Source of the DNA: a virus | Virus record (IMG/VR): IMGVR_UViG_3300047481_000473 | Location: 1 to 37,234 of that record | Strand: one strand, 5' to 3' | DNA: 37,234 nt | Shown here: in pieces, positions 1-37,234 of the stretch | How the letters are laid out: each line of letters starts with the position of its first letter | Numbering within the stretch: position 1 is the first letter of the stretch | The notes under the pieces: model-generated | The model's input: the letters and a program-made list of their open reading frames with translations, nothing else | What the model was told of the DNA's origin: nothing | Database searches by the model: none | Translations under genes and position numbers: made by a program

Positions 1-1
1 A

Positions 2-2095
2 TATAAATACATTCCAGAACCTTATAAATATACAAGTTTGTCTTCGGCTAAAAGTAACGAAACAAATCAAAGTTTGTATAAGTTTTTAAGTATTTTTGGG
101 TTTGAGTTAGATAAATATAGAACTTTTATAGAAAACTCAACAAAAAGATACGATTTAAGTGTTAGTAACGGTGCAATACTCCCTACTCTTTTAGAAGAGT
201 TTGGATTAAAGTTTGAACCAGAAATTGGATTACAACAGTCTAGAGTCCTTGTACGTGACGCTGTTCAGTTATACAAAGAAAAAGGTAGTAATCAAGGTAT
301 TAGAGAATTTATAAAAGCGTTTAGCGGATACGCGGTACCTGACCCAGATACGTCTTTACCAAACCCTGGGGTTAACGGTATTGTAGTGAGCCATAACTTA
401 ATGCTTGATTACAATTCTTCTTCTTTTGAAGAGTCTACAGGTCTTTGGGAAAGCAAGTCTAATGCTGTCTTAAAAGCACTTACTACATGCAATGTTACCC
501 ACTACCAAGTAGCCTCAAACGTATTAATTATAACTTTAGATACCGCACACGGTTACAGTATTGGAGACCAAGTAAACATTTCAGGGTCACCTATACCATT
601 AATAAATACAACTTCTCCAGTCACTTTAACGGCTGTAACTACAAACACCGTGTCGTTTGCTAAAACGTTTTATGATATTGCTACAACAGAAACAACAGGT
701 GTATTATCGTCTTTTCCAGTTCCTTGGGATGAACCAACTACTATTAATGGATATCCAAATAAACAAAGTGGAATATTAAGGATCTCTAACTCAAGCGCCA
801 GTGCTGGAACAGTATCTATTTCTGCTGCTGAGTCAGATCCTATTGGCTCAGGCATACCAGTAACAGCTGGTCTGCCTTACACATTTAGCATTTATTCAGT
901 TGGCTCTACCTCTAGAAGTGTTACATTAAGTATTCATTGGTATAACCGATTTGGTACGTCTATTTCTACAACTAACGGAACCGCTACGCCAAATGGAAAC
1001 ACTGGAATCTTTACGGTAAGACCTACTGTAACTGGAACTGCTCCAGCTACTGCTTATTATGCTGTTCCTATCATTTCTATTGCTTCTGTAGCAAACGCCG
1101 CAAGCGGAGAGCACCATTATTTTGACGCAGCTCAGTTTGAGCAATCTGCTGCAGTTACCGAGTTTGATGAAGCTAGAAACTTACATATTACTTTAAAAGC
1201 AAGTAGAATTAATGAGTTAATAAATCCAAATTTTGCTGGATCTTTAGCGCCTTGGAACATCTTAAACGCTACATACGTTACAGACGCTGAAACCCCGGAT
1301 CCAGACGATCCAACATATCAGGTTAATTCTTACTTTATACAAACTAATTTAGTTGAGTTAAACACTACTTTACGTCATGAAATTAAAGTTGGAGATGTTA
1401 TAAATGTAAGTGGCATTAACGTGACAGTAGACGGACAACACACTGTGTCTGTAGTTACTGAAAATACTATTACTTTTAGTTTAACAACTGGAAATGTACC
1501 ATTAACAACTGTATCTGGAACGGTTGCTAAATCTGGATCAGTAATAAAACTTACAGCACCCTCTACTACGCCAGTAAACGTAGAATCAACTACAGGGACA
1601 TCTGTTTTAATTCCTATATATTATCCCGGTTCCTCTTACACTTTTAGCATATATACAAAATCTTACAGCGGTAGCCAAACAGGTATCTGCACTATATATT
1701 GGTATGACTCTAATGATATTTTAATTAATGAATCTATAGGAGTTAGCACTAATATAACTACAGACTGGACTAGAGTTTATGTAACTGGAATATCTCCAGA
1801 AAATGCAGTTAATGCAAAAGTGGAGTTTTTATGGATTCCCGCTACACCTGGGGCAGAGTTGGCAATAGACCACGCATTGCTTGAAAACACTCCATTTTTG
1901 CTTCCGTACTTTGATGGTAACCAAGGCCCAGCAACTGATGAAGAGCTGTATTGGGAAGGCGGAATAGCTAATGGTGCGAGATCCCACCTATACACCAATA
2001 GAGTAGCAATTGAATCTAGATTAAAAACTGCTTTACCCGAGTTTTTGACATCAGGCACAACTTTTACTATTTACTTAGCTCAGCCAAAAACGTAG
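2..2095 (+). CDS. Tail/fibre protein with duplicated beta modules, 5' partial
   Basis: The reading frame is open to the left edge, so the gene starts outside the window; the TTG at 38 is only the first internal start. The first roughly 100 residues are helical and charged, like the baseplate-attachment part of P2 gpI-type tail proteins. The rest is Thr/Ser/Val-rich beta sequence. It contains two copies of a pair: a small beta domain (coding near 484-700 and 1318-1530, both with a GDxxNxSG core), then a jelly-roll, carbohydrate-binding-like domain (near 860-1160 and 1620-1900, both starting YTFSIY). It probably forms a virion appendage that touches host glycans. It is the only likely structural gene here. 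The structural role is fairly sure; the exact position in the tail is inference. Confidence 0.7.
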   Translation, partial: YKYIPEPYKYTSLSSAKSNETNQSLYKFLSIFGFELDKYRTFIENSTKRYDLSVSNGAILPTLLEEFGLKFEPEIGLQQSRVLVRDAVQLYKEKGSNQGIREFIKAFSGYAVPDPDTSLPNPGVNGIVVSHNLMLDYNSSSFEESTGLWESKSNAVLKALTTCNVTHYQVASNVLIITLDTAHGYSIGDQVNISGSPIPLINTTSPVTLTAVTTNTVSFAKTFYDIATTETTGVLSSFPVPWDEPTTINGYPNKQSGILRISNSSASAGTVSISAAESDPIGSGIPVTAGLPYTFSIYSVGSTSRSVTLSIHWYNRFGTSISTTNGTATPNGNTGIFTVRPTVTGTAPATAYYAVPIISIASVANAASGEHHYFDAAQFEQSAAVTEFDEARNLHITLKASRINELINPNFAGSLAPWNILNATYVTDAETPDPDDPTYQVNSYFIQTNLVELNTTLRHEIKVGDVINVSGINVTVDGQHTVSVVTENTITFSLTTGNVPLTTVSGTVAKSGSVIKLTAPSTTPVNVESTTGTSVLIPIYYPGSSYTFSIYTKSYSGSQTGICTIYWYDSNDILINESIGVSTNITTDWTRVYVTGISPENAVNAKVEFLWIPATPGAELAIDHALLENTPFLLPYFDGNQGPATDEELYWEGGIANGARSHLYTNRVAIESRLKTALPEFLTSGTTFTIYLAQPKT

Positions 2096-2101
2096 TATAC
2101 T
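2096..2101 (+). promoter_or_regulatory. TATACT before a possible leaderless start
   Basis: TATACT at 2096-2101 lies one base after the tail-gene stop. A transcript would begin near 2108-2109, at the ATG of the membrane-protein gene, which lacks a ribosome site. Leaderless mRNAs are common in actinobacteria. There is no good -35, so this is a tentative call. Confidence 0.35.
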
Positions 2102-2108
2102 TCCAGCT

Positions 2109-2396
2109 ATGCTGGACTTAATTCTTATTGCATGTTTTGCTTCATTTTGGCTTGCAGTACTAGATCAGATATTTGAAATAATAGAAAACTATATTAACCT
2201 TAGGCTAATTAAAGCTTTGACAGCGTTAGGCTTATCATCTGGCGGCGCATGGCTACTAGGTATTGAATCAATTCGTGTATTCGTAATTTATACGGTGGCG
2301 GGGGCTTTTGTCTCAGCCTTGCTTGTAGCTATTGGGTCTCGTATTTCGACATACCAACCCGCCATAGTTAGGGCTGTTAAACCAGATAGAGAATAA
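2109..2396 (+). CDS. Small membrane protein, candidate holin
   Basis: A 95-residue protein with a hydrophobic N-terminal segment (about residues 2-18), a second around 35-55 (ALTALGLSSGGAWLLGI) and a third around 58-78, then a short basic tail. Size, two to three membrane spans and position directly after a tail gene fit a phage holin or a similar small membrane protein. No lysin gene is adjacent in the window, so the role is inferred. The start has no visible Shine-Dalgarno. A TATACT hexamer at 2096-2101 lies just upstream, and the ATG sits in the loop of a 5-bp hairpin (2103-2115). Confidence 0.65.
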   Translation: MLDLILIACFASFWLAVLDQIFEIIENYINLRLIKALTALGLSSGGAWLLGIESIRVFVIYTVAGAFVSALLVAIGSRISTYQPAIVRAVKPDRE

Positions 2397-2427
2397 TGTG
2401 TATGCTATTCCCTCTAAGGGAGGGCAT

Positions 2428-3078
2428 ATGCCAACAAAACATATACTAGTTCTGGGATCTGGAGAAACCAGCAGAGCAAATGTAGATGCTTTACTAGACG
2501 ACTACTTTTTTAATAAAAAAGATAAGTACGTAATTGTATTAGCATTTAATAGACAAGCAAGTCAAGGGCAAGTTTTTGCAGCTCAGTTTGCAAAAGATAA
2601 TAATAAAGATTTATTAGTATTTGCTAATGAAGGCTTTATATCAGAAGGTTTACCACAAGCAACAGTTAGTCATTCAGACAATCCAATAAAAGATGCTATT
2701 TCATCCTTTAAGGGCTCTGACTCTACCGTTTTTATGCTTTGGTCTGATGAAGATATGGAAACCGCTAACATCATTGGTTATGTATCTGAAGCAGGTATTC
2801 CTGCGTTTGATTTAACTGACGGCCTTACGAAAATTGAGGCTTCTAAAGATATACAAAAGGTTGAAACACCAAAGATGCCAGAAGTAGAAAGCACGACTGC
2901 TAAATCAGATCATCCTTCGTTATTTGAAGAAAATGAGGAAGATGAAGAAGAGCCTTCAGATGAAGAGTTTGAAGAGGTAGATGATGACACGTTCACTATA
3001 GCAGAGTCCATAACCTTACTTGCAAAAGTTATTGCTAGAGAAGTAGTCAAAGAAATGAAGAAGGACAAGGGCAAGTGA
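2428..3078 (+). CDS. Hypothetical protein, Rossmann-like N-terminus and acidic tail
   Basis: I chose the ATG at 2428 because AAGGGAGGG lies 3-11 bases upstream; a GTG at 2398 would add ten residues but has no such site. The 216-residue product begins with alternating hydrophobic strands and a GSGETS turn (HILVLGSGETS), which resembles a nucleotide-binding alpha/beta fold. It continues with strands VIVLAF, DLLVFA and VFMLWSD. Residues of about 160-185 are almost all Glu/Asp, and the C-terminus is a basic amphipathic helix. The gene overlaps the next by four bases (GTGA). It may be a small alpha/beta regulator or a replication accessory protein. I do not recognise a family. Confidence 0.6.
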   Translation: MPTKHILVLGSGETSRANVDALLDDYFFNKKDKYVIVLAFNRQASQGQVFAAQFAKDNNKDLLVFANEGFISEGLPQATVSHSDNPIKDAISSFKGSDSTVFMLWSDEDMETANIIGYVSEAGIPAFDLTDGLTKIEASKDIQKVETPKMPEVESTTAKSDHPSLFEENEEDEEEPSDEEFEEVDDDTFTIAESITLLAKVIAREVVKEMKKDKGK

Positions 3079-3947
3079 TTTCAGGTAAGGCATTTGGGAT
3101 ATACATGTACTTAGTTGCAACTAACATCCCAATATCGGCTGATAGGTTGGCTGAGGTATTTAAAGATGGTAGAAGGGGTATGCTAGCTGCCCTAAAAGAA
3201 CTTAGAACTTTAGGATTAATAAAGACTACTACTAGAAGGTTTGGTAGTAACCTAATTACAATATCTGAGGTTGTGGAGTGCTATTCTGGGAGTGCTGAAA
3301 CCGCACTCCCTTTACAGCAGTGCAAGCCCAATAGCCAATTAGCTAATAATCCTTATAGCTTAATTACTAATTGTATTAATAGTTTTGCAAATACTCGAAC
3401 TGAAGTTCGAGAGAAAGAAGAAACAAAAGTATTGGAGGTAAGTATGGGAGGTTGGGACAACTTATTTAGTTCCGAGAACTCTATAGATAAAGACGAGTAT
3501 CTTAAGGAGTCTGAGAAAGCTTTACGTAAAAGCAAAGAAAAGTATGAAGAGCAAAAGGCTCAAAAGGTTGAAAAAAACAACCTATACAGAAGCGAGATTC
3601 CAGTTAGCCAATGGAAGCCTAAGCACGTCTGTCAGGAGTTCTCAAATCGCATTTGGACCATGCATATCAAGCCTTGGAACGTTAACGCTAGCCAATTTGT
3701 AAAGGCTATGGGGAACACTAGAAACAAATATGGAACCAATGGCGAGATCGAGATGCAGGTTATGGAAAGATTCTTTCTACGCATAGACTTATCAAAGTAC
3801 TCAGAGCCAGAGCACCTATGGCGTCTTTTCTTAAAGATGTTCCCAATGCTTCTAAGTGATGCTAGGCTCGGATCAATAGCCTCAAGGTCAATCCAAGAGT
3901 CTGCTGAAGAAGAAGATGATAAATACTGGACCGAAAGGGGATTGTAG
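3075..3947 (+). CDS. Winged-helix replication initiator/loader-partner-like protein
   Basis: Starts at GTG 3075, overlapping the previous TGA. The first about 65 residues look like a winged helix (ISADRLAEVF, then GMLAALKELRTLGLI and a basic wing). This arrangement is seen in phage replisome-organiser and DnaD/DnaT-like proteins that recruit the helicase loader. A Lys/Glu-rich linker (about 140-175) leads to a C-terminal helical domain with many Trp (QWKPKH, WTMHIKPWN, LWRLFLKMF). It stops immediately before the DnaC-like gene, and that order is typical of initiator plus loader pairs. DNA binding is inferred from the fold pattern; origin recognition is speculative. Confidence 0.65.
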   Translation: MISGKAFGIYMYLVATNIPISADRLAEVFKDGRRGMLAALKELRTLGLIKTTTRRFGSNLITISEVVECYSGSAETALPLQQCKPNSQLANNPYSLITNCINSFANTRTEVREKEETKVLEVSMGGWDNLFSSENSIDKDEYLKESEKALRKSKEKYEEQKAQKVEKNNLYRSEIPVSQWKPKHVCQEFSNRIWTMHIKPWNVNASQFVKAMGNTRNKYGTNGEIEMQVMERFFLRIDLSKYSEPEHLWRLFLKMFPMLLSDARLGSIASRSIQESAEEEDDKYWTERGL

Positions 3948-4643
3948 GTGTACACCCCAACGGATTTACCTATAAGACGCCGTACGTGGCTGCAAATCGC
4001 TGGTATTCCAAATCAATACCTAGGGTGGACTTTAGACGACTGCCAGGATGCCTCTAAAACCGGTTTAAACCGCATTAGAGGCTGGATTGAGGATGTGGTC
4101 AAGGGAGACATCATTCGAGCCTCTGGAAAGGCTTCTAGTGGCAAAGGGTTATTAATTTCAGGCCACCCCGGACATGGCAAAACCACCATAGCAGCAGCTG
4201 CGATACAGGACATGATTAGAACCTTCTCAATGGAGAACTTTGCCTCTAAGTCTGGGTCAGTTTTAGTCCGACCTGTGCATTTTATTACTTTTGCTGAATT
4301 GTTAGACTTAAAAGGTCGAACCATGGAATCAGACCCAAATTCAGAAGATAACCTATTACTTGCCGGCATATTTGGTGAGGCTAAAGACGATGGCTACAAC
4401 ATAAGGATCTTAGTAATTGATGATTTAGGAAAAGAACACACTTCGGCATCGGGTTGGCAGAAAAACATGTTTCATCATGTGTTGCGCACACGCCATTCAA
4501 AAGGATTGCCTACCATAGTTACCACTAACTACGGTCTTTCTGCTTGGCCATCCGAATACGGTGAATCAACAGCAAGCTTTGCAAAAGAAGCTTTTGCTGA
4601 GATACGATGGGATAGCCAGAAAGGAGACCTTCGTAAACTATGA
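3948..4643 (+). CDS. DnaC-like AAA+ helicase loader
   Basis: Cytoplasmic ATPase that would load the replicative helicase at the phage origin. The Walker A motif GHPGHGKT is near residue 73, Walker B LVIDDLG near 163, and a sensor-1 Asn in TTNYG near 195. These sit in the order and spacing of DnaC/IstB-type AAA+ proteins. The 231-residue length is normal for the family. The start is GTG directly after the previous stop. It lies between the winged-helix gene and, three genes on, the DnaB-like helicase it should serve. Assignment to the loader family is strong; the helicase partner is inferred from context. Confidence 0.88.
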   Translation: MYTPTDLPIRRRTWLQIAGIPNQYLGWTLDDCQDASKTGLNRIRGWIEDVVKGDIIRASGKASSGKGLLISGHPGHGKTTIAAAAIQDMIRTFSMENFASKSGSVLVRPVHFITFAELLDLKGRTMESDPNSEDNLLLAGIFGEAKDDGYNIRILVIDDLGKEHTSASGWQKNMFHHVLRTRHSKGLPTIVTTNYGLSAWPSEYGESTASFAKEAFAEIRWDSQKGDLRKL

Positions 4644-4954
4644 AAGAGGCCTTCGTGTCAGAAGAGTTAAGACTTATTCAAGTTTTTCTAACTCAACAGC
4701 AAACTCCTGGACCAAGCATTTTTGAAGTAAGTACTGATAAAGAAGATAACCTTTATTGCACATGCGCTGGTTTCCGTGGTCGTAACTTTTGTAAACATGT
4801 TAAGTTTGTAAAAGCTCGTATAGAAACAAACGGCGGTACTTACCCTTTAGAAATCTCAACAAAAGCATCTAGAGAAGATGCAGAAAAAGCACAAGAATCT
4901 AATTCTACTTTTAGAGACTTTGTTATAAGGTATGGAAAAATAGAGGTTTTATAA
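4640..4954 (+). CDS. SWIM-type zinc-finger protein
   Basis: 104 residues; the start overlaps the loader stop as ATGA. The central motif CTCAGFRGRNFCKHVKFV has the CxCx(n)CxH spacing of a SWIM zinc finger, which binds DNA or proteins. In cells SWIM domains occur in SNF2 ATPases and in recombination factors of the Shu complex. Here it is a stand-alone domain with helices on either side. Its place inside the replication operon suggests a DNA-binding accessory role, perhaps with the SNF2-like helicase encoded 3 kb downstream. The motif is clear; the partner is a guess. Confidence 0.72.
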   Translation: MKEAFVSEELRLIQVFLTQQQTPGPSIFEVSTDKEDNLYCTCAGFRGRNFCKHVKFVKARIETNGGTYPLEISTKASREDAEKAQESNSTFRDFVIRYGKIEVL

Positions 4955-4957
4955 ATA

Positions 4958-5365
4958 ATGCTTAAGGGGGACATAAGCAACGAATTACCAAAAAGAGTAA
5001 TCGTTGTTGTTGACACGTTTATTGACATTGATGTGCAGGTCAAGAAACAATTTAAAATCATTCCTGTTTCAAAAAAGGTAGAAACCTTTAATAGGTCTAC
5101 TTTAAGCCGTCTTTACGTCTTTTCTCAGCGTGTTGGATATACTTTAGAACTTATTTCTTTTTCTCATACAGAGGAACAATTAGAAGATTTAATTAATAAA
5201 TTAGATAAAAAAGGAACTAATCCATTTAGGTATTTTACAGCTTATGAGGCAATTGACCATCTAGTTCAAGAGTTGCCTTATAGGCCAGAGGTTATAGGTG
5301 TGCTAGATTTACCGACTCGCTTATTGAGATATGGGCACTGGGGAATGGACTTTTCGCAATTATGA
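4958..5365 (+). CDS. Hypothetical protein, possible HAD-like fold
   Basis: 135 residues, between the SWIM protein and the DnaB-like helicase, sharing ATGA with the latter. The strand KRVIVVVDTFIDID near residue 12 followed by alternating helices and strands looks faintly like a HAD or other alpha/beta hydrolase domain. The usual DxDGT signature is absent and no catalytic set can be traced. I do not recognise it. Tight translational coupling suggests it is needed in step with the helicase. Confidence 0.6.
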   Translation: MLKGDISNELPKRVIVVVDTFIDIDVQVKKQFKIIPVSKKVETFNRSTLSRLYVFSQRVGYTLELISFSHTEEQLEDLINKLDKKGTNPFRYFTAYEAIDHLVQELPYRPEVIGVLDLPTRLLRYGHWGMDFSQL

Positions 5366-6609
5366 ATAATGAATCATTACTTTTAAGTAAGATCATTCAA
5401 GAAAAGTCTCTTGCGCATGTTCTTACAAAGAACGTAAATAGTAATTGGTTTGCAGATCCAAATGAAAAGAAGTTATTTACTTTTGTGTGCGACCACTATA
5501 AAAAGTATGGAGAAACACCAAGTTTAGAAACAATTAGATCTAACTACCCTAACTACACTTTAATAGAGGCTCCAGATAAATTAGAGTTTTATTTAGACAC
5601 CTTATTAGATCAAAGAAGAAAAGCTGCAACAGTATCAATTGTTCAAGAAGCAATTAAAGGAATTGAAAATCAAGACCATGACTCAGCTTTATTATCTTTA
5701 CAGGCCGGTTTAATACGAATTGAAGAATCTGGTTTATCTCTAAGTAGTGATTTAGATATTACTAACACCCCTCTTAATCGTTGGGATGAATACTTACATA
5801 GGAAATTTAACCCAGGATTACGCGGTGTACCAACCGGATTTTCAAGAATTGACCAAGCAACTGGTGGTATTCAAAACGGTCAATTAATTGTTTTGGTTGC
5901 TCCTCCTAAAACAGGTAAATCAACTCTTGCATTACAAATTGCTTTAAACATGCACAAAGCTGGCCAAGTTCCTATGTTTCAATCTTTTGAAATGAGCAAT
6001 ACCGAACAAGAATCTAGATTTGATTCAATGAAAGCAAAGGTGTCTCATCGAAGACTTTTAGATGGAGCGCTAACTAAAGAAGAAGAGTCTAGATATAAAA
6101 CTATATTAAGAAATATGGAAGAACAACATAAGTTTTGGTTAGTTGATTCTGCAGCTGGATCAACGATTACAGGCATTGCTGGCAAGATACAAACTCTTCA
6201 ACCCGATGTTGTATTTATTGATGGTGTTTATTTAATGATCGATGAACAAACAGGTGAGGCTAATACACCACAGGCTTTAACTAATATAACTAGGTCTTTA
6301 AAACGTTTAGCTCAAAGAATGAATAAACCTATATTCATTACAACACAAACTCTTCCTTGGAAAGCAAAGAAAGGTCAAGTTACTTCCGATTCCATTGGTT
6401 ACTCTTCATCTTTCGTACAGGACGCAGATGTTGTGTTAGGTCTACAAAAAGAAGCAGAGGATTTAGATACAACTCGTATTCTTAAGATATTAGAAAGCCG
6501 TAACTGTCCAAGAGCAGAAGTGTCATTAGACTTTGATTGGAACCAAGGGCTTTTTGCTGAAATGGTTGGTGATGGTTTAATAGAGCAGGTGTTGCCGTAT
6601 GAGCTCTAA
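5362..6609 (+). CDS. DnaB-like replicative DNA helicase
   Basis: 415 residues, the usual length for a compact phage DnaB. The N-terminal about 130 residues are helical, like the DnaB primase-interaction domain. The RecA-like motor domain carries Walker A PPKTGKS (residues 181-187), FQSFEMSN as the H1a-like region, Walker B VVFIDGVYLM near 287, and a TTQTL sensor near 327. It would unwind the fork on the lagging-strand template as a hexamer. It overlaps its upstream neighbour by 4 bases and the primase by 11, so helicase and primase are probably made in step. Confidence 0.92.
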   Translation: MNNESLLLSKIIQEKSLAHVLTKNVNSNWFADPNEKKLFTFVCDHYKKYGETPSLETIRSNYPNYTLIEAPDKLEFYLDTLLDQRRKAATVSIVQEAIKGIENQDHDSALLSLQAGLIRIEESGLSLSSDLDITNTPLNRWDEYLHRKFNPGLRGVPTGFSRIDQATGGIQNGQLIVLVAPPKTGKSTLALQIALNMHKAGQVPMFQSFEMSNTEQESRFDSMKAKVSHRRLLDGALTKEEESRYKTILRNMEEQHKFWLVDSAAGSTITGIAGKIQTLQPDVVFIDGVYLMIDEQTGEANTPQALTNITRSLKRLAQRMNKPIFITTQTLPWKAKKGQVTSDSIGYSSSFVQDADVVLGLQKEAEDLDTTRILKILESRNCPRAEVSLDFDWNQGLFAEMVGDGLIEQVLPYEL

Positions 6610-7537
6610 TATTGAAGATTTATTAGCACGTTTAAACATAGATATTATTCGTGAAAACAATGATGAGTATCTTTGCCACTGCCCAGCTCATTTATCAAGA
6701 ACTGGAAAAGAAGATAGAAATCCTTCTTGGTGGATTAACTCTGAAACCGGTATGCACATTTGTTTTTCCTGTGGTTTTAAAGGTGGACTAAGTACTTTAA
6801 TTGAACATGTACAGGGCATTAATTATGACGAAGCACAAACTTGGATTAACAAAGGTTACAACGATTTAAACGAAAGATTAGCAAAAGCTCTTAAAGTAGA
6901 AAAAGAAGTTAAAACACAAAACCAACCAATTACAGAGTCTATGTTAGCTGCGTTTGTAGACCCTCCTCAAGAGGCTTTATCTGATAGAGGTATTTCTTTA
7001 GCAGCTGCTCAACACTATGAAATCAAATGGTCTGAACAATCTAAATCTTGGATTACAGTAATACGAGACCCAATAACTAAAAGTTTATTAGGTTGGCAGG
7101 AAAAAGGTCACGGTACTAGATATTTTAAGAATTGGCCTACTGGTGTTCAAAAGAGTAAATCTTTATTTGGTTACAAACAATTTGTGGAACAAGGTTTATA
7201 CCGCATGGTTGTTGTAGAGTCTCCATTAGATGTTGCTCGGCTTTTATCAGTTGGTATATTTGGTGGTGTAAGCACTTACGGAGCTATAGTTTCTGCACAT
7301 CAAATTAATCTTATTAGGTCAGCTAAAGAGGTTTTATTTGCACTAGACAACGATGATGCGGGGCGTAAATCTTCATTAGATCTTTTAAACGCATGTAAAA
7401 GTATGGGCATTGATGGTAAGTTTTTTAATTACTCTAATACCGACATGAAAGACGTTGGGGCTATGAGTAAAGAAGAAATACTTATTGGCATGGACTCTGC
7501 AAAACATTATGTACGAGGAATAAAGGCAATCTTATGA
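6599..7537 (+). CDS. DNA primase with CHC2 zinc finger and TOPRIM domain
   Basis: 312 residues. The N-terminal zinc-binding part has CHCPAH near residues 23-28 and CFSCG near 52-56, as in DnaG and the T7 gp4 primase. The TOPRIM part has the Glu strand VVVESPLDVARLL near 203, and the acidic DNDDAG near 250. It would lay down RNA primers. It is shorter than bacterial DnaG because the C-terminal helicase-binding domain is missing or minimal. The 11-base overlap with the DnaB-like gene fits a functional pair. Confidence 0.9.
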   Translation: MSSNIEDLLARLNIDIIRENNDEYLCHCPAHLSRTGKEDRNPSWWINSETGMHICFSCGFKGGLSTLIEHVQGINYDEAQTWINKGYNDLNERLAKALKVEKEVKTQNQPITESMLAAFVDPPQEALSDRGISLAAAQHYEIKWSEQSKSWITVIRDPITKSLLGWQEKGHGTRYFKNWPTGVQKSKSLFGYKQFVEQGLYRMVVVESPLDVARLLSVGIFGGVSTYGAIVSAHQINLIRSAKEVLFALDNDDAGRKSSLDLLNACKSMGIDGKFFNYSNTDMKDVGAMSKEEILIGMDSAKHYVRGIKAIL

Positions 7538-8076
7538 TTATAGGGTTATCTGGGTATGCGGGTTCTGGTAAAGACGAAGTGGCAAAAATACTAATTAAAG
7601 ACTATGAGTTTAAACGTATTGCCTTTGCAGATAAAATAAGAAAAATACTATACGAGTTAGACCCTGTAGTTATGATAGATGTTAATTATAAAGATATAAC
7701 TGTAAGAGACCTTGTAAATGACGAAGGTTGGGATGACGCAAAGAAGAATAAAGAAGTACGTGCTTTATTACAAAAGTTAGGCGTGGCTATTCGTAACAAC
7801 CTTGGATTAGACACTTGGGTAGATGCGGCTCTAAAAGATATATCTCCAAATGAAAACGTAGTAATAACAGATGTTAGATTTATTAATGAGGCTTCTAAAA
7901 TCAAAGCAATGGGTGGAACTATATGGAGAATTAAGCGTCCTAACGTAGAAGCTATTAATGCTCATGTTTCAGAAACTGAATTAGACGGATATAAAGTAGA
8001 CCAAATCTTTGCTAACAAAGGGTCAATAGAAGATTTAAAAACCTTAGTAATTAGTCGAATGCAGGGTTTACTATGA
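7534..8076 (+). CDS. Deoxynucleoside monophosphate kinase
   Basis: 180 residues starting MIIGLSGYAGSGKDEVAKIL. The P-loop GYAGSGKD ends in Asp rather than Thr/Ser, as in T4 gp1-type dNMP kinases. VVITDVRFINEA near 110 is the substrate/LID-side strand typical of that family. It would phosphorylate dNMPs released from host DNA to dNDPs, feeding the dNTP pool together with the ribonucleotide reductase at 27 kb. It overlaps the genes on both sides by four bases (ATGA). Confidence 0.85.
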   Translation: MIIGLSGYAGSGKDEVAKILIKDYEFKRIAFADKIRKILYELDPVVMIDVNYKDITVRDLVNDEGWDDAKKNKEVRALLQKLGVAIRNNLGLDTWVDAALKDISPNENVVITDVRFINEASKIKAMGGTIWRIKRPNVEAINAHVSETELDGYKVDQIFANKGSIEDLKTLVISRMQGLL

Positions 8077-9662
8077 GTTTTGTTGGAACTCTCTTACCTT
8101 ATCAGCCAGAGGCTGTAACTAAAATGATAGAGCGACAAAAGATGCTTGTTGCCTACGACCTAGGTTTAGGAAAAACGGTGATAACCATTGCAGCTATAGA
8201 GCAACTTATGGATGAGCGTAAAATTAAAGAACCTGGGCTTATAATATGTTTGTCAAGTTTAAAATACCAATGGGCAAACCAGATTGAGAAGTTTACAAAT
8301 GGATCTTCACAAGCTTTGGTTATTGATGGAACACCAAAGAAAAGAGCAGAGCAATACGACCTTGCTAGAAATTGGCAAGAAAGCAACACCGATTACATTA
8401 TCCTCAATTATGAACAAGTTGTTAACGATTGGAAACACGTCGCCAACCTTCCTAGGGGATTTGTTGTTATTGACGAAGCCACTGCAATCAAATCATTTAG
8501 ATCAAAAAGATCAAGAGCAGTCAAAAAACTAACAGACTCTAAGTATCGTTTTGCTTTAACTGGCACGCCTATAGAGAACGGTAAACCAGAAGAGCTTTAC
8601 AGCATTATGCAGTTTGTTGATGCAAACTTACTAGGCAGATTTGATATCTTTGATAAAGCTTTTATTGTTAGAAATCAATGGGGTGGCGTAGATCGTTACA
8701 GAAACCTTCCAGTACTTCATGAGCGAATTAAAGAAGCATCTGTTCGGAAAACACAAAAAGATGATGATGTTGCTCCCTATCTTCCAGATACTATACATAA
8801 AGAACCAGTATTTATTCCTTTAGATAGAAAGGGAGCTAAGCTTTACGTAAGAATAGTAAAAGATTTACAACAAGACTTAGATGATGCACAGCAAATGTTT
8901 GGTTCTGGTTTTAATGTGTTTTCGCACTATGGGTTAGAACGTGCCACTGGTGGCCCTGAGGATGAAATGCGTGGAAAGATTATGTCTAAAATTGGAGCAT
9001 TAAAAATGCTGTGTTCTCATTCAGACTTACTAAAAACTAGTAGTAATAAGTTTAAACAATTAATGGGAGAGGGCTCTGCTTACGCTCATCAGTTAATGGA
9101 AGAAGGATTATTAGAAGGGGTTAACGCTTCTGCAAAATTAGATTATTTAGTTTCTTATGTAAAAGACTTTTTAGATCAAAACGATTTAAATAAAGTTGTT
9201 ATATTTGCTACTTATGTTGATATGCTAGACAAAATAGAAGAAGCACTAGGCGCAGAAATGTGTAGAAAGTACTCTGGTAAGTTAGATGCAAAAACTAAAG
9301 AACTTAATAAAGTCCAATTTAACACCGATCCTAATATACGGGTCCTTATTTCTAGTGACGCTGGTGGTTATGGGGTTGACCTACCTGCAGCTAATCTTTT
9401 GGTTAACTTTGACCTCCCTTGGAGTAGCGGCACAGCGACTCAACGAAACGGAAGAATAAAACGCGCCTCGTCAACCTGGCCTTCTATTGTTATACAAGAT
9501 ATACTTGTAGCAGGTTCGATTGAAGTACGCCAACACGAAGCTTTACAACAAAAGAACGCTGTTGCTAACGCTGTTATGGATGGTCAAGGCATAGATGATA
9601 GGGGTGGGGTTGCTCTAACCGTAGAGAGCCTAAACTCTTTTTTAAGAAAGGCGGTTGTGTAA
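8073..9662 (+). CDS. SNF2-like superfamily 2 helicase/translocase
   Basis: 529 residues with the full SF2 motif set. These include PYQPEAV (Q-like), motif I DLGLGKT near residue 29, motif II VVIDEATAIK near 132, motif III LTGTPIENG near 165, then VVIFATYV, LISSDAGGYGVDLPAANLLVNFDLPWSSGTATQRNGRIKR-type motifs V and VI near 430-465. The spacing matches SNF2/RapA-like phage proteins that translocate on double-stranded DNA, used in replication, recombination or clearing bound proteins. It starts at an ATGA overlap with the kinase and ends one base into the small ribbon-helix-helix gene. Confidence 0.88.
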   Translation: MSFVGTLLPYQPEAVTKMIERQKMLVAYDLGLGKTVITIAAIEQLMDERKIKEPGLIICLSSLKYQWANQIEKFTNGSSQALVIDGTPKKRAEQYDLARNWQESNTDYIILNYEQVVNDWKHVANLPRGFVVIDEATAIKSFRSKRSRAVKKLTDSKYRFALTGTPIENGKPEELYSIMQFVDANLLGRFDIFDKAFIVRNQWGGVDRYRNLPVLHERIKEASVRKTQKDDDVAPYLPDTIHKEPVFIPLDRKGAKLYVRIVKDLQQDLDDAQQMFGSGFNVFSHYGLERATGGPEDEMRGKIMSKIGALKMLCSHSDLLKTSSNKFKQLMGEGSAYAHQLMEEGLLEGVNASAKLDYLVSYVKDFLDQNDLNKVVIFATYVDMLDKIEEALGAEMCRKYSGKLDAKTKELNKVQFNTDPNIRVLISSDAGGYGVDLPAANLLVNFDLPWSSGTATQRNGRIKRASSTWPSIVIQDILVAGSIEVRQHEALQQKNAVANAVMDGQGIDDRGGVALTVESLNSFLRKAVV

Positions 9663-9805
9663 TGGGAAAAGCCAAAACACCAACAAAGACTATTAGAGTT
9701 TCAGACTCTTTATGGGCTGAGGTTAAAAAGAAAGCAGCTGCAGAAAAAGTTACAGTGACAAGTGTGATACTCTCGGCTCTTAATAAATACGTAGGTAAAG
9801 AGTAA
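9662..9805 (+). CDS. Ribbon-helix-helix DNA-binding protein (47 aa)
   Basis: A 47-residue ORF joined to the helicase stop by TAATG. The strand KTIRVSDSLW, then helix AEVKKKAAAEK and the turn before helix TSVILSALNKYV match the Arc/CopG ribbon-helix-helix pattern almost end to end, with nothing extra. Such proteins dimerise and insert the N-terminal strand into the major groove as repressors. It may regulate this operon or an early promoter. No operator is evident nearby. It is easily missed because of its size. Confidence 0.75.
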   Translation: MGKAKTPTKTIRVSDSLWAEVKKKAAAEKVTVTSVILSALNKYVGKE

Positions 9806-9834
9806 GATTAACTAAGTAAAGGCTAAGGGGATAT

Positions 9835-10245
9835 ATGAGTTTTCCAATAGAAGACGTAAAAAGCGCTGTAAAACAGTACGTTGTTATTAAAGATCAATTA
9901 GAGATGTTAACTACTCGTCAAACAGAACTTAAAACCAGACTTATGGATGCTTTAGATGAGTACGGTGAAACTGATGGCAAAGGCCACAGGATTATAGATT
10001 TAGGTGATGATTCTACAGGTATTACTCAAATAATTAAACAACGTAAAACCTTAAAGGGTTTTGATATAGAACGCGCTGAAAAGTTACTACACGAAAAGAA
10101 CATTTATGATAAATGTATAACTATGGTTCCTACGTTAAACGAAGATGCAATTATGGCAGCATTTTATGATGGAGCGTTAACTGAAGAAGATATTGATTCT
10201 ATGTTTCCTACTAAAGTGACGTACGCCTTTTTAGCAAAGAAATAA
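9835..10245 (+). CDS. Hypothetical protein with N-terminal coiled coil
   Basis: 136 residues, preceded by AAGGGGATAT as ribosome binding site. The first about 45 residues form a long charged helix (KSAVKQYVVIKDQLEMLTTR and onwards). A beta-rich middle (HRIIDLGDDSTG, ITQIIKQRK) and an acidic C-terminal helix (GALTEEDIDSMF) follow. This resembles small coiled-coil proteins seen near recombination genes in actinophages, but I cannot name a family. Its place between the RHH regulator and the HTH protein gives no clear function. Confidence 0.65.
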   Translation: MSFPIEDVKSAVKQYVVIKDQLEMLTTRQTELKTRLMDALDEYGETDGKGHRIIDLGDDSTGITQIIKQRKTLKGFDIERAEKLLHEKNIYDKCITMVPTLNEDAIMAAFYDGALTEEDIDSMFPTKVTYAFLAKK

Positions 10246-10246
10246 T

Positions 10247-10756
10247 ATGACGTCTGATTTTATAGAAAAGTCTTTTGTTGGACTAGACGACTTTTACCCA
10301 GGAAGCAAACGTAAAAAGAAGTCTTTGGTGCAGGAAGAAAAGATACGAGAACAAAAGCTTGCATGGGACTCAAAGCCATATAAGAAAACGCTGCCAAACG
10401 GTAAAGAAGTAGAAATGTTTACTATCGGCGCGTTGTCTAAGGCTTTGGGCAGACCTATTGTTACTCTTTACCAATGGATGGACGCAGGCTACCTGCCAAC
10501 CTCTCCATACCGTTTGCCTGACACAACAGGGAAAAATGGGGCAGTAATTGCCGGCAGACGCCTGTATACGCGTCAAATGGTCGAGGTTACTGTAGAATTG
10601 TTTTCTCGGTCCGGTTTACTAGAGAAATCTAGAATAAATTGGGCCGTGAATCGAAAACTCTCACAAGAGTTAAGCGAGGCATGGGATAAAATCCGTGCCA
10701 AAGAAACAATGAACGAAACTAATGAAATCGATGAAACTAATGAAAGGTACAGCTAA
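10247..10756 (+). CDS. MerR-like helix-turn-helix protein
   Basis: 169 residues. The central part reads FTIGALSKALGRPIVTLYQW, then GYLPTSPYR and GRRLYTRQMVEV, the helix-turn-helix and wing of MerR-type domains (about residues 58-115). The N-terminus is basic (SKRKKKS) and the C-terminus is a charged helix. There is no effector domain, so it is probably a structural or regulatory DNA-binding protein, not a metal sensor. The C-terminal codons contain a short repeat (NETNEIDETNE) from a tandem AATGAAA/ATGAAACT sequence at about 10707-10745. Confidence 0.72.
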   Translation: MTSDFIEKSFVGLDDFYPGSKRKKKSLVQEEKIREQKLAWDSKPYKKTLPNGKEVEMFTIGALSKALGRPIVTLYQWMDAGYLPTSPYRLPDTTGKNGAVIAGRRLYTRQMVEVTVELFSRSGLLEKSRINWAVNRKLSQELSEAWDKIRAKETMNETNEIDETNERYS

Positions 10757-10758
10757 TA

Positions 10759-11427
10759 ATGTCAATACAAAAAACAATGCCAGATGTAAACGAATTTGTT
10801 GTAGCAGATGACGCTTTATCTGCAAGACCAACAAATGGCGCTTCAGCAGTGTCATCCGGATGGGATGCCGCTGTTGCTTTAATTAAATCAGATCGTGAAT
10901 ACGCTTCTGAGTTTAAATGCTCAGAAGAACCACAAATAATTAAGTTCCTTGATCAAACCGGCCCATTTGCCGTTTACAAGCAACACTTCTTAAACAAAAC
11001 AGGAAAGCGTTCTTACATCTGGGACGGATCTGGTCCAAGCGACCCACTGCAAACACTTCTTGGAAGTCGTGCAGAAGACAAGCGTGGATTTACCATTGCT
11101 AATTTAAGTGAAAAACCTACTAAGCGACAAATGTTAATTGCTTCAGTACGTTTATTTAAAACACTACATGCATCACATTTTTCCGCACAAGGTCCTTTAC
11201 AAGGTACTGAAGAGCGACCAATGTATTGGGCGTTAAGCCGAACAGGTAAGATGCAATCAACTGTTTATCACCTAACTCCAATCAAGCAGCGTGACTTGAT
11301 GGAAGACTACGGAATTGATCCCGTAGCAGCTGAAGCTGAAATAGCAAAAATGCAATGTTTTACTGTTGCAGATTTGCATATGTCATCTTACGATGACCTA
11401 CTTCGTGTAGCACAAGAGCTAAGCTAA
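10759..11427 (+). CDS. Probable phage single-stranded DNA-binding protein
   Basis: 222 residues. The core KFLDQTGPFAVYKQHFLN, then GKRSYIWDG, FTIANLSE and MYWALSRTGK follows the order I associate with an actinophage family annotated as ssDNA-binding (OB-fold, FLED-PFxxYxxHW, GKxSF, then W/YWxxSRxGK). Homologues usually have a Cys pair after GKRSF; here that stretch is SGPSDPL with no Cys, so a zinc site appears lost. It stands directly before the DNA polymerase gene, in keeping with a role at the fork. Family memory, not a search, supports this. Confidence 0.6.
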   Translation: MSIQKTMPDVNEFVVADDALSARPTNGASAVSSGWDAAVALIKSDREYASEFKCSEEPQIIKFLDQTGPFAVYKQHFLNKTGKRSYIWDGSGPSDPLQTLLGSRAEDKRGFTIANLSEKPTKRQMLIASVRLFKTLHASHFSAQGPLQGTEERPMYWALSRTGKMQSTVYHLTPIKQRDLMEDYGIDPVAAEAEIAKMQCFTVADLHMSSYDDLLRVAQELS

Positions 11428-11448
11428 CACCACGCACTAGAACGGCTG

Positions 11449-11478
11449 CAGGGCCGGTTTCCCCCTTAATCGGCCCTG
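11449..11478 (+). promoter_or_regulatory. Hairpin in the gap before the DNA polymerase gene
   Basis: A perfect 8-bp stem CAGGGCCG/CGGCCCTG with a 14-base loop containing CCCCC, in a GC-rich island of an otherwise AT-rich operon. No U-run follows, so it is not a canonical terminator. It may be a processing, pausing or attenuation site between the ssDNA-binding and polymerase genes. The polymerase ribosome binding site (AAAGGGGATG) follows within ten bases of its end. Confidence 0.55.
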
Positions 11479-11497
11479 TCAGTCTCAAAGGGGATGT

Positions 11498-13462
11498 ATG
11501 AACATCATTACAACTATTGAACAACTTGATGAAATGGTTGCGTTTTATCTTAAACAAGACTCATTTGCATTTGATGTTGAAACTGTAGGAGACCGTAGGG
11601 GTATGCCTGTAGCAAACGAAGTTTTATGGATATCGTTTGCAACTCACGGACGCGGTGATGTAATTCCTTTAGGGCATCCAAATGGTGATTTAGTAGAATA
11701 CATTTACCCTCTGACCGCTGTGGGAGAGAAGAGAAAAGCAGAGGGTTTACCTCTTAGAGATATTGATTACTCTAAAGATAAAAAGAAGTCTAAAAGAGTG
11801 TTTACTAGTCCACCTAAACAACTATATCCAGCAGAAGTATTTAAAGCGTTAGAGCCTTTAATGTTTAGCGATAAGTTAAAAATAGGCCACAATTTAGTAT
11901 TTGATTGTTCATCAGTAGCAAAGTATTTTGATAACAGAATCCCTAACGGTCCGTTTTTTGACACTATGATTGCTAGTTTTATATACAGTAACCGTAATAG
12001 GAACAAACTAGGTTTAGATGATTGCCTGCAGAGAGAGCTGGGTTACAGTATGGAAAAAGGGGTTGGTAAAGAGGTAGAACTTAACTCTTTTGATGATGTA
12101 GCTAAATACTCTTATTTAGATTCTAAATACACTTTTTTACTATCAAAGATTTTAAAACAAAAGTTGATAGATAATGACGTAGAAAAGGTATTTAAACTTG
12201 AAATGCAAGTTCTTTATGTGCTTTGTCATATGAAGCTTGCTGGTACTCCAATAGACATGGTTGCCTTAACTGAACTACACAGTAAGTTACATAACGAGAT
12301 TGAAGTAGCAAGATCTGACATATACAGAATTGCTGGTCGTGTATTTAATATTAACTCTAATAATGAACGTAAGGCTATTCTTTTTGGACCAAAATCTGAA
12401 GGTGGTAGAGGGTTAAAAGGTAAAATATTAACTCTTAAAGGAGCTGAAAAAGATGAAGACGAAAGAGTATATACAGATTACTCAGTCTCTGAAGAGGCAA
12501 TTGTTGCGTATAGAGATAAAGACCCATTTGTTAAAGCTTTATTAGATTATCAAGATTTAAATAAGTTATTAACAACTTATGTAGTGCCATACATGGGTGG
12601 AGACGTAACAACTACCGTACGCGGTATTGCCAAAGTTAAATATAGAGAAAGTTTATTAATAAACGATAAAATCTATTGTGACTTATTGCAGCATGGTGCG
12701 GAAACTGGACGGTTTTCTAGTCGTAATCCAAACTTACAAAATGTTCCAGCCCCACATACAGACCATGGAAAGGCGATTAGAAATCTATTTTGTGCTCCAA
12801 ATGGTTACAAATTAATTGTTGCTGACTATAGCCAAATAGAACCTAGGGTTATTGCTTCATTCTCTGAAGATCCAATTATGTTATCTAATTACGCTGAAGG
12901 AAAAGACATATATACAACTGTGGGTGAAACTATGGGTGTAGATAGAAAAGCAGGAAAAGTATTAGTGTTAGCAATGGCTTATGGTGTTGGGCCAGATAAG
13001 ATTGCTAAACAAATTGATTGTTCTTTACAAGAAGCAAAAGCTCTTTTAAATCGATTTTCAAAAGAGTTTCCAGCTATCGACCACTATAGATATAGAGTTA
13101 TTGGAGCAACTAGAAACAACTTATACGTAACAACGTTAGCTGGTAGAAAAAGGTTTTTACCCGATATTGTTTCAAGAGATATAAAACTTCGCTCTAGCGC
13201 CGAAAGACAAGCTTTTAATACTAAAATACAAGGGTCTGCTGCCGATATTATGAAAATGGCAATGGTTAGGGCTCATGCTATGTTGCCAGAGGGCGCTTCT
13301 CTTTTACTTACCGTTCATGATGAATTAATAACTATTGCTGCGGATAATATTGTAGAAGAAGCAAAAGAAGCAATAAGGAGTGCTATGGAAGATATATCTT
13401 TACTTAAAGTTCCTTTAACTGCTGATGTAAAGGTTGTTAAGAGGTGGGGTGAGGCCAAATGA
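11498..13462 (+). CDS. polA: Family A DNA polymerase with 3'-5' exonuclease
   Basis: 654 residues, replicative PolA of phage type without a 5'-3' exonuclease domain. The proofreading domain has FAFDVET (D26, E28), KIGHNLVFD near 127 and YSYLDSKYTFLL near 205. The polymerase has motif A ADYSQIEPR (D443), motif B DRKAGKVLVLAMAYG (482-496) and motif C VHDE (606-609). In motif B the residue equivalent to E. coli Phe762 is Leu491. Start is the ATG after AAAGGGGATGT. The gene follows the ssDNA-binding gene and overlaps the next ORF by four bases. Confidence 0.95.
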   Translation: MNIITTIEQLDEMVAFYLKQDSFAFDVETVGDRRGMPVANEVLWISFATHGRGDVIPLGHPNGDLVEYIYPLTAVGEKRKAEGLPLRDIDYSKDKKKSKRVFTSPPKQLYPAEVFKALEPLMFSDKLKIGHNLVFDCSSVAKYFDNRIPNGPFFDTMIASFIYSNRNRNKLGLDDCLQRELGYSMEKGVGKEVELNSFDDVAKYSYLDSKYTFLLSKILKQKLIDNDVEKVFKLEMQVLYVLCHMKLAGTPIDMVALTELHSKLHNEIEVARSDIYRIAGRVFNINSNNERKAILFGPKSEGGRGLKGKILTLKGAEKDEDERVYTDYSVSEEAIVAYRDKDPFVKALLDYQDLNKLLTTYVVPYMGGDVTTTVRGIAKVKYRESLLINDKIYCDLLQHGAETGRFSSRNPNLQNVPAPHTDHGKAIRNLFCAPNGYKLIVADYSQIEPRVIASFSEDPIMLSNYAEGKDIYTTVGETMGVDRKAGKVLVLAMAYGVGPDKIAKQIDCSLQEAKALLNRFSKEFPAIDHYRYRVIGATRNNLYVTTLAGRKRFLPDIVSRDIKLRSSAERQAFNTKIQGSAADIMKMAMVRAHAMLPEGASLLLTVHDELITIAADNIVEEAKEAIRSAMEDISLLKVPLTADVKVVKRWGEAK

Positions 13463-13938
13463 AATGGTTTAGAAAACGCAAAAAGAAACATAATAATAAA
13501 ATTCATGTGGCTTTAGATCGAAATAACATAATTCCTTTAACTACTCTAGCTAGGTGGTACCTTTATGACACAGATTTAGAAGAACCAAATAAGGTTGCTC
13601 CCAAGTTAGGTATGAGCCTAGTAAGCGAAGAAGGCCATGAAAAAGAAATGCAGGATAGTGATAAACGGATAGATAAGATTTTTAGTCTATACCCATTTAT
13701 TGGCGCTATTGCCGATATTAATGCAAGAGCGGTAGCCGCTACGCAAGTAATGCATATGGAGGACTATAATGGTGGCACTAAGCTGTCTGATTCTGAAGCA
13801 ATTATATCTGAGTTTTATAGGGTAATAGGACACGCTGCCATTACCAGTGCTTTTTCTACAGCAGTAGAACTTGGTATAGTTCAGCTATCAGAAGGTAAAG
13901 ACGTTTCTAAAATAGTGGAGGAATATGATGAGTTCTAA
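13459..13938 (+). CDS. Hypothetical protein
   Basis: 159 residues, coupled to the polymerase gene by ATGA. The N-terminus is very basic (KWFRKRKKKHNNK), which could bind nucleic acid. The remainder looks helical, with a hydrophobic Ala-rich stretch (IGAIADINARAVAATQVM, about residues 77-95) and an acidic end. It may assist the polymerase, but no motif is recognised. It overlaps the next gene by 14 bases. Confidence 0.6.
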   Translation: MKWFRKRKKKHNNKIHVALDRNNIIPLTTLARWYLYDTDLEEPNKVAPKLGMSLVSEEGHEKEMQDSDKRIDKIFSLYPFIGAIADINARAVAATQVMHMEDYNGGTKLSDSEAIISEFYRVIGHAAITSAFSTAVELGIVQLSEGKDVSKIVEEYDEF

Positions 13939-14272
13939 TTGGTGGGCAAATAAACTAAGTAACAATCCTAATCCTATTCAATCTTCGGTTCCCCCAGTGA
14001 CTACACAACCCGCTTACATTCCACCAGAAGTTAGAGACCATAAATTACCTGCAAGTGCAACCTCTGCGTCTAGATGTCCTAACTGTTCTAGTCAAAACTA
14101 TGGCGGAACTGGTGACACTAGACCAAGGTGTTATGATTGCGGTTACCCAATTCAACAAACTGGTTCAGGCACCGCCGGTGTTTCAGTTCCATTAGAAGGG
14201 CCAACTCAAGCAGCAAAACAAGTTTCTACAGAAAACAACTTCAACCCTCAAGGAATCATAGGACACATTTAA
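13925..14272 (+). CDS. Small zinc-ribbon protein
   Basis: 115 residues. GGAGGAAT lies just before the ATGATG pair, so translation starts at 13925 or 13928. The centre has CPNC and, 14 residues on, CYDCG, forming a four-Cys zinc ribbon (about residues 51-72). The N- and C-terminal parts are Pro/Asn/Thr-rich and probably disordered. The stop shares TAATG with the RecA gene. It could be a protein-protein or DNA adaptor for recombination; function unknown. Confidence 0.65.
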   Translation: MMSSNWWANKLSNNPNPIQSSVPPVTTQPAYIPPEVRDHKLPASATSASRCPNCSSQNYGGTGDTRPRCYDCGYPIQQTGSGTAGVSVPLEGPTQAAKQVSTENNFNPQGIIGHI

Positions 14273-15312
14273 TGTCATTACTAGCAAAGACAATTGAAAA
14301 GATAAACAAGTCTATTGGCGAAAACACTATTGTACTTGGAAGTGAAATACGTGATGACTTAATGGAAAGATTTACAACTGGTTCAGTATCTTTAGACGTG
14401 ATACTAGGCGGAGGTTGGCCAGTAAACCAATGGCATGAGATTATTGGTGAAGCTAGTAATGGTAAGACAGCAATTGCTTTAAAAACTATTGCAGCAAACC
14501 AAAAGAAAGATCCAAAGTTCACCACCCTTTGGGTGGCTGCTGAGCAATGGGTTCCTGAGTACGCTGCTATGTGTGGCGTAGATGTATCAAGAGTGTATGT
14601 TGTTTCTACAAATGTAATGGAGGAGGCTTATGAAGCGGTTGTCAAGGTTGTTGAAACGAAAGATGTTGATTGTATTGTTATTGATAGTCTTCCCGCTCTT
14701 GTTCCTACCTCGGAGGATGAGAAAGAAATGGATGAGTCAACCGTAGGCCGTGGAGCCTTGTTGACAAACAAGTTTTTTAGAAAGATTGGAAAGGCATCTA
14801 AGAGGTCTTTAGTAGATGCCGAACGCCCGTTTATTGGATTAATGATTAACCAATGGCGTTCTAAGATCGGTGTTATGTACGGAGACCCACGTACTACACC
14901 TGGTGGGTTGGGCAAGGACTACTCATACTTTACAAGAATAGAAGTAAAAAGAGATGAGTGGATTGAGGTAGGAACTGGCCAAGAAAAGCACAGAATTGGC
15001 CAAACAATTAAAGTAAGGACAATTAAAAACAAGTCAGCCCCTCCTTCTCAAACGGCATTTATGGACTTTTATTTTGCTGATGGCGGAAGTGTCTCTAAAG
15101 GAGAATACGATTTTGCTAAAGAAATCGTTGCTATGGGTATTCTAAATAAAGTTATTACTAGAGCCGGTGCTTACTACAGGTATGCAGATCGACAGTGGCA
15201 AGGGGCAGATGCTATGCTTAGCTCTATACGGGAAGAGGTAGATCTTCGAGAGACCTTTGAACGCGATGTTTTAGATTCTATAAAGGCTAGCTCAAAGTTA
15301 GCCGGGGTCTAA
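14272..15312 (+). CDS. recA: RecA/UvsX-like recombinase
   Basis: 346 residues from the ATG at 14272. The frame is open further upstream to 14137, but that would run across the zinc-ribbon gene in another frame. Walker A GEASNGKT is near residue 61, Walker B CIVIDSLPALVP near 136, and the L2/Walker-adjacent signature NQWRSKIGVMYGD then TTPGGLGKDYS near 195-215. These are the RecA hallmarks. It would pair DNA strands during recombination-dependent replication and repair. Its neighbours are a junction nuclease (15314) and a RecB/Cas4-like nuclease (15946). It is slightly shorter than bacterial RecA. Confidence 0.92.
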   Translation: MSLLAKTIEKINKSIGENTIVLGSEIRDDLMERFTTGSVSLDVILGGGWPVNQWHEIIGEASNGKTAIALKTIAANQKKDPKFTTLWVAAEQWVPEYAAMCGVDVSRVYVVSTNVMEEAYEAVVKVVETKDVDCIVIDSLPALVPTSEDEKEMDESTVGRGALLTNKFFRKIGKASKRSLVDAERPFIGLMINQWRSKIGVMYGDPRTTPGGLGKDYSYFTRIEVKRDEWIEVGTGQEKHRIGQTIKVRTIKNKSAPPSQTAFMDFYFADGGSVSKGEYDFAKEIVAMGILNKVITRAGAYYRYADRQWQGADAMLSSIREEVDLRETFERDVLDSIKASSKLAGV

Positions 15313-15313
15313 C

Positions 15314-15658
15314 ATGCGGAGTAAGGGGCAGAAAGAATCGAAGAAGCATGAGGTACGACTCGCTAAGAAAGTAGATGGAAAGCGAAACGCTGGGAGCGGT
15401 GCATTCTGGAGTCGAAAAGGTGATGTTCGGTCTAAGGACTTGTTAATAGAACACAAGTGGACTGGCAAAGCCTCCTTCACTATCAAGGCGAAAGTTTTAG
15501 AAAAGATTGTTACAGAAGCAATTCTTGACAGTCGCATTCCTGTTTTTGGCATTAGTTTAAATAATGAAAACTATGTCATCATGACAGAAGATGACTTCTT
15601 AGAACAACGCCAGAACCTTCAGGAGTGTACGTGTCAGAAGAAGGCGCAGGGCGCATAG
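15314..15658 (+). CDS. Hjc-like Holliday junction resolvase / PD-(D/E)xK nuclease
   Basis: 114 residues. The pattern SKKHEVRLAKKV, then SGAFWSRKGDV, LLIEHKWT and ASFTIKAKVLEKI follows small PD-(D/E)xK junction nucleases. A Glu lies in the first helix, the catalytic Asp in KGDV (about 37), and Glu-x-Lys in IEHK (about 45-48). It would cut branched DNA produced by RecA and replication. It begins two bases after the recA stop. A second, unrelated RuvC-like resolvase is encoded at 17302. Confidence 0.78.
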   Translation: MRSKGQKESKKHEVRLAKKVDGKRNAGSGAFWSRKGDVRSKDLLIEHKWTGKASFTIKAKVLEKIVTEAILDSRIPVFGISLNNENYVIMTEDDFLEQRQNLQECTCQKKAQGA

Positions 15659-15945
15659 ATGATTGGCGCTACGAAGCTAAATGTCGAGGACTCGATACCG
15701 AACTTTGGTATCCGCCCAGAGACAAAACTAAATATAAAATCATTGCGGATATCTCAAAAGCAGTCTGTTACGGTAAAGACGGTAAATCAGAATGTAAAGT
15801 CCGTAAAGAATGTTTGCTCTATGCAGATCACATGGACGAGCAACATGGGATCTGGGGCGGTATGTCTCACAGAGAGCGTAATGCATTAAAAAGAAAAGCA
15901 AAGAAACAAGGAAAAACACTAAAGCAATGGATTATGGAGCACTAA
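15631..15945 (+). CDS. whiB: WhiB-like Fe-S transcription regulator
   Basis: 104 residues from the GTG at 15631, chosen because AGGAG ends five bases before it; GTG 15625 is the alternative. It carries the WhiB signature: a first Cys (AKCRG), WYPP, then C of AVCYG, CKVRKEC (CxxxxxC), the GIWGG turn and a basic C-terminal helix. These four Cys hold a 4Fe-4S cluster, and the C-terminus binds DNA or sigma factor. WhiB proteins are confined to Actinobacteria and their phages, so this fixes the host phylum. It overlaps the nuclease gene before it by 28 bases. Confidence 0.92.
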   Translation: MSEEGAGRIDDWRYEAKCRGLDTELWYPPRDKTKYKIIADISKAVCYGKDGKSECKVRKECLLYADHMDEQHGIWGGMSHRERNALKRKAKKQGKTLKQWIMEH

Positions 15946-16833
15946 TTGTCAGAGATTAAGTTTAAACCATCAGGAGCTCTAAAGAAGTTTCTCAAAGTAG
16001 ATAAAAATACTAGAGTACTTAGCTCAGTAGAGCGGCACTTTATTGCTAAGCCTAAGGCTGATGACCGTAGACAAGACGTCATTCACCCTTCTGAAATGGT
16101 AAGCGATACCTGGTGTCATAGAGCTCAATACTTTAAACTAATTGGACAGGCTCCTACAACTCCAAAAGATAGAGGCGTAAACTTAAAGAAACGTTTGATA
16201 TTTGAAGAGGGACATGCTATTCATAGAAAGTGGCAAGAAGTGTTCTATGAATGCGGAACTTTGTATGGAAGATGGATATGCACTAGATGTACTACTTTTA
16301 TGGTTGGGCTTTCGCCAACTGAATGTACAACTTGTGGTAAGAACGATAAGATTGTTTATAAAGAAGTTCCATTAAACTATGGACCTTATAAAATAGCTGG
16401 GCATGCAGATGGTATTTTAGTTGGGTATGAGTCTCCCCTTCTCCTGGAGATTAAATCTATAGGTCAAGGTACATTTGTATGGGAAGATCCAGAGTACGCA
16501 AAAATGCATGACCACGATTTATTTAGAATGTGGGCAGGCTTAGACAAGCCATTTATGAAACATATAAATCAAGCTCAGATGTATATGAAGTTGTGTGAGC
16601 TAATGGATTTAGAAATCCAACCTCAAGAGGCTTGTTTTATTTATGAGTTAAAGGCAAATCAAGAGTATAAAGAGTTTATTGTTCCTAAAAGTGATTTCTC
16701 AATAAGTCATTTGTTAGAAGCAGCAAAGATGATTGCAGAAGCAGTTGACAATAAAACACCACCTAAGTGTAATATGGGAGGCGCACAATGGTGCGGAGAG
16801 TGTGGAGGATACAATGACCAGCCTACAGGGTAA
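15946..16833 (+). CDS. RecB/Cas4-like PD-(D/E)xK exonuclease
   Basis: 295 residues from a TTG directly after the WhiB stop. The nuclease core shows GHAIHRKW near 88, GHADGIL with the catalytic Asp near 153, LLLEIKS with Glu-x-Lys near 167, and the QAQMYM (QxxxY-like) helix near 208. One Cys in WCHRAQY (C57) and three near the C-terminus (KC, then CGEC) are placed like the Fe-S cysteines of Cas4/AddB nucleases. Inserted between them is a separate Cys4 finger (CTRC and CTTC). It probably resects DNA ends for RecA. There are no cas1/cas2 or repeats nearby, so it is not part of a CRISPR system. Confidence 0.8.
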   Translation: MSEIKFKPSGALKKFLKVDKNTRVLSSVERHFIAKPKADDRRQDVIHPSEMVSDTWCHRAQYFKLIGQAPTTPKDRGVNLKKRLIFEEGHAIHRKWQEVFYECGTLYGRWICTRCTTFMVGLSPTECTTCGKNDKIVYKEVPLNYGPYKIAGHADGILVGYESPLLLEIKSIGQGTFVWEDPEYAKMHDHDLFRMWAGLDKPFMKHINQAQMYMKLCELMDLEIQPQEACFIYELKANQEYKEFIVPKSDFSISHLLEAAKMIAEAVDNKTPPKCNMGGAQWCGECGGYNDQPTG

Positions 16834-17305
16834 TGAAAGTTTAAAGATTATTACAGAACTACAAAATAACAACTTAGTTTTTTCTACAAGAGGGTCTATT
16901 GAAAGGCCACACATACCCCATGACATTACTGGTATTGATGACGATCAGCTTATGGAGCTTTGGGCAAAGGTTAGTGCTTACTCAGACTTTGTTTCAACCC
17001 AAGTGGCTTGTGCTCAAATAGATGAAAAGTATGCTGAAAAGAATTTAGAATTAGAGATGGCTAAACTTGAACTAAGTATGCCTAAAGAACTTAAACAAAC
17101 TGCATCCAGTAGAAAAGCAAAGATTATTACTAATCCAGAAATAGAAAAGCTTCAAGATACCCTATTAACTAGGATGGCTTATAGAAAACTAATGGAAGTT
17201 ATTGCTTCTAGTTTATCTAAAGATTCTGCTTTGCTTAGTAGAGAGCTAACACGTAGAACATCTTCTGGAGGATTTAGCGCTCGGACGCGTACCCTTATTC
17301 CATGA
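16814..17305 (+). CDS. Hypothetical protein, helical
   Basis: 163 residues from ATG 16814 (TGGAGGATACA just upstream). The frame is open back to 16733, but that would overlap the nuclease by 100 bases. A short conserved-looking segment (HDITGIDDDQLMELWAKV, about residues 38-55) is followed by a long charged coiled coil (about 75-110) and a basic Ser/Arg-rich C-terminus. It is coupled to the RuvC-like gene by ATGA. I do not recognise it; coupling suggests a DNA-processing accessory role. Confidence 0.62.
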   Translation: MTSLQGNESLKIITELQNNNLVFSTRGSIERPHIPHDITGIDDDQLMELWAKVSAYSDFVSTQVACAQIDEKYAEKNLELEMAKLELSMPKELKQTASSRKAKIITNPEIEKLQDTLLTRMAYRKLMEVIASSLSKDSALLSRELTRRTSSGGFSARTRTLIP

Positions 17306-17835
17306 TAAAACAGTACGGTGAGCCCTTAAAAAACAAAAGGGTCTACTTAGGTATAGATCAGTCTTACACAGGGTTTGCTATAGCAGCCATAAATGAAGAA
17401 GGTTATTTTATTACTGTTTTTAAACCTGAAAGTAGTGGAATAGATAGACTTAAAGACCTTCAATCTCATTTAATAGATGCTTTAGTAAAATATGAAATTA
17501 TAGATGTAGCAATGGAAGGTTATGCTTTTGGTTCACAAATGGCTAATATGTTAGGTGAACTTGGCGGAATGGTAAAACTTACATTAAGAGATTTTGGTAT
17601 ATACCCATTAATTGTTCCTCCAACTAATTTAAAAAAGTATGTGTGCGGAAAAGGAACTGGAGTGCCTAAAAGTCATATTCTTTTATATGTGTATAAAAAG
17701 TGGGGAGTTGAAATTCCAGATGATAACGCTGCAGATGCTTATTCTTTAGCTCGTTTAGTAGCGGGCACGCATTCCCTTAGTTACGAAAAAGAGGTATATA
17801 CTAAGCTTCAGGATCCAAAGTTTAGGGAACGATAA
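17302..17835 (+). CDS. RuvC-like Holliday junction resolvase
   Basis: 177 residues with the RNase H-fold resolvase pattern. YLGIDQSYTGFA near 18 gives the first catalytic Asp, VAMEGYAFG near 72 the Glu, and DDNAADAYSLA near 150 the final Asp pair. This is the layout of RuvC and phage homologues, which cut four-way junctions symmetrically. It would resolve junctions before packaging. It is unrelated in fold to the nuclease at 15314, so the phage has two candidate resolvases. It is followed by the zinc-ribbon gene through TAATG. Confidence 0.83.
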   Translation: MIKQYGEPLKNKRVYLGIDQSYTGFAIAAINEEGYFITVFKPESSGIDRLKDLQSHLIDALVKYEIIDVAMEGYAFGSQMANMLGELGGMVKLTLRDFGIYPLIVPPTNLKKYVCGKGTGVPKSHILLYVYKKWGVEIPDDNAADAYSLARLVAGTHSLSYEKEVYTKLQDPKFRER

Positions 17836-18002
17836 TGCCAACTTATGAGTTTCAATGTAGTGAGTGCTCTGCCACTGGTACAGTAACGGCGTCTATGCAC
17901 GAAACAATAACTATGCGATGCCCACGTTGTAACACTTTTATGGAAAAAGTATATTCCGCTCCAGGTTTAATCTTTAAAGGTAGCGGTTGGGGCAAGGATT
18001 GA
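17835..18002 (+). CDS. FmdB-like zinc-ribbon protein (55 aa)
   Basis: A 55-residue ORF coupled to the RuvC-like stop by TAATG. It reads MPTYEFQCSEC at the start, then MRCPRC about 20 residues later, and ends with FKGSGWGKD. This is the complete pattern of the FmdB family of small putative regulators, down to the terminal GSGW motif. The four Cys would bind zinc. Members are common but their exact function is unknown. It is unusually clear for its size. Confidence 0.82.
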   Translation: MPTYEFQCSECSATGTVTASMHETITMRCPRCNTFMEKVYSAPGLIFKGSGWGKD

Positions 18003-18181
18003 TAGATTTAAGGGATAAAGACAACCCGTTGCATGTGTGCATTTGTGGGTCAACTTTATGGAAAGTTCAAGCTATGTTTGAGGATGGTGAAGTTTCGTTA
18101 TACATGTTAGACATGGAATGCGCCCTTTGTGGGGCATTGGCTACCGCTCCAACTCCTATCGACTATAGGGAGACTAATTAA
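17999..18181 (+). CDS. Small zinc-ribbon protein
   Basis: 60 residues if translation starts at TTG 17999, which overlaps the FmdB stop and follows GGCAAGG; TTG 17987 is an alternative. CICG near residue 14 and CALCG near 37 form a zinc ribbon around a beta-rich middle. No family is recognised. It is part of a run of compact Cys4 proteins in this phage. Confidence 0.6.
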   Translation: MIDLRDKDNPLHVCICGSTLWKVQAMFEDGEVSLYMLDMECALCGALATAPTPIDYRETN

Positions 18182-18235
18182 GGTTATTTTGCTGTAATTG
18201 TCGTACGAGAGACTAACCGACTACAACGAGGAAAA

Positions 18236-18517
18236 ATGACTACCGAATCAACAGAAGACGTATTACGTGTGGGTGCTGGAAGCAACCCCCAAGCTGTGGC
18301 ATCTGCTATTGCCCATGCTATTTATGAAAAACAATCATGCAAAGTACGAGCCGTTGGCGCTGGAGCTGTAAATCAAGCTGTAAAAGCCATCGCTATTGCT
18401 CGTGGGTACACGGCCCCAAGAGGTTTAGATTTAATGTGTATACCAGGATTTGCAAGTATTGAAAGCCATGACGGCCAAATATCGGCTATTGTGTTTTCAA
18501 TTGTTTCTAGCAGTTAA
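18236..18517 (+). CDS. spoVS: SpoVS-family protein
   Basis: 93 residues with an unmistakable SpoVS pattern: LRVGAGSNPQAVASAIAHAI, KVRAVGAGAVNQAVKAIAIA, then GLDLMCIPGFASIE. SpoVS is an Alba-like small protein that affects septation and late sporulation in Bacillus and relatives, and is thought to bind nucleic acid. A 54-base gap containing GAGGAAAA before the ATG separates it from the preceding gene, so it may have its own promoter. Carriage by a phage suggests interference with host division or nucleoid state, or simple nucleic-acid binding; that is inference. Confidence 0.88.
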   Translation: MTTESTEDVLRVGAGSNPQAVASAIAHAIYEKQSCKVRAVGAGAVNQAVKAIAIARGYTAPRGLDLMCIPGFASIESHDGQISAIVFSIVSSS

Positions 18518-18581
18518 GCCTGTCTTTTTAGCTTAAATGAACTACATTTATATAAACCCTTAGGCCAAAGGACACTAAATA

Positions 18582-18920
18582 ATGAAAGATAACAAAAAGA
18601 ATCCGGCACCAATTGCGCCTACTTCCGCTGATCCGTCAAACGCATCAGGCTTAAACTTTACAACCCCATCTGCTAAACCAGAAAAAGGAACACTTGTAAA
18701 GAATTCAGGAAACGCAAAAGGTGGCACCGATCCTTACAAGCAGGCAAAACCTTCTCGTTCATTTGTCACAAATACTGGCGGAGCTCGCTATGGAGTTCGA
18801 GTCAAGTTTCAAAAGACAATTGCACCAGAGGCTGGAGCAACTCAAGGAAACGGACGTATTTTTAAGGCTTCCGTAAACCGTTCAGGTTTCGATAGTGGCG
18901 CAAAAGATATTAATCCATAA
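18582..18920 (+). CDS. Hypothetical basic, low-complexity protein
   Basis: 112 residues, Asn/Pro/Ser/Lys/Gly-rich, largely disordered by composition, with repeated Gly-Gly and Ala-Lys-Gly stretches and the motif VRVKFQKTIAPEAG near 73. A strong ribosome binding site (AAAGGAC) precedes the ATG. A strong terminator follows at 18937. The preceding gap has a TATATAA at about 18549-18555 that could be a -10. A short, well-expressed, disordered protein could be a scaffold or nucleic-acid binder. No family recognised. Confidence 0.6.
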   Translation: MKDNKKNPAPIAPTSADPSNASGLNFTTPSAKPEKGTLVKNSGNAKGGTDPYKQAKPSRSFVTNTGGARYGVRVKFQKTIAPEAGATQGNGRIFKASVNRSGFDSGAKDINP

Positions 18921-18936
18921 GTTACTTGTATACAAG

Positions 18937-18966
18937 CAACCCCCCATCTTGGGGGGTTGTTTTTTT
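18937..18966 (+). terminator. Rho-independent terminator
   Basis: A perfect 9-bp GC-rich stem (CAACCCCCC, 18937-18945, with GGGGGGTTG, 18951-18959), a 5-base loop ATCTT and a run of seven T (18960-18966). This is a textbook intrinsic terminator, and the only one in the window with a clean U-tract. It separates the recombination/SpoVS operon from the genes starting at 19039. Confidence 0.95.
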
Positions 18967-18978
18967 GTTGGCGTGTCA

Positions 18979-19008
18979 TTAGCGATATCCACAGCTTTTA
19001 TGTATACT
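18979..19008 (+). promoter_or_regulatory. Candidate promoter after the terminator
   Basis: TATACT at 19003-19008 matches a sigma-70-type -10 at five of six positions. TTAGCG at 18979 is a weak -35 at 18 bp. It lies 37 bases after the terminator and would start a transcript around 19015, giving a leader of about 25 bases to the ATG at 19039. Position supports it more than the -35 does. Confidence 0.5.
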
Positions 19009-19038
19009 ACGTAGACTGCTATGATTAAGGGGAAACTT

Positions 19039-19302
19039 ATGGAGGACTTAATGCAAGAACCTTCGCTAGATGACCTTGAAGCCCTACTTCAAACAGGTCT
19101 ACAAAGGAATGTACTTGCAATTCGTTGCAAGCTTGGTAAGTGGTTAGATTCATTGCCTGAAGAGAAAAGAAACAAAGTACAACAGTTACTTGACTTAGAA
19201 ATGAGTCACGCTCAAATTACATTATTAATACAAAAAGTATTTGATATTAAAAAGGATATAGTGCGCCAGCACAGACAGGGAATATGTCGATGTCGGAATT
19301 AG
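19039..19302 (+). CDS. Hypothetical protein, possible HTH DNA-binding
   Basis: 87 residues from ATG 19039, preceded at six bases by AAGGGG; ATG 19021 lies upstream of that site and is less likely. The protein is helical (LEALLQTGLQRN, VQQLLDLEMSHAQITLLIQ). It ends DIVRQHRQGICRCRN, like actinophage helix-turn-helix proteins in which a recognition helix is followed by HRxGxCxC. A terminase-small-like or regulatory DNA-binding role is possible. It is the first gene of the operon and overlaps the phosphoesterase by 19 bases. Confidence 0.6.
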   Translation: MEDLMQEPSLDDLEALLQTGLQRNVLAIRCKLGKWLDSLPEEKRNKVQQLLDLEMSHAQITLLIQKVFDIKKDIVRQHRQGICRCRN

Positions 19303-20489
19303 ATCCAATTGACCAAGCATTAAAAGAAGCAGAAACGACAGTAACCAAACAAAAGATAGAAGAATTTCTTCGTTCCCAAAACATTGATCCAGAGTTAGTT
19401 GGCAGAATAAATAAGATTAGAGTAAGCAGCTACCAAAATGTTATAAAGAATGAAAATGGTGAACCGGAGGTTACAGACCTAGAGTCTATTAAAGTTGTTT
19501 TATCTCCCGTTTGGGAAGAAGGACCAAAGTGGGATATTGTAAGACCTGCTACTCCAGTAAACGTTAGTATTCCGTGGACTCCTACAGAACATCTAAAAAC
19601 AGAAAAAGATATGAAGTGCGCCTTCATTCTTCCAGATCCTCAAATTGGTTATCGTAGATACGAAGATGGAACTATGGACCCGTTCCATGATACTCAAGCT
19701 ATTGATGTAGCATTACAAATTCAAGCATACCTTCAAGAAAAGTATGGAGTTGATATTGTTATCAATTTAGGAGACTTCTTAGATCTACAAGAACACAGTA
19801 AATACGTACAAGAAGCGTCTTTTGCAAATACCACTCAAGCAGCAATTAACTACGGATATGAGTTCCTTGCTAAACAACGTGCTATTAGTCCAAACGCAAG
19901 AGTTGCTTTGTTAGAGGGTAACCACGATAATAGATTAAATTTATATGCAACAAGAAACGCCAATGCTTCATACGGATTAAAGAAAGCTGACAGTTTAGAT
20001 GCAGATCCAGTATTAAGTGTTCAAAACCTTTTATGTCTAAAAGAATTAAATGTTGAGTTCTATGATAAGTATCCTTCTCAAGAATCTCAAATATGGTTAG
20101 GTAAGTACTTACGTGTTATGCACGGTAATAAAGTTCGAAGTTCAGGTAATACTGCAGTTGCTTACACAAATGACACACCCCATTTGTCTACAATCTTTGG
20201 ACATATTCATAGAATCGAAATGCAATACAGAACTACATTTGATGCTGACGGTCCAATTAGAAGCGTGGCGTTTACTCCGGGATGTTTGTGCAGGGTAGAC
20301 GGCGCTGTGCCTTCAACTAATTCTGGTGTTGGCTCAGATGGACGCCCAGGAAAGCATTATGAGAATTGGCAACAGGGCGTAGGCATTGTTTGGTATAACG
20401 AAGAGAGTGGAAGATTTGCAATAGAAGCCGTTAATATAATTGACGGTACTGCTATCTACCAAGGAACTGAGTTTAGAGCCAATTCTTAA
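19284..20489 (+). CDS. Calcineurin-like metallophosphoesterase
   Basis: 401 residues. After a roughly 110-residue N-terminal region, the phosphoesterase blocks appear in order. They are FILPDPQIG (the usual DxH reads DPQ), VINLGDFLDL (GDxxD) near 158, LLEGNHDNR (GNHD) near 210, a His in VMHGNK near 280 and FGHIHR (GHxH) near 305. These bind a dinuclear metal site and hydrolyse phosphodiesters or phosphomonoesters. The His-to-Gln change in the first block occurs in some phage members. Substrate is unknown; in phages these can act on DNA ends or nucleotides. Confidence 0.85.
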   Translation: MSMSELDPIDQALKEAETTVTKQKIEEFLRSQNIDPELVGRINKIRVSSYQNVIKNENGEPEVTDLESIKVVLSPVWEEGPKWDIVRPATPVNVSIPWTPTEHLKTEKDMKCAFILPDPQIGYRRYEDGTMDPFHDTQAIDVALQIQAYLQEKYGVDIVINLGDFLDLQEHSKYVQEASFANTTQAAINYGYEFLAKQRAISPNARVALLEGNHDNRLNLYATRNANASYGLKKADSLDADPVLSVQNLLCLKELNVEFYDKYPSQESQIWLGKYLRVMHGNKVRSSGNTAVAYTNDTPHLSTIFGHIHRIEMQYRTTFDADGPIRSVAFTPGCLCRVDGAVPSTNSGVGSDGRPGKHYENWQQGVGIVWYNEESGRFAIEAVNIIDGTAIYQGTEFRANS

Positions 20490-20512
20490 TTAAATAGGAA
20501 TATGATGGGGTT

Positions 20513-21046
20513 ATGCCAAATACCCATCAGAACATACAAAACCTCGGTGCTGGGGGTATGTATGGAACCACAACAACATATGGTGGTGGTGGTGTACCTG
20601 TTGCTCGCTCTGAGCTTGACTTCTTACGAATTGGCGTAGGACGTCAACCATCCGCTGAATATCCTGATGGGTATTTAGGCACTATCAGAACAAGACGAGA
20701 CGACAGAGGTCGTCCTTCAAGTGTTTCTGATAAAGTTCTTAAAGGTGTAAAAGGAAGAGTTAACCAACGTGCGTATCAAAGAGGTGTGCATCGTGGCGAA
20801 CGAATTGACCAACAAGATTATTATTACCCAGAGGGATTAGAACCAGATCGTGGTATTAAAAGACAAATGAAAGCTTCATACAACGGCAACGTATACTTAG
20901 CTAAACGTAATGCAGAAAACCAAAAGTTGGTACCTGCCCCACATTTACAAAATGATGGTAAATCAAATTTAAGAAGTACTTCACCTGGTGAAATAAATCA
21001 AGTACGTGTTAATCAATTAAAGTCATTAGTTCCTAGTTGGAGATAA
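20513..21046 (+). CDS. Hypothetical basic protein
   Basis: 177 residues, rich in Gly, Arg, Tyr and Asn, with a GGMYGTTTTYGGGG stretch near residue 14 and many Arg (TRRDDRGRPSS, NQRAYQRGVHRG). It looks poorly folded and nucleic-acid-binding by composition. GATGGGG precedes the start. It opens a run of seven short unrecognised genes (20513-22707) with little similarity to one another. The run could encode minor virion or packaging proteins, but no motif proves that. Confidence 0.58.
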   Translation: MPNTHQNIQNLGAGGMYGTTTTYGGGGVPVARSELDFLRIGVGRQPSAEYPDGYLGTIRTRRDDRGRPSSVSDKVLKGVKGRVNQRAYQRGVHRGERIDQQDYYYPEGLEPDRGIKRQMKASYNGNVYLAKRNAENQKLVPAPHLQNDGKSNLRSTSPGEINQVRVNQLKSLVPSWR

Positions 21047-21047
21047 G

Positions 21048-21422
21048 ATGCCTAATACTCCTGATGGCGTGTACAGCCGTAAACCTTGGAACAAAGACAA
21101 CCCTGGAATGACTTGGCCGGCAGAAGCGGCCTACCCTCCACAAGCGTACATTGGTCCGTTTGCTAGCAATCAAGAACGATTATTGACCCAAGCGTTAGAG
21201 GTTGGGCAAATGAGTGCTGCTGAAATACAAGAATATGTGCGTCCTAACCTTCCACAAATAGACATGTTTCCAGCTCGTTATGGGTATGAGACGTCAGAAC
21301 TTGGAATTGAAGACATAATTGATCTACCATCTAGAGTACAACAAAGAGTTGAGACTGACTTTAGTCAGACCCCAAATACTCAACAAAGCTCTAGCCGAAA
21401 CACGTTAGGAAACAGCGTATGA
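21048..21422 (+). CDS. Hypothetical protein
   Basis: 124 residues, one base after the previous stop. The N-terminus is Pro/Trp-rich (RKPWNKDNPGMTWPAEAAYPP). The middle is an acidic helix (LLTQALEVGQMSAAEIQEYV), and the C-terminus is Ser/Gln-rich and probably disordered. It overlaps the next gene by ATGA. Nothing identifies a function. Confidence 0.58.
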   Translation: MPNTPDGVYSRKPWNKDNPGMTWPAEAAYPPQAYIGPFASNQERLLTQALEVGQMSAAEIQEYVRPNLPQIDMFPARYGYETSELGIEDIIDLPSRVQQRVETDFSQTPNTQQSSSRNTLGNSV

Positions 21423-21628
21423 ACGAAGATCCAGGTTTATTTACAGATAACACTGGTGAAGGTATGCCGGGTGCTACTGACGTGGCTTTAGGAACTTGGT
21501 ACAATGGTTCAGCATTATGTAAAGGATGTAAGTCCGTACTGAACCCTTTACAAAAGCTAAATTCAGAGTATTGTCCAGGATGTAATAGATCAAGGGCAGT
21601 TAAACTAGTGAAAGGCAGAATGGCATGA
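21419..21628 (+). CDS. Small zinc-ribbon protein
   Basis: 69 residues. CKGC near 37 and CPGC near 54 form a zinc ribbon, flanked by a Gly-rich N-terminus and a basic tail (RSRAVKLVKGRMA). It is joined to both neighbours by ATGA overlaps, so it is translated as part of the same chain. It could be an adaptor for nucleic acid. Function unknown. Confidence 0.62.
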   Translation: MNEDPGLFTDNTGEGMPGATDVALGTWYNGSALCKGCKSVLNPLQKLNSEYCPGCNRSRAVKLVKGRMA

Positions 21629-21831
21629 CCGTTCGCAAGGCGCGTTTACAAAACGCAGATATGTTGGAAGGCGCAACAGACGGTAAATACCGTAAGCGTC
21701 GTCCTAATACAACCGTTGCTCCAGGTGTGGGCGACGAAAAAATGGTTCAAAACCGTGCAGGTTTGCACCCATATATGAATTATGGATTTATTAATTCAGA
21801 AGAACCATCAAAAGTAAACCCAGGAGCTTAA
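21625..21831 (+). CDS. Hypothetical small basic protein
   Basis: 68 residues, basic (VRKARLQN, KYRKRRPN), with an apparent HPYMNYGFINSEEPS segment near the C-terminus. It starts at an ATGA overlap. No known family. Short, basic and embedded in a run of similarly anonymous genes. Confidence 0.55.
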   Translation: MTVRKARLQNADMLEGATDGKYRKRRPNTTVAPGVGDEKMVQNRAGLHPYMNYGFINSEEPSKVNPGA

Positions 21832-21842
21832 GGATTAATTAA

Positions 21843-22046
21843 ATGGCTAAGCGTAGAGAGAACGACTCAAACCGTCAAATGAAACAGGTGTTAAACACAC
21901 CAGAGCCATTGACTTGGGCTGTTAATCAAATGTCAAAAGATGATTACGATGAGCATCAGTCTAAGATGTTTGGAAAGTACGCAGACACTTATGACGAGTA
22001 TCGCGCCGCACAAGCAGAGCACGACCGTCAAGCAAAGGAAGCTTAA
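21843..22046 (+). CDS. Hypothetical small charged protein
   Basis: 67 residues, highly charged helix-former (KRRENDSNRQMKQVL, DDYDEHQSKMFGKYAD, AAQAEHDRQAKEA). The ATG follows AAGGATTAATTAA, a weak ribosome site. It couples by TAATG to the next gene. It may be a coiled-coil oligomer; function unknown. Confidence 0.55.
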   Translation: MAKRRENDSNRQMKQVLNTPEPLTWAVNQMSKDDYDEHQSKMFGKYADTYDEYRAAQAEHDRQAKEA

Positions 22047-22390
22047 TGGACTCAAATGAATCTCAATTTCCCAAAAGCTTAAAAAGTTTTCAACATCGAG
22101 GAATTGAGCTACCCGAAACTGTAAATTCATTTTCATCTGCTGCTTTAGCTGGCCATAAAGTAACAAAGTTTTCACAAAATGTAAAAGTTTTAGAACCTGG
22201 AAATGGTGTTATTTCTGCTTTGCCTAAAGAAGAATATAATCAAAAAAGTACTGATTTAGTTAATATGCGCAAATTAGGGAAAGCAGCGGCTTACGTCGCT
22301 TCAACAAGAGAGTTTCGTGCCGCACATGGTTTAAGAGCTTTTCCAAAAGACGAACCAGTTAAGATTAATACAAACCCAAGTAAAGAGTAG
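22046..22390 (+). CDS. Hypothetical protein
   Basis: 114 residues, starting at TAATG. It contains GIELPETVNSFSSAALAGH near residue 19 and a basic, Ala-rich segment near 70-95 (LGKAAAYVASTREFRAAHG). No recognisable domain. Composition matches its neighbours, so it is probably a native phage gene of the same run. Confidence 0.55.
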   Translation: MDSNESQFPKSLKSFQHRGIELPETVNSFSSAALAGHKVTKFSQNVKVLEPGNGVISALPKEEYNQKSTDLVNMRKLGKAAAYVASTREFRAAHGLRAFPKDEPVKINTNPSKE

Positions 22391-22392
22391 TT

Positions 22393-22707
22393 GTGGCTAA
22401 GAAATACAACTGGCAAGTTGCTCTTGAACAAACGCTTGCAAAAACTAAAGCACCTAAATCAGAAACTCCTGGGGAGTCCGTAAAAGAACCCACTCGTCAG
22501 TTTAAAAAACCCACCTTTAAAGCTGTAAAAGGAACTACAATGGGTAAATTAAACTACGACCCATCTAATCCAATACATCAAGAGCTGGTTTCCCGGACTG
22601 ACCTGCACAACAAGATATTTATAACCGAAGAAGGGCCAATGGTAGATACCGCTATCTATAGAAAAATGAGTGCAATGATGGAGAAACGCCGACAACGGTC
22701 TAAATAG
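22393..22707 (+). CDS. Hypothetical small basic protein
   Basis: 104 residues from GTG, two bases after the previous stop, with AAAGAG as a modest ribosome site. Lys/Thr/Pro-rich first half (KTKAPKSETPGESVKEPTRQ), then LNYDPSNPIHQELVSRTDLH and a basic end. It is the last of the run of small genes that begins at 20513; a 43-base gap follows. Function unknown. Confidence 0.55.
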   Translation: MAKKYNWQVALEQTLAKTKAPKSETPGESVKEPTRQFKKPTFKAVKGTTMGKLNYDPSNPIHQELVSRTDLHNKIFITEEGPMVDTAIYRKMSAMMEKRRQRSK

Positions 22708-22750
22708 CACAAGATGTGTTAGGATTACGGCATTAAATTAGGAGCATTAT

Positions 22751-23299
22751 ATGAGTACAGCACTTCCCAAGCAAGACGACGAGAAAACACTTTTATTACT
22801 TTGTTACAGTTGTAAGTCAATTGAAGAACTTCCGTTCTTAAAAGTAAGAAAGAACGACCAAGGACTGTGGGATCAAACAGACAATCCATTCCTTCAAAAA
22901 GCAGCTTATCCTCACGACCAAAAGGGTTGTAAAGGTCGTCTTATAGATATCGATGCCTTCCTATGGATGTCCCCAAAAGGTAGAGAAGCAGCTATCCAAG
23001 GTATAAAGAAACAATTATTAGAGGGCTCAATCGGTCTTGATATACTTGGCGACTTCTATGATGTAAAAGCTAACTTTAGCTCAGATGCAATGATCTGTTA
23101 CGGAGTCCACAATCGCCCAAAGGGTCAGTGCCCAGACTACAAATCCGATACTAAGGTTTTAAAGCCAGATACCGCCGCAGACCGAAAAGAAGCAGGTCTG
23201 GACACCAAGAAGATGCCAAAAACCTACTTATGTGACTTTTGTCCAGTTAAGTCTTATAATATGATGAAGCACAATACAGAAAAGGGATATTACAAATAA
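22751..23299 (+). CDS. Hypothetical protein with N- and C-terminal Cys motifs
   Basis: 182 residues; GGAG lies 6-9 bases before the ATG. CYSC near residue 18 starts the protein and CDFCPVKSYNMMKHN near 160 ends it, with single Cys at KGCKGR, ICYG and QCPDYK between. This Cys-rich layout recalls a conserved actinophage protein of unknown function with a C-terminal C-x2-C-PVKS block. Metal binding is likely. No further role can be read. Confidence 0.65.
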   Translation: MSTALPKQDDEKTLLLLCYSCKSIEELPFLKVRKNDQGLWDQTDNPFLQKAAYPHDQKGCKGRLIDIDAFLWMSPKGREAAIQGIKKQLLEGSIGLDILGDFYDVKANFSSDAMICYGVHNRPKGQCPDYKSDTKVLKPDTAADRKEAGLDTKKMPKTYLCDFCPVKSYNMMKHNTEKGYYK

Positions 23300-23574
23300 T
23301 GACCGAAGAAGTCACACCACAGCCCTCTATAGAGGAAGAAAAGGCTCCAGACGCTATTACCGCATTTATTACTATAAAGATGCCTGATGGCAGTTATAGG
23401 GCTATTACAGACCTGTCTACGGTCTTTTCTATAGCCCGTGTGGCCACCTTAAACGACATACGTCAGGGGTGCGAAGAGCTGCAATACACTATTACTAAGG
23501 CTGATATAGTAAACGGAGTTATAGATAAACTGGGTTCTGCCTTTAAAAGCAGTATTCAAACAGGGGGTAACTAA
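23299..23574 (+). CDS. Hypothetical protein
   Basis: 91 residues, coupled by TAATG. After an acidic disordered start (EEVTPQPSIEEEKAP) there is a compact alpha/beta segment (ITAFITIKMPDGSYRAITDLS, then helix IARVATLNDIRQGCEEL). It is not recognised. It precedes a short gap with a TATACT and small inverted repeats. Confidence 0.6.
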   Translation: MTEEVTPQPSIEEEKAPDAITAFITIKMPDGSYRAITDLSTVFSIARVATLNDIRQGCEELQYTITKADIVNGVIDKLGSAFKSSIQTGGN

Positions 23575-23594
23575 CCCCAGTCTGGGAGTATACT
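23563..23594 (+). promoter_or_regulatory. Inverted repeats and TATACT hexamer
   Basis: A small stem GGGGT/ACCCC (23564-23578) at the end of the preceding gene is followed by CCCA/TGGG and by TATACT at 23589-23594. The hexamer matches the -10 candidate at 19003 and lies 29 bases before the ATG at 23623. No good -35 is visible, so this is a weak promoter or operator candidate. Confidence 0.35.
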
Positions 23595-23622
23595 AAAGGG
23601 GAACCCAATCGGAGGGGTAAAT

Positions 23623-23865
23623 ATGTTCATAGAAATGACATGCCCATGCGTGGCATCGTTCCAATTTGAAGCAGAAGACGATTCAAATTTAGCACTTTTA
23701 TGGGCACAGCAATTTGTTGATGCACACAAGCAGTGCGGATATATGGCTAACACTCGTTCTGATAAACCTGAAACAGTAAAGCGTTTAGATTTCCCGTCAA
23801 TTAAACCAAATTATAGATTTAAAGAATATGAGGGGGACATAGATGACGGCGGAGTATCTATATAA
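23623..23865 (+). CDS. Hypothetical small protein
   Basis: 80 residues with a strong ribosome site (GGAGGGG). The start FIEMTCPCVASFQFE and a later Cys in KQCGYMA give three Cys. Then comes an acidic C-terminus (YEGDIDDGG). The pattern of a Cys-x-Cys strand, an acidic strand and a helix LALLWAQQFVDAHKQCGY looks like a small zinc-associated fold seen in actinophage genes. Not identified. Confidence 0.6.
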   Translation: MFIEMTCPCVASFQFEAEDDSNLALLWAQQFVDAHKQCGYMANTRSDKPETVKRLDFPSIKPNYRFKEYEGDIDDGGVSI

Positions 23866-23880
23866 GTTATCATAGTACAC

Positions 23881-24813
23881 ATGAATTACTATGACGCATT
23901 AGTGCAACAATCTACACCAATTAACTTAGAACCTTCAGATACTTCATATTTTAGTAAATTAGCCGGTGGTTTAGATCCAAGACTATTTATAAATGGAAAG
24001 TTAATTCCTAGCGTTCGTAACGCAATTCTTAGTATCTTATTTGGGCACTTAAAAGATAGATTTTACAGCCCTGAAGATTATACACATGTATGGTTAGCTG
24101 GATCAGGAGTCAGCTATCAATGGGCTGCTCAGCGTGAGCCAGCAGATTTAGACTGTTTAATAGGAATTGATTACATTAAATTTAGACAAGCTAACCAAAG
24201 GTATGCAACTTTAAGCGACAGAGAAATTGCTCAAACCTTAAATGAAGGGTTTAGAGAAAACTTACACCCAAATACAGAAGAGTTTCTTAATGTGTTTGAA
24301 CTTACTTTTTATGTCAATGTCGTGTCAGATATAACAAAGATTAAACCCTATGCCGCTTACTCCTTAACTTCAGATTCTTGGACTGTAGAGCCCGCAGAAG
24401 AGGGTGCATCGTTCCGTAAGGACTGGGAACCTAAATTAGAAAAAGATAAAACTATGGCATTAGAGATTCTTCAAAGATATAACAACGCTTACTATGGAGT
24501 AGAAGCAGCTAAAAATGATGCTGCTAGAAGAAATGCCGAAGCTGCTTTAAAGTTAGCGGTAGATCAAGGTGCCGCCTTATTTGATTCTATACATAAAGGA
24601 CGAAGTTCTGCCTTTACCCCAGAAGGTCAAGGATACGAAGATTATGCTAATTATAGGTGGCAGTCCGGCAAAGCCTCAGGAGTTATACCAGCATTAAAAC
24701 GAATGAAAGAAATATCAACGCAGACACGAAAAGAATTTGAGTCGCATACTTACGGAATGGAGCTTCCAGATGCTAGTCTTCTCGTCCGTAGGGCATTAAC
24801 CCAAAATGGATAG
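23881..24813 (+). CDS. Nucleotidyltransferase-like protein
   Basis: 310 residues. HVWLAGSGVSYQWAAQREPADLDCLIGID near residues 69-97 matches the polymerase-beta-type nucleotidyltransferase signature: Gly-Ser, then about 15 residues on D-x-D on a hydrophobic strand. The strand LTFYVNVVSD near 140 could supply the third acidic residue. The C-terminal half is helical with Ala-rich repeats (YGVEAAKNDAARRNAEAALKLA). Such enzymes transfer a nucleotide to protein, RNA or a small molecule; the substrate is unknown. In phages some modify host targets or act as toxin-like factors. Confidence 0.7.
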   Translation: MNYYDALVQQSTPINLEPSDTSYFSKLAGGLDPRLFINGKLIPSVRNAILSILFGHLKDRFYSPEDYTHVWLAGSGVSYQWAAQREPADLDCLIGIDYIKFRQANQRYATLSDREIAQTLNEGFRENLHPNTEEFLNVFELTFYVNVVSDITKIKPYAAYSLTSDSWTVEPAEEGASFRKDWEPKLEKDKTMALEILQRYNNAYYGVEAAKNDAARRNAEAALKLAVDQGAALFDSIHKGRSSAFTPEGQGYEDYANYRWQSGKASGVIPALKRMKEISTQTRKEFESHTYGMELPDASLLVRRALTQNG

Positions 24814-24937
24814 ATGCACTTGCAAGCCTTGCCAAAACGGTTGGGCGTGGGTATTAGGACATGAGGTATTAGATGAGCGTTATCGTCTTTATGGACGGAG
24901 TGCTGAGGAATCAGCTGAACAAACAACCAATTCTTGA
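24806..24937 (+). CDS. Possible 43-residue Cys-rich peptide
   Basis: An ATG-to-TGA frame overlapping the nucleotidyltransferase end by 8 bases and the next gene by 65 bases. It reads MDRCTCKPCQNGWAW and continues with charged residues. The three closely spaced Cys are suggestive. The long overlap with a well-supported gene is against it, and no ribosome site is clear, so it may be chance. Confidence 0.3.
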   Translation: MDRCTCKPCQNGWAWVLGHEVLDERYRLYGRSAEESAEQTTNS

Positions 24938-25328
24938 AGGTGTAGTCCTTTACAAATCTATAAAAGAAAAGAATTCAATTGTAGTAGTTGGCCCAGACCA
25001 ACGTGATAAAACAGAACATTGGTTACGTTCACACAAAATTGACTTTGATGACATATTAGAAAACTCAAGTATTACACATGGTAAAGATGAGTTTGCACAA
25101 TGTCAATCTTTGCGTTCAAAAGGTAAAATAGAATTTGTAGTTACATCTAACATGGAATTAGCAAAACAATTATTGGAAGCCGGATACAACACACTTTTAT
25201 TTTTACATCCATTGTACCTACGTCCAGAGTTTAGACCTGATGCACCTGAAGGTGTAAAGCCTTGGGCAGAAATTGAAAAAGAATACGACCGCCAACTTGG
25301 TTTATTTATAGAAGATTCAAGAGTATGA
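24873..25328 (+). CDS. Degenerate HAD-like protein
   Basis: 151 residues; GAGG lies six bases before the ATG. The start VIVFMDGVLR resembles HAD motif I (DxDGxL), but the first, nucleophilic Asp is Phe. The rest keeps the fold rhythm: cap-side helix PILEGVVLYKSI, strand SIVVVGPDQRDKT at motif II, FVVTSNMELAKQLLEAGYNTLLFL later. Related active proteins include phage 5' nucleotidases and polynucleotide phosphatases. Without the nucleophile it is probably a binding protein. It couples to the next ORF by ATGA. Confidence 0.62.
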   Translation: MSVIVFMDGVLRNQLNKQPILEGVVLYKSIKEKNSIVVVGPDQRDKTEHWLRSHKIDFDDILENSSITHGKDEFAQCQSLRSKGKIEFVVTSNMELAKQLLEAGYNTLLFLHPLYLRPEFRPDAPEGVKPWAEIEKEYDRQLGLFIEDSRV

Positions 25329-25453
25329 ACCACGAGATTACACCAAGAGACGGTGGGTTCACTGAAGAAGAACTAAAGAGCCAAAAACCATTTGAACAAT
25401 ACGATGCTTGGATTAAATGGTGGCAGGAGATGTTACCTAAACAAGACACATGA
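25325..25453 (+). CDS. Small acidic protein (42 aa)
   Basis: 42 residues, bounded by ATGA overlaps at both ends, which is good evidence that it is translated. It is polar with Trp-rich C-terminus (YDAWIKWWQEMLPK). No known family. It bridges the HAD-like gene and the large two-part gene, keeping the ribosome path unbroken. Confidence 0.65.
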   Translation: MNHEITPRDGGFTEEELKSQKPFEQYDAWIKWWQEMLPKQDT

Positions 25454-26922
25454 AAATCATATATTTGGGCGCAGAGGTTCCGAGCAATCGGACCTTATTG
25501 GAAACTACTACAGCTACTAGCATAGGGGTAAGCTTTTGGAGATTAACAAAACGCGGTCTTCCTAAGCGAAAGAACTACCTATTATCGGACCATTTTAAAT
25601 CGGATAATAGTATTTATGTTCATGGCGGTATACCAAAGGACGCAAACCTGGATCAAGCTGAGCTTGAGAGCTTTGCAGCTGAGTATGAAGAGTTTATAGC
25701 CAATAATATGGACCGTATAACCCTATTTACCGAATTGGATCACCCATTATTAACCCAAGAGTTTATAGAAACCCAAAGACGCACTTGCTGGGCCGAGGTT
25801 CCACCCGGTAAGTTTTTGCCTGTATGGCACTCTCCAACAGGTCAAGCTGGCCTTAATAAATTAGTAGATTCGTATTTAGATGTAGGAATATCAGGTCAAG
25901 ATATAGAAGCCTATAGCTTCCTAGCTGCAGCTACTCGTACATTTGTTCGACGTAGGGGTACTAGATTTCACGCTATTGCGTGTGCTAAGCCTGACAATCT
26001 AAGGTCTATACAGTGTGAGACCGCAAGCACTATGTCCTGGCTTTCCCCAATGATGCACGGTGAAACCATAATTTGGGACGGTTCTAGAATAGTTAGATAC
26101 CCAAAGAGAATGAAAGACCAAGCCCGTTCTAGGTATAGACATATATACGATAAGGCTGGTATAGACTTTGATAAGATTATTGAAGATGACCCTAAAGAGG
26201 TATGTAAGTTAGCAGTATGGTCATACGAACGATTAGAAGATAGGATAAACACCGTGGGACCATATGATGAAGAAGAGTTTATATCAGATATAAGCAGTGA
26301 AAATGTACCTGCTACAACTGCGGAAACTACCCTCGACAATGCTGATACAAAGGGGGTACAAGAGCGGAAACTTATACCAAGAAATCCTGATGAAATTATC
26401 AATTTACCGGTGTTTGGATACGATACAAAAACAGAAGTTGATGCTGATGGGGTCATTAAAGAAGTACAAGTTATTCAATCCCAAGCGGGTACTTTAAGGC
26501 AGTGTAACACTTGCTTTGTTGCAGCAAATTGCCCTGCTTTTAAACCTAATAATGCTTGTGCTTTTAAGTTACCAGTAGAGGTAAAGACCAAAGAACAACT
26601 TAAATCCCTTATCAATGCAATCATTGAAATGCAGGGACAACGCGTTGCTTTTATGCGTTTTAGTGAAGAAATGAACGGTGGATACGCCGATCCTAACGTA
26701 TCTCAAGAAATAGACCGTTTATTTAAGTTAATTAAAACAGTTAAAGAATTAGATGATTCTAGAGAGTTTATTCGTATGACCGTAGAGCGCCAAGGTAGCG
26801 CTGGAGTGCTTTCTCAGATATTTGGAGACAAGGCAAATGTGCTTCGAGAACTACCTAACAACGGCCTAAACGAAGAAGAAACTACCCAGATAATTAAGGG
26901 TGCAATAGAAGAAAATCAATAG
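25450..26922 (+). CDS. Two-domain protein: alpha/beta barrel-like N-terminus, Cys motif plus helical C-terminus
   Basis: 490 residues. The N-terminal about 280 have an alternating strand/helix pattern with barrel-like strands (IIYLGAEV, YVHGGI, RITLFTELDHP, FLPVWH, YLDVGISG, RFHAIACAKPDN, ETIIWDG). The order loosely recalls tRNA-guanine-transglycosylase-like barrels, but the catalytic Asp pattern and zinc site of that family are not evident. From about 365 a Cys cluster (CNTC, x5, C, x8, C) precedes a helical region (IEMQGQRVAFMRFSEEMNGG, VSQEIDRLFKLIKTVKEL) that I associate with an unnamed actinophage domain. Ends before the B12 operon. Function unassigned. Confidence 0.6.
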   Translation: MKIIYLGAEVPSNRTLLETTTATSIGVSFWRLTKRGLPKRKNYLLSDHFKSDNSIYVHGGIPKDANLDQAELESFAAEYEEFIANNMDRITLFTELDHPLLTQEFIETQRRTCWAEVPPGKFLPVWHSPTGQAGLNKLVDSYLDVGISGQDIEAYSFLAAATRTFVRRRGTRFHAIACAKPDNLRSIQCETASTMSWLSPMMHGETIIWDGSRIVRYPKRMKDQARSRYRHIYDKAGIDFDKIIEDDPKEVCKLAVWSYERLEDRINTVGPYDEEEFISDISSENVPATTAETTLDNADTKGVQERKLIPRNPDEIINLPVFGYDTKTEVDADGVIKEVQVIQSQAGTLRQCNTCFVAANCPAFKPNNACAFKLPVEVKTKEQLKSLINAIIEMQGQRVAFMRFSEEMNGGYADPNVSQEIDRLFKLIKTVKELDDSREFIRMTVERQGSAGVLSQIFGDKANVLRELPNNGLNEEETTQIIKGAIEENQ

Positions 26923-26959
26923 TTTTTATATCTGATATAAAGGGTGCAATCTACGTGAA

Positions 26960-27055
26960 CTTGTATCTCCTCAATTTGGTTTAAGTTGAGGCAGATGGTG
27001 TAGGGTGCGCTACAGGTACTATTAGGTCTTCTTAAACAATCTAATACCAGAACAG
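26960..27055 (+). promoter_or_regulatory. Structured leader of the ribonucleotide reductase gene
   Basis: Three stem-loops follow one another in the 142-base gap. Stem 1 is CCTCAA/TTGAGG (26969-26991), stem 2 TGTAG/CTACA (26999-27014) and stem 3 TATTAGGT/ATCTAATA with one G-U pair (27020-27046). The ribosome site CAGGGGAAAG follows at 27053. Placement before an adenosylcobalamin-dependent reductase suggests a regulatory RNA, possibly sensing cobalamin or nucleotides. The B12-box consensus of known cobalamin riboswitches was not convincingly matched. Confidence 0.55.
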
Positions 27056-27064
27056 GGGAAAGTA

Positions 27065-29110
27065 ATGCCATTTTCATTTAAGCTTGCAGATGACTTCGTA
27101 ACAGGTTACAAAGAAAAGAAAGTTCCATGGGGGTACTCCGACGCAGGTGGAAACTCCGTAGGAGAAATTACCTTTTTACGAACATACTCAAGGTTAAAGT
27201 CAGATGGCACAAAGGAAACTTGGGTTGATGTATGTGAACGAGTTATCAACGGCATGTACTCCCTACAAAAAGAACATGCCAAAACCAATAGACTTCCTTG
27301 GAATGATGCCAAAGCCCAGGCTTCGGCTAAAGAGGCATTTGACCGTCTATTCAATTTAAAGTGGACACCACCAGGCAGAGGTCTGTGGGTAATGGGAACG
27401 CCCATAGTAAATGAACAACGTAACTCGGCGGCTCTTCAAAACTGTGCGTTTGTTTCTACAGAGTCTATGACTAAATTAAATCCTTCTAAACCATTTACTT
27501 TCCTGATGGAAGCCTCAATGCTTGGGGTAGGCGTAGGGTTTGACGACAAAGGTGCAGATAAAGAGTTTTTAATTTATAAACCAGAAGCCAATGAAGACGC
27601 ACCAGTTGTAATCCCAGATACTAGGGAGGGATGGGTCGAATCTGTCGGGGCCCTAATTAACTCTTATTTAAAACCAGATCAAAAAGCAATTCAATTCGAT
27701 TATTCACAAATTAGACCAGCAGGAGAGGTCATTAAAACCTTTGGCGGTATAGCTGCAGGGCCAGAGCCTTTGATTAAGCTGCACAACTATATCCGTAAGA
27801 TATTCAATGGAAGAGAAGGAAATGCTTTAACCCGAATTGATATTGCCGATATTGGTAATTTAATAGGCGTATGCGTTGTCTCCGGTAACGTACGTAGATC
27901 CGCTGAGCTTTTGATCGGACGCTTAGATGATAAAGACTTTTTAAACCTAAAGAACTCTGCGGTCTTTCCTGAGCGTAACTCATATGACCCTGACGCTCCT
28001 GGTTGGGCTTGGATGTCTAACAACTCTGTATCGGTTGAAGTAGGTGACGACCTCTCCCATATCGTAGAAGGTATTGCTTTAAATGGTGAGCCTGGTGTTG
28101 TATGGATGGATGTTAGCCGTAAGTATGGTCGTTTGATTGACCCACCAAACAATAAAGACTGGCGAGCCTCTGGGTATAACCCATGCGCTGAGCAAACTCT
28201 AGAATCCTTTGAGTGTTGCACCCTAGTCGAAACCTATATAGGACGACATGACAACCTAGATGACTTTAAGAGAACTCTTAAGTTTGCTTACCTATATGCC
28301 AAGACTGTTACATTACTTCCTACGCACTGGGAAGAAACCAATGCCATCATGCAAAGAAACCGCCGTATTGGAACTTCTGTGTCTGGTGTAGCTAATTTTG
28401 CTGACCGAGTAGGTCTCCCTGTATTGCGTGAGTGGATGGATGCTGGTTACGCTGTAGTTCAAAACTACGACAAATCATACTCAGAGTGGCTAGGTATTCG
28501 GGAATCAATTAAGACAACCACAATTAAACCTAGTGGAACTGTATCTATTCTTGCTGGAGAGTCTCCTGGCGTTCACTGGACTCCAGGTGGAGAATACTTC
28601 CTGCGGGCTATTCGATTTGGCAACAGTGACCCTATGCTTCCTTTATTCAAAATGGCTAACTATCGAGTAGAGCCTGCGGTTGAAAGCCCTGAAACTACTT
28701 CCGTAGTGTTTTTCCCTATTAAATCAAAAGCAAAACGTTCTGAGAAAGATGTTTCTATATACGAGAAGATGTCTCTTGCTTCTACGGCACAACGCCATTG
28801 GAGTGATAACTCTGTCTCCGTTACCATTTCCTTTGATATTGAAAAAGAAAAGGATGCCGTAGGAACTGCTCTCCATATGTATGACGGACAGCTCAAAACT
28901 GTTTCCTTCTTACCTATGGGCAACTTTGTTTATCCTCAATTACCATATACCCAAATAACTGCCGAAGAGTATGAGGATTACCGATTTAAATTATTCCCTA
29001 TTGACTTCTCAGGAGTTTACGCAGGTCTGGCGGCTGATGCTATCGGGGAAGCCTATTGCACAACAGACGCATGTGAGATAAAGTTAATCAAATCCGAGAG
29101 TAAGGTTTAA
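27065..29110 (+). CDS. nrdJ: Adenosylcobalamin-dependent (class II) ribonucleotide reductase, monomeric type
   Basis: 681 residues, similar in plan to the Lactobacillus leichmannii ribonucleoside-triphosphate reductase (about 740). The catalytic thiyl-radical Cys is in NPCAEQTL (C374). The redox pair fits LQNCAF (C127) and ECCTLVE (C385); C374 and C385 are 11 apart, as in the reference enzyme. The C-terminal reductant pair is C665/C670 in YCTTDAC, also five apart. It reduces ribonucleotides to deoxyribonucleotides using 5'-deoxyadenosylcobalamin and needs no oxygen or second subunit. First gene of a four-gene run that ends with the enzyme making its coenzyme. Confidence 0.93.
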   Translation: MPFSFKLADDFVTGYKEKKVPWGYSDAGGNSVGEITFLRTYSRLKSDGTKETWVDVCERVINGMYSLQKEHAKTNRLPWNDAKAQASAKEAFDRLFNLKWTPPGRGLWVMGTPIVNEQRNSAALQNCAFVSTESMTKLNPSKPFTFLMEASMLGVGVGFDDKGADKEFLIYKPEANEDAPVVIPDTREGWVESVGALINSYLKPDQKAIQFDYSQIRPAGEVIKTFGGIAAGPEPLIKLHNYIRKIFNGREGNALTRIDIADIGNLIGVCVVSGNVRRSAELLIGRLDDKDFLNLKNSAVFPERNSYDPDAPGWAWMSNNSVSVEVGDDLSHIVEGIALNGEPGVVWMDVSRKYGRLIDPPNNKDWRASGYNPCAEQTLESFECCTLVETYIGRHDNLDDFKRTLKFAYLYAKTVTLLPTHWEETNAIMQRNRRIGTSVSGVANFADRVGLPVLREWMDAGYAVVQNYDKSYSEWLGIRESIKTTTIKPSGTVSILAGESPGVHWTPGGEYFLRAIRFGNSDPMLPLFKMANYRVEPAVESPETTSVVFFPIKSKAKRSEKDVSIYEKMSLASTAQRHWSDNSVSVTISFDIEKEKDAVGTALHMYDGQLKTVSFLPMGNFVYPQLPYTQITAEEYEDYRFKLFPIDFSGVYAGLAADAIGEAYCTTDACEIKLIKSESKV

Positions 29111-29112
29111 TT

Positions 29113-29568
29113 ATGAAAAAAGGACTACTATTCGTTATAGCCACGGGTCTTGTGATCGGAGTCTGGTCTTCGACAAACTCCTCAAATGATTCATGTGTAA
29201 ATTTGTATGTTGATTATGGTCAACTAGATAACAATACAAAGTTAACAACTTGTGTTGATACATCTACTAAAACAAATGCTTTAGAGGTATTAAAAGAAGC
29301 CAACCTTCAAATTGAAGGCACAAAAAAGTATGGTAATGGCGTTATCTGTCGAGTAAATGGATTACCAAATGAAACTGTTGAATCCTGTGAAGTCATGCCG
29401 CCAGCCGAAGCATACTGGGCAATCATTATTAAAGAAAAACAAGTTATACCATTTCCAAGAAAAGAATGGGGTTGGGGACAACTTGCTATAGACCAACAAT
29501 ACTTAAATCCTGGAGATTCAATAGGGTTAGTTTGGACTGGTCCTAAAGGAGAGTTAAAGTTCCCATGA
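29113..29568 (+). CDS. Exported DUF4430/transcobalamin-like domain protein
   Basis: 151 residues. A Lys-rich start and hydrophobic core (KKGLLFVIATGLVIGVWSS) form a signal peptide or membrane anchor; no lipobox is visible. The rest matches the DUF4430 plan, which is shared with the C-terminal domain of transcobalamin and intrinsic factor. It runs strand VNLYVDYG, helix ALEVLKEANL, a Cys pair (ICRVNG, ESCEV), YWAIIIKEK, and a last strand after NPGDSIGLVW. It lies two bases after nrdJ and is coupled to the next ORF, so a corrinoid-binding role outside the membrane is a reasonable inference. Ligand binding is untested. Confidence 0.68.
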   Translation: MKKGLLFVIATGLVIGVWSSTNSSNDSCVNLYVDYGQLDNNTKLTTCVDTSTKTNALEVLKEANLQIEGTKKYGNGVICRVNGLPNETVESCEVMPPAEAYWAIIIKEKQVIPFPRKEWGWGQLAIDQQYLNPGDSIGLVWTGPKGELKFP

Positions 29569-29699
29569 AACTATTAGATAAACATGTAGAACAAAAGTCT
29601 TCTTACAAAGTAATAGTTCAACTTTCTTTAACCCTATTATGTTTATATATAGCCAACGCTAAAACAATAGACATTTGGCGTTCCTTGACTGGGCACTAA
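29565..29699 (+). CDS. 44-residue single-pass membrane peptide
   Basis: ATG overlaps the DUF4430 gene stop (ATGA), and its TAA overlaps the adenosyltransferase ATG (TAATG), so it is embedded in the operon and very probably translated. One hydrophobic helix, about residues 14-32 (YKVIVQLSLTLLCLYIANA), is flanked by a basic N-terminus and a short polar end. It could anchor or assist the exported protein, or help corrinoid entry. Nothing in its sequence proves transport. Confidence 0.65.
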   Translation: MKLLDKHVEQKSSYKVIVQLSLTLLCLYIANAKTIDIWRSLTGH

Positions 29700-30262
29700 T
29701 GGTTCATCTAACTCGTATATACACAAAGACAGGCGATGATGGAACAACCTCTCTTGGAGACATGAGTCGAACTTCTAAAACAGATACTCGTCTTGAAGCG
29801 TTTGCCACAGTGGATGAAGCAAACTCTTACATTGGGGTAGCACTTCTCCATATAACCAATTCGGATATTAGGAAATTACTACTCACAATACAGAACAATA
29901 TGTTCGATATTGGGGCTGACCTCTCCACTCCGGTTGTTGAAGCTCCAGAGATAGTTCCCCTTAGAATTACACAAGAACAAATAGATTATCTTGAAAATCA
30001 AATCGATATATACAATTCAAATCTAGAATCTTTACGCTCTTTCATACTCCCTTCAGGCTCGGCAGCATCTTCCCATCTCCATGTAGCCAGAACCATTGTT
30101 CGCAGAGCAGAGCGAAGGGCTTGGCAAGCAATTAACGGCTTTGGTGAAGGTGTAAATCCTTTAACAGCAAAATACTTAAACCGACTATCCGATTTGTTAT
30201 TTGTGTTAGCCCGATATGAGAATAGAGAACAAGGCGATACGCTTTGGCTTCCAGGAAAGTAA
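29699..30262 (+). CDS. pduO: ATP:cob(I)alamin adenosyltransferase, PduO type
   Basis: 187 residues from ATG 29699; TTG 29675 would add eight residues but overlaps the preceding ORF. It has the PduO pattern throughout: TRIYTKTGDDGTTSLGD at the ATP-binding N-terminus, AFATVDEANSYIG, LLTIQNNMFDIGADLS, FILPSGSAASSHLHVARTIVRRAERRAW and YLNRLSDLLFVLARYEN. The enzyme attaches the adenosyl group of ATP to cob(I)alamin, giving the coenzyme that nrdJ needs. It is the last gene of the plus-strand operon. A stable hairpin starts one base after its stop. Confidence 0.93.
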   Translation: MVHLTRIYTKTGDDGTTSLGDMSRTSKTDTRLEAFATVDEANSYIGVALLHITNSDIRKLLLTIQNNMFDIGADLSTPVVEAPEIVPLRITQEQIDYLENQIDIYNSNLESLRSFILPSGSAASSHLHVARTIVRRAERRAWQAINGFGEGVNPLTAKYLNRLSDLLFVLARYENREQGDTLWLPGK

Positions 30263-30296
30263 AAGCCCCTGCCAACAGAGAGAGTGGCAGGGGCTT
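30263..30296. terminator. Bidirectional hairpin between convergent operons
   Basis: A perfect 12-bp stem AAGCCCCTGCCA/TGGCAGGGGCTT (30263-30274 and 30285-30296) with a 10-base GA-rich loop. It starts one base after the pduO stop, where plus-strand genes end and minus-strand genes converge. There is no long U-run on the plus side, but the minus side continues TTTACTTT. It probably stops transcripts from both directions. Confidence 0.8.
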
Positions 30297-30320
30297 CCCC
30301 TTATCTTCCTTATGGAAGTC

Positions 30321-30419
30321 TTATAGCGTTATATTTAACTGTGTAAAGATTTCTAATACTAACTTCCAAAACTCTAATTCTTGAACTAGTATTTGTAATT
30401 GCCACATGGCGTTAATCAT
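30321..30419 (-). CDS. Hypothetical 32-residue peptide
   Basis: A minus-strand ORF with a good ribosome site (TTAGGAGAGTTA then ATG). It encodes an amphipathic, Leu/Ile-rich helix (MWQLQILVQELEFWKLVLEIF). It is the last ORF of the minus arm, 25 bases before the shared hairpin, and eight bases after the preceding ORF. It could be a small helical regulator. The strong ribosome site and hydrophobic pattern favour real translation. Confidence 0.55.
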   Translation of the reverse strand: MINAMWQLQILVQELEFWKLVLEIFTQLNITL

Positions 30420-30427
30420 TAACTCTC

Positions 30428-30526
30428 CTAATCATCTTCCCATAGTTCCTCATCATCTTCTTCTTCCCAAATCTCCTCATCAGGAATTGAAGGGACTATC
30501 TTTGGGTCAAAACTATCTCTCTCCAT
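30428..30526 (-). CDS. Hypothetical 32-residue acidic peptide
   Basis: Minus-strand ORF starting at TAATG on the stop of the 102-residue gene. It is extremely acidic, ending in a run of Glu/Asp with two Trp (DEEIWEEEDDEELWEDD), like a DNA mimic or a basic-protein binder. Coupling supports translation. Function unknown. Confidence 0.58.
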   Translation of the reverse strand: MERDSFDPKIVPSIPDEEIWEEEDDEELWEDD

Positions 30527-30834
30527 TACGCCTCTACTCTGAAGTCTAGGCTACCGCTAAAAGCGATAGGCTTACCTTTCTCGTTAGTTTCGTTGCCAGC
30601 AACAAGTTTCACGCTCTTGCGTGGTGTTAATTCTTGAACTTTTGCCTTAATGTATTTCTTTCCAGCAGACGCATTTTTCCATGCGCTTACAGAGGCTATC
30701 TCAGTTATTTCATTGGGAGAACCCATTTCATCAACTGCGACCCTACACAAACAAATCGTGGCGAGCCATGCGCCACCGCGCTCTTTGTTCAAGGTCAGGT
30801 CTGCCTTGAAACGCTTATTTACTTTTCTTGCCAT
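30526..30834 (-). CDS. Hypothetical protein
   Basis: 102 residues with basic start (ARKVNKRFKADLTL) and alternating strands (AWLATICLCRVAVDE, EITEIASVSAWKN, KYIKAKVQELTP, SGSLDFRVEA). A good ribosome site AAGGAGAGCAA precedes the ATG. It may be a small beta-sheet DNA-binding protein. No family named. The gene is followed by two tiny coupled ORFs. Confidence 0.6.
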   Translation of the reverse strand: MARKVNKRFKADLTLNKERGGAWLATICLCRVAVDEMGSPNEITEIASVSAWKNASAGKKYIKAKVQELTPRKSVKLVAGNETNEKGKPIAFSGSLDFRVEA

Positions 30835-30871
30835 TTGCTCTCCTTGTCTAGACTTGCGGATTAGTGCTTAT

Positions 30872-30905
30872 CCTACTACTTGTTGCTTGGAAGCCCAATA
30901 GTAGG
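30872..30905. repeat. Inverted repeat between minus-strand genes
   Basis: CCTACTA (30872-30878) and TAGTAGG (30899-30905) form a 7-bp stem, with an inner GCTT/AAGC stem at 30885-30894. It lies between the gene ending at 30934 and the gene starting at 30834. It could be a weak terminator or operator for the downstream minus-strand genes. No U-run. Confidence 0.5.
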
Positions 30906-30933
30906 GAAGCGTGTCGTCAATATCGGGTTTGAA

Positions 30934-31089
30934 TTAAGATAACTCCCTTGCGAAGTAATTGGCTTTGTAGTTTATATCTCCATAGGTATCTCTAAGCCAC
31001 TCGTCTGCTAAGGCTACCGCTTCCTCAGGGGTTTCAGCAACCCACTCACTTTCCATAACGATTTTGGTTTGAACCCCGTAGCGTTTCAT
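30934..31089 (-). CDS. Hypothetical 51-residue protein
   Basis: A minus-strand ORF starting eight bases after the stop of the 196-residue gene. It begins with strand KRYGVQTKIVMESEWVAE, then an acidic helix (TPEEAVALADEWLRDTYG) and ends NYFARELS. This strand-helix pattern is common in small phage proteins of about 50 residues. No clear ribosome site; translation may depend on the upstream gene. Function unknown. Confidence 0.6.
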   Translation of the reverse strand: MKRYGVQTKIVMESEWVAETPEEAVALADEWLRDTYGDINYKANYFARELS

Positions 31090-31096
31090 TTGAGGC

Positions 31097-31687
31097 TTAC
31101 CAACTTGCTCTGTAAATAAAAGAATAGTCGTCTTTATTCGTTAATAAGGAATTAACTAGTTCAACTGTATATTCAAGGTCTTTGTAATAGTATTCATCTT
31201 TCTCAGCACTACCGAAAAAGAACCCTGTGGTCGGTGCTAGTGGGTCTAGTGTGTCCTCTAACTTTGTATTTGATTTCTCACTTTGCCGTTTCATACTATC
31301 AACAATAAGTTTCATAATGTCCTCAGAGTTTTCTCCGTCTAACTTATGAACATAATCGGCTTCTATTGGCTTGGTAGCATTGTGCCTATTGGCTAACGCT
31401 TTAACGCACTCATCTCTAAGTTCAATTAACTTCTCAGCACTTACATATATTTCTTGGCACTCATCTACACCATTGGCACACTCACGAACGAACCAACCAT
31501 GAATAGCATTAGCCTTGCGCCAGTATCCAACTTGTGATTTAACCATTATGTTTCCATAATCGCTCTTTGGCAAATTATCCATTTCTGCGGTTTCCAGTAT
31601 TGCTTGGTATTTCTTTGGGTCGTCTTTTTTGAAAGCGTCTGATGATGATATATACTTTTCAGCATATAGATACATGTCTAGCCCCAT
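31097..31687 (-). CDS. Conserved phage protein of unknown function (MGLDMYL type)
   Basis: 196 residues. MGLDMYLYAEKY at the start and GYWRKANAIHGWFV near 55-68 are the two signatures of a family found in many phages and plasmids, with the WRKAN-IH block the most constant. No function is established for it. The ribosome site GAAGGAAAACAA resembles that of the MoxR-like gene (AAAGGGAAAACAA), suggesting a similar translation signal across the minus arm. Confidence 0.75.
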   Translation of the reverse strand: MGLDMYLYAEKYISSSDAFKKDDPKKYQAILETAEMDNLPKSDYGNIMVKSQVGYWRKANAIHGWFVRECANGVDECQEIYVSAEKLIELRDECVKALANRHNATKPIEADYVHKLDGENSEDIMKLIVDSMKRQSEKSNTKLEDTLDPLAPTTGFFFGSAEKDEYYYKDLEYTVELVNSLLTNKDDYSFIYRASW

Positions 31688-31711
31688 TTGTTTTCCTTCT
31701 CTCTGTGTAGT

Positions 31712-31951
31712 CTATTCGTATAAATAGAATAGATAGTCTGCTATTACATCTAACTCATGCTTTATCTCAGCATGGTCAGAATACTTTTCTTGTAGGTCGG
31801 CAAGGTGCTTACGCATTAACTTGCCATAATACTCACGATTACTAGCGGTCTGCTTCTGCTCTGTAATTAGATAAGTCGCATTTTCATTGGCTTCTGTTTC
31901 AGGGGAATAGCAAGCCTCGCACTCGTTAATATCGTGGTTTTTACAATTCAT
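31712..31951 (-). CDS. Hypothetical protein
   Basis: 79 residues. The N-terminus has three Cys and a His (CKNHDINECEACYSPE), a probable zinc site. It is followed by a long helix (GKLMRKHLADLQEKYSDHAEIKHELDVIADYLF). It overlaps the previous gene by 11 bases. Small zinc-helix protein; role unknown. Confidence 0.6.
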   Translation of the reverse strand: MNCKNHDINECEACYSPETEANENATYLITEQKQTASNREYYGKLMRKHLADLQEKYSDHAEIKHELDVIADYLFYLYE

Positions 31952-32129
31952 CTAGTTTGACTACTTCCTGTGCTATATACCTAACATTGGTGTTGTCGGG
32001 CATAATCTCGTTTGGCTCATAATACATAAAATCTGTATCCGCTTCAAGTAGTGCTTCCTCTTTACTATCTGCTTCAATACTTAAATAGTAAATATGTCTT
32101 TCCTCTCGGCTAATATGAAATAAAGGCAT
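31941..32129 (-). CDS. Hypothetical protein
   Basis: 62 residues with a strand-helix start (PLFHISREERHIYYLSIEADSKEEALLEAD), similar in layout to many short phage proteins with a repeated sheet and helix. The C-terminus is acidic. It overlaps the next gene and lies 12 bases after the previous. Function unknown. Confidence 0.58.
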   Translation of the reverse strand: MPLFHISREERHIYYLSIEADSKEEALLEADTDFMYYEPNEIMPDNTNVRYIAQEVVKLDEL

Positions 32130-32141
32130 GGGCGAATACTC

Positions 32142-32381
32142 TCACAACTCTCTCGTAAGTTCATCTAACCTCTCCGACCTGCCTCTCTCTTTTTCTCTCC
32201 TCTCTAACTCAGTTTTCCTTCTTATTGCTTCTGCTTTCTCATAAAAGTTCTGCCAGCCTTTAACGCCTTTCATAAGTTCGTTGTTTTTAATTATTGCGCT
32301 TTGCTTAAATCTGTTGTAAATCCCCACTCCAATTAAGGTTATGGTAATTGAACCTGCTATTGTCGTAATTGTTTCTATCAC
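32142..32381 (-). CDS. Small membrane protein with coiled-coil tail
   Basis: 79 residues. The N-terminal helix ETITTIAGSITITLIGVGIYNRF (about residues 3-25) is one membrane span; the rest is a charged helix rich in Arg/Glu (AIRRKTELERREKERGRSE). It starts at GTG within a GTGA overlap, after GAGGGTGG. Predicted topology places the helix tail in the cytoplasm. It could be a spanin- or Rz-like protein, but there is no outer partner and the host is Gram-positive, so this is uncertain. Confidence 0.55.
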   Translation of the reverse strand: MIETITTIAGSITITLIGVGIYNRFKQSAIIKNNELMKGVKGWQNFYEKAEAIRRKTELERREKERGRSERLDELTREL

Positions 32382-32575
32382 TTTCCACCCTCAACCTTTA
32401 CTATGCCCTTTCCGTAGAGCGTTTGGTTTGTTTGTGTTGGCAAGCCTATTCTGTGTGATAAGGCTAAGAGATAGGGAAGTGATAAGCCTAATAGAGTGGA
32501 AGTATTAGGCTTATCAAATAGGGTGAGGCGTGGCAGATAACTATACGAAGGGAATAAGCCACGCCTCACTTTCAT
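32378..32575 (-). CDS. Hypothetical 65-residue ORF overlapping strong hairpins
   Basis: The frame links the VWA gene (TAATG) to the membrane-protein gene (GTGA), as expected of a real coupled gene. The product is Leu/Pro/Ser/Thr-rich (YSYLPRLTLFDKPNTSTL, then LGLSLPYLLALSHR) and matches nothing known. However, two perfect hairpins of 13 and 12 bp lie inside it. So the stretch may be a structured RNA and the frame chance. I list it with modest confidence. Confidence 0.4.
   Translation of the reverse strand: MKVRRGLFPSYSYLPRLTLFDKPNTSTLLGLSLPYLLALSHRIGLPTQTNQTLYGKGIVKVEGGK
32481..32515. repeat. 13-bp perfect inverted repeat
   Basis: GATAAGCCTAATA (32481-32493) and TATTAGGCTTATC (32503-32515) are perfectly complementary around a 9-base spacer. 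On the transcribed minus strand this makes a very stable stem-loop. It is followed on either side by related partial copies (GATAAGGCTAAG at about 32457). It is not followed by a U-run. Confidence 0.85.
32523..32569. repeat. 12-bp perfect inverted repeat
   Basis: GTGAGGCGTGGC (32523-32534) and GCCACGCCTCAC (32558-32569) are perfectly complementary with a 23-base loop. It starts seven bases after the end of the 13-bp inverted repeat. The pair of stems covers most of the 89 bases next to the VWA stop codon. They may protect the 3' end of the upstream mRNA or control the next gene. Confidence 0.85.
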
Positions 32576-34494
32576 TACCGAGCGACCTTTAGTTTTGACT
32601 TAGTTATATCCCTCGCTACTTGAACTAAGTCTGTGGGTTTTGTAATCGCTCGGAAGTATTTAGCGTTATGTTTGTATCTGTTAATATCATAATACGATTT
32701 GTATTCTTGATATTTAGTTTCATTTATATCTTTGGTGGCTTCCGCTACTGCCTCAGCATTGTTTTTATCTACCCACCTTAATTGGTGTTCACTCCATTGT
32801 TCGTAGGTCATGGCTACATCTAGCGTTCCTAGATACACCACAATACTTTCGACATCATTTTGGTTTAGGCGTTTGATAGTAGTATCACACGCTTCATCAT
32901 TAGCCCACTCGCCGTCTGTTAGGATAAACAATAACTTGGTCGGGGCGGTAGTTGCGTTGAATACTCGTTCGGCTTCCAGTAGCCCTTGATATGGGTCTGT
33001 GCCACCATTACTTTGTATCGCTCTAACTACATTTGGATTTGCTTTTTCGTCAGCACGATAGAGAGTTCGGCTATTGTGGTTGAAGGAATAAATTGCTACT
33101 TTCCCATTTATTCTTTCTACTGCTCGCTTGATAGCCCATGCGCTTTCACACACCGACTTCATATTCCACATTGAGCCACTTCTATCTAATAGGATTACTG
33201 CTTCTATATCCGTATTATCTGAATTGAACTCCCACCTATCGAATACTCGATTAAGGTTATTTATATCTCGCTTCATGGCTCGACCTATGTTAAGCCTACC
33301 ACTTGGAGTTTCTTGTTCCCATGAAGGGTCGGCTTCTACTCGTAATCTTTCCAATTCGTCAGCGAAGCGTTTTGCTACGCCACGCATTTCAGTAGTTGGA
33401 GTTGCGTTATGAGTTAGTCCTGCCTTTGGTAATGAGTTTCTGTGTGAGGCTTTGCTTATTGCTTTTTGCGTATTCTTTAACTCGTTCTTTACATCTTTGG
33501 AGTTAATTATCTTTTCTAACTTCTGCTTCAGCAATTCCTTTTCGTTATCAGATAGTCCAGCGTTAATATCTTTGCTATCTAATTCGGTATTAGGATTTAA
33601 TTCCTCGCCTTTACCTTTATCTGCGCCTTCCCCATTTAGTTGTGGGTCAGTTTCAGATTTACCTTTTGCCATATCTTGTAAGCGTTGTTGCTCACGCTTT
33701 CCCTCAGGTCTGCCCTTGTCCATACTTGGTCGTGATACGCATGTTTTGGTTTCAGGTAGTTGAAGGTTGCCGTTGATTATCTGCCCTAATCTTTCGATTA
33801 GAGTTTTAGCAATAGCGTAATCGTCGGGGAATACGAGTGTTCGATATTTATTTACTATATCGGTAATTTCTATTGCTAGTGGTAATCCATATTTACGAGA
33901 GAATAGATTTCCTGTGATTTCACGCCACTCTATATCTACATATTTTCTACCCACCATAATTGGGTAAGCGTCTGCCCACTCATCTTTTGGTCGGTCTAAT
34001 AGATATTGAAGTGTTGTTGCTTCTAGGAATATACGAGTGCTTGGATACTTTGTTGTAAGTAAAGTTTCAATTCTCGCTTCCTCTAATACATTGAAAGACT
34101 TTCCGTAATTGTTAATCTTAGCCCATTGAGTTATTTCACTTGAACTTCTTGGTGAATATAATACATGAGCAAGTTCATGGTAATTAAGTCCATGAAGCGA
34201 TACGAGTGAGGCTTCATCTACTTCATCTATTAAGTCAGAATTGAAGTAGATATTTTTGCCGTCAGACCACGCCCCTGTTGGCATGGCTTCTTTGTATTCC
34301 TCGTTCTCGACTACATGGCAAGTAATTTCATTACCTACCAATATGCGGTCTGCCTTTGTATATACATTGGCAATACTGTTGAGTTCAGCAATATGTTGTT
34401 GCTTCTCATCATGGCGTTCTGATAACTCCTCAGGAGTTTCGTTCCATAATTGACGGAACTCCATATCTAATAATTCAGAGTTTTTGAACTTCAT
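32575..34494 (-). CDS. VWA-domain protein with HELAH motif, CobT-like layout
   Basis: 639 residues. The N-terminal part has HELAH at 106-110 (HExxH, a zinc-peptidase-type motif) and FNVLEEARIETLL, the layout of CobT and related MoxR partners. A polar, Lys/Glu-rich linker covers about 240-320. The VWA domain near 430-600 has an intact MIDAS: DRSGSM (437-442), NGGTDP near 497 and LTDGEW near 525. Such proteins work with MoxR-type AAA+ ATPases as metal-insertion or remodelling complexes. It is coupled by TAATG to the ATPase gene. True CobT would need a DUF-specific C-terminus that I do not see. Confidence 0.82.
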   Translation of the reverse strand: MKFKNSELLDMEFRQLWNETPEELSERHDEKQQHIAELNSIANVYTKADRILVGNEITCHVVENEEYKEAMPTGAWSDGKNIYFNSDLIDEVDEASLVSLHGLNYHELAHVLYSPRSSSEITQWAKINNYGKSFNVLEEARIETLLTTKYPSTRIFLEATTLQYLLDRPKDEWADAYPIMVGRKYVDIEWREITGNLFSRKYGLPLAIEITDIVNKYRTLVFPDDYAIAKTLIERLGQIINGNLQLPETKTCVSRPSMDKGRPEGKREQQRLQDMAKGKSETDPQLNGEGADKGKGEELNPNTELDSKDINAGLSDNEKELLKQKLEKIINSKDVKNELKNTQKAISKASHRNSLPKAGLTHNATPTTEMRGVAKRFADELERLRVEADPSWEQETPSGRLNIGRAMKRDINNLNRVFDRWEFNSDNTDIEAVILLDRSGSMWNMKSVCESAWAIKRAVERINGKVAIYSFNHNSRTLYRADEKANPNVVRAIQSNGGTDPYQGLLEAERVFNATTAPTKLLFILTDGEWANDEACDTTIKRLNQNDVESIVVYLGTLDVAMTYEQWSEHQLRWVDKNNAEAVAEATKDINETKYQEYKSYYDINRYKHNAKYFRAITKPTDLVQVARDITKSKLKVAR

Positions 34495-35861
34495 TAGTTA
34501 ATCGCCTCACTTGTAATTACTTCAATAGTTGTTTCCTCTAATTGAGTTTGAGGTATCGCTATTTCAATATCTAAGTCTTGGCAGATATTTACTTTGTGTG
34601 TATCGCATACTAACTTAACTGCGTTGCGTTCATGTATATCGAACTTATTTGTATAACTGTAAAGTGCGTATTCGATACCGAATTGCTTTGCGTTTCTTAC
34701 TAGCGATACTAACGAACGAGTTGATATTGGAGTTGTAATTTCCTCGTTCTCAAATTGAGTTCGTAGTTGATTAGCCATTGTAATTAGCGCATTTGATTTT
34801 AATAACTTGCGTTCGATAGATACTTCATAAGGGAACTCTAATACATGGTGGAAGCGGTCTTTCCATGCTTGGTTCATTGGTCGAGTGCCACGATAGTTAG
34901 GGTTCATATCGCCCACGATTAGTAGGTCGGTGTGAGCCTTAATTACTTCGCCACCATTATCCATTAGTTGTATTTCTCGTCTATCGTCTAATAGTGAGAA
35001 TAATACTGTTGATACTCGTTCAGGTATGAAGTTGATTTCGTTAAGTAGTAATACACCACCATTACGAACTATCTCGCTAACTGCGCCGTCTTGCCACTTA
35101 AAGTGTCCGTCTGCGGTTGGTATCCACTTGCCGAATAATTGGCTTGCTTCTAATCCAATATGGCTAGATACATTGTAGTAGCGATACCCTCTCGCACTTG
35201 CGTAGGCGATAACACTCATGGTCTTACCACTTCCAGCATGACCTTCGATAAGGATATTCTCATGGTTCATCATGGCTTTATCGTAAATATCGAACTCCTT
35301 AATTCCGCCGACTTTACGATTTACATATTCCTTACTCCATTTAATATCAGGAACTACTACCATTTCATTTATATTGCTAACTTCATAATTGGTAGCCCTG
35401 ATAGTTGGTGCGCTTTGATTAGTTGGTATTTCCATTACTGCGGATTTTTGTATAGGTTTGATAGCGACCCCATTTGAGTATCGCTTATCTACTAGGTAAT
35501 CATTGAGGCTCATATCGCCCTCGAATAGACGACCAATAAACTCCTCGACCACCTCTTTGTGAGATTTTTCTACGGATATTTCTTGGGCGGTATCTAGTGC
35601 GGAAGTAGCACGAACACCTAGATTAGTGAATTGGTTTTGAGCGACCAATTCCATATCCCTGCCTGTAATTACTACGGCGCATGGTGATTTAGTTATTGGT
35701 GCGGTAGGTAGGTTTTCTACCTCTGTCTTACGCCATGTCTGTCCTCGACCTCGTTCACCTGTAAAAGTGCGGTGGAGTATGGACACATCATTGGAAGTAG
35801 GGAACACGATAGTTTGAAGTCGTGCCTCTGCTTCCTGTGTTTCTATACATATTGCGAGCAT
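34494..35861 (-). CDS. MoxR/CobS-like AAA+ ATPase
   Basis: 455 residues. A roughly 180-residue N-terminal region precedes the AAA+ core: Walker A GHAGSGKT (207-214), LFGKW then FKWQDGAVSEIVRNGG, Walker B-like VLLLNEIN near 275, LLDDRREIQL, and sensor VGDMNPNYRGTRPMN near 310. This WQDG...NEIN...DDRR order is that of MoxR/CobS ATPases. It is expressed with the VWA gene. Homologues called CobS occur in cyanophages too. A cobaltochelatase role is not shown, as no CobN-like subunit is present. RBS AAAGGGAAAA and TATATA (35877) lie upstream. Confidence 0.86.
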   Translation of the reverse strand: MLAICIETQEAEARLQTIVFPTSNDVSILHRTFTGERGRGQTWRKTEVENLPTAPITKSPCAVVITGRDMELVAQNQFTNLGVRATSALDTAQEISVEKSHKEVVEEFIGRLFEGDMSLNDYLVDKRYSNGVAIKPIQKSAVMEIPTNQSAPTIRATNYEVSNINEMVVVPDIKWSKEYVNRKVGGIKEFDIYDKAMMNHENILIEGHAGSGKTMSVIAYASARGYRYYNVSSHIGLEASQLFGKWIPTADGHFKWQDGAVSEIVRNGGVLLLNEINFIPERVSTVLFSLLDDRREIQLMDNGGEVIKAHTDLLIVGDMNPNYRGTRPMNQAWKDRFHHVLEFPYEVSIERKLLKSNALITMANQLRTQFENEEITTPISTRSLVSLVRNAKQFGIEYALYSYTNKFDIHERNAVKLVCDTHKVNICQDLDIEIAIPQTQLEETTIEVITSEAIN

Positions 35862-35876
35862 TTGTTTTCCCTTTCG

Positions 35877-35909
35877 TATATACCCATTTGGGTAAGGGCG
35901 ATACTATCG
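35877..35909 (-). promoter_or_regulatory. Promoter/operator of the MoxR-like gene
   Basis: On the minus strand TATATA (35882-35877) is a good -10, 15 bases before the ATG at 35861. Directly upstream are two small palindromes: TACCCA-TT-TGGGTA (35881-35894) and CGATA-C-TATCG (35899-35909). Both could bind a repressor dimer over the promoter. No clear -35. Confidence 0.5.
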
Positions 35910-36139
35910 AATAACACCATTGGAAGCAACGAGAGCGCAAGCGTGTCGGGTCGGGGCGCAAGCACTCATCTCTCTCTGCCTATATATAGAGGGGGAAGGG
36001 GCTTATATCTGCTAGGTAGGGCAGGGAGAGCGTGTAGGAGTGGCTGTGCGCCTATGACCTCTCTCTGCTTGTGGGCAGTAGCCGAATTGGCATGCGCTTT
36101 GACCCTTGTCGGATCGATTAGCTTCTATCTGTGGGTCTT

Positions 36140-36172
36140 ATTACTCTCATTTGCGCCCCATTACTCTCATTT
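36140..36172. repeat. Tandem 20-bp repeat
   Basis: ATTACTCTCATTT occurs at 36140-36152 and again at 36160-36172, 20 bases apart. Each copy is followed by GCG-rich DNA (TGCGCCCC and TGGCG). Two direct copies so close in a non-coding segment suggest protein-binding iterons or a duplicated promoter element. Confidence 0.65.
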
Positions 36173-36176
36173 TGGC

Positions 36177-36200
36177 GTTTTGTCAAGGATAGGACAAAAC
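36177..36200. repeat. 8-bp perfect inverted repeat
   Basis: GTTTTGTC (36177-36184) and GACAAAAC (36193-36200) with an 8-base loop. It lies immediately after the tandem repeat. No U-run on the minus side. An operator or processing hairpin are both possible. Confidence 0.7.
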
Positions 36201-36209
36201 TGAGCGCGA

Positions 36210-36283
36210 GTTTGTGTTGGGTAGCAGCTTTAGCTGCTTCTGCTTGTCTTTTTCAGGTAGTGGGTGGGTGGGTCAACACAAAC
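36210..36283. repeat. 10-bp inverted repeat enclosing an inner hairpin
   Basis: GTTTGTGTTG (36210-36219) pairs with CAACACAAAC (36274-36283). Inside are AGCAGC/GCTGCT (36223-36238) and a G-rich run GGTAGTGGGTGGGTGGG at 36256-36272 that could form a G-quadruplex. GTTTGTGTTGG also occurs at 32430-32440. The right arm lies just past the stop of the 39-residue ORF, so on the minus strand it could act as a terminator without a U-run. Confidence 0.7.
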
Positions 36284-36286
36284 AAA

Positions 36287-36406
36287 TTACTCCTCGAACT
36301 CAACAGGAGGTTGTTGGCCCCACTCTGGGGTTCTTGCGCCACACATTACACAGGTTACTTGGCCGTCCATATCTAAATCAAACTCGCATTTTGCTTGGCA
36401 TTTCAT
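36287..36406 (-). CDS. Small zinc-finger peptide (39 aa)
   Basis: A minus-strand ORF of 39 residues with four Cys (MKCQAKC at the start, then VTCVMCG). CxxxC plus CxxC is a plausible zinc knuckle. The rest is acidic (VEFEE end). AGGA stands nine bases before the ATG, and the gene starts 34 bases after the previous stop. Short, but the four Cys and acidic tail favour translation. Confidence 0.55.
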   Translation of the reverse strand: MKCQAKCEFDLDMDGQVTCVMCGARTPEWGQQPPVEFEE

Positions 36407-36439
36407 GTGTGGTAATCCTATCTCTCTGTATAGCGTTAA

Positions 36440-36661
36440 TTACCAACGCTCTGTTGTTAGCCCTCTTTTGCCTACATAGAAGTGTCCGTCGCTTCTGTTA
36501 GGCCTCTCAGGTGTGGGGCCACCTTCATCACAAGGCTGGCAGAAATATACATTTCCATACTTAATGCTAGGCCTCGTATATATAACATCTTTGCTTTGCC
36601 CACAACGGGGACATGCGTGGGAAGGAACAACCTTCCCCATTGAGGGCTCGGCTCTAGACAT
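36440..36661 (-). CDS. Zinc-ribbon protein
   Basis: 73 residues. CPRCG near 17 and CQPCDEG near 41 make a zinc ribbon around a beta segment (VIYTRPSIKYGNVYF). The Gly/Pro-rich tail is basic. It overlaps the previous gene by eight bases. Possibly a nucleic-acid or protein adaptor; no family named. Confidence 0.65.
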   Translation of the reverse strand: MSRAEPSMGKVVPSHACPRCGQSKDVIYTRPSIKYGNVYFCQPCDEGGPTPERPNRSDGHFYVGKRGLTTERW

Positions 36662-36881
36662 TGGTTTCTGATAACTCCTTCGTGTATTCCTCTATCTTTT
36701 GGGTCAATACTTTACGGCGTTCTTGCTTGTAGAGGACAATACCGAACTCTAACTGGTCGCGCAACTCTGTGGCTTCGTCAATAGTAAGATTAACAACTGG
36801 ATTGCCGTCTATACGAAATAGGATTGGCTCTCCCCTTGTGTATTCGTCTATTGAGATTGATAGGCTTGGCTTACTCACCAT
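36654..36881 (-). CDS. Hypothetical protein
   Basis: 75 residues from the ATG at 36881, chosen because GAGAGG lies seven bases before it; a GTG at 36911 extends the frame but overlaps the small upstream gene. It begins with strands SLSISIDEYTRGEPILFRIDG, then helix TIDEATELRDQLEFGIVLY and a basic end. A typical small phage alpha/beta protein, unnamed. Confidence 0.58.
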   Translation of the reverse strand: MVSKPSLSISIDEYTRGEPILFRIDGNPVVNLTIDEATELRDQLEFGIVLYKQERRKVLTQKIEEYTKELSETNV

Positions 36882-36972
36882 TTGCCTCTCTTTCTTTTCT
36901 GCGTTGCTCACCGAGTTCGCGCCATGCGTTTAACTCGATTTCTAGTATTTCCTGCTCTATATCTCTATCCAT
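36871..36972 (-). CDS. Hypothetical 33-residue peptide
   Basis: Minus-strand ORF that follows AAGGAGAAGGG, a strong ribosome site, and overlaps the previous gene by eight bases and the next by 11. It encodes a charged helix (DIEQEILEIELNAWRELGEQ, then RRKEREANGE). Coupling at both ends supports it. It may be a helical regulator or oligomer; nothing more can be said. Confidence 0.6.
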   Translation of the reverse strand: MDRDIEQEILEIELNAWRELGEQRRKEREANGE

Positions 36973-37234
36973 TACCCTTCTCCTTTAGGAAGTTGGGAAC
37001 ATCATTAACATCAAACGAAACGCCTTCTTTTTCCATTACCTTACGGAAGTCGTTCATACTCATAGAGTTAATCTGTGTCTTTAATACCTCGAATACATCA
37101 ACATCTTTCTCCATAAGTTCCAATGTATTAAGGTTAAGATATGCGTTCTTTAAGGCTATTGCTACTGGGGGTGGGGCAAATAGTCTGTGGATAAAACCCA
37201 AACCTTTCAATGTATCGGTGTCCTCAGTAGTGCC
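36965..37234 (-). CDS. Hypothetical protein, 5' partial
   Basis: The frame is open to the right edge, so the true start is outside; TTG at 37210 is only the first internal possible start. The C-terminal 89 residues are mostly helical with hydrophobic patches (FIHRLFAPPPVAIALKNAYLNL) and acidic/Met-rich parts (FEVLKTQINSMSMNDFRKVMEKEG). No family recognised. Its last bases carry the ribosome site of the next small gene. Confidence 0.55.
   Translation of the reverse strand, partial: GTTEDTDTLKGLGFIHRLFAPPPVAIALKNAYLNLNTLELMEKDVDVFEVLKTQINSMSMNDFRKVMEKEGVSFDVNDVPNFLKEKGNG

Follow-up and report, generated by a model that had tools for sequence, protein, structure and literature searches.

A freshwater bacterial virus that probably boosts the B12 supply of its host during infection

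What does a phage gain from carrying, directly behind the gene of a B12-dependent ribonucleotide reductase (RNR), further genes that seem to concern the same vitamin? The locus in question lies in the IMG/VR virus record IMGVR_UViG_3300047481_000473 (37,234 nucleotides; the whole stretch analysed is termed the window). This freshwater bacterial virus probably boosts the B12 supply of its host during infection, because the genes of a B12-activating enzyme and of a transcobalamin-like membrane protein adjoin that of the B12-dependent RNR; an auxiliary phage operon that secures adenosylcobalamin (AdoCbl) for the phage's own class II RNR, with corrinoid captured outside the host feedback, is considered a likely interpretation.

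Checked on the sequence, four packed genes follow one another in the order given by the first-pass annotation: nrdJ, exported protein, membrane peptide and PduO-type adenosyltransferase (ATR) (see Table 1). nrdJ and the exported-protein gene are separated by two bases, the latter and the peptide gene share an ATGA overlap, and the peptide and ATR genes a TAATG overlap. The start at position 26960 in that annotation includes approximately 100 bases of leader before nrdJ. The same gene order was present in phages that diverge by 20-50% at the protein level, and this recurrence is far beyond chance.

Table 1. Features of the B12-related gene cluster and its leader in the window.
Feature	Coordinates	Strand	Length and basis of assignment
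Leader, upstream gene to nrdJ	26923..27064	+	Rfam, fold statistics: neither riboswitch nor conserved structure found
nrdJ, predicted monomeric adenosylcobalamin-dependent class II ribonucleoside-triphosphate reductase	27065..29110	+	681 aa; TIGR02505, PF17975, phrog_367, PDB 1l1l, cysteines
Exported, N-terminally anchored protein, transcobalamin beta-domain-like predicted fold, candidate corrinoid-capture protein	29113..29568	+	151 aa; AlphaFold fold, cellular context, dN/dS
Single-pass membrane peptide, C-terminal WRSLTGH	29565..29699	+	44 aa; invariant W/R/G/H, dN/dS
Predicted PduO-type ATP:cob(I)alamin adenosyltransferase (ATR)	29699..30262	+	187 aa, ATG start 29699; PF01923, TIGR00636, PDB chains

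By family membership, the phage NrdJ is predicted to be a monomeric AdoCbl-dependent class II RNR: it matched TIGR02505 (monomeric class II RNR, RTPR) with 363.5 bits, above the curated cut-off of 340.05, PF17975 with 102.3 bits, phrog_367 at 4.5e-139 and PDB 1l1l at 4.7e-96. The latter, which we take to be the monomeric class II RNR from Lactobacillus leichmannii, belongs to the same family and has aligned active-site cysteines; the window protein differs in being phage-encoded and in its length (681 versus 739 aa). All five cysteines listed previously are present: C127, C374 and C385 line up with cysteines of 1l1l, while C665 and C670 lie outside this alignment and are assigned as the C-terminal pair by position only.

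The PduO-type assignment of the fourth gene was confirmed by two family models, PF01923 (205.7 bits, cut-off 24) and TIGR00636 (180.2 bits, cut-off 108.45), and adenosyltransferase activity is predicted from this membership. Among PDB chains, 2g2d and 6wgs scored best (approximately 1e-65); both, presumably the Mycobacterium tuberculosis enzyme, are of the same PduO-type family along nearly the full length. In contrast to them, the window ATR is encoded by a phage and shares its operon with nrdJ. The motifs YTKTGD, VDExNS, RxxxRRxER and YLNRLSDLLF, to which we ascribe presumed catalytic roles, were invariant in 26/26 phage-family ATRs. Compared with the ATRs from three actinobacterial genomes of 1.2 Mb, the window ATR shows 68-71% identity. 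An ATR was already present in 77 of the 79 sampled Actinomycetia, which counts against the proposed operon function. Two deeply different ATR forms accompany the capture protein and the peptide; independent capture of these forms is not claimed, as the tree carried a long-branch warning and placed the window clade in an unresolved group.

The exported protein had been described as DUF4430/transcobalamin-like, of which the second part is borne out by the predicted fold, whereas the Pfam search matched no family, DUF4430 (PF14478) included. Its AlphaFold model (pLDDT 85.2; at least 90 at 105/151 residues) has the beta-domain fold of the transcobalamin family: In the structure comparison, transcobalamin, intrinsic factor, haptocorrin (2bb5, 2pmv, 4kki; isolated domain 5no0, 5np4) and the bacterial 3u7z reached Z 10.3-11.3 in 15 rows (VIA), the next row 6.5; the transcobalamin-type matches comprised 94-99 residues at an rmsd of 2.6-3.1, and 3u7z was the best Foldseek match (E 8.6e-4). 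The predicted fold is shared over residues 25-145 at 16-19% identity; unlike its counterparts, the phage protein would consist of the beta domain only, without the alpha-domain barrel, for which the structured part of the 151-aa protein leaves no counterpart, and it has a bacterial-type N-terminal anchor. PDB sequence searches gave chance-level matches only, with the single sequence as well as with a profile, and the families that 34 relatives hit at E<=1 do not include PF14478. The relationship to DUF4430 is distant and visible only by profile-profile comparison and fold: the former, which was also repeated on 26 clean rows, covered 97-98 columns and yielded 46-67% alone and 94-96% with ECF-linked relatives as intermediates (controls <=0.3%). 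The protein has four invariant cysteines.

A shared fold does not show the ligand. The exported protein might bind something other than B12 (metal, peptide, glycan) or serve cell-surface exclusion, a reading which the unmatched Pfam DUF4430 model and the title of 3u7z (putative metal binding protein) would allow; it is judged improbable in view of the cellular relatives and of the ATR and B12-dependent RNR that share the slot. The closest cellular form occurs in Actinomycetia genomes of 1.0-1.2 Mb (L123-L125, L249-L251; 35.5-40.1% identity), and in 6/6 of these a cobalamin riboswitch is located directly upstream on the same strand; three of them searched whole contained one, one and two RF00174 sites, the extra one in G229 preceding nrdHIEF, a B12-independent RNR operon. 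These homologs resemble the phage protein in length and N-terminal anchor, and a lipobox was not seen in them; in the three genomes opened (flanks of approximately 1.5 kb) they stand alone among non-transporter genes. PF17975, the only class II RNR family tested (the dimeric type is outside it), was found in none of five small genomes.

More distant relatives lie in a vitamin-transporter-like context. An ECF-type context, i.e. genes of an ABC ATPase and an S-like membrane protein on the same strand, was present at 22/22 cellular loci examined, and a cobalamin riboswitch at 8/20 fetched ECF-linked loci; it was not found at the other 12, nor at L119 or L120. The actinobacterial ECF-adjacent proteins (L119 Aurantimicrobium, L120 Microbacteriaceae, L152-L171) contain a homologous domain (hhalign 100%, A1 versus these) and have vitamin-transporter-like neighbours (EcfT/A/A'-like and S-like), whereas no transporter genes lie alongside the phage gene. 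By eye, a lipobox-like N-terminus was recognised in L119, L120 and L152-L163, and a C-terminal helix in part of L164-L171; both features are missing from the phage protein. The ECF assignments stay under the curated cut-offs (ECF ATPase 145.9 of 330, CbiQ 18.8 of 25), and of 21 S-like proteins, six were hit by an S-component model of ECF transporters that carries folate in its name (6.7e-7 at best). A B12-transporter role of the S-like protein on structural grounds was dropped, given the lack of a significant PDB match and a two-row model of pLDDT 46. In sum, the beta-domain-like predicted fold, the riboswitches, the ECF-type neighbourhoods and the synteny described below support the B12-module reading of the first-pass annotation.

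When viral loci were collected by the capture protein alone, the peptide and the ATR were present in 46/46 cases and an adjacent nrdJ in 42; three of the remaining loci are cut by the contig end, and L116 has its nrdJ elsewhere on the contig (the same contig as L025). The linkage is conserved in phages. In the wider pool of 46 clusters, which was gathered partly by ATR and peptide so that these two counts are biased upward, the peptide was present in 44, an adjacent ATR in 40 and an adjacent nrdJ in 31. Against the operon reading, a capture protein was not detected at seven ATR-containing loci that had room for it (L032, L033, L060, L063, L068, L071, L078). None of 50,697 isolate phage records matched the capture protein at E<=1; 15 matched the ATR, all below 60% identity, and the one opened (254 kb, bacterial-looking) had its ATR beside an annotated btuB.

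The link to nrdJ proved one-sided: the module lineages mostly possess nrdJ, but among the 74 nearest nrdJ relatives whose downstream region offers enough room, 68 lack every part of the module in that place, and the assumption that nrdJ always brings the module was rejected. The other six have capture protein and peptide, four of them also the ATR. The module was therefore gained or lost as a block, and the genes might owe their linkage simply to shared ancestry or to having been transferred together, without acting in concert during infection. To this explanation we give hardly any credence: the block is retained with two nrdJ types (approximately 28% identical to each other) and with both ATR forms, and nrdJ persists at a distance in 7/24 records without an adjacent copy (a class II RNR was not found in 17/25 records, many of them fragments, some of 46-80 kb). 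Furthermore, capture gene, peptide and ATR had dN/dS values below 1 in every pair tested; those of the window against L002 and L006 were 0.22/0.26 for the exported protein and 0.06 each for peptide and ATR, the latter two being only rough because of their high dS (1.6-2.2), and nrdJ dS was saturated.

How might the four products act together? In the favoured interpretation of AdoCbl provision, the capture protein would be held by its N-terminal helix at the external side of the cytoplasmic membrane and bind scarce corrinoid there, the peptide cooperating with it at the membrane; corrinoid would enter via a host transporter (none is encoded in the cluster), the ATR would convert it to AdoCbl, and NrdJ would use the latter for dNTP formation. 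The earlier term "self-contained" is too strong, as a membrane transporter (EcfT, EcfA and S were all missing) and a corrinoid reductase are absent among the four proteins. This absence, the overlap of peptide and ATR genes in the window, the frequent ATR adjacency in the wider pool and the non-transporter neighbours in the small genomes would also fit a membrane chaperone or store, in which beta-domain protein and peptide bind corrinoid not for uptake but to retain it at the membrane or pass it on, for example by keeping imported or recycled corrinoid beside the ATR. Such a role appears rather unlikely, considering that relatives adjoin ECF-type genes at 22/22 loci, that 12/80 peptide loci contain nrdJ, capture protein and peptide but no ATR, and that N-terminal anchor and invariant cysteines point to the extracellular side.

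The W, R, G and H of the peptide are invariant in 27 aligned sequences, and its motif ending occurred at 108/118 viral loci (some overlapping) versus 0/62 cellular loci; five genomes were also searched, without positive control, for a cellular protein that contains the peptide, and no match was obtained. So far the 44-aa peptide is phage-only within these five genomes and 62 cellular loci; a WR..(T/R)GH-ending peptide, present in the phage operon, was not found in the L123-L125 stretches searched. A riboswitch before the phage operon was looked for and not found: At gathering score Rfam gave nothing for the leader, and lowering the threshold brought up chance-level matches only; the fold statistic of the leader was z -0.84, a consensus fold was not obtained, and a cobalamin riboswitch was not found in 9/9 further viral loci. 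In consequence, capture would continue with the host's own copy shut off. A more specific and distinctly tentative proposal, possible though on balance doubtful, is a two-part corrinoid-capture device in the membrane, made by phages of streamlined freshwater actinobacteria from a free-standing transcobalamin-like beta domain and the phage-only peptide, whose invariant WR..(T/R)GH end would complete the binding site or dock the complex on a host vitamin transporter. Free of AdoCbl-riboswitch control and coupled to the ATR, the device would make infected cells a sink of B12 that serves the phage RNR, and it may interfere with the riboswitch by which the host changes between RNR classes.

If the AdoCbl-securing operon exists as proposed, it would constitute a phage-coded route of vitamin capture and activation, not one more biosynthesis gene, and would connect infection by viruses with the flow of B12 through lakes in which acI actinobacteria abound; the latter are reported to be unable to synthesise B12 and to possess ECF modules preceded by cobalamin riboswitches (PMC5301498). 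The combined riboswitch, transporter and RNR context provides an uncharacterised beta-domain family with a likely ligand, and a concrete gene set is offered for phage B12 capture and activation. None of the papers that were listed from an open-licence library described this set, and term searches in the text covered of PMC11360552 and PMC12454387 returned nothing on ATRs. Whereas a cobalamin riboswitch precedes the closest cellular genes, none was found before the phage operon, which in this respect does not resemble a cobalamin-riboswitch regulon. Virioplankton phages with a B12-dependent class II RTPR have been described (PMC10547690); the portion of that article consulted names no uptake or activation gene, whereas a candidate gene set for both is present here. 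Finally, the phage auxiliary genes cobS/cobT, said in the excerpts of PMC8438041 and PMC13390420 to support host cobalamin metabolism, are assigned there to cobalamin biosynthesis, whereas the module of the window looks like one of salvage and activation.

The window, with genes for a DnaB-like helicase, a primase, a family A DNA polymerase, a RecA/UvsX-like recombinase and a RuvC-like resolvase, is a phage genome fragment; its last 16,122 bases are identical to part of a 95,795-bp IMG/VR contig (IMGVR_UViG_3300042197_000642). The four-gene packing of the B12 module and its junctions were found exactly as described in the first-pass annotation (see the table). Since the window also encodes a deoxynucleotide monophosphate kinase (7534-8076, plus strand; PF21448, 65.5 bits), the phage investment in dNTP supply goes beyond nrdJ.

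Gene arrangement of the proposed B12 module in the window
Feature	Position	Strand	Remark
nrdJ	27065-29110	+	first of four tightly packed genes
exported (candidate capture) protein gene	29113-29568	+	2-base gap after nrdJ
44-aa membrane peptide gene	29565-29699	+	ATGA junction with capture gene
PduO-type ATR gene	29699-30262	+	TAATG junction with peptide gene

Immediately 5' of nrdJ, a queuine tRNA-ribosyltransferase-like protein is encoded (25450-26922, plus strand; phrog_887, 2.1e-56), which may be a DNA-modifying transglycosylase; similar-looking genes precede nrdJ in the compared loci L203 and L232 (judged by eye). At a distance of 2.3 kb from the module, the minus strand (32575-35861) encodes two proteins, one with a VWA domain, the other an AAA ATPase assigned to phrog_249 ("porphyrin biosynthesis", E 2.4e-47). 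Such pairs are often annotated as phage cobS/cobT; Pfam gave clear matches for VWA and AAA_5 only (CobT_C: 12.7 bits, below the cut-off of 21). A gene resembling the VWA gene is located near the module of L232 (by eye).

NrdJ reached 363.5 bits against the model of the monomeric class II ribonucleotide reductase (RNR; cut-off 340.05) and matched PDB entry 1l1l with 4.7e-96; the five cysteines named previously are all present. The adenosyltransferase (ATR) scored 205.7 bits against PF01923, its best solved relatives being 2g2d and 6wgs. In the ATR tree (62 sequences), the window clade comprised 13 phage sequences; it shares an unresolved group with ATRs from small actinobacterial genomes, and three of these ATRs are 68-71% identical to that of the window. 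Another 25 cellular ATRs formed a separate branch. At a distance of 1.45 changes per column lies a further phage form (about 162 aa); this shorter, deeply diverged ATR occupies the same slot as the window ATR in L035, L040, L065 and their relatives. One slot thus holds two deeply different ATRs; two captures are not claimed, because the tree program gave a warning about long branches meeting at this point.

The exported protein, a candidate capture protein, had no match in Pfam or NCBIfam and chance-level matches only in PHROGs, and DUF4430 was absent among the families matched by 34 of its relatives. Its AlphaFold model, built from 34 phage sequences, was confident, with a pLDDT of 85.2 (at least 90 in 105 of 151 residues; below 50 for residues 1-23). 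Foldseek placed 3u7z on top and transcobalamins next; in VIA-align, the 15 entries at Z 10.3-11.3 consisted of transcobalamin, intrinsic factor, haptocorrin and 3u7z structures, with the best of the others at Z 6.5. A comparison of its profile with DUF4430 rows (done again on a set of 26 clean rows) yielded 46-67%, and 94-96% when 22 ECF-linked relatives were used or added (unrelated controls: 0.3% at most). The modeled protein is a distant DUF4430 relative with a transcobalamin beta-domain-like predicted fold: of the initial label "DUF4430/transcobalamin-like", the distant profile link and the predicted fold held, the family match itself lying below Pfam's own threshold.

The fairest count of synteny is given by the 46 viral loci found with the capture protein alone: peptide and ATR genes stand directly behind the capture gene in all of them and nrdJ directly before it in 42 (three are cut by a contig end, one has no adjacent nrdJ); the nrdJ/capture/ATR order described in the first-pass annotation recurs in phages. 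In a wider pool, 172 loci with complete capture gene were grouped into 46 clusters (90% identity over the last 118 residues), each represented by its commonest complete arrangement: nrdJ was adjacent in 31 clusters and lay elsewhere in the examined stretch in 3; it went undetected in 6, and another 6 allowed no decision. The peptide was present in 44, the ATR adjacent in 40, farther off in 3 and absent in 3, the shares of the latter two genes being biased upward because the pool was partly gathered with them. The nrdJ slot holds two types of about 28% identity; in the 25 records without adjacent window-type nrdJ, a class II RNR was found in 8 (adjacent and of the other type in L016, elsewhere in seven) and none in 17. 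The dN/dS ratios of the window versus the phage relatives L002/L006 were 0.22/0.26 for the capture protein and, roughly, 0.06/0.06 for both peptide and ATR; three other phage pairs gave 0.19-0.34 (capture protein), 0-0.42 (peptide) and 0.01-0.08 (ATR). Two viral contigs with ATR and capture protein also carry tmRNA genes (L029:10983-11303, 130 bits; L031:1008-1343, 144 bits).

A scan with the peptide tail yielded 128 stretches, of which 118 were confirmed and 80 kept: 60 had nrdJ, capture and ATR genes, 12 nrdJ and capture gene without ATR, one nrdJ only, and 7 were limited by contig ends. On these counts, the partner of the peptide is the capture protein, together with nrdJ, and less so the ATR. 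Its residues W, R, G and H do not vary across 27 aligned sequences. Among the 118 viral loci, some of which overlap, 108 showed the motif ending; its DNA came in 42 different versions, synonymous changes included, and none of 62 cellular loci searched had it. By our reading of the charge distribution, the tail would face outside, on the same side as the capture domain; that it contributes to the binding site or to docking is a speculative idea.

Several results speak against the module reading. Among the matches listed for nrdJ, the nearest 80 relatives (79-84% identical) included 74 whose contigs run on for at least 1.2 kb past nrdJ; capture protein and peptide followed in 6 of these, the ATR too in 4. 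The other 68 listed relatives had no part of the module in this downstream stretch; the module is thus an add-on that some class II RNR phages carry and others do not. In seven loci with room, an ATR is carried and the capture protein was not detected. In L203 (5947-6521), the genes behind nrdJ are those of the membrane peptide and of an S-adenosylmethionine decarboxylase (PF02675, 55.9 bits), with no capture gene beside nrdJ and peptide. An ATR was present in 77 of 79 sampled genomes of the hosts' class, which counts against the module reading: such hosts usually own one already.

Among cellular genome contigs, the capture protein gave two named matches, in MAGs of Aurantimicrobium (L119) and Microbacteriaceae (L120). 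Behind the homolog, both carry the gene of a fused transporter with two ABC ATPase domains, whose matches to CbiQ and ECF ATPase are weak and below cut-off, as well as the gene of another membrane protein. Of 394 Actinomycetia genomes, 53 were hit in a profile search, and the 24 stronger ones were examined: 20 as L152-L171 (about 5 kb each side), three small genomes (L123-L125) and G001 (= L119). ATPase and S-like genes lie on the same strand in 22 of 22 loci (L152-L171, L119, L120). ATPase matches by themselves are not ECF-specific; the specific marker is the S-like protein, for which 6 of 21 cases matched a folate-named ECF S-component model (best 6.7e-7). A cobalamin riboswitch was detected in 8 of the 20 loci L152-L171 and was sought without success in the remaining 12, L119 and L120.

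At E 2e-46 to 3e-51, the nearest homologs from cells belong to 1.0-1.2-Mb genomes, 6 of 151 searched of that order. All six (L123-L125, L249-L251) have an AdoCbl/cobalamin riboswitch directly upstream on the same strand; the three opened (L123-L125) are stand-alone, flanked by gcvT-like and aldo/keto reductase-like genes (by eye). Three of these six genomes, searched whole, contained only 1, 1 and 2 RF00174 places. In the capture-protein tree (52 sequences), a split supported at 100/100 sets 12 ECF-linked sequences apart from those of the phages and the six with a riboswitch; support for the phage proteins as a single group was only 69/0. By size and order, the riboswitch-linked genomes may be freshwater Nanopelagicales (acI), for which PMC5301498 reports a lack of B12 synthesis and ECF modules behind cobalamin riboswitches. 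In G229, a 1.2-Mb actinobacterial genome, a second cobalamin riboswitch is positioned directly before nrdHIEF, a B12-independent RNR (L392:3796-7812); because a riboswitch precedes each, RNR and capture-protein homolog of this genome respond to one ligand, and in the phage, capture protein and RNR have one operon in common.

What the data show are the genes and their families, a predicted fold, the surroundings and the conservation. From there, we infer that the capture protein would bind corrinoid outside the cell, a host transporter would import it, the phage ATR would adenosylate it and NrdJ would use the AdoCbl. The absence of a riboswitch from the phage operon fits a system freed from AdoCbl feedback. 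No report of this gene combination was found in the open-licence literature searched; PMC10547690 raises increased uptake or production of B12 by phages of this kind as a possibility. Every single part is of known kind, and the module is rated as an auxiliary metabolic operon of vitamin salvage and activation.
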